DNA of 48,683 nucleotides. It comes from Candidatus Alangreenwoodia gallinarii. Lineage in GTDB: Bacteria > Bacillota > Clostridia > Peptostreptococcales > Anaerovoracaceae. The notes under the pieces were generated by a model that was given only the letters and a program-made list of their open reading frames with translations, was not told the origin of the DNA and searched no databases. The first letter of the stretch is position 1. Each line of letters opens with the position of its first letter. The translations under genes were made by a program, and so were the position numbers. The stretch covers positions 1-48,683 of the forward strand of contig CAJFPD010000031.1 in the NCBI GenBank assembly GCA_904398315.1, read 5' to 3'. Shown here one piece after another: positions 1 to 48,683 of the stretch.

Positions 1-68
1 AACGGGAAGAGTATCATGCGAAAAAATAACTCCACACTCGCAGTTCCTGTACATTTCACAACAGAAAA

Positions 69-105
69 AGGACGTTCGGAAACCCGACAGATTTCCGAAC
101 GTCCT
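69..105 (-). terminator. Rho-independent terminator downstream of the MarR gene
   Basis: 14-bp perfect stem AGGACGTTCGGAAA/TTTCCGAACGTCCT; minus-strand T-rich tract follows (CCTTTTTCTG). Confidence 0.8.
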
Positions 106-182
106 CACAGGGATGAGCGATCTGAAAGGTCGGAAACAGATTTCCCTCTCTTTCAGAATTTTCTTAACTTAACTGCAATAGA

Positions 183-629
183 TTAATGTTCTTCTTTTTC
201 TGCGAGATTCTGGTTCATCTGTTTGATCAGTTCCACAAACAAATCCACCCTTTCCGGCGGTATCCCTTCAACAATCTCATTGTGAACAACACCTAAGCGC
301 CGGGCAATCTCCTTGACTTTCTTTTTGCCCTCCTCTGTGATGAAGACAAGGAAAGCTCTTCTATCCTTTTCGGTAGTGCGTCTCACGACATAACCTCTGT
401 TCTCCAAGATATCGAGAATCCGGGCCAGGGTCGCCTGGTCTTTGTCTACTTTGTGGGATAGACTTTTCTGGTTTATTCCGTCCTGATCAACTAAATTGTA
501 AAGTACCACATACTGTTCCAGAGTGATATCATCTCTGTCCAGAGCTGTAGACATCTGTCGACGCATTCTTTTCTGCATGACATAAACCAGATATGTCATT
601 TCTTCGTTAATATCAAACATAGAACACAT
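183..629 (-). CDS. MarR family transcriptional regulator
   Basis: 148-aa ORF with winged-helix MarR pattern (ITLEQYVVLYNLVDQDGINQKSLSHKVDKDQATLARILDILENRGYVVRRTTEKDRRAFLVFITEEG). Confidence 0.9.
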   Translation of the reverse strand: MCSMFDINEEMTYLVYVMQKRMRRQMSTALDRDDITLEQYVVLYNLVDQDGINQKSLSHKVDKDQATLARILDILENRGYVVRRTTEKDRRAFLVFITEEGKKKVKEIARRLGVVHNEIVEGIPPERVDLFVELIKQMNQNLAEKEEH

Positions 630-664
630 CCTCTCTAAATTACTGTCAACTTATCGTGTGCTCC

Positions 665-2563
665 TCACTTCTTCTTCGGAGCCTCTATCTTCGGAGTCTG
701 TTCCTTGGTCGCTTCCGCGATCTTGCGCAGCTCCGGCTTGGAAACCTTGCCATTATTGAGAAGCGGGAATTCATCCACAAACCAGTAGTAGGAAGGGATC
801 GAAAGAGTAGGCGTCTTTCCTACGCAGAACGCGCGCAGTTCCTCCGGCGTCAGCTTCGATCCCGGAACGAGTTTGCAGAAGGTCCCGACGATCTCACCGT
901 ATTTATAATCCTTGACGCCGATGACATAAGCTTCGACCACATCAGGATGCGACATCAGAACTTTTTCCACTTCTCCCGGACTGATATTCTCGCCGCTGCG
1001 GATGATAATATCCTTGAGCCTGTCGCCGATCTTGAGATAGCCGTTGTCCAGCAGACTGCCCATATCACCTGTTCTCAGCCATCCGTCCGGAGTAAAGGTA
1101 GATGCCGTCTTTTCCGGATCTCCCAGATATCCCATCATCAGACTGTAGCCTTTGACGCAGATTTCTCCCGGACCCTGCGGACCTGCATCCTCCAGAGTAT
1201 CCGGATCGATGAACTTGATCTGAACGCCCGGCACGATAGCGCCGACCGTATTGCCCTTCAGTTCGATAGAATCCGTCGTCTTTGTCCCCGATACACACGG
1301 AGATGTCTCCGTCAGCCCGTAGCATACGATGATATTTTTCATATGCATGATCTCCTCGATCTCGCGGACCATTTTCTCCGGAACAGGTGCGCCGGCGGTG
1401 ATTCCCTTGCTCATGCAGGAAACCTCATATTTATCCGGATCCTTTTTCATCTCTTCGATGAAGCCGATAAACATCGTCGGCACGCCGCATACTGCGGTAC
1501 ATCTTTCCCTTTCGATCATCTTGAGAGATTCACCCGGTTTGAATCTGCTGGTGAGGACGATCGGCATTCCCTTATGTATCGCCGGCAGGCAGGATGCTAC
1601 CGAGCCGAATGTATGGAAAAGCTGTATCTGCATGCACATCTTATCCTCGTGAGTCAGATCCATCATATTCGCCATCGTGTAGGAATTTTCCACGATATTG
1701 AGATGGGAAAGCATGACACCTTTCGGGAATCCCGTACTTCCGGATGTATAGATGACATAGGCAAGATCCTTGACGCTTACGGCTGCCTTGGCCGCTTCAA
1801 ATGCGTCATCATTCATCGCTCTGCCCTCTTCCATCGCGGTATGGAAGTCATAGACTCCGGGATATGCAAATTCATCTGTAGCATCTACCAGAATGACGCG
1901 CTTCAGAAGCGGAGCTTTTTCAATGGAAAGTTCGCCGTACTTCTGCGTCTTGATCTCCGGGTACATATCATCCGCAAGCATCTCGATATTCTCATGCACT
2001 TTTGCACCACGATAAAGAATAAACGTGGAAACCTGAGAACGCCTTACGAGTTCCTCCATTCTGTCCTGCTTTTCGTACGGTGTAAAAGCGATCATGACCG
2101 CGCCGATCTTGCTGATCGCATAGGCTGCCGTCAGAGATTCGATACCGTTCGCCATCCACAAACCGATATAGTCGCCTTTTTTGATACCGATGCTGAGGAG
2201 ATATTTCGCAAATGCTTTGGAGTCCTCATCAAAAGTCCGGTAATCAATCCTCCTCGTTCCGTCGAAGGAAATGAGCGCTTCCTGATCCGGATACAGCTTC
2301 GCTGTCTCCTCCAGAACATCACCTACTCTGAGATCCAGGATCCTTTCGATCTCAAGATCATAATCCTTCCCGTCCACCGTAAGCTTTGCTGTACCTGTGC
2401 CGGAGACGAGCTCCTGCTGCTTCGCCGTCTCAGACAGAGCGGCTGTCAGTTTTTCATCTGCATTTTCCGGCTTACTGATGACACTTCCGTCCAGAGCCTT
2501 GAATTCCCAGATTCCTTCTTCCAGTGTGATAACGACTTTTCTTCTTTCATCGACGAAACCCAT
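665..2563 (-). CDS. AMP-dependent long-chain acyl-CoA synthetase/ligase
   Basis: AMP-binding motif YTSGSTGFPKGVMLSH, YGLTETSP, GWLRTGD; start ATG at 2563 preceded by AGGAGG (ORF open to 2692). Confidence 0.93.
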   Translation of the reverse strand: MGFVDERRKVVITLEEGIWEFKALDGSVISKPENADEKLTAALSETAKQQELVSGTGTAKLTVDGKDYDLEIERILDLRVGDVLEETAKLYPDQEALISFDGTRRIDYRTFDEDSKAFAKYLLSIGIKKGDYIGLWMANGIESLTAAYAISKIGAVMIAFTPYEKQDRMEELVRRSQVSTFILYRGAKVHENIEMLADDMYPEIKTQKYGELSIEKAPLLKRVILVDATDEFAYPGVYDFHTAMEEGRAMNDDAFEAAKAAVSVKDLAYVIYTSGSTGFPKGVMLSHLNIVENSYTMANMMDLTHEDKMCMQIQLFHTFGSVASCLPAIHKGMPIVLTSRFKPGESLKMIERERCTAVCGVPTMFIGFIEEMKKDPDKYEVSCMSKGITAGAPVPEKMVREIEEIMHMKNIIVCYGLTETSPCVSGTKTTDSIELKGNTVGAIVPGVQIKFIDPDTLEDAGPQGPGEICVKGYSLMMGYLGDPEKTASTFTPDGWLRTGDMGSLLDNGYLKIGDRLKDIIIRSGENISPGEVEKVLMSHPDVVEAYVIGVKDYKYGEIVGTFCKLVPGSKLTPEELRAFCVGKTPTLSIPSYYWFVDEFPLLNNGKVSKPELRKIAEATKEQTPKIEAPKKK

Positions 2564-2989
2564 TACAGTACCTCCTGTATTCTTTCTTCCATAGTACGCC
2601 GAAGTATGCTCTGCAGATAATACGGTGCGCATCATTTGCTCGCATATCACATTTCTTCTCTTGATTATAAGCTTCTTCATGGTGTTTGTCAATTATTTGT
2701 TTGGATATATTATGCTTATTTATAATATCTAAACATTTTATTGTATAACACCATATCACTGTGAAAAAATCAGGTAGTCCGCAGCAACTTTTTATGCATT
2801 TGCTCAAACGGAAAAATTTTTTTGTTGCGATTACAGCAAATTCCGAAGACGATTATATATTTTACTGTATATTTCGTCAATAATAATTGTCACAAAAAAT
2901 ATTATTTCAGGGCAAAATTTTCGTCATCGCATACCGGTTTCCTCCCCGGAAAAAACGGAAATCGGAAAATTTTTTCTTAAAAACGGAAA

Positions 2990-3016
2990 AGCTGTGAAAA
3001 TCCACTTTTCACAGCT
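2990..3016 (-). terminator. Rho-independent terminator after the etfB-like gene
   Basis: 11-bp perfect stem AGCTGTGAAAA/TTTTCACAGCT, then T-rich tract on minus strand. Confidence 0.75.
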
Positions 3017-3026
3017 CCTTTCGCTC

Positions 3027-3818
3027 CTATTTTATTCTCTGAATTTCACGCAGAATATCATCAAAATCGCCTTCCTGATACTGATCGAAAAACATCTGTA
3101 TCTGAAGCCGTTTCTTTTTCGAAGGTCTGATCTCGTCGACGCATACACCGGAAGCGTCCAGACCCACTCTGGACAAATCCGCATCCAGGTCGTCCAGATT
3201 CCATCGTTCGATTTCCATATTCATCGCCTTTCGGATACCCGCAATCGACATCACACGAAGCCCGTATTTCTTTTTCAGGTTGCTCAGCACCGCAGGCGCC
3301 TGTGAAGCCACCGTCTCCATCACCTGTCCGAGATCCCGCCATACTGTCAGACCTTCTGCCGTCTTTCTGAAAGCGCATACATTTGTCAGATACGGAAGTC
3401 CCAGCTGTTCCGCCAGCATCGGCCCTACAAATCCCGTTCTTCCGTCCATACTCGCATGTCCCGTCAGCACGACATCAAACGTTCCGATCTTTCTTACCGC
3501 CGCAGCGAGAGCATAAGCCGTGCTGAGCGTATCCGAACCTCTCATTCTTTCGTCATTAACAAGAATCGCCCGGTCAACGCCCAGCGCCAGAGATTCTCTC
3601 AGGATTTCCTCTGTCTTCTCATTTCCGAAACTCAGGGTCGTAATATGAATATTCTCCTTCATCTCGTCTTTCATCGACAGAGCAAGTTCCAGCGCATTGC
3701 AGTCGTCAAATGTCAGCATCGCTTCCTCCGGCTCGCGGATGACGATATTGGTGCCTTCCTGCATGCTGACCATATTTGATCTCGGTGCCTGTTTCAATGT
3801 AACAATAAGTTTCAGCAT
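3027..3818 (-). CDS. Electron transfer flavoprotein beta-subunit family protein (orphan; no EtfA neighbour)
   Basis: 263 aa; EtfB-like pattern (MLKLIVTLKQAP, LELALSMKDE, AILVNDERMRGSDTLSTAYALAAAVRKIGTFDVVLTGHASMDGRTGFVGPMLAEQLGLPYLTNV). Confidence 0.88.
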   Translation of the reverse strand: MLKLIVTLKQAPRSNMVSMQEGTNIVIREPEEAMLTFDDCNALELALSMKDEMKENIHITTLSFGNEKTEEILRESLALGVDRAILVNDERMRGSDTLSTAYALAAAVRKIGTFDVVLTGHASMDGRTGFVGPMLAEQLGLPYLTNVCAFRKTAEGLTVWRDLGQVMETVASQAPAVLSNLKKKYGLRVMSIAGIRKAMNMEIERWNLDDLDADLSRVGLDASGVCVDEIRPSKKKRLQIQMFFDQYQEGDFDDILREIQRIK

Positions 3819-4036
3819 AACTTTCCCTTCCGCACTGTCAGAAAGCGGAACCCCATAGTTCCGCCTTTATCTTCACCTCATCAAACCGCAAAAAACGCGC
3901 GGGTGGAAACTCATCGTCACACTTCCCGCACGTCTTTATTCTGCGATTCCATTTCCTTTATTTTATCATCTTTCATGAAATAACGGAAATCCACCGCTTT
4001 TTCATTTTCAGAATTTGCACCTGACCGGCGCCTTCC

Positions 4037-4306
4037 TTATTCTTCTACGGACACGAATACGTACTGATCCGGTTCTTCCGGATTGTAAACCCGGAATTTC
4101 TTTTCCTCCGGCATCGCCGTCCGGCCGGAGGCCAGTTTTGCCAGCTCTTCGGTCACCCACGGCATCGGCCACGGAGTCTTCAGAGGATCGGAAACCAGAT
4201 TTCCGTCCCCGTCAAAGGCCAGAACCTGTCCTCTCAGATCGCAGGGAATGCTCTCCACAGACCGGATTGTAAATATGATGTCCGCTTTTTTTCCGTCAAA
4301 TTCCAT
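4037..4306 (-). CDS. Hypothetical protein (89 aa), last gene of compact operon
   Basis: ORF 11 nt from the upstream gene, same strand. Confidence 0.65.
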   Translation of the reverse strand: MEFDGKKADIIFTIRSVESIPCDLRGQVLAFDGDGNLVSDPLKTPWPMPWVTEELAKLASGRTAMPEEKKFRVYNPEEPDQYVFVSVEE

Positions 4307-4317
4307 ATCTCTCTTCG

Positions 4318-4536
4318 CTAATCTTCTTCCTTCGGTTTCGGGTTTCGGAAAGAGCCGTAATCGTGAACGATCGGCACGACTTCAAAATCGTCCATATCAC
4401 CGCCCACCAGGTCAAACTTGACAGCATTTTTCCGAAGACATACCGTTCTGCATCCCGAAGGACACTTTCCGCAGCCCTGTTTGATTCCGACCGGCTCAAA
4501 ATCTATCGTACCGCTTTCGATTACGATTTTGCCCAT
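4318..4536 (-). CDS. Small cysteine-rich hypothetical protein (CGKCPSGCRTVC)
   Basis: Start ATG at 4536 preceded by GGAGGTGTTAAT; CxxCxxxCxxxC cluster (ORF track starts at 4560). Confidence 0.7.
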   Translation of the reverse strand: MGKIVIESGTIDFEPVGIKQGCGKCPSGCRTVCLRKNAVKFDLVGGDMDDFEVVPIVHDYGSFRNPKPKEED

Positions 4537-4550
4537 ATTAACACCTCCGC

Positions 4551-5132
4551 TTAACGCCATTCCGTAAAGTCAGATTCTTCTTCATACGCCTCGTAAATCA
4601 CAGCCTGCCATGTACCTTCCATGATATCCGCGTTTTCGCTGCAGAGTTCTTCGATGGAATCATATTCCACCGTATCACCTACATAGTACATGTTGATCTT
4701 ATTTTTCGTGATCTGCCACGTCTTTTCCTCCGGCCGATATCTCACCATGACATCTGTGAGCTTGAGGAAAAATTCACTGATACCATATTTATCATATTTT
4801 TCCTTAAATTCATCCGGCTTCGGATTTTCCATGAGATAGTAGACTCTGTTGATCTCCATGTAAAAACGCTTGCCATCCGGTCTCGTAGCAGTAAATACAT
4901 CTCCGATCTGACCTACCTTCAGTTCCTTGCCTGCCATCTCAAGAATGTGCATTACCGCATCGTGGACTTCGATGTAGAGCTGGCCGTCGATCGTAAAAAA
5001 CTGTCCCTCCACCTCGAACATATCGTCTTCGAGGTAAAAGTCCACATACATACCGTCAAACTGTCTGATCGTCTCTTCACGGTTAATGTCCAGTTTTTTG
5101 TAATTTTCTTCTATATTTTCCATATTATCCAT
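4551..5132 (-). CDS. Hypothetical protein (193 aa)
   Basis: Operon-like 14-16 nt spacing to both neighbours; no family recognised. Confidence 0.7.
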   Translation of the reverse strand: MDNMENIEENYKKLDINREETIRQFDGMYVDFYLEDDMFEVEGQFFTIDGQLYIEVHDAVMHILEMAGKELKVGQIGDVFTATRPDGKRFYMEINRVYYLMENPKPDEFKEKYDKYGISEFFLKLTDVMVRYRPEEKTWQITKNKINMYYVGDTVEYDSIEELCSENADIMEGTWQAVIYEAYEEESDFTEWR

Positions 5133-5147
5133 TTTTCAGTTCCTCCG

Positions 5148-5966
5148 TTAAAACTGCGGTACCAGTGCCGGATCCTGGTATATATTTCCTTTTCTTTCAG
5201 TCTGAGAAACGATCGAAGAATCTCCCGGCGAAAGCGTACCGTCGTTTGCCATCAGCATAAACTGTCCGACCTCGTCGCTCCAGATCACCTGCGCGATCTC
5301 ATCGTATTCGCCGACCGACAGAATATCGCCCTCATAAATTTCATTCTGCGCCGAATCTCTCCATCCCGTGCTCTGCATCGGGATGAGCTCCATCGGAGGA
5401 TCATTTTTCAGATCGTAGATATACAGGGCACCGAAGGACAGATAAGCGTACAGGGAAATCATCATATCCTCCTGAGGATCTTTGATGTCCTCAGGCATAT
5501 ACATGATCTTGGCATCCGGATCCCATGCCCGGAATTTGATCGTGCGTCTGCGCTCATCCGGAACCGCATCGCCGTTTTCAAAGACATTTCCCACTATTTT
5601 CATCGCATCTCCGAGATAAGCTCCTCCCGGAAAAACATCATCATTTTCTCCCAGAAGCAGATATCCTGCAGTATCCTCATCCCAGATCACCTGATAGATC
5701 GACTGATCGATCTCAAGAATGTCGCCTTCATACACTTCATACTGCTCATTGTCAAACCAGTTTGTGCTCTGCATCGGTACCAGTTCCGTCGCCGGATTCG
5801 TCTTGATATCGGTAATCCGCAGTTTCCCGTCGATGAGCTGTCCGAAAATCGTCTTCGGCGCATCCTCTTCGGTGTCCGGCTCTTCCAGATCCTCCGGAGA
5901 ATACATCTTTTTCTCTACAGGATGCCACGCTCTGTATTTCCATTCTCTCGTATATTCTTCTGCCAT
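5148..5966 (-). CDS. Protein with two tandem YopX-like domains
   Basis: Two internal repeats: WKYRAWHPVEKKMYSPEDL..ELVPMQSTNWFDNEQYEVYEGDIL and IKFRAWDPDAKIMYMPEDI..ELIPMQSTGWRDSAQNEIYEGDIL; start at 5966 with RBS GGAGACAGG. Confidence 0.8.
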   Translation of the reverse strand: MAEEYTREWKYRAWHPVEKKMYSPEDLEEPDTEEDAPKTIFGQLIDGKLRITDIKTNPATELVPMQSTNWFDNEQYEVYEGDILEIDQSIYQVIWDEDTAGYLLLGENDDVFPGGAYLGDAMKIVGNVFENGDAVPDERRRTIKFRAWDPDAKIMYMPEDIKDPQEDMMISLYAYLSFGALYIYDLKNDPPMELIPMQSTGWRDSAQNEIYEGDILSVGEYDEIAQVIWSDEVGQFMLMANDGTLSPGDSSIVSQTERKGNIYQDPALVPQF

Positions 5967-6096
5967 AAAATTCCTGTCTCCTCTGTCCTTCGCTGAAATA
6001 TCACGCAAATCACACCTGAAAGGCGATAATGTGATGACTGTTTCTTTCAATTATTTATACCCGCCGAACCGGTATTTTATTATGCCGGAAGCAGCA

Positions 6097-7122
6097 TTAT
6101 TTTCCGAACGTGCACTTCGGCCATACACATGTCTCACACTGCATGCAGAGACCGCCGGCACCCAGGCTGGTAATATCCCGCTTTGTGATTCTCTCATCGG
6201 CAAAAATGCGCGGGAGAAGAAGATCTACCACCGTCGTTCTGAAAAACATGCCGCAGGCCGGCACCCCGAGAATCGGAATGTCTCCCAGATAGGCCATCAT
6301 GAACATTGCACCCGGCAGAGCGGAGGCGCCGTAGATGACGATATCTGCTCCGGACTTCCGGATAGCCGACGGTGTCAGATCGTCCGGATCTACCGACATA
6401 CCACCCGTGGTAAAGATGACATCCGCGCCTTTCGCCTTCAGATCCAGTATCTTTTCCGTGATGATATCGAGATCATCCGGCGCATACGTGATTTCCAGAA
6501 TTTCCGATCCGTAATGTTCCACCTTTTCCGTGATGACGGGCGCAAATCCGTCCGGAATCCTGTTGTAGAAAACTTCGCTGCCCGTGATGACACAGCCTAC
6601 TTTCTTTTTATGATAAGGCTTTACCTCGATGACCTGACCGGCTTTCCGGCAGGCATCCTCAGCGGCCAGGATATCCTTTTCCTCTACGACCAGAGGAATT
6701 ACTTTTGTACCCGCCACCATCTGATCTTTTTTTACCGGCGTATTATTCGGCAATGTTGCACATATCACAAGAGGCTGATCGTTGACCTCCTGCAGCGCAT
6801 CCACATCGATCTTCAGAACGCCGTCATATTCCGCAAAGAGATTGACGCGGCTTTCCTTCGGAGGCTTGGTATATACGCCGCTGCCTTTTAAGGCTTCTCC
6901 CAGACGGATACCGGCTTCATCCTCATGAATTTCCGAATCGCCGAGCTCAAGCACATAAATATTGCTCTTTCCCACGTCCAACAGACGATCCACATCTTCG
7001 GGCCGGATCACATGTCCCTTTTTAAACAGAGAACCTTTGAATTCTCCCTTTACGATTCTGGTAATATCGTGTGCCAGCACTTTTCCTACTGCGTCTTCTG
7101 TTCTGATAATTTCTTTTTTCAA
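6097..7122 (-). CDS. Molybdopterin-binding (MoeA/MogA-domain) protein with C-terminal Cys motif
   Basis: Two-part MoeA-like fold signature (GCVITGSEVFYNRIPDGFAPVI..GADVIFTTGGMSVDPDDLTP, ILGVPACGMF); C-terminus CMQCETCVWPKCTFGK. Confidence 0.85.
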   Translation of the reverse strand: MKKEIIRTEDAVGKVLAHDITRIVKGEFKGSLFKKGHVIRPEDVDRLLDVGKSNIYVLELGDSEIHEDEAGIRLGEALKGSGVYTKPPKESRVNLFAEYDGVLKIDVDALQEVNDQPLVICATLPNNTPVKKDQMVAGTKVIPLVVEEKDILAAEDACRKAGQVIEVKPYHKKKVGCVITGSEVFYNRIPDGFAPVITEKVEHYGSEILEITYAPDDLDIITEKILDLKAKGADVIFTTGGMSVDPDDLTPSAIRKSGADIVIYGASALPGAMFMMAYLGDIPILGVPACGMFFRTTVVDLLLPRIFADERITKRDITSLGAGGLCMQCETCVWPKCTFGK

Positions 7123-7454
7123 AATATACTGCCTCCATTACAACATTCCTTTTACAGAATGCGATGCCGGCATCGTCCCTCGCCTGCCCGCATCGTCCCG
7201 CCTTCCGCAAACCGTGGAAAAAACAGATCCTGATGCCGCACATCTGTCTTTGACGGATCCGCATACCGCAGTCAGAAACTGAGACGGGAAAGTCAAATTG
7301 CCGATACGTTTTTCTCCGTGCGATAAAAAGACGGATCTGCTTCCGGATCCGCCCCTGTTATCTCCATGTGTTATTTTAATTCATTTTGTACAGTATGGCA
7401 AGAGCAAGTTTCCCGCAACACCCGAAAGAAAAACAGTGAAATCCGGGAAAAAAA

Positions 7455-7538
7455 ATATCCTCCGCCTCCATGACTTCACCGGGAAAAGACCGCCGTTTTG
7501 CGGCACTTTTTCCCGATGAATGTCCGGGCCGAGGATAT
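7455..7538 (-). ncRNA. Structured RNA closing into an intrinsic terminator (candidate Moco-associated leader or elaborate terminator)
   Basis: Minus strand: ATATCCTC..GAGGATAT closing stem directly followed by T8; internal stems CGGGAAAA/TTTTCCCG and GCCG-CAAAA-CGGC; conserved-looking CCCGGTGAAGTCATGGAGGCGGAGG. Confidence 0.5.
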
Positions 7539-7562
7539 CGTTTCTCCACATACCGAGAGTCT

Positions 7563-8465
7563 TTAGCAGGTCTCAAGCCACTTGAGATCATACGGCTCGA
7601 ATGTCACGTGCCTGTACTTTTCCACATCGAGAATCTTTCCGTCCCAGTCACCGTGGATATCGCCGTTCTGCTTGATCAGAATATCGTACAGAATATCATA
7701 TGTCTGCTCACCGTCATTTTCGACAATCGTGCTGTAAGGCAGTGTCTTGTGGTAGGTCAGCTCCAGTCCCTCAAAATCAAAATGATATCCGCAGCGCATC
7801 CTGCAGCCGTCCAGACCTGTATAGCGGCAGAACTCTTTCAGATCCTTCAGAATCATATCGTGTTCTTCATCATAAAGATTTTCCGGCGTCGTATCCGTAT
7901 AATCAAACCGGAACTGGATCGGAATGTTATACTTCTTGAAGCGTCTCATATACTGCACCAGCTGATCTCTCGGATAATCACGATAAAGAACACAGTTGAC
8001 TCTGGTCTTTGTCGGGATTCTGGCGATCAGCTCATCCGGCGATTCCTCCACATATGGCAGCAGATGTCTGGAAATATTGATGCAGGTAATTTTATCCTTA
8101 TTCTTTTCGACAAATTCGATCATATCGTCCCCGGTGCGGTCTGCAAATACCGGAAATGTCGTATTTATGTAGATTTTATGAGTCTTCGGGACCTGGTCCA
8201 GCAGAACCTGAAGCGAATCCAGATTGGAAAACGGCTCTCCTCCGGTAAAGACAAAATCGCAATACGGCGTTATTTCATCCATCGTCCTGATGCTGTCACA
8301 GATTTTCTCAAGACTGAACCCCTCCATATTTTCATATTCTTCTTTATTTACACAGAAAGGACAATTATTCTGACAGTCATATGGAACGAACACCGTCACC
8401 GTTGCTCCGCCCTCACGCGTTTTATATGGATTACTCATTTTGTTATCTGTCCTCCAATCGAACAT
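7563..8465 (-). CDS. Radical SAM protein in Mo-hydroxylase neighbourhood
   Basis: CQNNCPFC (CX3CX2C) plus FTGGEPF; likely start MSNPYKTREGG near 8438. Confidence 0.9.
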   Translation of the reverse strand: MFDWRTDNKMSNPYKTREGGATVTVFVPYDCQNNCPFCVNKEEYENMEGFSLEKICDSIRTMDEITPYCDFVFTGGEPFSNLDSLQVLLDQVPKTHKIYINTTFPVFADRTGDDMIEFVEKNKDKITCINISRHLLPYVEESPDELIARIPTKTRVNCVLYRDYPRDQLVQYMRRFKKYNIPIQFRFDYTDTTPENLYDEEHDMILKDLKEFCRYTGLDGCRMRCGYHFDFEGLELTYHKTLPYSTIVENDGEQTYDILYDILIKQNGDIHGDWDGKILDVEKYRHVTFEPYDLKWLETC

Positions 8466-8773
8466 AATTATACACGAACCTTGTCTATTTTATACCCAAA
8501 TATAATCTTAAGTCAACAATATTTATGATATCGGCGTAAAAACAGAAAAATTCTTTGATATATTTTTAACATTTTCAGAAATATTTTCGGTTTCAGATGG
8601 ATATTCCATAATTACTTTATCCGATTATCGGAATCAGCATATAATTTATACATAAAACATTTTATATGAGAAAAAATACGGATCGGAAACAGATATACAG
8701 AACGGAATCGGAATCAGCGCCCTGAAAGACGGAAAACTCTGTCAGGGAGAGCGGAGTAAATTTACACGAAAAA

Positions 8774-8798
8774 GGCGCGGCAGAAAATCTGCCGCGCC
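8774..8798 (-). terminator. Terminator downstream of Mo-hydroxylase operon
   Basis: 11-bp perfect stem GGCGCGGCAGA/TCTGCCGCGCC, T5 on minus strand. Confidence 0.85.
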
Positions 8799-8821
8799 AA
8801 AATGACCTGATATCGTCTCTA

Positions 8822-11179
8822 TTAGAGGTTCTTGCCGATAGACTTCAGGTAGTTGAGAACCTTTTCCTGCGTCAGCGGCTGCTCTGTGCAACGGAAACCG
8901 ATTGCATCGTATACAGCGTTGAAGATTGCAGGAGGCGTAGGCTGGATAGGACCTTCGCCGGATTCCTTACCGCCGTAAGGAGCGGATGGATCGTAAGATT
9001 CTACGATTGTAGCGTCTACTTCAGGCATATCCATCGTTCCGCAGAGCTTGTAGTCGTGGAAGGATGGGTTCAGGAGACGGCCGTCGTCTGCATAACGCAT
9101 TTCTTCGAGGAGTGCGTTACCGAGACCCATCTGAATGGAACCGTGTACCTGACCTTCGCAGGACATAGGGTTGATCGGCTGACCGAGGTCGCCTGCCTCT
9201 GTGATCTTAACAACGTGTACGAGACCCGTGTAGAGATCGACTTCGACTTCTGCGATCTGAGTCGTGAATCCGAATGTAGGGGAGTGACCGATGTTACCAC
9301 CCTGCTGGATACCCTTTCTTCTAGGAGGTGTGAACTGTCCGGAAGTGATCAGCGGACCGTTAGCGGAGATGTACTGATCTACTACTTCGTTCCAGTCTAC
9401 GTTCTTTCTCTTCTTTTCATAGATGGAGTAGAACTGATAATCCTTAACGCCTACTTCCTGACCACGGCAGCCCATGATTGCTGCAGCTACAGGGAAGAGG
9501 AGCTGGTTAGCAGCTTCGCACGCTCTTCTGATCGCCCAGCCCGTAGCATACGTTACACGGGAAGCGAACGTACCGAGGTCGAATGTTGCGAGCTCAGTAT
9601 CTCTGGATACAACCTTAACGTCTTCGGATCTTACGCCGAGAGTTTCAGCTGCCATCTGAGCCATAACCGTATCAGCACCCTGACCGATATCCGTAGCACC
9701 GCAGTATAATACGACGTTGTTTTCGCCTTCGATCTTGACGTTTGCAACAGTATGAGGCTTGTAGGAGAGGTACAGAGTGTAGGAAGTACCGGAGATGTAG
9801 TAACCGCCGGAGATACCGATACCCTTACCAAACGGAAGCTTACCATACTTGTTTTCGAAGTCGCAGTTGTCTGCTGCAGTCTGCAGAGTCTTCTTATATT
9901 CCGTATGAGGAACGTACATCATGGAACGGCAAGTATGACCGGATTCTACTGCGTTGAGCAGACGGATCTGGAGCGGAGTCATGCCCAGCTTTTCTGCTGC
10001 CATATCCATGAGGATTTCCATTGCAAATCTTGGCTGTGCACCACCGAGACCTCTGTGCGCACCGCAAGTACCTGTATTCGTGTAAACTCTCTTACCGGAG
10101 AACTTAGCTGCAGGTGTAACATAAGGGAGGTGAGTCATGGAAGCCGTGTAGAATAATACTACGACACCCCAGGACATGTATGCACCGCCGACCATGAGGT
10201 TATCAAAGTCAACTGCAGTGATATGACCTTCCTTATCGAAGCCCATCTTAAACTTCATGTAGCAAGGGTGACGACCCTGATGAGCTGCGAATACTTCGGA
10301 TCTCTCATAAGTGCACTTAACCGGACGGCCGATTCTGGAGGAGAACTTGGAAGTGATGAAGTCCGCTGTGGAAGCGACACCCTTACCACCGAAACCACCG
10401 CCGAGGAGAGGAACCGTAATTCTGATGTCCTTCATAGGCATCTGCAGAACCTTTGCCAGCTGCTGATGAGTGTAGTGAGGTACCTGGCAGGTTGCATACA
10501 GGTGGAGCTTATTCTTGTGTACATCGTAGTCAGCCAGTGCGGACTGAGGTTCGATGAAGGACTGATGATACTGGGAAGAATAGAATTCCTGCTCGATAAC
10601 GAGATCGGATTCTGCCAGGATTGCGTCTACATCACCATACTGCTGCTTACCCTGGTGAGCGATGTTGCCCGGCTTATCTTCGTGAATGAGAACGCCTTCT
10701 TCATTTGCCATTCTCTCAGCATCTCTTCCGTCTACTACTACCGGAAGAAGCTCATATTCTACATCGATGAGTTCGAGTGCTCTTTCAGCGATCTCTTCTG
10801 TCATCGCGCAGACAGCTGCTACCGGTTCACCCCACATACGAACCTTGTCTCTTGCGAGAACCTGCTCGTTTGCAGAGTGTGCAACGATACCGTAATCGAT
10901 AGGGAAATCGCTGCCCTGGAGAACGTCAAGAACGCCGTCCAGCTCGAGAGCCTTGCTGAAATCGATATTCTTGATGATAGCATGTGCGTGTGGAGATCTC
11001 AGGATCTTCGCATATACCATTCTAGGTAAAGTCAGGTCGTCCGTGTACTGTAATTTACCGGTAACCTTCAGAGGACCGTCGAGACGCGGAATGGATCTGC
11101 CGACTTCCGTATATTCTCTCGTATAGTCCTTATAGTCATGATATCTATTGGAAACTTCATACATTTTATTCATCGCCAT
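8822..11179 (-). CDS. Xanthine dehydrogenase/aldehyde oxidase family molybdopterin-binding subunit
   Basis: 785 aa; SIPRLDGPLKVTGKLQYTDDL, GGGFGGKG, CGAHRGLGGAQPRFAMEILMD, active-site region GGKESGEGPIQPTPPAI. Confidence 0.95.
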   Translation of the reverse strand: MAMNKMYEVSNRYHDYKDYTREYTEVGRSIPRLDGPLKVTGKLQYTDDLTLPRMVYAKILRSPHAHAIIKNIDFSKALELDGVLDVLQGSDFPIDYGIVAHSANEQVLARDKVRMWGEPVAAVCAMTEEIAERALELIDVEYELLPVVVDGRDAERMANEEGVLIHEDKPGNIAHQGKQQYGDVDAILAESDLVIEQEFYSSQYHQSFIEPQSALADYDVHKNKLHLYATCQVPHYTHQQLAKVLQMPMKDIRITVPLLGGGFGGKGVASTADFITSKFSSRIGRPVKCTYERSEVFAAHQGRHPCYMKFKMGFDKEGHITAVDFDNLMVGGAYMSWGVVVLFYTASMTHLPYVTPAAKFSGKRVYTNTGTCGAHRGLGGAQPRFAMEILMDMAAEKLGMTPLQIRLLNAVESGHTCRSMMYVPHTEYKKTLQTAADNCDFENKYGKLPFGKGIGISGGYYISGTSYTLYLSYKPHTVANVKIEGENNVVLYCGATDIGQGADTVMAQMAAETLGVRSEDVKVVSRDTELATFDLGTFASRVTYATGWAIRRACEAANQLLFPVAAAIMGCRGQEVGVKDYQFYSIYEKKRKNVDWNEVVDQYISANGPLITSGQFTPPRRKGIQQGGNIGHSPTFGFTTQIAEVEVDLYTGLVHVVKITEAGDLGQPINPMSCEGQVHGSIQMGLGNALLEEMRYADDGRLLNPSFHDYKLCGTMDMPEVDATIVESYDPSAPYGGKESGEGPIQPTPPAIFNAVYDAIGFRCTEQPLTQEKVLNYLKSIGKNL

Positions 11180-11662
11180 TTATAACACCCCGCCTTCTGC
11201 TGCACATGCTTCTACGGCTTCGAAAATGAGCAGGTATCCTGTGCATCTGCAGAGGTTACCGGAGAGTGCTCTTCTGATTTCCGTTCTCGTAGGCTGTGGA
11301 TTTCTCGTCAGTAAGTTATAAGAAGACATGATCATGCCCGGTGTGCAGAATCCGCACTGTACCGCACCGTGATTTAAGAATGCCTTCTGGATCGGGTTCA
11401 TTTCGCCCGTCTTGTGATCCGCGATACCTTCGATCGTCGTGATCTTCTTACCCTGACATGCGATCGCCAGAGTCAGGCAGGACAGTACTGCCTTACCGTC
11501 GATGATAACTGTGCAGGCACCGCAGTCTCCCTGACCGCAGCCCTTCTTCGTACCTGTGAGGCCCGCTTCCTTTCTCAGCACATCTGCGAGGATGTCCGTA
11601 GGAGCGATTCTCAGATCCATATCTTCGCCGTTAATGTTTAACGTAATAAGCTGTTTTTTCAT
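11180..11662 (-). CDS. Molybdenum hydroxylase (2Fe-2S) subunit
   Basis: GTKKGCGQGDCGACTVIIDGKAVLSC and QCGFCTPGMIM..GNLCRCTGY; start MKKQLITLN at 11662 with AAGGGGGTG RBS (ORF track starts at 11674). Confidence 0.95.
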   Translation of the reverse strand: MKKQLITLNINGEDMDLRIAPTDILADVLRKEAGLTGTKKGCGQGDCGACTVIIDGKAVLSCLTLAIACQGKKITTIEGIADHKTGEMNPIQKAFLNHGAVQCGFCTPGMIMSSYNLLTRNPQPTRTEIRRALSGNLCRCTGYLLIFEAVEACAAEGGVL

Positions 11663-11682
11663 TTTCGAATACACCCCCTTGC

Positions 11683-12567
11683 TTAACCGTTGATTTCCTC
11701 AGCAAGCTCTCTTAAGATTCTTCTTGCCAGCGCGCCGATAACGTCTACTCTGTAGTTTGCGGAAGCTCTTACGTCTGTAATTGGATGTACTTCAGACTGT
11801 GCCGCTTCACCAGCTGCCTTGATCGCTGCTTCGTCGCCAACCTTCGTTCCGATCAGCGCCTTAGGAACTGCTTCGGAGATCAGAGGGCGGATCGCTACAG
11901 AACCCATAACGCACTTTGCATCTTTGATCGTTCCGTCTTCTACCGTGAGGCTGATCGCCATGTTCGCGATATCGATTTCCATGGAGCTTCTCATACCTAC
12001 ATAAGCATATTTTACATAAGTATTCGGAGCCGGTTCCGGAAGGATGATGCTCTTGATGATTTCGCCTTCTTCCAGAACGTTCTTTCTGTTACCAGTGATG
12101 AAGTCTGCTACAGGAAGTCTTCTTTCAGAACCCTTCTTTACCAGGACAACATCTGCTCCGTAGCAGATCAGGGATGCAGGAGTTTCTGCGGAAGGACCGG
12201 AGTTTGCGAGGTTACCGCCGATCGTACCCATTTCTCTTACCTGCGGGCCGCCGATTTCGCCTGCTGCATAAGCGAATGCAGGATATTTAGCCTTTAATTC
12301 TTCAGAGAATTCGCAGAAAGCGTCTGTCGTGCAGGCACCCAGTACCGCACCCTTTCCGTCTTCTACCTTGAATTCATTTAATTCAGGGATATGAGTTACG
12401 TCGATTACGTTTGCTGGATGAATCATTTTTTCCTTGAGCTGGATCATTAAGTCCGTACCGCCGGCAAGAACCTTGGCATTTTCTTTTGTAGCCAGGAGTT
12501 CGAGGGCTTCGTCCAATGTTTCAGGAGCGAAATACTCAAATGGAGTTAAAATATTCAAACAAGCCAC
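11683..12567 (-). CDS. Molybdenum hydroxylase FAD-binding subunit
   Basis: VLAGGTDLMIQLK and TIGGNLANSGPSAETPASLICYGA; no Cys insertion typical of HcrB. Confidence 0.94.
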   Translation of the reverse strand: MACLNILTPFEYFAPETLDEALELLATKENAKVLAGGTDLMIQLKEKMIHPANVIDVTHIPELNEFKVEDGKGAVLGACTTDAFCEFSEELKAKYPAFAYAAGEIGGPQVREMGTIGGNLANSGPSAETPASLICYGADVVLVKKGSERRLPVADFITGNRKNVLEEGEIIKSIILPEPAPNTYVKYAYVGMRSSMEIDIANMAISLTVEDGTIKDAKCVMGSVAIRPLISEAVPKALIGTKVGDEAAIKAAGEAAQSEVHPITDVRASANYRVDVIGALARRILRELAEEING

Positions 12568-12763
12568 CTCCTTAAAAATTTTGTGATATTGGTTTGTTTA
12601 GTAACTTGACATCACTCCCTTCCGCAGAAACACGTTTGCAGACCGTACCACTGCGGGAGAAACGCCAAAAATTTATTAATTTAAATCAAGCAGCAAATGC
12701 TATGATCAAAATTACCATACTTATCTTAATATACTTCCTGACCGGCAGTCAATCTGACTTTTG

Positions 12764-12786
12764 CGGATATCGTTTTCGGATATCCG
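12764..12786 (-). other. Leader hairpin in the 5' UTR of the Mo-hydroxylase operon
   Basis: 8-bp stem CGGATATC/GATATCCG, 7-nt loop, between the sigma-54 site and first start codon. Confidence 0.5.
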
Positions 12787-12825
12787 ATGTTCAGCCGCCG
12801 GATTTTTCTCACCACATTTATATAG

Positions 12826-12841
12826 CGCAAGCCGCATGCCA
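12826..12841 (-). promoter_or_regulatory. Sigma-54 (-24/-12) promoter of the Mo-hydroxylase operon
   Basis: Minus strand TGGCATG-CGGC-TTGCG versus consensus TGGCACG-N4-TTGCW. Confidence 0.8.
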
Positions 12842-13024
12842 AACTGACTGAATTCCGTTAAAAAAATAGTAATCTTTTTTCCGGAGTGCCTTTTCAATTT
12901 CTTAAGACGTTGAAATTTCAATATTTTCAACGTTTTTCTTTTTCCTCAGGCTTCTTCGGAGCTTTTAAAAACATTAGAATTATCTGTACCGGAGAGATGT
13001 CTATCGCAAAGGTGACAATTTTTA

Positions 13025-13075
13025 TTTACACTTTTGTAAATGACTGTCGTTTTACAGTGTAAACATGTATTTACA
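13025..13075 (-). promoter_or_regulatory. Array of TTTACA/TGTAAA half-sites: candidate enhancer (UAS) for the adjacent sigma-54 activator
   Basis: TTTACA-CTTT-TGTAAA (13025-13040), TTTACA-G-TGTAAA (13051-13063), TTTACA (13070-13075), ~185-250 bp upstream of the -24/-12 site. Confidence 0.6.
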
Positions 13076-13130
13076 TTTTTTCATCACATGCTTATACCTC
13101 AACCGCTCTCAGCACACTTTTATTATTCTA

Positions 13131-14549
13131 TCACGTTATTCCGTACTTTTCCAGCTTTTTGTACAGCAAAGTTCTCGAAATATTTAACATTCTTGCCGCC
13201 CTGGATTTATTTCCCCCGCAGGCTTTCAGAGCGTACCGGATCGCTTCTTTTTCACTTTCCTCCTTCTGCTCACTCAGAGATCTGATTTCATTCTTCTCCT
13301 CATGCAGGTCCGGAAAAGAACTGTCAATTCCCCGATAGATCTTTTCTCCGAAAATACCGTGCTCCGGTGAAAAGCTTCTGAAATGTCCGATCTCCAGTCT
13401 TTCGCCCTGTGAACATGCCATGGCGCGTTCGATCATATTCTGAAGTTCTCTGACATTTCCGGGCCAGTCGTAATCCGTCAGATATGACAGCGCATCGTCG
13501 GAAATCTCTTTTACCTCCCGCCCTGATTCAGCATTGTATTTCCGGATAAAGGATTCGGCCAGAGGAAGGATATCCTCCCTTCGGTCACGAAGAGGCGGAA
13601 TTCTGATCGTAATGATGTTCAGTCGATAAAACAGATCTCTGCGGAACCGACCCTTTTCGACGAGATAATCCAGAGGCATATTAGACGCGGAAATGATACG
13701 TACATCCACTGGAATACTCTCTGTACCTCCCACGCGCTCGATCTCTTTTTCCTGCAGTGCGCGAAGCAGCTTCGGCTGAACGGAAAGACTCATGGCATTG
13801 ATCTCATCCAGAAACATGCTCCCGAGATCCGCGCTTTCGAATTTTCCCGCTTTTCCGCCTTTTACACTTCCGGTAAAACTCCCCTCTTCATATCCGAAGA
13901 ATTCCGATTCCATGAGATTTTCCGGAATCGCGGAGCAGTTTACCCGGACAAAAGGAAACGCACGCCTGGAACTCACATTGTGTATTGCATGGGCGATGAG
14001 TTCCTTTCCGGTTCCTGTCTCTCCTTCGATGAGACAGGATGCTGATGAAGCACCTGCGAGATAGATCTGTTCCTTTATTTCCCGCATGGAACGGCTTTCC
14101 CCGATGATATCGTCCACGCGATATTTTGCACCTGAGGAATTCCGGCCGGTATTTGTCTGCCGTTTCTCCGCTCTCAGGAAAGCCGAAATTTTTCCGGAAA
14201 CATTCCGCGCCTCTCCGATGCTGTCGAACACGGAAGTGATCAGGCAGCCCTCCGTATTTCCGCTGCTGTCAAAGACCGGACGATATTTCATGACGGAAAC
14301 GTTATTCTTTCCCCCCCGTACGTGCGGAAACAGTTCTCCGGAAATCACCCTGCCTGTCCGCAGAGCCGTCATGATTCCCGTATCAGGTGTCACTTCCTCC
14401 GCACTCCGTCCGACCGCGTAGCTGCCCGGCAGCCCTGTCGCTTCCTCCCATTTTTTATTTACATATAAGTATCTTCCGTTTCGGTCGGTCAGAGCGACGA
14501 TTCCGCTCTGATCGAGGGCGGATAAAAGAATTTTTTCCGCAGAAATCAT
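13131..14549 (-). CDS. Sigma-54-dependent transcriptional activator (PAS, AAA+, Fis-type HTH)
   Basis: IEGETGTGKELIAHAIHN, FFGYEEGSFTGSVKGGKAGKFE (GAFTGA-loop variant GSFTGS), GSMFLDEI, C-terminal GGNKSRAARMLNISRTLLYKKLEKYGI. Confidence 0.95.
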   Translation of the reverse strand: MISAEKILLSALDQSGIVALTDRNGRYLYVNKKWEEATGLPGSYAVGRSAEEVTPDTGIMTALRTGRVISGELFPHVRGGKNNVSVMKYRPVFDSSGNTEGCLITSVFDSIGEARNVSGKISAFLRAEKRQTNTGRNSSGAKYRVDDIIGESRSMREIKEQIYLAGASSASCLIEGETGTGKELIAHAIHNVSSRRAFPFVRVNCSAIPENLMESEFFGYEEGSFTGSVKGGKAGKFESADLGSMFLDEINAMSLSVQPKLLRALQEKEIERVGGTESIPVDVRIISASNMPLDYLVEKGRFRRDLFYRLNIITIRIPPLRDRREDILPLAESFIRKYNAESGREVKEISDDALSYLTDYDWPGNVRELQNMIERAMACSQGERLEIGHFRSFSPEHGIFGEKIYRGIDSSFPDLHEEKNEIRSLSEQKEESEKEAIRYALKACGGNKSRAARMLNISRTLLYKKLEKYGIT

Positions 14550-14783
14550 CCGGGATTTTCCTCCTGTATCGTTTCAGCAGACGCTGAATCTATGAATTCT
14601 GATCTGCATACAGATGCAGACGTCTGCCATTTACAAAATCAAAGATTACGGAATGATCTGAGTGATCTGAGTAAAACAGAGCTTTACGGCAAATACTGTA
14701 ATTTTATACTTGTTTTTTGTAAATTAATTTTAACATATGCCGCCGGTCCGTGTAAACCGTTATTCTCTTCGGCATAAAGAAAA

Positions 14784-14835
14784 CACCCCATCTGTTTTTT
14801 AGTATATCGTACTATACTATCGAACAAATGGGGTG
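14784..14835 (-). terminator. Long-armed terminator after htpG
   Basis: CACCCCAT..TGTT/AACA..ATGGGGTG with inner AGTATA/TATACT; minus-strand tract TTTTCTTTAT. Confidence 0.75.
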
Positions 14836-14884
14836 CCGTTCACCTCTCAGTGAATGTGGCTTTTCAGCGGCAACGCATGATCGT

Positions 14885-16765
14885 TTATTTCATCAGCTCA
14901 CAGATATGATTTGAAAATGCTACAGGATCCTCGATATCGAGGCCTCCGATCAGCATCGCCTGATCATACAAAAGTGCGGTATAGACGCGGAGCTTCGATT
15001 CGTCTCCTGCGCTGTAGGCGCCTGTCAGCGCTTCAAATACGGGGTGATCCGGATTGAGCTCGAGAACTTTCTGGGATTTCACTTTTTCCTGAACCGGCAT
15101 GGAGTTGATAGCCTTCTCCATCTCGATGGATACATCTCCGTCTACCGTCATGCACACAGGATTCGATTTCAGTCTCTGAGAAAGCCGTACTTCCTTGACT
15201 CTTCCACCGAGCATCTCTGTCATTTTCGCCAGCATTTCCTTGTTTTCACTGGCCTTCTTCTCAAACTCTTCCTTTTCCTCTTCGGTTTCCTCCAGACCCA
15301 GATCCTCGCCGGATGCGGAACGGAATTCTTTTTCCTGATAGGTACGGATCATACGGATCAGGAAGTCATCCACCTCATCTGTCATGTAGAGAACCTCATA
15401 ACCTTTGTCAAGAAGCAGTTCGATCTGAGGAAGCTTTTCGATCTGGTTGACAGAAGATCCTGTCGCATAATAGATATATTTCTGATCTTCCTTCATTCTG
15501 GAGACGTATTCTTTCAGCGTCACGAGCTTCTTTTCACTGGACGAATAGAACAGGAGGAGATCCTGAAGTTCTTCCTTCAGCTGTCCGAAGCTGTTGTAAA
15601 GGCCGAATTTAAGCGAAAGCCCGAAATCTTTAAAGAAATCCTCGTATTCCTCTCTTGACGTATTGAGCATCGACAGCAGTTCGTTTCTGACTTTCTTTTC
15701 GATGCTCTTTGCGATGTTTCTCACCTGACGGTCCTGCTGCAGCATCTCTCTGGAGATATTCAGCGACAGATCCTGTGAGTCGACGATACCGCGGACAAAT
15801 CCGAAATGATCCGGTATCAGATCTGCGCACTTGTCCATGATCAGCACGCCGCTGGAATAAAGCTGAAGACCCTTTTCATAATCCGGTGAAAAATAATTAA
15901 ACGGAGGTCTCTCCGGAATAAACAGCAGCGCGCTGAAGGACGATACACCTTCTACGCTGTAATGAATCGTTCTGCGCGGTTTTCCCTGCCCGAAGAACTT
16001 TTCCTGATAAAACTGCGTATACTGATCTTCCGTGATCTCACTTTTGCTCTTTTTCCAGAGAGGAACCATACTGTTGAGTGTTTCCACATCCGTATAGGTT
16101 TCAAATTCATTATCCTCTCCGCCTTCCTTCTGTCTCGTCTTCTCGACTTCCATCTGGATAGGATATCTGATATAATCGGAATATTTTTTCACCAGAGATC
16201 TCAGTTTATAATCGAAGAGATATTCATCATAATTATCATCCTTCGTATTGTTCTTGATATGCAGAATGACTCTGGTACCGTGGCCGACCATAGCGCTCTC
16301 CAGCAGAGTATAACCGTCCGCACCGGTGGATTCCCACTGCCAGCACTCTTCCGATCCGTACTTTCTCGAGATGACGGTTACTTTATCTGCCACCATGAAT
16401 GCCGAATAAAAGCCGACACCGAACTGTCCGATGATATCCACTTCCGGCTTTTCCTCATCCAGAGATCTCTTGAAATCCAGCGATCCGCTGCGGGCGATCG
16501 TTCCGAGATTTTCCTCCAGCTCCTCTTTACTCATGCCGATACCGTTATCGATAACGCTGAGTGTCCTTTCTTCCGGATCTGTCTCCAGAGCGATATAAAA
16601 ATCGTCCCTCGAAAGGCCCTCCGGTCCTTCATAATACAGCTTATCGATCGCATCGCTCGCGTTAGAAATCAGTTCCCTGAGAAAAATCTCCTTATTCGTA
16701 TATACGGAATTGATCATCATATCGAGAAGTTTTTTCGATTCTGCTTTAAACTGTTTTTTCGCCAT
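14885..16765 (-). CDS. htpG: Molecular chaperone HtpG (Hsp90)
   Basis: 626 aa; NSVYTNKEIFLRELISNASDAIDKLYYE, VIDNGIGMSKEEL, IGQFGVGFYSAFMVAD. Confidence 0.98.
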   Translation of the reverse strand: MAKKQFKAESKKLLDMMINSVYTNKEIFLRELISNASDAIDKLYYEGPEGLSRDDFYIALETDPEERTLSVIDNGIGMSKEELEENLGTIARSGSLDFKRSLDEEKPEVDIIGQFGVGFYSAFMVADKVTVISRKYGSEECWQWESTGADGYTLLESAMVGHGTRVILHIKNNTKDDNYDEYLFDYKLRSLVKKYSDYIRYPIQMEVEKTRQKEGGEDNEFETYTDVETLNSMVPLWKKSKSEITEDQYTQFYQEKFFGQGKPRRTIHYSVEGVSSFSALLFIPERPPFNYFSPDYEKGLQLYSSGVLIMDKCADLIPDHFGFVRGIVDSQDLSLNISREMLQQDRQVRNIAKSIEKKVRNELLSMLNTSREEYEDFFKDFGLSLKFGLYNSFGQLKEELQDLLLFYSSSEKKLVTLKEYVSRMKEDQKYIYYATGSSVNQIEKLPQIELLLDKGYEVLYMTDEVDDFLIRMIRTYQEKEFRSASGEDLGLEETEEEKEEFEKKASENKEMLAKMTEMLGGRVKEVRLSQRLKSNPVCMTVDGDVSIEMEKAINSMPVQEKVKSQKVLELNPDHPVFEALTGAYSAGDESKLRVYTALLYDQAMLIGGLDIEDPVAFSNHICELMK

Positions 16766-16942
16766 GACTCTGCACCTCTTTTTTCTTTATGTCTCATTCT
16801 CCGCTGCTTCCGGTATCCATAAGGTCTGTCTCCGTCTTCAGCGGGTAATCCCTCTCTGCTGTACGCCGGGATGGCAAAAACAGCAGCTCTGTATGCTGCA
16901 TCCTCCTGTCACGCCGGCACACCGGTTTTCTCTGTCGCTATG

Positions 16943-16969
16943 TTAGCACTCATCTTTATCGAGTGCTAA
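16943..16969 (-). promoter_or_regulatory. CIRCE operator (HrcA binding site)
   Basis: Perfect TTAGCACTC-N9-GAGTGCTAA ~175 bp upstream of htpG. Confidence 0.95.
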
Positions 16970-17153
16970 CATAACTATAAATCAGCTACTGTAAAATTGC
17001 AAGCATTATTTTTATTCTGTCATATTTTTTCGTCTGCCTCACGGAAATAAAGACTTTCCATTCCTGCCGCTCCGCTGCAGAACACAGCTTCGGATATTTC
17101 TGTGATTTCTTCACCTGCCGCGTTTCTCCGGCTGCGCTGCCGTACAGATCCCG

Positions 17154-17224
17154 GTCTCCGCAGGGAGATATCCTGCGGAGACATAAAAAGACTGCCTCCG
17201 GTAATGACACCTCAGCAGTCTTTT
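17154..17224 (-). terminator. Tandem hairpins downstream of the 101-aa ORF
   Basis: 11-bp stem GTCTCCGCAGG/CCTGCGGAGAC (17154-17182) plus AAAAGACTGC/GCAGTCTTTT (17186-17224). Confidence 0.7.
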
Positions 17225-17257
17225 CTTTCTTCGTTATGAATAATTCCAATGTGAAAT

Positions 17258-17563
17258 CTATTTTTCTTCTGCGAGTTTTGCTTCGACATAGTCGCCGATC
17301 TTGCAGTCTCTGTTTCTGTTTGCGAGCTGTTCTTCATACCAGTCGAGAAGTTCATCCGTCGTACCCGGGAAGTCCTTCATCAGACTGCCTACGTGAGTTC
17401 TTACTCCGCCGGCTCTTTCAGGCTCTACATAACGGAGCTCCAGGCTGTTTCCGTCCTTTGTTATGATACCGTACTGCGAATTATTTTTAGAGTCGATCTT
17501 ATACTTTGTTCTGTAGCCTCTGTGCTTAGCTGCAGCTACGATTTCGTCCATTGTACAAGTCAT
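17258..17563 (-). CDS. Hypothetical protein (101 aa)
   Basis: ORF followed by a terminator; no recognised family. Confidence 0.7.
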   Translation of the reverse strand: MTCTMDEIVAAAKHRGYRTKYKIDSKNNSQYGIITKDGNSLELRYVEPERAGGVRTHVGSLMKDFPGTTDELLDWYEEQLANRNRDCKIGDYVEAKLAEEK

Positions 17564-17768
17564 TTTGAAAATCCTCCTTAAAGATAAACAATATTTTCAG
17601 AAGACAGATGCACCCTCCGGCACATCCATCCAAGAACAGATTATATCACAATCTTTTCAGATTTCTACCCTTAATTTACAGTTTACTCTCAAATAGTAAC
17701 AATATTCTTTTCCATCGAATATAATGCATAAAAAATACTTCCATTCATCATTTTAAGGAGGAAATCTT

Positions 17769-18827
17769 ATGGGTTGCTTCAATGGTTGTTTCAACAGTTG
17801 TCATAACGGCTGCGTATCACCCGACTCCGCACAGGGCTGCTGCAATGCTCATGACCTCTGTCAGTTTGACGGAGATTTCAGCAATGTGGTCTCGGAACCG
17901 ATCTACGTTCAGAAAATCTACGATGCCGTCATGCTCAATCTTCAGGGGCTTAAAACGGTCAGTGCACAGAAATTCTCACCGGCGATTCCGAATGGCTTCC
18001 GTCTGATCGGCGTCTCCGGAATCAGCTGCAGAAAATTTTTCAACCCGGCAAATATCAACGACAGTGCCAATCTCACTTTAAAATGCAATACCACTGTCTC
18101 CGGAGCCAGCTTTGTATGCGATCAGGGCGGAGAAGCAAAGGTCGTCGGACCGGACGGAACGCTCTCAGAAAGAATCCTCTATGCGGACACTTCGGAATGT
18201 GATGAAGAGGGAAAGGGTACACCGATCTTCGGAACTCAGAAAGTGAATATTTCCGGTCAGGTTGTCGTAACGCTCAATCTGATTCTCATGGATAATTTCG
18301 GAAGAGAAGTGACATTCCCTGTCTCGGCTAACGTTTCGATCGCCACCGCAGCTTCTCCTCTGGTCCTGACCAGCTTTTTCGAAATGTGCATGCCGTCCGT
18401 ACATCAGACGGCTATTCTTCCGAGATTTACGGAGCTCTGCAATGTCAGCTGTGAAACGCGTCTGGCCACAAACAGTTACTGCCGGGATCTCACAATCAAT
18501 TCAGGCGGAGAAGTGTGCGGAAATCTGATCATCGCGCTCTGTGTCAATTGTGAAAAGAAGATTATCGTTCCGGTTCAGCTCTGCGTGCTGTCCACCGGAT
18601 TCGTGGAGGTAAGCCCCGATACCTCTCAGATCTGTTCCAGCTTCCCGCAGCTCTTTCCGAATCAACTTCAGAAAGATGACGAGGATACGGAGGGAGACAG
18701 CGACGACTGCCAGCCTTGTTCCGCGCCTCAGCCGGACAGATGTATGCCTTGTGCCATGCCGCCGGGATGTTTTGAGCCGATCCCTCCTTGCCCTCCGGTG
18801 CCTCCTGTTCCTCCGGTCTGCAGATAA
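17769..18827 (+). CDS. Cysteine-rich, Pro-tailed hypothetical protein (candidate spore-coat/surface structural protein)
   Basis: 352 aa with about 27 Cys, N-term MGCFNGCFNSCHNGC, C-term CQPCSAPQPDRCMPCAMPPGCFEPIPPCPPVPPVPPVCR; RBS AAGGAGG. Confidence 0.8.
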   Translation: MGCFNGCFNSCHNGCVSPDSAQGCCNAHDLCQFDGDFSNVVSEPIYVQKIYDAVMLNLQGLKTVSAQKFSPAIPNGFRLIGVSGISCRKFFNPANINDSANLTLKCNTTVSGASFVCDQGGEAKVVGPDGTLSERILYADTSECDEEGKGTPIFGTQKVNISGQVVVTLNLILMDNFGREVTFPVSANVSIATAASPLVLTSFFEMCMPSVHQTAILPRFTELCNVSCETRLATNSYCRDLTINSGGEVCGNLIIALCVNCEKKIIVPVQLCVLSTGFVEVSPDTSQICSSFPQLFPNQLQKDDEDTEGDSDDCQPCSAPQPDRCMPCAMPPGCFEPIPPCPPVPPVPPVCR

Positions 18828-18874
18828 ATCTATGCACGTTTTCCCGAAGAAAACAGGACATCGGATACAGACAG

Positions 18875-18918
18875 ACGGCCGGAGGCCGCGGAATTTTCCG
18901 TCCGCGGCCTCCGGCCGT
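18875..18918. terminator. Bidirectional hairpin between convergent genes
   Basis: 18-bp perfect stem ACGGCCGGAGGCCGCGGA/TCCGCGGCCTCCGGCCGT. Confidence 0.7.
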
Positions 18919-18978
18919 ATTATCTGTGATAAAATATCCGTCCTGCGGATCGTAAATCGATTCCGTCTCAGGAATTTT

Positions 18979-20646
18979 TTATAGTTCCTCCGCGTCAAGG
19001 ACCTGATCATTCATCGCGTTGCCCGGCGGAACGATAGGAAAGACATCCTGCGCCGAATCGATATCACAGACGATGACACCGCCTTTTCCGCTGCGGATCG
19101 CTTCTTTCAGCGCTTCGCGCAAGGAGGCCAGATCATTCACATGCCATCCGCCCAGTCCGTATGCTTCCGCAAGTTTCACATAATCGATGACATCCGGCAG
19201 CGTCGTCGCAGAATAGCGCTTCTCAAAGAAGAGCTTCTGCCACTGACGCACCATTCCCAGCACATTATTCTTAAAGAGAATCGTGGTGATCGGCAGTTTT
19301 CTCGCCGCCACCGTCGCCAGCTCATTGCAGTTCATCCTGAAGCTTCCGTCTCCCGTAACATGAATGACGCGTCTTCCCAGATTTCCCATCTGAGCGCCGA
19401 TGGCCGCTCCCAGACCGAAGCCCATCGTCCCCAGTCCGCCGGAAGTAATGTTTGTCCGCGGTTCTGTAAACGGCCACTCCTGCGCCGTCCACATCTGATG
19501 CTGCCCTACATCCGTAGCCACAATCACATCGTCGCCCAGCACGTCGTGAATCGTCCGGAAGATATTCTTCGGTACAAAGGAATCCTCCGGAATCTCCTTC
19601 GGCACGCGGAAAGAATCGATCTCTTCCGTCCACTCAGCATGTTTCTTCGTTTCTATACGCTCAAGAAGCCCGTCGAGAATCTCATTCATATCGCCGATCA
19701 GCGGAAGATCCACGATCACATTTTTATCGATCTCAGAATCATCGATATCGATCTGGGCAATCGTCGCTCCCTGAGCAAAATAATCCGTATTTCCCGTAAC
19801 GCGGTCGCTGAATCTCGCCCCGACAGCGATCAGAAGGTCACAGTTGTGTACAGCGAGATTCGCCTCTCTCTGGCCGTGCATACCGACCATACCCAGCGAC
19901 AGAGGATGTTTCCGGGATATAGCGCCGAGATTCATAAGAGTCGAAACCACAGGAATATCAGCTTTTTCCGCCAGCGCTGTCAGGCGTTCCGAAGCTTCGG
20001 CGGTAATCACACCTCCCCCGGCATAAAGAAGAGGCCTTTCCGCCTGGTTTATCATCTCCGCCAGTTCCTCCAGATCCTCATCCTCATATTTTCTCGGAGG
20101 TCTGTCCTTTTCCGCCGCCGGCGCCGGCTCATAGTCATATGTCTGCTGCATGATATCCTTCGGCACATCGATGAGAACAGGGCCCGGACGACCGCTCTTC
20201 GCGATCCGGAATGCTTCGCGGATATCATCAGCCAGCTCGCTGATATCGCTTACGAAAAAATTGTGCTTTGTGATCGGAATCGTGATTCCGTAAATGTCGA
20301 CCTCCTGAAAGGAATCCCTGCCGATCAGAGCCAGCGGAACCTGACCCGTGATTACGACGAGAGGTATGGAATCCATGAAAGCTGTCGCGATTCCCGTAAC
20401 GGTATTCGTCGCCCCCGGACCGCTGGTTGCAAAGGCGACACCCACACGCCCCGTGGAACGTGCGTAACCGTCGGCAGCATGGGTAGCTCCCTGTTCATGA
20501 CTGGTAAGAACATGGTCGATTTCATCCCGGTAATCATACAGGGCATCATAAAGAGGCATAATCTGACCTCCCGGATATCCGAAAACGGTATCTACGCCCT
20601 GTTCCTTCAGGCATTCCAATATAATATTTGAACCTTTTATCTTCAT
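18979..20646 (-). CDS. ilvB: Acetolactate synthase large (catalytic) subunit
   Basis: 555 aa; GVDTVFGYPGGQIMPLYDAL, TSHEQGATHAADGYARSTG, ThDP motif GDGSFRMNCNELATVAARKLPITTILFKNN. Confidence 0.96.
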   Translation of the reverse strand: MKIKGSNIILECLKEQGVDTVFGYPGGQIMPLYDALYDYRDEIDHVLTSHEQGATHAADGYARSTGRVGVAFATSGPGATNTVTGIATAFMDSIPLVVITGQVPLALIGRDSFQEVDIYGITIPITKHNFFVSDISELADDIREAFRIAKSGRPGPVLIDVPKDIMQQTYDYEPAPAAEKDRPPRKYEDEDLEELAEMINQAERPLLYAGGGVITAEASERLTALAEKADIPVVSTLMNLGAISRKHPLSLGMVGMHGQREANLAVHNCDLLIAVGARFSDRVTGNTDYFAQGATIAQIDIDDSEIDKNVIVDLPLIGDMNEILDGLLERIETKKHAEWTEEIDSFRVPKEIPEDSFVPKNIFRTIHDVLGDDVIVATDVGQHQMWTAQEWPFTEPRTNITSGGLGTMGFGLGAAIGAQMGNLGRRVIHVTGDGSFRMNCNELATVAARKLPITTILFKNNVLGMVRQWQKLFFEKRYSATTLPDVIDYVKLAEAYGLGGWHVNDLASLREALKEAIRSGKGGVIVCDIDSAQDVFPIVPPGNAMNDQVLDAEEL

Positions 20647-20734
20647 AATTCTTTTCTCTAATCTGTCCTGCAGCCTGGAAATAACTTTATTTGAACTTAT
20701 CTGAAACGACTCATCTCTGAGAAACAGGCAGCGT

Positions 20735-20830
20735 GTGAATACGCTGCCGTGGAAAAAAATTCCGGCGATCCGCCGGTATAATGAAAAGAAAATACCGGGC
20801 CGGGCTCCTGCCCCGCCCGGCCGTATAGAT
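20735..20830 (-). terminator. Cluster of hairpins between ilvC and ilvB
   Basis: GGCCGGGC/GCCCGGCC + TATTTTCTTTT; CCGGCG-GAT-CGCCGG + AATTTTTTT; GGCAGCGT/ACGCTGCC. Confidence 0.7.
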
Positions 20831-20859
20831 TTCTCTCCGGTATGTTCCTGTTGTATAGC

Positions 20860-21855
20860 CTATTTCTCGTCGCTCCAGGAATACATCTTTCTGAGTTCCT
20901 TGCCGACAGCTTCGAGCTGATGTGCCGCCTTGAGCTTTCTCGTAGCGTTGAAGTGCTGTCTGCCGACTTTGTTTTCCATGATCCAGTTTCTCGCGAATGT
21001 TCCGTCCTGAATCTCGGAAAGTACCTTCTTCATTTCCTTCTTCGTATCTTCCGTGATGATTCTCTTGCCGATTTCGTAATCGCCGAATTCCGCCGTATCG
21101 GAGATAGAGTGTCTCATCTCGGAGAAACCTCCGTGGTAGATCAGATCCACGATCAGCTTCATCTCGTGGATACATTCGAAGTAAGCGTTGCGCGGATCAT
21201 ATCCTGCCTCTACCAGCGTTTCAAAGCCTGCCTGCATCAGAGCAGTGACGCCGCCGCAGAGTACGCACTGTTCGCCGAACAGATCTGTCTCTGTCTCTGT
21301 CTGGAATGTCGTTTCCAGAATCGCTGCTCTCGCTCCGCCGATGCCTGCTCCGTAAGCGAGTGCTTTCTCCAGCGCTCTGCCGGTAGCATCCTGATATACC
21401 GCTACGAGACACGGAACGCCCTTTCCTGCGAGATACTCGCTTCTCACCGTGTGACCCGGACCTTTCGGTGCGATCATCGTAACGTCAACATTTGCCGGCG
21501 GAACGATCTGCTGGAAGTGGATATTGAAGCCGTGAGCAAACATGAGCATATCTCCGTCCTTCAGGTTCGGTTCGATACTCTCTTTATATATGTCAGCCTG
21601 TTTTTCGTCCGGAGTAAGGATCATGATAATATCGGCAGCCTTAGCCGCTTCCGCAGCCGTGGTAACCTTCAGTCCCGCTTCTTCAGCGATTTTCCAGGAT
21701 TTGCTGCCTTCATAAAGGCCTACGATCACATCGACACCGCTCTCCTTCAGGTTCAGCGCATGAGCATGTCCCTGGCTGCCGTAGCCGATGATGGCCACCG
21801 TCTTTCCGTCCAGAAGCGAAAGGTTGCAGTCGCTCTGATAGTAGATATTTGCCAT
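20860..21855 (-). CDS. ilvC: Ketol-acid reductoisomerase
   Basis: 331 aa; [55 protein letters not shown]. Confidence 0.98.
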
Positions 21856-21975
21856 TTTTATTCCTCCTTCTGATCCGTCAGGATCATTTAAATACCAATC
21901 CGGTGCACTTTTTTATGCACATTTAATCATACTATTCGTAATATTCTAAGTCAATACATTTTCGGAGCCATTCCG

Positions 21976-22923
21976 TCATTTTTCGCTGCCGTTCCAGAAA
22001 TAATAATCCCTGTTCAGATAGTCAAAACGACATCCCTGAAAGATATCACGTTCTTCCATGATTTCCGCGATGCGGTCCCGTATCTTCCACCAGCTCCGCC
22101 CCCAGTTGCAGAACACGGTATTTTCCTCCGGCGCTCTGCTTACGAGACGCTGAACACAGATTTCCGGTGAAAGAAATTCCAGAAATCGAACGACCCGGAC
22201 GGCGTATTCCTCCGCGCTGATGAGACGAAATTCCCCGGCCTCGTACTGTCTGCACAGTTCTGTATCTTTTTCGATATACAGCGAATGGAGCTTGACCTGA
22301 TTCACGCCGAGAGCACTCAGAATTTTTGCCGCCTCTTCCGCATCGGAATCGTCGTCCCAGGGCAGGTTCAGGATGAGATGAGCACAGATTTCCATTCCGT
22401 ATTTTCTGCTCCGTATCACCGCATCGATGAATTCCGCCAGCGTATGACCGCGGCAGATCTTTTTCAGTGTCCTGTGACTGATGCTCTGAAGCCCCAGTTC
22501 TAAAACGGCGGGTTTTCCGTACTGTCTGCAGATTCCGGCGATCGCCTCCAGATAATCGTCCGAAACGCAGTCAGGACGCGTGGAAAGGCAGATCTCTGCG
22601 ATTTCTTCCATCGCAAGAGCACGGCTTATCGATTCGCACAGCCGGGGAAGAGGGAGATATGTATTGGTAAAATTCTGAAAATACGCCGAAAAACGCCGTG
22701 CGCCGTATCGTTTTCCAATATATTCCATATTTTTCTGCAGCTGTTCTTCCACCGGAAGAGCCGAAGAAAGATTTTCAAAGCCCGCGCCTTCCGCTCCGCA
22801 GAAGGTACATCCCGCCTGACCGTCTTCTCTGTTCGGGCAGGAAACCGCCAGACTCACCGGAAGCTTATAGATTTTCTGTCCGTACTTTTTCTTCATATAA
22901 TCGGCATAAGACAGATATCTCAT
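21976..22923 (-). CDS. Radical SAM protein, YhcC-like (TIGR01212-type)
   Basis: CPNREDGQAGCTFC, YFQNFTNTYLP, LELGLQSISHRTLKKICRGHT. Confidence 0.9.
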   Translation of the reverse strand: MRYLSYADYMKKKYGQKIYKLPVSLAVSCPNREDGQAGCTFCGAEGAGFENLSSALPVEEQLQKNMEYIGKRYGARRFSAYFQNFTNTYLPLPRLCESISRALAMEEIAEICLSTRPDCVSDDYLEAIAGICRQYGKPAVLELGLQSISHRTLKKICRGHTLAEFIDAVIRSRKYGMEICAHLILNLPWDDDSDAEEAAKILSALGVNQVKLHSLYIEKDTELCRQYEAGEFRLISAEEYAVRVVRFLEFLSPEICVQRLVSRAPEENTVFCNWGRSWWKIRDRIAEIMEERDIFQGCRFDYLNRDYYFWNGSEK

Positions 22924-22967
22924 AGCGCAGACCTCCCTCTGCAGAATTCCTCTCTTTTCGCTGCATA

Positions 22968-23097
22968 TATGCGGTGAGCCTCTAAGCTCCCTCTTCGTCT
23001 GCCTACGCAGACTCGCGGTTCGCTAAGAGGTCGTCGCATACATGAAACCTACCGTTCATCTTCGCCCTTCGGGCTTGATTCACGGGGTTTCATAGTA
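22968..23097 (-). repeat. Dispersed structured element, copy 1
   Basis: Stems TATGCG/CGCATA, CCTCTaAGC/GCTaAGAGG enclosing GTCTGC-ctac-GCAGAC, and TACATGAAACC/GGTTTCATaGTA; shares ends and sequence blocks with 28081-28248. Confidence 0.7.
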
Positions 23098-23203
23098 AAA
23101 GCGGCGCAGACCTGTTTTTCCGGTTCTCCGCCGCTTCTGTTTTTCCGGTCCGGTTTCTTTCCGGCACCGGCATACCTGTTTCAGCCGTATGTTTCCGCCG
23201 CAA

Positions 23204-23626
23204 CTATTTGTTCAGTATCTCATACTGTCTTATGCTGGCATCCAGTTCCTCAAGATCCGCGCTGAGACTGACGACAAACTCAATGCCGGATTTTTCCGAG
23301 ATAACCTGAAGTCTTCTGAGAAACTCCGGCAGATCGCGGATGGCAATATCGGCATGTCTGAGGATGCTGTCGATGAAAATAACCTCGATATCATAATTAG
23401 AACTCATGATTCCGTAGATAAATCCGATATATTCATCTATGTTATTGACATACTCGAAATCGTCCATGACGATCATGCGGATCTGGTGTTCGAGATCATG
23501 CTTGAGCCTGTCATCTTTGCTGATAAATACCACACTGCCGTTCTTCTCGTTGACATCGCGGTTGGCCATCTCCACCATCAGCTTCGTTTTGCCGGTACCT
23601 TTATGACCTACTAAAAGTTTTACCAT
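23204..23626 (-). CDS. Small P-loop NTPase, uncharacterised
   Basis: Walker A GHKGTGKTK; Walker B-like VIFIDS. Confidence 0.75.
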   Translation of the reverse strand: MVKLLVGHKGTGKTKLMVEMANRDVNEKNGSVVFISKDDRLKHDLEHQIRMIVMDDFEYVNNIDEYIGFIYGIMSSNYDIEVIFIDSILRHADIAIRDLPEFLRRLQVISEKSGIEFVVSLSADLEELDASIRQYEILNK

Positions 23627-23835
23627 TGCCTTTTCTCCCTTCCGATAAAATTGATCTTTCGTGAGTCAATTATACTATCTGAGGGAAAAAAGAACAACCG
23701 GATTAAGCAAGAAAACCTCTTGTTTTACTAATTTTTTATTTTTTCAATATAATAATTCGTCATATCACAGACAGGGCGTATTTTTTTCGCCGCACAGCCG
23801 GAAACCTGCAGAAGATATCTCGCTGACACACCGTT

Positions 23836-24879
23836 TTACCTGTCTTTGCTTTCCTCTTTTTCCTGAAGTCTGAGCTGGCCGCAGGCAGCGCTGATATCCG
23901 ATCCGAGTTCTCTGCGTATCGTCACGGGAATCCTGTATTTCTGCAGAATTTCCGCAAATTTTTCCGCCTTTTTCCGGGTGGTGCCCGCAAATCCGCTCTC
24001 TCTTACCCGGTTCAGCGGAATGAGATTAACATGACACAGCATCCCCTTCAGCCGGACAGACAGCTTCCGTGCATCCTCCTCCGCATCATTGACTCCGTCG
24101 ATCAGGGCGTATTCAAAGGTAATCCTGCGGCGGGTCATTTCCGTATACTGCCTGCACACATTCAGAAGTTCCGCCATACTATATGAAGAAGCTACCGGCA
24201 TCAGAATCCTCCGCTTTTCATCATCTGCAGCGTGCAGCGAAACCGCCAGACTGACCTGCGGCATATCCCGGGCGAAGCTGAGAATTTTCGGAAGCAGTCC
24301 GCAGGTGGACACTGTGATATTCCGCAGGCTGATGTCCGGACCGTTCTGATCATGCAGGATGCGTATGGCCCGGATCAGTTCATCGTAATTGTCAAAGGGC
24401 TCTCCTGTTCCCATGACGACAATATGTCCGATACGTTCTTGCGCATCGCGGCTCATGGAAATCATCTGATCCACGATTTCTCCCGCCGTCAGATTTCTCT
24501 GAAGGCCGTCTGCTCCGGAAGCGCAAAAGGCACATCCCATCCGGCAGCCGGCCTGAGAGGACAGGCAGGCTGTATTGCCATACCGGTACTTCATAAAGAC
24601 GCTCTCAACCGCTGCCCCTCCTCTTACCTGAAAGAGATATTTCCGGGTACCGTCTTTTTCGGATATCTGCCGTCTGATCTGGCGTACGGAACCGATCTCG
24701 GCGCACCCGTCCAGGCGACTTCGCAGTTCCTTCGGAAGTTCTGTCATCTCTTCAAAGGAGATGGCTCCTTCATAGATTCTTCGGAAAATCTGCTGTGCCC
24801 GGAATTTTTTTTCACCCAGGCTTTCGACCCATTTCTGCATCTCTTCCAGCGTCAGATCCTTCAGCTGCTGTTTTTCCAT
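23836..24879 (-). CDS. rlmN: 23S rRNA (adenine2503-C2)-methyltransferase, radical SAM
   Basis: CLSSQAGCRMGCAFCASG, MGTGEPFDNYDEL, RRELGSDISAACGQLR. Confidence 0.97.
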   Translation of the reverse strand: MEKQQLKDLTLEEMQKWVESLGEKKFRAQQIFRRIYEGAISFEEMTELPKELRSRLDGCAEIGSVRQIRRQISEKDGTRKYLFQVRGGAAVESVFMKYRYGNTACLSSQAGCRMGCAFCASGADGLQRNLTAGEIVDQMISMSRDAQERIGHIVVMGTGEPFDNYDELIRAIRILHDQNGPDISLRNITVSTCGLLPKILSFARDMPQVSLAVSLHAADDEKRRILMPVASSYSMAELLNVCRQYTEMTRRRITFEYALIDGVNDAEEDARKLSVRLKGMLCHVNLIPLNRVRESGFAGTTRKKAEKFAEILQKYRIPVTIRRELGSDISAACGQLRLQEKEESKDR

Positions 24880-24915
24880 TTTTTCCTCTTTCCGCCGTCC
24901 GGCCGCAATCTTCTG

Positions 24916-27900
24916 TCAGCCCAACCGGCGGACGGAAATTCCTGCCTTATGGCCGTTCAGGCTGTATTCCTCCGGCAGACCGTCCGCATAGAGGAAGCTG
25001 TCAGACAGTGTTTCCTTCATGATATAATCCCGATACGCTTCCAGAGCTTCTTTCGCCTCTTCGTCACACGTAACGGAGAGCTCGATGTGATCCATCATAT
25101 CGAAGTCTTTCTGCTTTCTCAGCTGCTGAACTTTCGAAACAAGTTCCCGTGCCAGGCCTTCCGCCAGAAGTTCCGGCGAAAGCTGTGTATCGAGGAGAAC
25201 GAAGACGCCTCTTTCCGTACCGACAGCAAAGCCCTCTTTCGCAGTCACACGTACATCTACCAGATCCGCCGGAATTTCGGTCTCTTCCCCGCCCAGTCTG
25301 AGCAGAATTTTTCCGTCTGTCCCCAGCTTTGCGATCATCTCCTTAGCATCTGCTGCCGCCAGCGCTTTTCCGAATTCGTTCACTTTCTTACCCAGTACAG
25401 GTCCTGCTTTGCGGAAATCAGGCTTCAGGACGTAATCCAGATAGGTATCCATTTCCTTTTCAAAGACCACATCCTTCACATTCAGCTCTTCCATGATGAG
25501 CGATTTCATGTCGGAGAGCTGCGCCTCGTAGCGGCTGTCCAGAAGGATTTCGCGCAGAGGCTGGCGCACCTTGATCTTTTCCTTCTCTCGCTCTCCTCTG
25601 CCCAGCGTCACGACGGTGCGCACCAGTTCCATCTTTTCCTCCAGGCTGTCATCGATCAGAGATTCATCCGCCTTCGGGAAAAATGCCAGATGAACGGACT
25701 CCTCCCCTGTCAGCTTCGTGTAAATCTCATCCGACAGGAACGGCGCGAACGGAGCCGACAGAAGCGCCACGCCCTTGAGCAGTTCATACGTCGTCAGAAA
25801 GACAGCCTGTTTGTCTTCCGTCATCTCTTCCGCATAAAATCTCCGGCGCGCTCTGCGGATATACCAGTTTGAGAGATCTTCCGACACGAATTCCGTAATC
25901 TTTTTTACAGCTTTCATGTGTTCATAGTTGTCCATATCCGCCGTCACATCGCGCACGAGTCTGTTGTACTTCGACAGAACCCAGCGATCCAGCTCGCTGC
26001 GATGTGCATAAGGGACATCCATTCCGGACAGGTCGATGTCATCCGTATTGGAATAGAGCACAAAGAAATTATATACATTTCTCAGCGTTCCGAAATACTT
26101 ACTCTGGATTTCCATCACGCCGTCTTCATCGAAGCGCGTCGGTGACCAGGCAGGAGACGTATAGAGGAGATACCATCTCGCCACATCCGCACCGTACTTA
26201 TCGAAGAGTGCGAACGGATCTACCGTATTGCCCTTCGATTTCGACATCTTTTTTCCATCTTTATCCAGAATCAGGTCGTTGACGAGGACATTCCGGTACG
26301 GGGCTTTTCCCGTGAGGAAGGTGGAAATCGCCAGCAGCGAGTAGAACCATCCGCGGGTCTGATCGATTCCTTCACAGATAAAGTCCGCCGGGAAATTTTC
26401 CTCAAAGACATCCTGATTTTCAAACGGATAGTGAAGCTGCGCGAACGGCATGGAGCCGCTGTCAAACCAGCAGTCCATGACCTCCGGTATTCTCGTCATC
26501 GTCTTTCCGCAGACCGGACATGTCAGATGGACGTCATCCACATAAGGGCGGTGCAGCTCGATATTCTCGTCAATATCCTCCTGAGCGCGTTCCGCCAGCT
26601 CCGCTCTGGATCCGATGCATTCCACGTGTCCGCATTCGCATCTCCAGATCGGAATCGGCGTTCCCCAGTAACGATTACGGGAAATCGCCCAGTCTTTAAC
26701 ATCTGCCAGCCAGTTGCCGAAGCGGCCCTCCCCGACAAAAGGAGGATGCCATTTTACCGTATTGTTGTTTTCCACCAGCTGGTCTCTGAGCTTCGTCATT
26801 TCGATATACCAGCTCGGCTTCGCATAATAGATCAGCGGCGTTCCGCATCTCCAGCAGTGCGGATAGTTATGCTCCACCTTCTTCTTCGAGAAGATCTTGT
26901 CCTCCGATGCCAGCCACCTGATGATATCCACATCCAGTCCGTCCTCCATGACGAAGCGGCCGGCCCACGGAGTATCCGTATATTTTCCGTCCTCACCCAC
27001 AGGATTGAGAACCGGCAGATCGTATCTGCGGCCCACCTGATAGTCGTCTTCACCGAAAGCCGGTGCGATGTGGACGATGCCGGTACCTTCCTCGGTGCTG
27101 ACATAATCGGCGCAGGTGACGAAAAATGCTTTCTTTTCTGTGGAAAGAAACGGCATGAGCTGCTCGTATTCCATATACTCCAGATCTCTGCCCTTCATCT
27201 CCTGAAGAACGGTATACGTTCCCTCCTCCAGGACTTCATCCGCCAGAGCCTTTGCCACATAGTAGATGCTTCCGTCCTTTTCCGCCTTTACATAATCGAT
27301 CTCCGGTCCCGCCGCCAGCGCCACATTGGCTGCCAGCGTCCACGGCGTCGTCGTCCATGCCAGGAAATATTCATTTTCTGTCCCCTTTTTCCGGAATTTC
27401 GCCGTGATGGTCGTGGACTTGATCTCTTTATAGCCCTGCGCCACTTCATGGGAAGCCAGTCCCGTTCCGCACCGCGGACAGTAAGGCAGAATCTTGTGTC
27501 CTTCGTAGATCATTCCCGCGTCAAAAAATTTCTTCAGGATCCACCAGCCTGTTTCGATAAAATTGTTATCCAGCGTGATATATGGATGATCCAGATCGAT
27601 GAGATATCCCATGCGCTTCGACATGCTGCGCCACATACCTTCATATTCGAAGACGGATTCACGGCATTTTTCATTGAACTCCTTGATGCCGTATTTTTCG
27701 ATATCCTGTTTTCCGCTCATCTTCAGACGCTTTTCCACTTCGATTTCGACCGGAAGTCCGTGGGTATCCCATCCGGCCTTGCGCTTGACTTTATACCCCT
27801 GCATCGTCTTATAGCGGCATACAGAATCCTTGAGTGCCCGGGCGATCACATGATGAATACCCGGCTTTCCGTTTGCGGTAGGCGGTCCCTCGTAAAATAC

Positions 27901-28020
27901 AAAGGAAGGCTGTCCCTCCCTTTCCGTCACACACTTTTCCAGAAGATTTTCTTTCTCCCACCGGTCAGCCTGTTCATTCTGAACTTCACTGATCGGTCTG
28001 TCCGATAAATTTTCAAACAT
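24916..28020 (-). CDS. ileS: Isoleucyl-tRNA synthetase
   Basis: YEGPPTANGKPGIHHVIARALKD (HIGH-type), KMSKSKGNTVDP; Ile-specifier T-box upstream; likely start MFENLSDRPI at 28020 (ORF to 28050). Confidence 0.97.
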   Translation of the reverse strand: MFENLSDRPISEVQNEQADRWEKENLLEKCVTEREGQPSFVFYEGPPTANGKPGIHHVIARALKDSVCRYKTMQGYKVKRKAGWDTHGLPVEIEVEKRLKMSGKQDIEKYGIKEFNEKCRESVFEYEGMWRSMSKRMGYLIDLDHPYITLDNNFIETGWWILKKFFDAGMIYEGHKILPYCPRCGTGLASHEVAQGYKEIKSTTITAKFRKKGTENEYFLAWTTTPWTLAANVALAAGPEIDYVKAEKDGSIYYVAKALADEVLEEGTYTVLQEMKGRDLEYMEYEQLMPFLSTEKKAFFVTCADYVSTEEGTGIVHIAPAFGEDDYQVGRRYDLPVLNPVGEDGKYTDTPWAGRFVMEDGLDVDIIRWLASEDKIFSKKKVEHNYPHCWRCGTPLIYYAKPSWYIEMTKLRDQLVENNNTVKWHPPFVGEGRFGNWLADVKDWAISRNRYWGTPIPIWRCECGHVECIGSRAELAERAQEDIDENIELHRPYVDDVHLTCPVCGKTMTRIPEVMDCWFDSGSMPFAQLHYPFENQDVFEENFPADFICEGIDQTRGWFYSLLAISTFLTGKAPYRNVLVNDLILDKDGKKMSKSKGNTVDPFALFDKYGADVARWYLLYTSPAWSPTRFDEDGVMEIQSKYFGTLRNVYNFFVLYSNTDDIDLSGMDVPYAHRSELDRWVLSKYNRLVRDVTADMDNYEHMKAVKKITEFVSEDLSNWYIRRARRRFYAEEMTEDKQAVFLTTYELLKGVALLSAPFAPFLSDEIYTKLTGEESVHLAFFPKADESLIDDSLEEKMELVRTVVTLGRGEREKEKIKVRQPLREILLDSRYEAQLSDMKSLIMEELNVKDVVFEKEMDTYLDYVLKPDFRKAGPVLGKKVNEFGKALAAADAKEMIAKLGTDGKILLRLGGEETEIPADLVDVRVTAKEGFAVGTERGVFVLLDTQLSPELLAEGLARELVSKVQQLRKQKDFDMMDHIELSVTCDEEAKEALEAYRDYIMKETLSDSFLYADGLPEEYSLNGHKAGISVRRLG

Positions 28021-28080
28021 ATCTGCTCTCCCTGCAAAAACATAAAACATAATAAACGGTAAACTCCCGAAACCCTGCGG

Positions 28081-28248
28081 CGCTTCGCTAAGTAATCCCC
28101 GCGTACATGATACCGGCCGCTCTTCCTCGCCCTCCGGTCTCAGTAAAATTCACGAAATCGGAGATTCCGGAATTTCTTGAGTAAGACCTGCCACGATTTT
28201 CTTTGAAAATCGGGTTAAGGCTTCATCGACTCGCGGGGTATCATAGTA
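28081..28248 (-). repeat. Dispersed structured element, copy 2 (lies between T-box terminator and ileS start)
   Basis: TACATGATACC/GGTATCATaGTA terminal stem; TTCGCTAAG block and terminal AGTAAAA shared with copy 1; extra internal hairpins (CGATTTTC/GAAAATCG). Confidence 0.7.
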
Positions 28249-28540
28249 AAAAAATCCCTGCATCCACAATGGATGCAGGGACGGAATGACCGCGGTACCA
28301 CCCTGTTAGCCTTTTCTTTTCCGCACAGAAGTGCGGCCGAAAAGACCTCTTCGGCTCTCTGCCTAACGCGCAGGAACGGATCTGACTACTGACCTCTGCG
28401 CAGACATGTGCAGACTGTTCACCAGACCGGCTCAGGAGTGATCTTCACGACATCCTCACCTGCAGGCTCTCACCTCATCCTGCTTCTCTGTAAGGCTGAA
28501 ATGGCGCTACTCTCTCCGTCACAGCTTTTTATCATACTGT
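28249..28540 (-). promoter_or_regulatory. T-box leader of ileS
   Basis: Minus strand AGGGTGGTACCGCGG (28290-28304), GAGAGAGTA motif, specifier GAAG-ATC-ACT (Ile), terminator CCCTGCATCC/GGATGCAGGG + T7. Confidence 0.95.
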
Positions 28541-28599
28541 AATTATACTTTATTCTAACCGAAACGGCTGAAAAGTCAACCGAAAATATCGGTATCTCC

Positions 28600-29442
28600 T
28601 CACTCAAATCTGGCTTCCAGATCATCCGCCAGACCATCCAGCCAGTCACCTTCAAACAGCTCTATCATGCCGGCATCCACAGCAGCGGACAGTTTCGGAT
28701 CCACCGGAATCCGTGCTATACGGCTGATTCCGAATTTTTCCGCTGTCTCTTCGATATGGCTCTCTCCGAAAATGCTGTGCTTTGCACCGCAGTCCGGGCA
28801 CTGATAGTACGACATATTCTCCACAATGCCTAAAACGGGTATCTTCATCATCTCCGCCATCTTTACAGCTTTTTCCACAATCATGGAGACGAGCTCCTGC
28901 GGAGATGTCACTACGATGATGCCTTTTACCGGCAGTGACTGAAATACGGTGAGCGGAACGTCTCCGGTTCCCGGAGGCATATCGACGAACATATAGTCGA
29001 CATCTTTCCAGATCACATCTGTCCAGAACTGCTTTACCGCCCCTGCGATGACCGGACCTCTCCACACGACAGGATCCGTTTCGTCATCCAGGAGAAGATT
29101 TACCGACATCAGCTGGATGCCTGTCTTCGTATTGACAGGAAAAATCATATCCTCCGTGCCCGAGGCTTTTTCTGTCACCTGAAACGTCTTCGGAATCGAC
29201 GGACCGGTAATGTCCGCATCCAGAACGGCAGTACGCTTTCCTCTCCTCTGCATGATAACCGCCATCAGAGAGGTTACCAGTGATTTTCCGACACCGCCTT
29301 TTCCGCTTACGACAGCGATCACGTTTTTTACGTTTGAAAGCTCGTGAAGCGGTTCGATCATCGATTCCTGCTGTCTTTCCTCACAGCTGCTGTCCGCGCA
29401 GCCCGCGCAGTTGCTGTCACACGATGTGCTCATATTTTCCAC
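28600..29442 (-). CDS. Mrp/NBP35-type Fe-S cluster carrier ATPase
   Basis: IAVVSGKGGVGKSLVTSLMA, VDMPPGTGDVPLTVFQSLP, N-term CAGCADSSC. Confidence 0.94.
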   Translation of the reverse strand: MENMSTSCDSNCAGCADSSCEERQQESMIEPLHELSNVKNVIAVVSGKGGVGKSLVTSLMAVIMQRRGKRTAVLDADITGPSIPKTFQVTEKASGTEDMIFPVNTKTGIQLMSVNLLLDDETDPVVWRGPVIAGAVKQFWTDVIWKDVDYMFVDMPPGTGDVPLTVFQSLPVKGIIVVTSPQELVSMIVEKAVKMAEMMKIPVLGIVENMSYYQCPDCGAKHSIFGESHIEETAEKFGISRIARIPVDPKLSAAVDAGMIELFEGDWLDGLADDLEARFE

Positions 29443-29586
29443 CTCTTATCTCTTTCTCTTCATCTGTTCATCCGCTTTTTCAGAACAGCGAAAAAACTTC
29501 CCGCTGTTCTCCCGGCCTCTGCACCGGCTGAGGAGCTGAAGAACAGATATGATTATACCGCCGTACGCCGTACGGTGTCAATGACA

Positions 29587-30219
29587 TCACAGCTGTTCAA
29601 TCCTGCGCACCACATCATACACGATTCCCGGAGAAAATCCTGCTGACAGAAGGCGCCGTATCAGACGAGCCTTTTCTTTCTCTCTGTACCTGTATCTGGC
29701 GTTCCGGTCGGAACGGATGCTCTCATCCTGCGGTTCAAAATAGTCCAGCGCATCCGTCCCGGGCGGAAGAGTAGATGCCTCCTCCTGCAGCAGACAGATT
29801 TCCCCGTCCTCTCCGATCTCACAGCAGCCGGAAAGGCCGCATATCGACAGAGCTCTGCGCAGACACAGCATACCTTCATCCTCTTCTTCCATCATTTTAT
29901 CAAGAACCTGTTCCGCAGTCAGAGGATCGATTCCCTTTTCCTTCAGTCTGCGGGCCAGGACAAAACGCCCTTTTCCCGCTGAAATTCCGGAACGCACCAG
30001 AAGCTCTGCAAAACGCCGATCATCGAGAAGACCGCATTCCATAAGATCAGAGATCACCTTTTCAATCTCTTCTGCAGAATAAGACTTTCCGGCGAGACGA
30101 CTCCGCATTTCACTGACACTCCTGTCTCTGTAGTCCAGAAGCCGCAGCGCTGCTTCTCTCGCATCCTCCTGTCCGTTTTTCCGCCTGACCTTCCGGCGTT
30201 CTCTCATGTCAGTTTCCAT
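29587..30219 (-). CDS. RecX-like regulatory protein
   Basis: AALRLLDYRDRSVSEMRSRLAGKSYSAEEIEKVISDLMECGLLDDRRFAELLVRSG; start METDMRERRK at 30219 (ORF to 30258). Confidence 0.85.
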   Translation of the reverse strand: METDMRERRKVRRKNGQEDAREAALRLLDYRDRSVSEMRSRLAGKSYSAEEIEKVISDLMECGLLDDRRFAELLVRSGISAGKGRFVLARRLKEKGIDPLTAEQVLDKMMEEEDEGMLCLRRALSICGLSGCCEIGEDGEICLLQEEASTLPPGTDALDYFEPQDESIRSDRNARYRYREKEKARLIRRLLSAGFSPGIVYDVVRRIEQL

Positions 30220-30815
30220 ATTTCCCTCTCTCTGTCCTTCATGCCGGCTCTGCAGCACAGGACGACATACAGATCCTCCGATATATCTGCCGTCAGAAAT
30301 TCCACAGTCGTATCTTCTGCCGTGATTTTTTTTCTGAAATATATCTCTCCGTCGGCACCGGCTGAAACGGTGGAAAAGAAAGACATTCCTCCTGCCAGCC
30401 CCGCTCCGGTATATTTCAGAAAAGCTTCCTTGCGCACCCAGATCTGCAGAAACAGCCGCTCAGCCTTCTCTGCCGGCAGCCGTTCCAGAAGTTCCGCTTC
30501 CTCTGCGGAAAAAAAACGTCTTCCGAGAGATATGGGGTTCCTTACGCGGCGTATCCTCTTTTCCGCGTCGATCCCGACTGCACCGAATTCCGCATCGCCG
30601 ACCGCACAGATCCACCAGTCAGCTGTATGTGTCACGGAAAACTCCACATTTTCCCGTTCCGAAAGAAACGGTTTCCCCGACGGGCTGCGCTTCACACAGA
30701 TATCATCGCAGATCGTCTTTCCCCGTTTCCGTTTCATATAACGGATCAGTGATCTTCTCAGATTTTCTCCGCTCCGTGCCGCTGCATCCGTACCACGGTA
30801 CCAGTAAATATCCAC
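30204..30815 (-). CDS. 4'-phosphopantetheinyl transferase superfamily protein
   Basis: FSVTHTADWWICAVGDAEFGAVGIDAEKRIR and FLQIWVRKEAFLKYTGAGL. Confidence 0.9.
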   Translation of the reverse strand: MDIYWYRGTDAAARSGENLRRSLIRYMKRKRGKTICDDICVKRSPSGKPFLSERENVEFSVTHTADWWICAVGDAEFGAVGIDAEKRIRRVRNPISLGRRFFSAEEAELLERLPAEKAERLFLQIWVRKEAFLKYTGAGLAGGMSFFSTVSAGADGEIYFRKKITAEDTTVEFLTADISEDLYVVLCCRAGMKDREREIWKLT

Positions 30816-30851
30816 GCTGCTTTCACCTCCAACAGATCATCTCCCGTCAGA

Positions 30852-31484
30852 TCAGCAGCAGCAGAAAGGATTACAGCAGGCATTCAGGCAGATATTGGCC
30901 ATGCAGATATCAGAGCATGCATTGCCCGATCCCCTCGGGCCGCCGTACGGTGCACTCCTGTCATCATAGCGGACACCGCCGGAACTCAGATTCTGAGCGA
31001 GATTCCGGTACATCGGATTTCCGGGATCCATCGATGATGCTGTTTTCGCCTGCTCCATGGCGGCGTAATTGTTGCCGAGACCGGCATTGGCCAGCGCGCT
31101 GAGATAATACCACTCCGCCGTTCTGCGCGACATGCCGGACAGAACATTGAGCGCCTCCCGGAAATGACGCGTATTGATATAATTGGCTGCAGCCTGCAGA
31201 TGAAGTGTATATTCGTCTGTACCGCCCGCCTGCTGCCGCCCGGTATATCCGTACGCACCTCCGTACATTCCGCCGGATGATCTGCCGCCGTTTTTCCTTT
31301 CGTCCATAATCTGTTCATATGCCTGCTGAACCTCCGTAAATTTTGCGGCAGCCTGTTCCGCATCAGGCTTATTGATATTGGCGTCAGGATGATATTTTCT
31401 GCACAGCGTTCTGTATGCTTTTTTCACCTCATCATCCGACGCGCTGCGCGGAACGCCGAGCACTCTGTACGGATCAGCCATCAT
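30852..31484 (-). CDS. DnaJ-domain protein with C-terminal Cys-rich tail
   Basis: DPYRVLGVPRSASDDEVKKAYRTLCRKYHPDANI; tail CSDICMANICLNACCNPFCCC; start MMADPYR at 31484 overlaps the upstream gene by 11 nt. Confidence 0.88.
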   Translation of the reverse strand: MMADPYRVLGVPRSASDDEVKKAYRTLCRKYHPDANINKPDAEQAAAKFTEVQQAYEQIMDERKNGGRSSGGMYGGAYGYTGRQQAGGTDEYTLHLQAAANYINTRHFREALNVLSGMSRRTAEWYYLSALANAGLGNNYAAMEQAKTASSMDPGNPMYRNLAQNLSSGGVRYDDRSAPYGGPRGSGNACSDICMANICLNACCNPFCCC

Positions 31485-32343
31485 CGTATTCTGTTCCTTC
31501 CTTTCTTTTCTGTAATGTTCTCTTCCGTACCGCCGCCTCGTACTTCGACCAGACGCCTGCATACAGGATATTTCTCAATATTTCCGCATTTTCAATTACG
31601 GGAAGCCGTTCAAACTGTTCCGAGCATTCTGCGATCATCATCTTCAGGACAGAACCGCAACGCGCATCAAAATCCTCTCTTCCGTAAAAAGGCGCGAAAA
31701 CATTGAAGCGTCCCTTTCCGATATCCTCTCCGATATCATCGTAAGCATCCATCAGATAGATAAATTTTCCGAGATAAAATCCCATATGACGCAGCGTTTC
31801 CTCCCATACATCCTCCCGGAAAGCAAAGATCTCCGATGTGATTTTTCCGAATGTCCCTGCGGTCTCATCCAGAAAACCGGCTCCGCTCTGTCCGCTCTGC
31901 TCCAGTTCAGACAGCTCCCGGAGCGATCTTCGGATATTCTCCGATTTCTGCGGATATCTCCTGCTGATCTTCTTCACTTTCCCGGAGAGCAGCAGCGCTG
32001 CCGCACCCCGTACGATATTTCTGTCATCTTTCCAGTCGTCGAGGCATTTGTAGTAAAACAGAAGAACATTCATATCCGCAGCATAATCCGTAAATTCGTT
32101 CTGCCGCTCTCTGTGCCTGTGAAACGGATGAGCGGCGCACCGCCGGATACACTCCCGTGTTTCCGTATCATAAAGGCCGCTCAAAAGGATGACGAGAAAA
32201 GTCATATCATACCCCAGCGTCATCCTTCCTCTCATCCCGTAACCTTCATACAGTTTCCGGCACAGGCCGCAGTAATAGGAACGATAAATATCGTAATCCC
32301 TGAATTTCATCTCCGGCTTATCGATTGTAATATAACCGAACAT
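31474..32343 (-). CDS. DUF5685-like conserved protein
   Basis: MFGYITIDKPEMKFRDYDIYRSYYCGLCRKLYEGYG..TLGYDMTFLVILLSGLY. Confidence 0.75.
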   Translation of the reverse strand: MFGYITIDKPEMKFRDYDIYRSYYCGLCRKLYEGYGMRGRMTLGYDMTFLVILLSGLYDTETRECIRRCAAHPFHRHRERQNEFTDYAADMNVLLFYYKCLDDWKDDRNIVRGAAALLLSGKVKKISRRYPQKSENIRRSLRELSELEQSGQSGAGFLDETAGTFGKITSEIFAFREDVWEETLRHMGFYLGKFIYLMDAYDDIGEDIGKGRFNVFAPFYGREDFDARCGSVLKMMIAECSEQFERLPVIENAEILRNILYAGVWSKYEAAVRKRTLQKRKEGTEYDDG

Positions 32344-32344
32344 A

Positions 32345-33352
32345 TCAGACGATCAGACCTCTGAGATCATCATCTGCATATTCATAAATTTTGACGCCGT
32401 CATCGTTATAATGCATCCGCACCTTGCCGTTGTGATACAGAAATACCATGTGAGCGTCGGCTTCCCCCGTCGCAAACCATTTCTGCGAAGGAGGAAAACT
32501 CTCCCAGTCCTTTGCATTGATATCCCACGTCATGCGCGCCGCCGCATCCCAGGAATCCATAGGGCCGTTTTCCTTCAGCGTCTGAAGCGCCTCGGCACAG
32601 CGCAGTTCATGATGTTTTCTCAGGCCTGCGATTCTTCCACTGACATCCTGAAGCATATTCCTGTGCCCCACGAAAATAGTCCGGATATCGAGATTTTCCA
32701 CGATGCGAAGGCTTTTTATATACTCTGTAAGAGGATCGTCGAGATAAAGTTCATAGCAGAGATTCGGCGTAATGTCTCCGAGAATCATATCTCCGGCAAA
32801 GAAAATTCCGTTCTCCTCGTCGTACAGACAGGTGTGCCCCGGGGAATGACCGGGGGTGACGATGCAGCGGAAATGATAACCGCCCGCTTCCAGAATCTGA
32901 CCGTCCTGTACATAGGTAAAGTCCACTTCGCTGTCCGGACGCCACATCACTCCGGGATGCGTCGCCAAAGCCTCTTCCTTCGGAAGCTTGAGACCGCCCC
33001 GCCGAAACTCCTCATAGATATGCTCCCAGTATTCATCTTTATGGAGCATATTGACGACTCTTGCTTCGCGTTCCTCGGCATAAGCCGTATTTTTATCCGT
33101 CTTCAGAGAAAAGATCTGGCCGCTGTGATCTGCGTGGAGATGAGTCAGAAAAATATCTGTGCTGTCGAAATCCACATGCAGTTCGTCAAGGGCGGACATC
33201 ATCGCCTCGCGGCATTCCGGACGGTTGAATCCGGTATCGATGATGAGGCTTCTCTCCTTCCCGCGTATCAGATAGGAATTCAACAGCTTCATCGGATTTT
33301 TCGGCAGAGGCACTTCGATTCTGTAGATATTTTTCATCATTTCCGTAACCAT
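32345..33352 (-). CDS. MBL-fold metallohydrolase
   Basis: LIIDTGFN, THLHADHSGQ, VTPGHSPGHTCLYDEENGIFFAGDMIL, FVGH. Confidence 0.93.
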   Translation of the reverse strand: MVTEMMKNIYRIEVPLPKNPMKLLNSYLIRGKERSLIIDTGFNRPECREAMMSALDELHVDFDSTDIFLTHLHADHSGQIFSLKTDKNTAYAEEREARVVNMLHKDEYWEHIYEEFRRGGLKLPKEEALATHPGVMWRPDSEVDFTYVQDGQILEAGGYHFRCIVTPGHSPGHTCLYDEENGIFFAGDMILGDITPNLCYELYLDDPLTEYIKSLRIVENLDIRTIFVGHRNMLQDVSGRIAGLRKHHELRCAEALQTLKENGPMDSWDAAARMTWDINAKDWESFPPSQKWFATGEADAHMVFLYHNGKVRMHYNDDGVKIYEYADDDLRGLIV

Positions 33353-34437
33353 AGCTTTTCTCCTTTATTCACCTTTCTCCTCTTTTTATTTTCTCCATCC
33401 GGCTTTTTTTCCATATCTGAAATTTCCCGCTCCGAAGCCGGAGCCTCCGGTACGTCTTTTGAGGCAGTTTCAGATCTCTGCTCTCCGACACCTTTTTCCG
33501 GCGTCTTCCGGGTAGTTTCCGTCGCCTTTGGTGTTTCGGCGGCAGTTTCCGTATGTATCTCCACATTCCATTCCTCGCTATAGGAATCGATCGGAACATC
33601 GTTTTTCTTGATATGTTTTCCCACGATCTCCGAAACATCGGAAACTGTCATAAAAGCCGATTCATCCGCGCCGCGCACGATTTTCCTCAGTTCCATCAGT
33701 TCCAGCTGCGTAATCACACAGTACAGAATGACCTTCTGACCGCTGATCAGACCTTCTCCCTCAAGCATCGTCACCGTTCTTCCGAGCCTGGAGTAGATGT
33801 CATCTGCGATCTTTCTTCCGTCATTTGTGATGATCATGACAGATTTTGTCTTGCCGAATCCGTTCTCCACGATATCGATAAGCTTTGACGTGATAAAATA
33901 TGCGATCAGACTGTACATCGCTCTGTCCCATCCGAACAGGAAACCGGCCACTCCGTAAATTACGATATTAAAACAGAAAATCGTCTGACCGACGGAAAAC
34001 GACATCTTTTTATTGATCAGAATAGCCACCATCTCCGTTCCGTCGATACAGCCTCCGCAGCGGATTACCAGTCCGACACCGATTCCCAGAATCACACCGC
34101 CGAACACCGTAGCCAGGATCGAATCCTGCGTCGCATTCGTCATCTCCTTGAACTGTTCCAGAAGTACGGAAAAGACGACGATCGCATAAGCATATTTAAT
34201 GATGAAATCTCTTCCGAGCTGAATAAATCCGATGATAAAAAACGGGATGTTTAAAATGACGATGAGAATACTTAATGGAATATCTGTCAGAAAATTGATG
34301 ATCATACCGATTCCGTTAAGGCCTCCGTCCAGAATTCTGAACGGGATCAGAAAATTTTCCAGTGCTGCTGCAGCCAGCGCGGCACCTGCTGTCAGCCCGA
34401 TGACAGAAAAGATCCATTCTTTGATTTTTTCTTTCAT
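33337..34437 (-). CDS. YitT family membrane protein (DUF161/DUF2179) with charged C-terminal extension
   Basis: LIPFRILDGGLNGIGMIINFLTDIPLSILIVILNIPFFIIGF; DUF2179-like C-term; Lys/Glu-rich tail. Confidence 0.9.
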   Translation of the reverse strand: MKEKIKEWIFSVIGLTAGAALAAAALENFLIPFRILDGGLNGIGMIINFLTDIPLSILIVILNIPFFIIGFIQLGRDFIIKYAYAIVVFSVLLEQFKEMTNATQDSILATVFGGVILGIGVGLVIRCGGCIDGTEMVAILINKKMSFSVGQTIFCFNIVIYGVAGFLFGWDRAMYSLIAYFITSKLIDIVENGFGKTKSVMIITNDGRKIADDIYSRLGRTVTMLEGEGLISGQKVILYCVITQLELMELRKIVRGADESAFMTVSDVSEIVGKHIKKNDVPIDSYSEEWNVEIHTETAAETPKATETTRKTPEKGVGEQRSETASKDVPEAPASEREISDMEKKPDGENKKRRKVNKGEKLWLRK

Positions 34438-34679
34438 ACAACCACTCCTTACTAAGAACCCCTGTCGTTTCTTTCCAGAATCCCCCCGATTGCAGAAATA
34501 AAACAGAAAACTCCGACCCGCATCTGCTGTGAGGAGACACTGGTGCAGAACATATATTTGTTTTATTTTATCATGTTTTTATGTCACACCGCTATGCAAT
34601 CCGTGAAATTTCTGTGAATATAATTGTATAAAAAATGCGTATGATATGAACGGAAAGCCGTTTTCTGATCACAGACCGG

Positions 34680-35588
34680 TCAATATGCCGCCTCGATCTG
34701 CTTCGCCCGATAAAACAGAAACTCGTTAGCCGGTACAGGAATACCGTGTTTTTCCGCCAGTTCGATCACAGTCCCGGCAAACATATCCACTTCCGTCTTC
34801 CTTTTCTGCATACTGTCCTGCCGCATGGACGGCACGCTGTCCGGTCTCAGCGTCCTGAGAATATCGATATATTCTTCGATCGTCTCTTCGGTGATTCCTA
34901 TTCCCTCTGCATTGGCTACCGCTTTTACCTCCCGCATGGCAGCAATCATCACATCGTGTGCCTCCCCCGGTTTCAGGCATCCGGCGTAATCCGTCCCGTA
35001 TACCATACAGGTCTGGTTGACCCCGACATTCAGCATAAACTTGCTCCACATTCTCAGCATGATATCCTCTTCCGTGACGTAAGGCATTTCAATCCGGTCA
35101 AAATATGATACGACCTCGCGCAGCAAAGCATCGTTCCGCCCCGCGGGAACGCCGATATGAAGCTTTCCCATCTGCGAAAACGTCAGATCATCGCCGATTT
35201 TTACGGCATCCATTCCCTGTGCCACGGTATAGACGATATTTTCCTCTCCGTAACGTTCCGCGATAATCCTCTCACTGCTGATTCCGTTCATGACAGACAT
35301 GATGACAGTATGGCTTCCGACACAGTTTTTCATCGTATCGAGGGCCGATTCCAGATCATGATATTTTACCGCTACGATGACGAGATCAACAGGCAACGCC
35401 TCCTCCTCCGACTCCAGAGTAAAATCGACAACCTTTCCGTTTACCGTAAATATCTTATCACGATAACGCCGTCTCCTTTCATCGCTCACCACAAATGTTA
35501 CCGCATCGCTCCCCGCATGATCCGCAATATGAGAACCGTACAGGAGTCCCAGCGCTCCCATCCCTATGATCGCTGTTTTTTCTATCAT
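34680..35588 (-). CDS. Ketopantoate reductase family protein (2-dehydropantoate 2-reductase)
   Basis: IGMGALGLLYGSHIA, VIVAVKYHDLESAL, SVMNGISSERII, KFMLNVGVNQTCMVYG; start MIEKTAIIG (ORF to 35657). Confidence 0.9.
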   Translation of the reverse strand: MIEKTAIIGMGALGLLYGSHIADHAGSDAVTFVVSDERRRRYRDKIFTVNGKVVDFTLESEEEALPVDLVIVAVKYHDLESALDTMKNCVGSHTVIMSVMNGISSERIIAERYGEENIVYTVAQGMDAVKIGDDLTFSQMGKLHIGVPAGRNDALLREVVSYFDRIEMPYVTEEDIMLRMWSKFMLNVGVNQTCMVYGTDYAGCLKPGEAHDVMIAAMREVKAVANAEGIGITEETIEEYIDILRTLRPDSVPSMRQDSMQKRKTEVDMFAGTVIELAEKHGIPVPANEFLFYRAKQIEAAY

Positions 35589-35729
35589 GAAATTACCCTT
35601 TCTCCGACAACTGCCGCTCCGCCCGCCTGTGCGGCTTCTCTGCGGCGGCCGGCACATCTCCGATTATTTTTATTATCTCAGAATAACTATACAACACCGG
35701 AGGGAAAATTTCCATTCCTTTCCCTCTGT

Positions 35730-37043
35730 TCACCCTGCATCTCCCTGTGATGTCTGTTCACACGGTTTTTCCGTAAAAAGGCAGACCGTCACGCAGAACA
35801 TGTTATCTTTGCTGTAAAACCGCATACTTCCGTCATATTTCCGTATCGCTCTTTCGACACTTTTCAGACCGAGACCGTGATCTGCCGCATTTTCCTTTGT
35901 CGTCATGAGAGTATCCTCGCCGATGAGGAGTTTTCCTGAATACGTATTGCGGATATCAAAAAGAAAAAATCTTTTGCCCCGATACTCCAGCCGGAATGTG
36001 ATGATCTTCTCGTCCGTTTTTTCCGCCGCTTCTATGGCATTGTCCAGCAGGTTTCCAAGAATGCAGGTGAGGTCAAAATCCTCCAGAAGCAGCCTGTCCG
36101 GAATTCTGACATCATATTCCACATGAATATCTCTTTTCTCCGCCTCTGCAATCTTATAATTCAGAATGCTGTCTGCCACAGCATTTCCCGTCCTGATTCT
36201 CTGTCTGCTGCGGCAGAATACCTCCATCTTTTTCAGATAACTGAGACATTCCTCCGTATGCCCGTGTTCGATGTGATACTGCAGAACCATAAAATGATTG
36301 ATAATATCGTGGCGGAAAATTCTCAGGCTTTCCACAGTGGCAGACATGAGATCCAGCTGTTCGATACTACGGTGTGCCCGCTGCGCCAGCAGTTTCCTTT
36401 CCATTCTTTCATAGCGGAGACAGGCGAAACTTTTATGCAGAAGAAAAACGAGCAGATTGATAAACAGGATACACATCGTTCCCATCATCATCTGAAAGTG
36501 AGAAATCTCTCCTGATATTATGAAAGTCAATATATAAAAGGACAGCGCCGGAGCCGCCAGAAGCAGTATTCCGCGGCTTCGCAGAAGGATTTCCGGGACT
36601 TCCGCGCTCTGATCCAACGCTGTGAGAATACGGACATACGTCAACATCGCCAGCTTTGAAGCGACTTCCTCCCAGACGCAAAGGGAGGATAAAACAGAAG
36701 AAGTTCCGGAGTAAAACAGGATTCTGAATATCCTGTCGAAGCAGAATACCAGCCCGAAAGTATAAATCGTCACGCCTATCCTTTTCGCCGGATTTCCTCT
36801 GCAGCTGAAAATAATCAGACATGCGGAACACAGATATCCTGTCGCGCAGATTGCCGGATTCAGATCCGAAAAACAGGGGATCGTCAGGAAGATGTAGTAA
36901 ACTGCATATCCTGCATTTTCCATCGGAAGTGCTTCCTGATCCCGGTCGAAAAAATAATGTATCATCCTCCGAACGGTCATCACGCTCACGAAATTTGCAA
37001 TGATATAAATGATGTCAGCTGTTGTGAATGCCACCACTGTCAC
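35730..37043 (-). CDS. GHKL-domain sensor histidine kinase (AgrC/citrate-like), orphan
   Basis: N-terminal TM region, FRHDIINHFMVLQYHIEHG, CILGNLLDNAIEAAEK, ADHGLGLKSVERAIRKYDG. Confidence 0.88.
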   Translation of the reverse strand: MTVVAFTTADIIYIIANFVSVMTVRRMIHYFFDRDQEALPMENAGYAVYYIFLTIPCFSDLNPAICATGYLCSACLIIFSCRGNPAKRIGVTIYTFGLVFCFDRIFRILFYSGTSSVLSSLCVWEEVASKLAMLTYVRILTALDQSAEVPEILLRSRGILLLAAPALSFYILTFIISGEISHFQMMMGTMCILFINLLVFLLHKSFACLRYERMERKLLAQRAHRSIEQLDLMSATVESLRIFRHDIINHFMVLQYHIEHGHTEECLSYLKKMEVFCRSRQRIRTGNAVADSILNYKIAEAEKRDIHVEYDVRIPDRLLLEDFDLTCILGNLLDNAIEAAEKTDEKIITFRLEYRGKRFFLFDIRNTYSGKLLIGEDTLMTTKENAADHGLGLKSVERAIRKYDGSMRFYSKDNMFCVTVCLFTEKPCEQTSQGDAG

Positions 37044-37144
37044 TGTCCTTTCTTCACCTCAGATTTCATGCCTCATATTGTTTTTTCAGACTGGTCCGCA
37101 GCAGTCCGCCTCCGGAAACAGAACATCCGCTTCCTCAACAGAAA

Positions 37145-37181
37145 AAGCACTCATGCTCGGTACACCGAGTCACGAGTGCTT
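37145..37181 (-). terminator. Terminator after ppdK
   Basis: AAGCACTC/GAGTGCTT with inner CTCGG/CCGAG; minus T5 tract. Confidence 0.8.
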
Positions 37182-37214
37182 ACTTACAGCTGTGTCCCTT
37201 TAATGTTTTATCGA

Positions 37215-39839
37215 TCAGCGAGGATTTTTAATCTGAGCGTGTGCTGCAGCCAGTCTCGCGATCGGTACTCTGAACGGCGAGCAAGAAACGTAATCCAGGC
37301 CGACATTGTGGAAGAATTCCACAGAAGACGGATCTCCGCCGTGCTCTCCGCATACGCCGAGATGGATATCCGGTCTCGTCTTTCTTCCCAGTTCTACTGC
37401 CAGTTTTACCAGCTTGCCTACACCGTCCTGATCGAACTTTGCAAACGGATCGTTCTCAAAGATTTTATGTTCGTAATACTCAGGAAGGAATTTCCCCGCG
37501 TCATCACGGCTGAAACCGAATGTCATCTGCGTCAGATCGTTCGTTCCGAAGCTGAAGAATTCCGCATCTTTTGCGATTTCATCCGCCGTAAGCGCCGCCC
37601 GAGGGATTTCGATCATTGTTCCCACATGATATTTCAGCTCTGCACCGGCTTCTTCGATGACTTTATCTGCCGTCTCAACGACGATATCTTTGACGAATTT
37701 CAGTTCCTTTTCCTCGCCGACCAGCGGGATCATGATCTCAGGAACGATGTTATAATCTGTCTCTCTGTTTACATTGATCGCCGCTTCAATGATCGCTCTC
37801 GCCTGCATCGCTGCGATTTCAGGATAAGTAACTGCCAGTCTGCAGCCTCTGTGCCCCATCATAGGATTCACTTCCTGCAGCTGCACGACAGTATCCTTCA
37901 GTTCTTCGAAGGAAATTCCCATCGTCTTCGCCAGATCAGCGATCGCTTCATCTTCATGAGGCAGGAATTCATGAAGAGGCGGATCGAGAAGGCGCACTGT
38001 AACAGGTCTGCCTTCCATCACTTTATAAATTCGCTCAAAGTCGCCTCTCTGCATCGGCAGAAGCTTCGCCAGAGCTTTTTCCCTCTGTTCTTTTGTCTTG
38101 GATACGATCATTTCACGTACGGCAGGGATTCTCTCCTCATCGAAGAACATGTGCTCTGTACGCGTCAGACCGATTCCCTCTGCGCCGAATTTTACCGCCT
38201 GAGCTGCATCCGGTTCCGTATCCGCATTGGTGCGGACCTTGAGCTTTCTCACATCATCAGCCCAGCCCATGACTGTCTCAAAGTCTCCTGTGATCTTTGC
38301 CGGTTCCGTAGGAATTTTTCCGATATAAACATTTCCTGTCGAACCGTCGATGGACATGAACTCTCCCTCTTTTACGACGTGTCCGTCTACCCTGAGAGTT
38401 TTAGCCTCCTCATCAATGACGATAGATCCGCATCCGCTGACGCAGCAGGTTCCCATACCTCTCGCCACAACAGCAGCGTGAGATGTCATGCCGCCGCGGC
38501 AGGTGAGAATACCTTCTGCAGCCGCCATACCCTCGATGTCCTCCGGAGACGTTTCCAGTCTCACCAGAAGAACCGGACCTTCCTTCGCATGTTCCTTCGC
38601 GTCTTCCGCTGTAAAGTAAACGGCACCGCACGCCGCACCCGGAGAAGCCGCCAGACCGTTTGCCACCGGCTCAGCCGCTTTCAGAGCTTCTTCATTGAAC
38701 TGCGGATGCAGGACGGAGTCCAGCTGCTTCGGATCCACTTTCAGGATCGCTTCCTCTCTCGTGCAGAGACCTTCCTCCACGAGAGCCACCGCAATTCTCA
38801 GAGCGGAAGCTGCCGTTCTCTTTCCGTTTCTCGTCTGCAACATGTAGAGCTTTCCTCTCTCGATGGTAAACTCCATATCCTGCATATCTTTGTAGTGATT
38901 TTCCAGTTTATCTGCGATTTTCTTAAATTCACTGTAGACATCCGGCATGATCTCTGCCAGCTGATCGATGGTATGCGGCGTACGGATTCCCGCTACGACG
39001 TCTTCTCCCTGTGCGTTCATGAGAAATTCCCCGAACAGGTTCTTCTCACCGGTGGCCGGGTCCCTCGTAAACGCTACACCTGTGCCGGAATCGTCCCCCC
39101 AGTTTCCGAATACCATGGACTGTACGTTGACAGCCGTTCCCCAGCTGCTCGGAATATCGTTCATCTTTCTGTACGCATTTGCCCTCGGATTATCCCAGCT
39201 GCGGAATACAGCCTTGACGGATTCCATCAGCTGAATCTTCGGATCCTGAGGAAATTCCACGCCCATCTTTTCTTTATAATATTCCTTGAAATGCTCCACG
39301 AGCCTCTTCATATCATCCGCATCGAGCTCCGCATCGTATTTCACGCCGCGTTCCGCCTTCACCTGATCTATGTATTTTTCAAAATCGGATTTTGGCAGTT
39401 CCATTACGACATCGGAAAACATCTGGATGAATCTCCTGTAAGAGTCATATACGAACCGCGGATTATTCGTCAGAGTAATCATACCCTCCGCTACGACATC
39501 ATTGATACCGAGATTGAGAATCGTATCCATCATGCCCGGCATGGAAGCTCTTGCTCCGGAGCGTACGGAAACGAGAAGCGGATTGTCGGGATTTCCGAAT
39601 TTTTTACCTGTAATCTCTTCCAGTTTCGCCATGTAAGCGATGATGTCGCTTTCGATTTCCGGTGCGATCGTTCTCCCGTCATCGTAGTATCGATTGCACG
39701 CTTCCGTGGTGATCGTAAAACCCTGTGGCACCGGCATGCCCAGATTTGTCATCTCAGCCAGGTTTGCGCCCTTTCCGCCGAGAAGCTCTCTCATGTCTGC
39801 ATTACCTTCTGTAAACAGATACAGATACTTTGTACTCAT
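37215..39839 (-). CDS. ppdK: Pyruvate, phosphate dikinase
   Basis: 874 aa; GGKGANLAEMTNLGMPVPQGFTITTEAC, CRGGMTSHAAVVARGMGTCCVSGC, GTNDLTQMTFGFSRDDAGKFLPEY. Confidence 0.98.
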   Translation of the reverse strand: MSTKYLYLFTEGNADMRELLGGKGANLAEMTNLGMPVPQGFTITTEACNRYYDDGRTIAPEIESDIIAYMAKLEEITGKKFGNPDNPLLVSVRSGARASMPGMMDTILNLGINDVVAEGMITLTNNPRFVYDSYRRFIQMFSDVVMELPKSDFEKYIDQVKAERGVKYDAELDADDMKRLVEHFKEYYKEKMGVEFPQDPKIQLMESVKAVFRSWDNPRANAYRKMNDIPSSWGTAVNVQSMVFGNWGDDSGTGVAFTRDPATGEKNLFGEFLMNAQGEDVVAGIRTPHTIDQLAEIMPDVYSEFKKIADKLENHYKDMQDMEFTIERGKLYMLQTRNGKRTAASALRIAVALVEEGLCTREEAILKVDPKQLDSVLHPQFNEEALKAAEPVANGLAASPGAACGAVYFTAEDAKEHAKEGPVLLVRLETSPEDIEGMAAAEGILTCRGGMTSHAAVVARGMGTCCVSGCGSIVIDEEAKTLRVDGHVVKEGEFMSIDGSTGNVYIGKIPTEPAKITGDFETVMGWADDVRKLKVRTNADTEPDAAQAVKFGAEGIGLTRTEHMFFDEERIPAVREMIVSKTKEQREKALAKLLPMQRGDFERIYKVMEGRPVTVRLLDPPLHEFLPHEDEAIADLAKTMGISFEELKDTVVQLQEVNPMMGHRGCRLAVTYPEIAAMQARAIIEAAINVNRETDYNIVPEIMIPLVGEEKELKFVKDIVVETADKVIEEAGAELKYHVGTMIEIPRAALTADEIAKDAEFFSFGTNDLTQMTFGFSRDDAGKFLPEYYEHKIFENDPFAKFDQDGVGKLVKLAVELGRKTRPDIHLGVCGEHGGDPSSVEFFHNVGLDYVSCSPFRVPIARLAAAHAQIKNPR

Positions 39840-39905
39840 TGTCTTTGAAATCCTCTCTATTGTGAACTAAACAGTTTATGCATAGTATTATAACATAAAA
39901 TCTGC

Positions 39906-39958
39906 AATGCAACATCTTTTTTATATTTTCGACAATACAACATCCTTTTGTATTTTCG
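39906..39958 (-). promoter_or_regulatory. Tandem operator-like repeats upstream of ppdK
   Basis: AATACAA-N7-TTGTATT (39934-39954) and degenerate AATGCAACATCTTTTTTATATTTTCG, direct repeats 28 nt apart. Confidence 0.5.
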
Positions 39959-40004
39959 GTCTCTTTCCTTCTTCAGCAGAAAAATAAATATGTCAAAGTC
40001 GAAT

Positions 40005-40649
40005 TTACCGAAAAGTATCCTTTTCCACGGCAGCCGCAGAAACTTCATAGGAGACATGAATCTCACATTCTCCGCGGGAGTTCTTCTTTCCGTACTGCCT
40101 GCTCTGAAAGCGGCCGTGCAGGTGAACTCTGTCACCCACAGAAAAAGAAGATGCGTACCGTGCATCGTTTCCCCAGGCAATACATGGAATATAATCCGAT
40201 TTTCCGTAAGCGCGGTTTACCGCCAGGAGCAGATCACAGATTTCACGACCCAGCGGTGAAATTCTCCTGACGGGAGGACGGCAGACAAAGCCGTCCAGAA
40301 ACACACTGTTTTCATCAGGAGTCCCGCCATCCGGTCTGATCTGCAGACAGAACAGAAATACTCTCAGATGTGTTCTTCGATCGGTTCTCTCGTTGCAGGT
40401 ACGGATCTGTCCGCTTACCTTTACTCTTGCCCCCGGACGTATCTTCGTCTCAGACGACGACAGACGTCGTCCGGATATTATGACATTCACTTCATCTGTC
40501 GTTCCGCTTCTTCGGATCACGGCGATACGAAACAGAAAAAAGAGTTCACCGTGTGCGGTATGGCTGTACTGCGGATCCGCTGTCACCGTTCCTGACAGGA
40601 AAGCCCGGTTTCTTCGGCGCATCCGTTTTTTCTCTTCCGCACCCGGCAT
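40005..40649 (-). CDS. SSB-like protein with two OB-fold-type domains
   Basis: NRAFLSGTVTADPQYSHTAHGELFFLFRIAVIR and NSVFLDGFVCRPPVRRISPLGREICDLLLAVNR; start MPGAEEKKR with AAGGAG RBS, directly after deacetylase stop. Confidence 0.75.
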   Translation of the reverse strand: MPGAEEKKRMRRRNRAFLSGTVTADPQYSHTAHGELFFLFRIAVIRRSGTTDEVNVIISGRRLSSSETKIRPGARVKVSGQIRTCNERTDRRTHLRVFLFCLQIRPDGGTPDENSVFLDGFVCRPPVRRISPLGREICDLLLAVNRAYGKSDYIPCIAWGNDARYASSFSVGDRVHLHGRFQSRQYGKKNSRGECEIHVSYEVSAAAVEKDTFR

Positions 40650-40650
40650 C

Positions 40651-40920
40651 TCAGGCTCCTTCTCCGGAGGATTCCCCGGCTGACGGTGCGTCGCTGATCT
40701 GAATTCCATTGTTGTCTATATGATAATCCTCATGATAGATCAGATCGTCGATCTTCACCACCTCGTATCCGCTGTTTCTCAGATTCTCCAGAACCTGAGG
40801 GAGATATTCCAGGACGTGCTGCGCGTTGTTGTGAAACAAAATGATGGAGCCGTTTCCCACATTACGGCTGACTCTCTCTACGATCTGCGCCGCGCTGATA
40901 TCTTTCCAGTCGAGGCTGTC
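40651..40920 (-). CDS. 3' (C-terminal) segment of interrupted PdaB-like polysaccharide deacetylase
   Basis: Reads ..D-SLDWKDISAAQIVERVSRNVGNGSIILFHNNAQHVLEYLPQVL (NodB motifs 4 and 5), in frame with ORF 40651..40860. Confidence 0.9.
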   Translation of the reverse strand, partial: DSLDWKDISAAQIVERVSRNVGNGSIILFHNNAQHVLEYLPQVLENLRNSGYEVVKIDDLIYHEDYHIDNNGIQISDAPSAGESSGEGA

Positions 40921-40968
40921 AGCGTGCGCCGCAGCGGAAAATGAGAAATACCGTTTGACGGGAAGTAT

Positions 40969-41346
40969 TTACCTTTGTTTTACTGCGATGCACTCGATTT
41001 CCACCCTGCTGCCTTTCGGAATCGCGGCCACCTGAACGCAGCTGCGAGCGGGATACGGTTCCTGAAAGCGGGAGGCATAGACTTCATTCATCGCGGCAAA
41101 ATCACCGAGATCCGCTAAAAATACCGATGTTTTCACCACATCCGCCATCGTCATGCCGTTTGCGCCCAGAATATTTTCGAGATTGGAAAGCGACTGTGCC
41201 GTCTGCTCTTCAATCGTTTCCGGAATATTTCCGGTCTGCGGATCCACCGGAATCTGCCCTGATACAAATACAATCCCTGCTGTTTCCAGTCCCTGAGAAT
41301 ACGGTCCGATAGCCGCCGGAGCCTTTGTCGTACTGATAACTTTCAT
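40969..41346 (-). CDS. ridA: RidA family enamine/imine deaminase (element cargo)
   Basis: MKVISTTKAPAAIGPYSQGLETAGIVFVSGQIPVDPQTG..YPARSCVQVAAIPKGSRVEIECIA. Confidence 0.95.
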   Translation of the reverse strand: MKVISTTKAPAAIGPYSQGLETAGIVFVSGQIPVDPQTGNIPETIEEQTAQSLSNLENILGANGMTMADVVKTSVFLADLGDFAAMNEVYASRFQEPYPARSCVQVAAIPKGSRVEIECIAVKQR

Positions 41347-41448
41347 TCTCTTTTCTCCTTCTCTGCCTGATGTCCGATAAACGTGAATTTCTTCAGCGTG
41401 AATTTCTTCGCTCTGTATTTTTTCTTTCCGGTCTTAACCGGTCGGTTT

Positions 41449-42654
41449 TCAGACGCGTTCCGTCACGAGTACGAAGCCCGCTTCTGAAAGAGCCTTTTTT
41501 ATCTGTTCGATCTGCTGTCTGTCTCTCGTCTCCAGAGCCAGCTTCAGAAAACAGCTGGTGATGGCCATATTGGCATCAGATCTGTCATAGTGAACCGCCA
41601 CAACATTTCCGCCGCAGCCGGCGATAATCTCCGATACTTCCTGAAGCTGTCCGGGCTTATCGGTAAGAGCGATGGTCAGATTGACATTCCTTCCGCTGGT
41701 CACCAGTCCTCTGGTGATGACCCGGCTGAGAATATTTACATCGATGTTTCCGCCCGAAACGATACACACGACCTTCTTACCCTTCACAGGGAGCTTGCCC
41801 GCCATAACGGCAGCTACGCCAACTGCGCCCGCGCCTTCCGCGATGACCTTCTGCTTTTCGATCAGAGCCAGAATCGCTGCCGCGATCTCATCTTCGCTGA
41901 CTGTCACCAGGCCGTCCACATATTCTTCTACGATTTTATAGGTCAGATCGCCCGGATGCTTTACCGCAATGCCGTCAGCAAAAGTGGCCGCGCTGTCCAG
42001 CATAATCGGCTTTCCTGCCTTGCGGCTTTCCACCATTCCCGCTGCACCTGCAGCCTGTACACCATATACTTTTACTTTCGGATTCAGATGCTTGATGGCA
42101 TAAGCTACGCCGGAGATCAGCCCGCCGCCGCCTACGGGGACGACGACAGCATCCGGATTTTCGATCTCATCCAGAATTTCCAGACCGATGGTTCCCTGAC
42201 CCGCGATCACTTCATCATCATCGAAGGGATGGATAAAAGTGGCCCCTGTTTCTTTCTGCAGCTGCAGAGCTTTTTCATAGGCGTCGTCATAAACACCTTT
42301 GACGAGGCATACTTCCGCCCCCAGCTGCTTGGTGGCCTCCACCTTGCTGATCGGCGCATCATCCGGCATGCAGATCATGGAACGTATACCGCTGTGTGTG
42401 GCGGCCATCGCAACGCCCTGCGCATGATTTCCGGCGCTGCAGGCGATGATGCCGTGCTTTTTTTCCTCTTCGCTCAGCTGGCTGATCTTATAATATGCTC
42501 CCCGCAGCTTAAAACTCCCGGTCTCCTGAAGATTTTCCGTCTTCAGATAGAGTTCGCACTCGCCGGACAGTTTTGTCGCCCGGATGAGATCTGTCTTTCT
42601 CGCCACATTTTTCAGGACAAATGCAGCGTGATATATCTTATCGAGTGTAAGCAT
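41449..42654 (-). CDS. Threonine dehydratase (IlvA/TdcB family) with C-terminal ACT domain (element cargo)
   Basis: ENLQETGSFKLRGAYYKI (PLP lysine), CSAGNHAQGVA, VVPVGGGGLISG, ACT region VNLTIALTDKPGQLQEVSEII. Confidence 0.95.
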   Translation of the reverse strand: MLTLDKIYHAAFVLKNVARKTDLIRATKLSGECELYLKTENLQETGSFKLRGAYYKISQLSEEEKKHGIIACSAGNHAQGVAMAATHSGIRSMICMPDDAPISKVEATKQLGAEVCLVKGVYDDAYEKALQLQKETGATFIHPFDDDEVIAGQGTIGLEILDEIENPDAVVVPVGGGGLISGVAYAIKHLNPKVKVYGVQAAGAAGMVESRKAGKPIMLDSAATFADGIAVKHPGDLTYKIVEEYVDGLVTVSEDEIAAAILALIEKQKVIAEGAGAVGVAAVMAGKLPVKGKKVVCIVSGGNIDVNILSRVITRGLVTSGRNVNLTIALTDKPGQLQEVSEIIAGCGGNVVAVHYDRSDANMAITSCFLKLALETRDRQQIEQIKKALSEAGFVLVTERV

Positions 42655-42726
42655 TCTTTTCTTTTGCCTCCATCTTTTTTAATTATTTTTCTTTTCGTCA
42701 CATTTTTATATCATACCACAAACTCC

Positions 42727-42755
42727 TCATATTTGCTCCGAAATTTGCATACAAT
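42727..42755 (+). promoter_or_regulatory. Sporulation sigma-E promoter driving 55-aa ORF/recombinase
   Basis: TCATATT-N14-CATACAAT, exact match to B. subtilis sigma-E consensus KMATATT-N14-CATACAMT. Confidence 0.8.
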
Positions 42756-42817
42756 TTGAAAAACAACACCGGAAGAAACACCGGATATCTTATCCGTGTC
42801 ACAGGAGATTTACAGAT

Positions 42818-42985
42818 ATGAAAACAAAAAGAAAAAATTCCGGCGCCGCATCGTCTGCGGAATATACAGTCTGTCATCACGGTCTGGACCCGGATCATCC
42901 CACACCGCTGCAGGCTGCCTCTATCCTGCGTCTGCTTCATAATGCCGCTCTTTTGCGTTCAGAAGAGGAAAACACGGAAAAATGA
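42818..42985 (+). CDS. 55-aa protein, candidate recombination directionality factor/excisionase
   Basis: MKTKRKNSGAASSAEYTVCHHGLDPDHPTPLQAASILRLLHNAALLRSEEENTEK; AGGAG RBS; stop overlaps recombinase start (ATGA). Not in supplied ORF track. Confidence 0.7.
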   Translation: MKTKRKNSGAASSAEYTVCHHGLDPDHPTPLQAASILRLLHNAALLRSEEENTEK

Positions 42986-44460
42986 AAAATACTGCGACCG
43001 AACAGACAACAGAAAAAAGGACAGCGATCTACGCCCGGCAGTCGGTGGATAAAAAAGACTCCATTTCGGTAGAGACACAGATCGAACTCTGCCGCACCCG
43101 GTGCGGAGAAGATGCTGTCTGCATCTATACGGACCGCGGCTTCAGCGGAAAAAATCTGAAACGCCCCGGCTACATAAAAATGACCGGCGATATCGCCTGC
43201 GGAAAGATCCGGCGCGTCATGGTATACCGTCTGGACCGTCTCAGCCGTTCTGTCGGAGATTTCAGTAAAATGTGGGAAATCTTCGAGAGATATGGCGTTG
43301 AATTTTCTTCCATCAGCGAACAGTTTGATACCTCTACCCCCATCGGCAAGGCCATGGTTTACATTATCATGACCTTCGCACAGCTGGAGCGTGAAACGAT
43401 CGCCGAACGGGTATCGGACAATTATTATTCGCGCATCCGTACGGGAGCCTGGCCCGGCGGCAGAGCTCCCTTCGGTTTCTGCAACACGCGTCTGATTTCG
43501 GGAGGTCACAGTGTCCCTTCTCTGTCTGCTGATGAAAACGCCCCGACAGTCTGCAGGATTTTCAGCGAATATGCCTCCTCCGGCCGAAGCCTCGCTTCCA
43601 TCGCAAAAGAACTGTCCAAAGAAAAATCCGCTTCCGCGGCACGCTCCCGCGGCTGGGACAGCAAATCTCTGTCCCGCATGCTGCGTTCCCCTGTCTACAC
43701 ATCAGCAGACCGCGCCGTCCTGCTTTATTACCGGAATATGGGAATCGGTACGATCTCCAACAGAGACGAGGAATTCGACGGCACATTTTCCGCCCATATC
43801 GTCGGAAAACGTTCCTCTCAGACATCTGTAAGCAATCCGATGTCGCAGCGCACTCTGTCTCTGACGAATTTCCCCGGTATTGTAGACTCCGGTACCTGGC
43901 TTCGCTGCCAACAGCGCCTGGATCAGAACAGACAGCTGGCAAAGCCGGGAACGGAAAGTCCCTCCTGGCTTTCCGGTATCCTCCGATGCGCTTCCTGCGG
44001 TTATTCCGTCCGCATCAAAAAAGCCGGCGGCAGGCGCTATCTCAGCTGCAGCGGCAGACATAATCTTCATATATGCAGAGTCAGCTCTTTTTTGGTGAAG
44101 ATCGATGAACTGGAACGGCAGGTCGAATCCTGCATCTCATCACTGCTTTCTTCCTCTGCAGAGGCTCTTCAAAGAGGCAGAAAACGTCAGGCCGCCATCG
44201 ACGAGGAGATCCGAGGACTTGTAGAGAACTGCGCACTCGCAACGGATATCTCCATGAAATATATCAATGAGAAAATCGGTGAACTGGAAACCGAAAAACA
44301 ACAGCTCGCAAAGCTGGATCACCTGTTTTCCGATTCCGCACCGTTCTCCTTTGCTGCAGACAGAATTTTTTCCGGAAAAAAAGAGGCGGCTGCGCTTCTC
44401 ATCGACCGGATCGAAATCGATGGCAGAAAAATCGATATCTACTGGAAAACGGATATCTGA
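42982..44460 (+). CDS. Large serine recombinase (resolvase + recombinase + Zn-ribbon + coiled coil)
   Basis: YARQSVDKKDSISVETQIELC, DRGFSGKNLKRPGYIKM, YRLDRLSRSVGDF, FAQLERETIAERV, LRCASCGY..RYLSCSGRHNLHIC. Confidence 0.97.
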   Translation: MKNTATEQTTEKRTAIYARQSVDKKDSISVETQIELCRTRCGEDAVCIYTDRGFSGKNLKRPGYIKMTGDIACGKIRRVMVYRLDRLSRSVGDFSKMWEIFERYGVEFSSISEQFDTSTPIGKAMVYIIMTFAQLERETIAERVSDNYYSRIRTGAWPGGRAPFGFCNTRLISGGHSVPSLSADENAPTVCRIFSEYASSGRSLASIAKELSKEKSASAARSRGWDSKSLSRMLRSPVYTSADRAVLLYYRNMGIGTISNRDEEFDGTFSAHIVGKRSSQTSVSNPMSQRTLSLTNFPGIVDSGTWLRCQQRLDQNRQLAKPGTESPSWLSGILRCASCGYSVRIKKAGGRRYLSCSGRHNLHICRVSSFLVKIDELERQVESCISSLLSSSAEALQRGRKRQAAIDEEIRGLVENCALATDISMKYINEKIGELETEKQQLAKLDHLFSDSAPFSFAADRIFSGKKEAAALLIDRIEIDGRKIDIYWKTDI

Positions 44461-44526
44461 AGCAGACGGAAACCGTATGCGGAACATGAGAGTGCATGTC
44501 CTTTCCTTTCCCCTGCGGCGCACGTA

Positions 44527-45044
44527 TCAACCGACCACTGGATCGTCTGATAACCTAAAGATTCCGCCGTCTCGATCAGAGTGTCCGAATAGGAACCGTA
44601 AGGCGGCCGGAACAGGGTCGGCCGGCTGCCCGTCAGAGATTCGATGGTATCCGCGGAAGTATTCAGTTCTTCTGCGATCTCAGCCTCTGACAGATTTGCC
44701 ATATCCGGATGCGTCGTGGAATGGTTTCCGATATCGTGCCCCCGCGCCGCAATCTCCTTTACGTCCTCCGGATATTCCTGAGACCAGAAATCCACCAGAA
44801 AGAAGGTAGCCTTTACGTCATATGTATCGAGAATATCGAGAATTCCGGCGGTAAACTCATTTCCCCATGCGGCATCGAAGCTGATGGCCACCTTCTTTTC
44901 GTCGGTATCCACACCGTAGACCGGTACACGCCGTTCGTTTCCGAAGGAAGCACTGCACACTGCCACTACCACGGCCAGTGCCGCCACAAAAACGATCATG
45001 AAGATTTTCTGCAGTTTTTCCCGCCTGCCGGCTCTGTCTTCCAT
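44527..45044 (-). CDS. 5' (N-terminal) segment of interrupted PdaB-like polysaccharide deacetylase (ORF continues into element to 44439)
   Basis: N-terminal TM segment; NodB motifs SFDAAWG, HSTTHP, RPPYGSYSD; native sequence ends QWSVD and then reads into unrelated CAAGERKGHALSC. Confidence 0.93.
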
Positions 45045-45171
45045 ATTATCATGCCTCCAGACTGTCCGCCGCCGTTTCCCGGCTTCCCGGTCCGATGCGC
45101 CATCTTTTACATCCTCCCTAATTTCCGTATCCGGCGGCGTTTCCCTTTTACGGGAATACTCTTTAAAATAT

Positions 45172-45200
45172 TAGACAATGCATTAAAAATATATTATAAT
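45172..45200 (+). promoter_or_regulatory. Sigma-A-type promoter of hom
   Basis: TAGACA-N17-TATAAT. Confidence 0.7.
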
Positions 45201-45267
45201 ATTGTTTGTTTTATTCATTCAGACGGATAAAATGCGACTGATATATATATTTAACGGAGGATATCCA

Positions 45268-46560
45268 ATGAAGCATGTAAAAATCGGCCTTCTCGGTATC
45301 GGAAATGTCGCCGTCGGCACGTTCCGGACGCTGCAGATGAATCACAGCAGAATCGAGCGTTCCACCGGCATCTCCATCGACATCATAAAAATACTGAACC
45401 GCAGTCCCGAAAAAGACAGAGGTATTTCTGTAGCTGAGGGAGTCTATACGCAGGATCCTGCGGATATTCTGGACAACCCTGAGATTGATATCGTGGTGGA
45501 ACTCATCGGCGGTATCGAACCGGCCACGGAATATATGGCAAGAGCTCTCAGAAACGGAAAACACGTCGTCACGGCAAATAAAGCTGCCATCGCCGCAAAC
45601 GGAAGCATGCTTCAGAATCTCGCCGTCGAAAACAATGTCATGCTCCGCTTTGAAGCCAGCGTCGGCGGCGGCATCCCGATTCTCGGAACGCTTTCCAACG
45701 CTCTTTTGTCAAATGATTTCGATGAAATTCTCGGCATCGTCAACGGTACGACAAACTATATTCTCACGCAGATGACGGAATACGGTCTGGATTACGATGA
45801 TGTTCTGAAAGATGCCCAGGAAAAGGGATTTGCAGAAAGAGATCCGTCCGGAGATGTAGAGGGCATCGATGTGGCGAACAAGCTCTCGATTCTGATGTCC
45901 ATCATCTTCGGTCTGAGAGTTCCGCCGGAGGATATTCCGACACAGGGCATTACCTCCATCACAAAGGATGACATCAATTTTGCGACACAGTTCGGCTACA
46001 AGATCAAACTTCTGGCTACAGCGAAAAAGAAGGACGGAGCCGTGGAATGCCACGTGCAGCCAGCACTGGTGCCTTTCGATCACCCTCTTGCCTCTGTCAG
46101 CAATGAATTTAATGCTATCTTTGTCAGGGGCAATGCCGTGGACGATCTGATGTTTTACGGAAAAGGTGCAGGGCCGCTTCCTACCGGCAGCGCCGTTATG
46201 GGAGATGTGATAGAAATTGCCCGGGCCATCGACAAAGGATGCGCTTTCGACTCCACGCCGGTGCTGAAAGAATATGACGATGTCGCCTATGCGGGTGAAG
46301 GAAAAAATAAATATTATCTCAAGCTGATCGTCGACGATGCTCCCGGTGTGCTTGGAAAAATCTCCTCCGCTTTCGGAAAATACGGCATCAGCATCGCTTC
46401 CATGATGCAGCGTCCCGCTCTCAGGACGCCGGAAAGTTCCGTTCCGCTCGTCTTTATTCTGCACGAGGCCGAAAGAAATGTGCTGGATACCGCTCTGGAG
46501 GAGCTGGGCAAACAGTCCTATGTCAGCTCGGTGAGCAGTGTGATCCGGGTGGAAGAATAA
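45268..46560 (+). CDS. hom: Homoserine dehydrogenase with ACT domain
   Basis: KIGLLGIGNVAVGTFRTL, VTANKAAIAANG, GIVNGTTNYILTQM, GRDPSGDVEGIDVANKL-like ERDPSGDVEGIDVANKL; start at 45268 with GGAGG RBS (ORF track from 45202). Confidence 0.96.
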   Translation: MKHVKIGLLGIGNVAVGTFRTLQMNHSRIERSTGISIDIIKILNRSPEKDRGISVAEGVYTQDPADILDNPEIDIVVELIGGIEPATEYMARALRNGKHVVTANKAAIAANGSMLQNLAVENNVMLRFEASVGGGIPILGTLSNALLSNDFDEILGIVNGTTNYILTQMTEYGLDYDDVLKDAQEKGFAERDPSGDVEGIDVANKLSILMSIIFGLRVPPEDIPTQGITSITKDDINFATQFGYKIKLLATAKKKDGAVECHVQPALVPFDHPLASVSNEFNAIFVRGNAVDDLMFYGKGAGPLPTGSAVMGDVIEIARAIDKGCAFDSTPVLKEYDDVAYAGEGKNKYYLKLIVDDAPGVLGKISSAFGKYGISIASMMQRPALRTPESSVPLVFILHEAERNVLDTALEELGKQSYVSSVSSVIRVEE

Positions 46561-46616
46561 AAAAGAAATATTCAGAAGAAAAGGCATCGGCAAAAACGAT
46601 CCGACGACGGATTTCA

Positions 46617-46666
46617 GATACAAAAGAATCCTCCGGCATGTCACAGCCGGAGGATTCTTTTGTATC
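46617..46666. terminator. Bidirectional terminator between convergent hom and TsaD-like gene
   Basis: 21-bp perfect inverted repeat GATACAAAAGAATCCTCCGGC/GCCGGAGGATTCTTTTGTATC, 8-nt loop. Confidence 0.95.
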
Positions 46667-46698
46667 TTGTTTCCCGTCCTGTATTTTCCGAATTATTG

Positions 46699-47799
46699 TC
46701 ATTCTGTGCCTTCTCTGCAGAAACGTGCGGCACCCAGCCGTGCTGTCCCGCAGGCATTGTCCGAACTGAGAGCGGCATCTCCGAAGACAGCTCTGTACCC
46801 GTCTGCGGCCAGACGCTGTCCCAGATCCCGTCTCAGAAAAGCACTGGCCGATACACCTCCCACAAAAATCATAGTATCCGTTCCGGCTTCTTTCAGTGCA
46901 TTTTCCGACAGCTTCAGCAGTGCATCCGACATGCGGCGGAACAGCTCCGATATGATCCTTTCTTTCGCCTTCACATCCGTCCCGTTTCCGGCAGAAAGAT
47001 CACTGTTTTTCCCGATCCAGCGCATCACCTGTGTCTCAATGCCGGAAAGGCTGACATACGTACCGTCCACGCGGATGGAACCTGTCACAGGATCTTTTAT
47101 CCTGGTATTTTTTCTGGAAGAATATTCCATTCCTTTTTCCGGAACTGATGAACAGGCGATCCGGTCCAGAGAAGCTCCCGCCGGAAAGGAAAATCCCAGC
47201 GCTACACCGACGCGGTCGATCAGCTGCCCGAAAGATATATCCCGGACACCGCCGATTCTTCTTACCGGCATGCAGCCTTCCACCTCCAGGATTTCTCCCG
47301 TACCGCCCGACATATGAAAGGAGACGGCGCGGCCGCCGTCTCCCGCCGTTTCGCAGACAGCGGCGATGTGACCTTCCTGATGGGAAAAGACGTACATGGG
47401 AACATTCAGCAGCGAGGAAACGGAAGATGCCAGATCCGTTCCGGCACGAAATACGGGCATATAAGAGCCCTCTACAGGGCGCGGCCTTTCACTGGCTGCA
47501 ACGGCACAGATCTGAGAGCTTTCCGTACCGGAAGCCTCCAGAGCCCGGCGCAGGAGATGCGGGAGATTTTCCATATGCTGAAACAGCGCGGCCGACTGAC
47601 GCAGCCCACGTTCTCCCTGTCTGACGGTCAGTATTATGCGCTCGTCGGCGAGAATTTTCCCCGACAGATCCGACAGCGCCACCGAAGTGGTATAATTGCT
47701 CGTATCAAAAGCGAGAACACAGCTGCGGTCGGAAATCTTGCTGGATACGGATTCTCTTTCCTCCGGCCTCCGGTCTGTTTCCCGCTTTTTTTCCGTCAC
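46699..47799 (-). CDS. TsaD/Kae1-family paralog (glycoprotease-like, ASKHA fold)
   Basis: VLAFDTSNYTTSVALSDLSG, metal motif HQEGH, HMSGGTGEI, FVGGVSASAFLRRDL, SSDNACGTA; GTG start overlaps nusB stop. Confidence 0.85.
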   Translation of the reverse strand: MTEKKRETDRRPEERESVSSKISDRSCVLAFDTSNYTTSVALSDLSGKILADERIILTVRQGERGLRQSAALFQHMENLPHLLRRALEASGTESSQICAVAASERPRPVEGSYMPVFRAGTDLASSVSSLLNVPMYVFSHQEGHIAAVCETAGDGGRAVSFHMSGGTGEILEVEGCMPVRRIGGVRDISFGQLIDRVGVALGFSFPAGASLDRIACSSVPEKGMEYSSRKNTRIKDPVTGSIRVDGTYVSLSGIETQVMRWIGKNSDLSAGNGTDVKAKERIISELFRRMSDALLKLSENALKEAGTDTMIFVGGVSASAFLRRDLGQRLAADGYRAVFGDAALSSDNACGTARLGAARFCREGTE

Positions 47800-48194
47800 T
47801 TTTTCAGAGAGCGCGCAGCGCTCCCCAAAACTCCGTTGACAAAACGGGATGACTTTTCCGTGCTGTATTTCTTTGCGAGTTCCACCGCTTCATTGATGGA
47901 TACGGAGACGGGAATATCATCGAGATAATACATCTCAGCCAGAGCCAGACGGAGAATCGCCAGATCCACACCCGGCAGACGCGATATTTTCCAGTTCACG
48001 CTGTAACGGTCGATCGCCGCATCGATCTCTTTCAGATGAGATGATACTGCCAGATATCCGGCCGCAAAATATGCTGTAACGCCTTTTGTCTGAATTTCCG
48101 CAAATCGTTCATATTCCTCCGGGCTGAAGTCATTCTGTATCCCCATCTGATAAATCATCTTCATCAGATTTTCTCTTTCTTCTGTACGTGCCAT
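47796..48194 (-). CDS. nusB: Transcription antitermination factor NusB
   Basis: ISRLPGVDLAILRLALAEMYYLDDIPVSVSINEAVELAKKYSTEKSSRFVNGVLG; start MARTEEREN at 48194 with GGAGG. Confidence 0.95.
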   Translation of the reverse strand: MARTEERENLMKMIYQMGIQNDFSPEEYERFAEIQTKGVTAYFAAGYLAVSSHLKEIDAAIDRYSVNWKISRLPGVDLAILRLALAEMYYLDDIPVSVSINEAVELAKKYSTEKSSRFVNGVLGSAARSLKK

Positions 48195-48228
48195 AGTTCC
48201 TCCGCTATTTCCGCATCTCCTGAGCCTG

Positions 48229-48570
48229 TCATTCACCCTCGTCTCCGAAATGAATCTCCTGCACGTGGATATTCACATATGTCACGTGCATTCCCGTCAT
48301 CTCTTCCACCTCGCGCTTCACTCTCTCCTGTATATTCCACGCCACCGACGGAATTTTCACACCGTATTCGACGGAGAGAAACAGATCCACAACAACTTCC
48401 CCGTCGCTTTGGCTGATCTTCACACCACGCGATTCCGGAGATTTCCCGAGAATCGTTTCGGTAATGCCTGAAACCAGCGAATGAACTCCCTCTGTATCAA
48501 GTGCTGCCTTTGCCGCACAGACAGCGATCACTTCGTCTGTAATCTTAATGCTTCCGTAATTCTCATTCAT
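48229..48570 (-). CDS. Asp23/Gls24 family envelope stress protein
   Basis: GSIKITDEVIAVCAAKAALDTEGV..VVDLFLSVEYGVKIPSVAWNIQERVKREVEEMTGMHVTYVNIHVQEI. Confidence 0.94.
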   Translation of the reverse strand: MNENYGSIKITDEVIAVCAAKAALDTEGVHSLVSGITETILGKSPESRGVKISQSDGEVVVDLFLSVEYGVKIPSVAWNIQERVKREVEEMTGMHVTYVNIHVQEIHFGDEGE

Positions 48571-48683
48571 GAACGCGTATCCTCTCGGAGATTTCTGATT
48601 TTATCTGCCTACTATGATACCAGATCGTTCGTCATTTTACAATGTTTACAGGGATTTCAGGAGCTCTTGGCCTGAACGACGAT

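Follow-up and report, generated by a model that had tools for sequence, protein, structure and literature searches.

The closest described systems are elements that split a sporulation gene. In B. subtilis and C. difficile, sigK is split by the skin element, and a 72-aa directionality factor under the control of sigma-E and SpoIIID determines when skin is excised in C. difficile (PMC5025042). In B. cereus ATCC10987, gerE contains the gin element (PMC5595907); in C. botulinum, yabG is split by the yin element (PMC10747680); and in B. subtilis, the SP-beta prophage resides in spsM, a spore envelope gene that is restored when the prophage is excised during sporulation (PMC4191935). The kind of rearrangement considered here is therefore a known one, and what is new is the target gene, pdaB, together with the minimal size of the element and its metabolic cargo; no report of pdaB as the target of a programmed gene rearrangement was found in the literature searched. 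A 29-bp motif at this locus is quite probably the sigma-E promoter of a two-gene operon carried by a skin-like element, the excision of which during sporulation would rebuild pdaB. Throughout, the window is the whole stretch of DNA that was analysed (48,683 nucleotides), which comes from an uncultured spore-forming bacterium, and the genomes analysed are draft metagenome-assembled genomes.

The pdaB gene, which encodes a spore polysaccharide deacetylase, is present in the window in two parts. The 5' part ends early, after ..QWSVD, and the missing 3' part is found 3.6 kb off; no start or promoter of its own was recognised for the 3' part. The features of the region, from the 3' part of pdaB to the 5' part, are as follows:

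40651 to 40920, minus strand: pdaB 3' part
40906 to 40934, minus strand: attachment site at the pdaB 3' part, CTGCGGCGCACGCT-GA-CAGCCTCGACTGG, with the crossover dinucleotide at 40919-40920 and an inverted-repeat arm at 40923-40934
40969 to 41346, minus strand: ridA (Rid family), element cargo
41449 to 42654, minus strand: ilvA (threonine ammonia-lyase), element cargo, divergent from the recombinase operon
42710 to 42718, minus strand: probable extended -10 of the divergent ilvA promoter, TGGTATGAT, kept in the sister species (G001) and overlapping the conserved block described below, with a predicted start at ~42703
42727 to 42755, plus strand: predicted sigma-E-type promoter, TCATATT-N14-CATACAAT, with a predicted start at ~42762
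42818 to 42985, plus strand: 55-aa ORF with translational coupling to the recombinase gene; may encode a recombination directionality factor
42982 to 44460, plus strand: large serine recombinase with Resolvase, Recombinase and Zn-ribbon domains
44513 to 44536, minus strand: attachment site at the pdaB 5' part, GGTCGGTT-GA-TACGTGCGCCGCAG, with the crossover dinucleotide at 44527-44528 and an inverted-repeat arm at 44513-44524
44529 to 45044, minus strand: pdaB 5' part (best match, the spore PdaB family TIGR02764, positions 1-128 of 191)

The two crossover sites have the GA dinucleotide in common and carry inverted arms on the element side (CTGCGGCGCACG and CGTGCGCCGCAG). Joining the flanks yields an uninterrupted PdaB of 261 aa (263 aa in the sister species), with CAGTGGTCGGTTGACAGCCTCGACTGG as the predicted joined pdaB site and CTGCGGCGCACGCTGATACGTGCGCCGCAG as the predicted circle junction; in the sister species, the rejoined element site forms an inverted repeat of 22 bp, without mismatch, around CTGATA. 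With a length of 3,608 bp (3,607 bp in the sister species), the element is filled by the ORFs of ridA, ilvA, the 55-aa protein and the recombinase, the last of which lies inside the element and adjoins an attachment site (it ends at 44460, and the crossover is at 44527). No phage structural or replication genes, as a prophage or defective prophage would carry, were found in the element (40919-44528). The sigK gene, which is the target of skin, is a single uninterrupted ORF in this genome and was ruled out as the target of the element.

The stop codon of the 55-aa ORF overlaps the start of the recombinase gene (ATGA, 42982-42985). The ORF is kept in the sister species at 50% identity, and the recombinase has an ortholog there that is 72% identical and occupies the same location. 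A family search with the 55-aa ORF gave no match; judging by its position, size and coupling, the protein is probably a directionality factor. It is extremely unlikely that the element is a decayed insertion, with pdaB dead and nothing being excised. Although excision is deduced from sequence, and from metagenome assemblies at that, both pdaB parts (dN/dS 0.065 for the 5' part and 0.10 for the 3' part), the recombinase (0.14) and, to a lesser degree, the 55-aa ORF (0.22) are under purifying selection, these values being rough with dS near saturation. Moreover, the attachment-site halves are intact in both species, and the same arrangement recurs in other genera.

In many sporulating relatives, pdaB is contiguous and usually followed by ssb, which likewise follows the 3' part here. 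In particular, G065 has an intact pdaB (69% identical) in the gene order hom-pdaB-ssb-ilvA-ridA. Its ilvA-ridA pair is located downstream of ssb (L151:7180-8830), and the pair in the window is located inside the pdaB element (40969-42654). By the gene order in G065, ilvA and ridA were neighbouring genes that ended up within the element in this genus, and host metabolic genes were thereby incorporated into an element for which excision is predicted. In G071, G073 and G240, pdaB is split at the same GA codon, and a homologous recombinase (35-41% identical to that of the window) is found in or beside the interruption. G116, in which the 5' part of pdaB and the end of a recombinase share one contig, is probably a fourth other genus with a split pdaB. 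The initial annotation had placed the recombinase in a skin-like model, and this model is supported by the location of the recombinase within an element that splits pdaB, by the matching attachment-site halves and by the split relatives in other genera.

The cargo of the pdaB elements varies by genus and is metabolic or transport-like (L139, L140, L141, L149, L150). Read from ORF sequences only, the cargo in G240 resembles subunits of NADH-dehydrogenase/hydrogenase, and that in G116 consists of ABC-transporter-like genes. The position and orientation of the recombinase relative to the two sites also differ among genera. Solo recombinases that are 36-38% identical to the one in the window occur in other clostridial genomes (L004:5983-7518, plus strand; L005:5983-7497, plus strand), and no obvious split gene was seen in the flanks inspected. 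Elsewhere in the window, a T-box leader (RF00230, 112 bits; 28274-28531, minus strand) is located upstream of a large tRNA-synthetase-like ORF (24916-28050, minus strand), and a 352-aa ORF (17769-18827, plus strand) has a cysteine-rich N-terminus (MGCFNGCFNSCHNGC...) and C-terminus.

The B. subtilis sigma-E consensus, in the form in which the initial annotation gave it, is KMATATT-N14-CATACAMT. The written consensus strings were not found in the literature searched. The claim that the plus strand carries an exact match in front of the recombinase operon proved correct: TCATATT (42727-42733) is followed by a 14-nt spacer and CATACAAT (42748-42755), so that 15 of the 15 specified positions agree with that consensus. 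The distance to the 55-aa ORF coupled to the recombinase, which had been put at ~60 nt, is 62 nt to the ATG at 42818. As for how often the motif arises elsewhere, it is the sole exact match in the draft genome of 2,245,604 bases (2.25 Mb), in which one further site has a single mismatch and the reversed pattern, used as a control, has 0 matches. Even with 2 mismatches allowed, the window contains no other match, compared with an average of 0.5 in shuffled sequences. Under a first-order Markov model, 0.02-0.3 exact matches are expected per genome and 9.5e-6 in the intergenic region of 163 bp; a match with 0 mismatches did not arise in any of 3,000 simulated regions, with spacers of 13-15 allowed. 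The uniqueness in the genome, the empty control, the Markov expectation and the simulations thus indicate that the motif is more than a chance occurrence.

The motif is also conserved. The comparison spans the two species of the genus that were found: in the sister species (G001; L003/L022/L081), all 15 specified positions and the 14-nt spacing are kept, and the spacer is identical at 13 of 14 positions. Across the motif, 27 of 29 columns of the alignment are conserved, and immediately downstream of CATACAAT the figure falls to 17 of 31. Conservation alone cannot assign this block, since it also extends over the probable promoter of ilvA, which is transcribed divergently; ilvA is on the opposite strand and starts 56 nt past the block, which includes TGGTATGAT. 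It might accordingly be supposed that the block is conserved solely as the ilvA promoter, for example, read on the minus strand, as TTGTAT-N17-TATGAG or as the bases that precede TGGTATGAT in its promoter, and that the sigma-E match is incidental. This is very unlikely. In a three-way alignment, the region upstream of ilvA in G065, the sole comparison available, does have TTGTA and AATATGA at comparable positions; however, the similarity is not above that of shuffles (487 and 143 of 1,000 shuffles equal it), and the region was therefore rejected as proof that the block belongs to ilvA. Moreover, the sigma-E pattern is absent upstream of ilvA in G065, where no recombinase adjoins ilvA; conservation in the window falls sharply past the end of CATACAAT; and an accidental exact match at 15 positions is expected ~1e-5 times in the intergenic region.

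Other sigma factors were considered as well. By eye, readings for sigma-F, sigma-G and sigma-K were rejected, as neither a GG-type -10 nor an AC -35 was seen at an appropriate distance. Transcription of the operon by sigma-A in vegetative cells, from the TACAAT within the -10, would mean that the recombinase is always present and that excision is timed otherwise. TACAAT matches the sigma-A -10 at 5 of 6 positions, and the skin recombinase gene of C. difficile indeed has a sigma-A promoter, with only the directionality factor being sigma-E-controlled (PMC5025042); here, however, the small ORF and the recombinase belong to one transcription unit. In addition, there is no acceptable -35 at 16-18 nt, a consensus scan of the promoter region found no sigma-70-type promoter, and what is conserved upstream is TCATATT, which is sigma-E-like and exactly 14 nt away. 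Transcription by sigma-A is thus unlikely, and the assignment of the motif at 42727-42755 as the sigma-E promoter of the operon formed by the 55-aa ORF and the recombinase is well supported and likely.

The genome encodes sigma-E (sigE) as well as spoIIIAA, spoIVA and spoIIID. In B. subtilis, pdaB is a sigma-E gene and is expressed in the mother cell. Polysaccharide deacetylases of C. difficile are activated by sigma-E and repressed by SpoIIID (PMC3789822). Mother-cell timing, as predicted from the motif, would thus suit pdaB.

A related pattern occurs in other genera. In both G240 and G073, the recombinase gene comes after a small ORF, and the conserved block upstream of that ORF, ACATAAACAAGCCT-N8-CATATnGTT, reads as the sigma-E-like ACATAAA-N14-CATATGGT or ACATAAA-N14-CATATTGT (ACATAAA-N14-CATATnGT), with the same 14-nt spacing as in the window. 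This sigma-E-like block overlaps a SpoIIID-type box, ATAAACAAGC, an exact match to the B. subtilis SpoIIID box. The small ORFs in these two genomes are alike, but show no clear similarity to the 55-aa ORF. In G071, neither a small ORF nor such a promoter was seen before the recombinase. Upstream of spoIIID, both species of the genus have CATAAA-N14-CATATATT. A loose pattern, [AC]ATA[AT][AT]-N14-CATANNNT, fits six regions, namely those of the window, the sister species, G240 and G073 and that of spoIIID in both species; in these regions, 0-27 of 2,000 shuffles reached the pattern, figures that serve as a guide and not as a test because the pattern was written after the sequences had been seen. 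It occurs once in the window and is absent from the ~90 kb of other host DNA scanned. It is also absent upstream of spoIVA, spoIIIAA, pdaB and the sigG-associated recombinases (see below); the upstream blocks of spoIIIAA and spoIVA differ here and read TTCTAAA-N13-...

A second split gene is sigG. The product of sigG is the master regulator of the forespore. In G000, G001, G017, G065 and G116 (at least four genera), the gene is interrupted at the same codon, after ..STYAVPM, whereas the rest of the sporulating members of the family surveyed have it, nearly without exception, as one open frame. The loci are as follows:

L023, 8692 to 9087, minus strand: split sigG
L058, 11075 to 11560, plus strand: split sigG
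L059, L060, L061, L144, L143 and L148: further split sigG loci
L023, 2842 to 4242, plus strand: sigG-associated serine recombinase, with orthologs in G001 (88%), G065 (67%) and G116 (65%)
L079; L144, 7064 to 8440, minus strand; L148, 8207 to 9613, minus strand: further sigG-associated recombinases

The site halves are conserved, and both sigG halves are under purifying selection. The sigG halves of G000 and G001 have CCCGATG in common, and recombination is predicted to yield an inverted repeat, CCTTCCGACATTCATC-CC-GATGAATGTCGGAAGG, as the product site. The halves in G017 (L061) lie on opposite strands of one contig, ~7.5 kb apart, and inversion would thus restore the gene. The associated recombinase directly abuts the 5' part of sigG in G065 and G116. 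The recombinase of the window was ruled out as the enzyme that rebuilds sigG, as the split sigG is accompanied by this different recombinase. The sigG-associated recombinases, a second serine recombinase family, are also preceded by a small ORF, and it is this small ORF that shares a short C-terminal motif (like ILLTARRRA). Taken together, the two cases show that the genus uses what appear to be gene-rebuilding recombinase systems at least twice. There is an even chance that it runs two programmed rearrangements, a sigma-E-timed rebuilding of pdaB in the mother cell and a rebuilding of sigG, by inversion in one genome.

From the motif and its conservation, the split gene with its attachment-site halves, the in-frame joined ORF and the relatives with split or intact pdaB, we infer that sigma-E transcribes the operon, that the element is excised, that the 55-aa protein acts as proposed and that the process is confined to the mother cell. 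During vegetative growth, the element would stay in place and pdaB would be off. Upon sporulation, the recombinase, probably together with the 55-aa protein as a directionality factor, would cross over at the GA common to both sites. The element would be released as a circle that carries ilvA, ridA and the recombinase genes, and the uninterrupted 261-aa pdaB would remain. The chromosome of the forespore, and later of the spore, would retain the element, which would thus be inherited.

As they are very small, carry ordinary metabolic cargo without phage genes and split the same codon in several genera, the pdaB elements appear to reduce such a rearrangement to its minimum, namely a promoter, a small protein, a recombinase and a pair of short sites. 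Its timing can be tested directly through the conserved sigma-E-type promoter, and the element offers a small site-specific recombinase with both of its sites defined.

Among the described systems, the skin element resembles the pdaB element in that a serine recombinase gene lies inside an element that splits a mother-cell sporulation gene, that the excision module is under sigma-E (as is predicted here) and that a small directionality factor is involved, which is of 72 aa in C. difficile (PMC5025042) and for which the 55-aa protein is the candidate here. In contrast to skin, the target here is pdaB and not sigK, the element is only 3.6 kb long and has no phage genes, and the putative factor and the recombinase form one operon, whereas sigma-E control in C. 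difficile is limited to the factor. The gin element is likewise a non-phage element that splits a sporulation gene, and it encodes a serine recombinase along with a small accessory factor; however, it comprises 28.6 kb, has three recombinases and resides in gerE, compared with 3.6 kb, one recombinase and pdaB here (PMC5595907). The yin element also splits a sporulation gene in a clostridium, but it is prophage-like and has a different target (PMC10747680). Excision of SP-beta during sporulation restores a spore envelope gene, as is proposed for pdaB in form; SP-beta, however, is an active prophage, whereas the pdaB element is small and carries metabolic cargo (PMC4191935).
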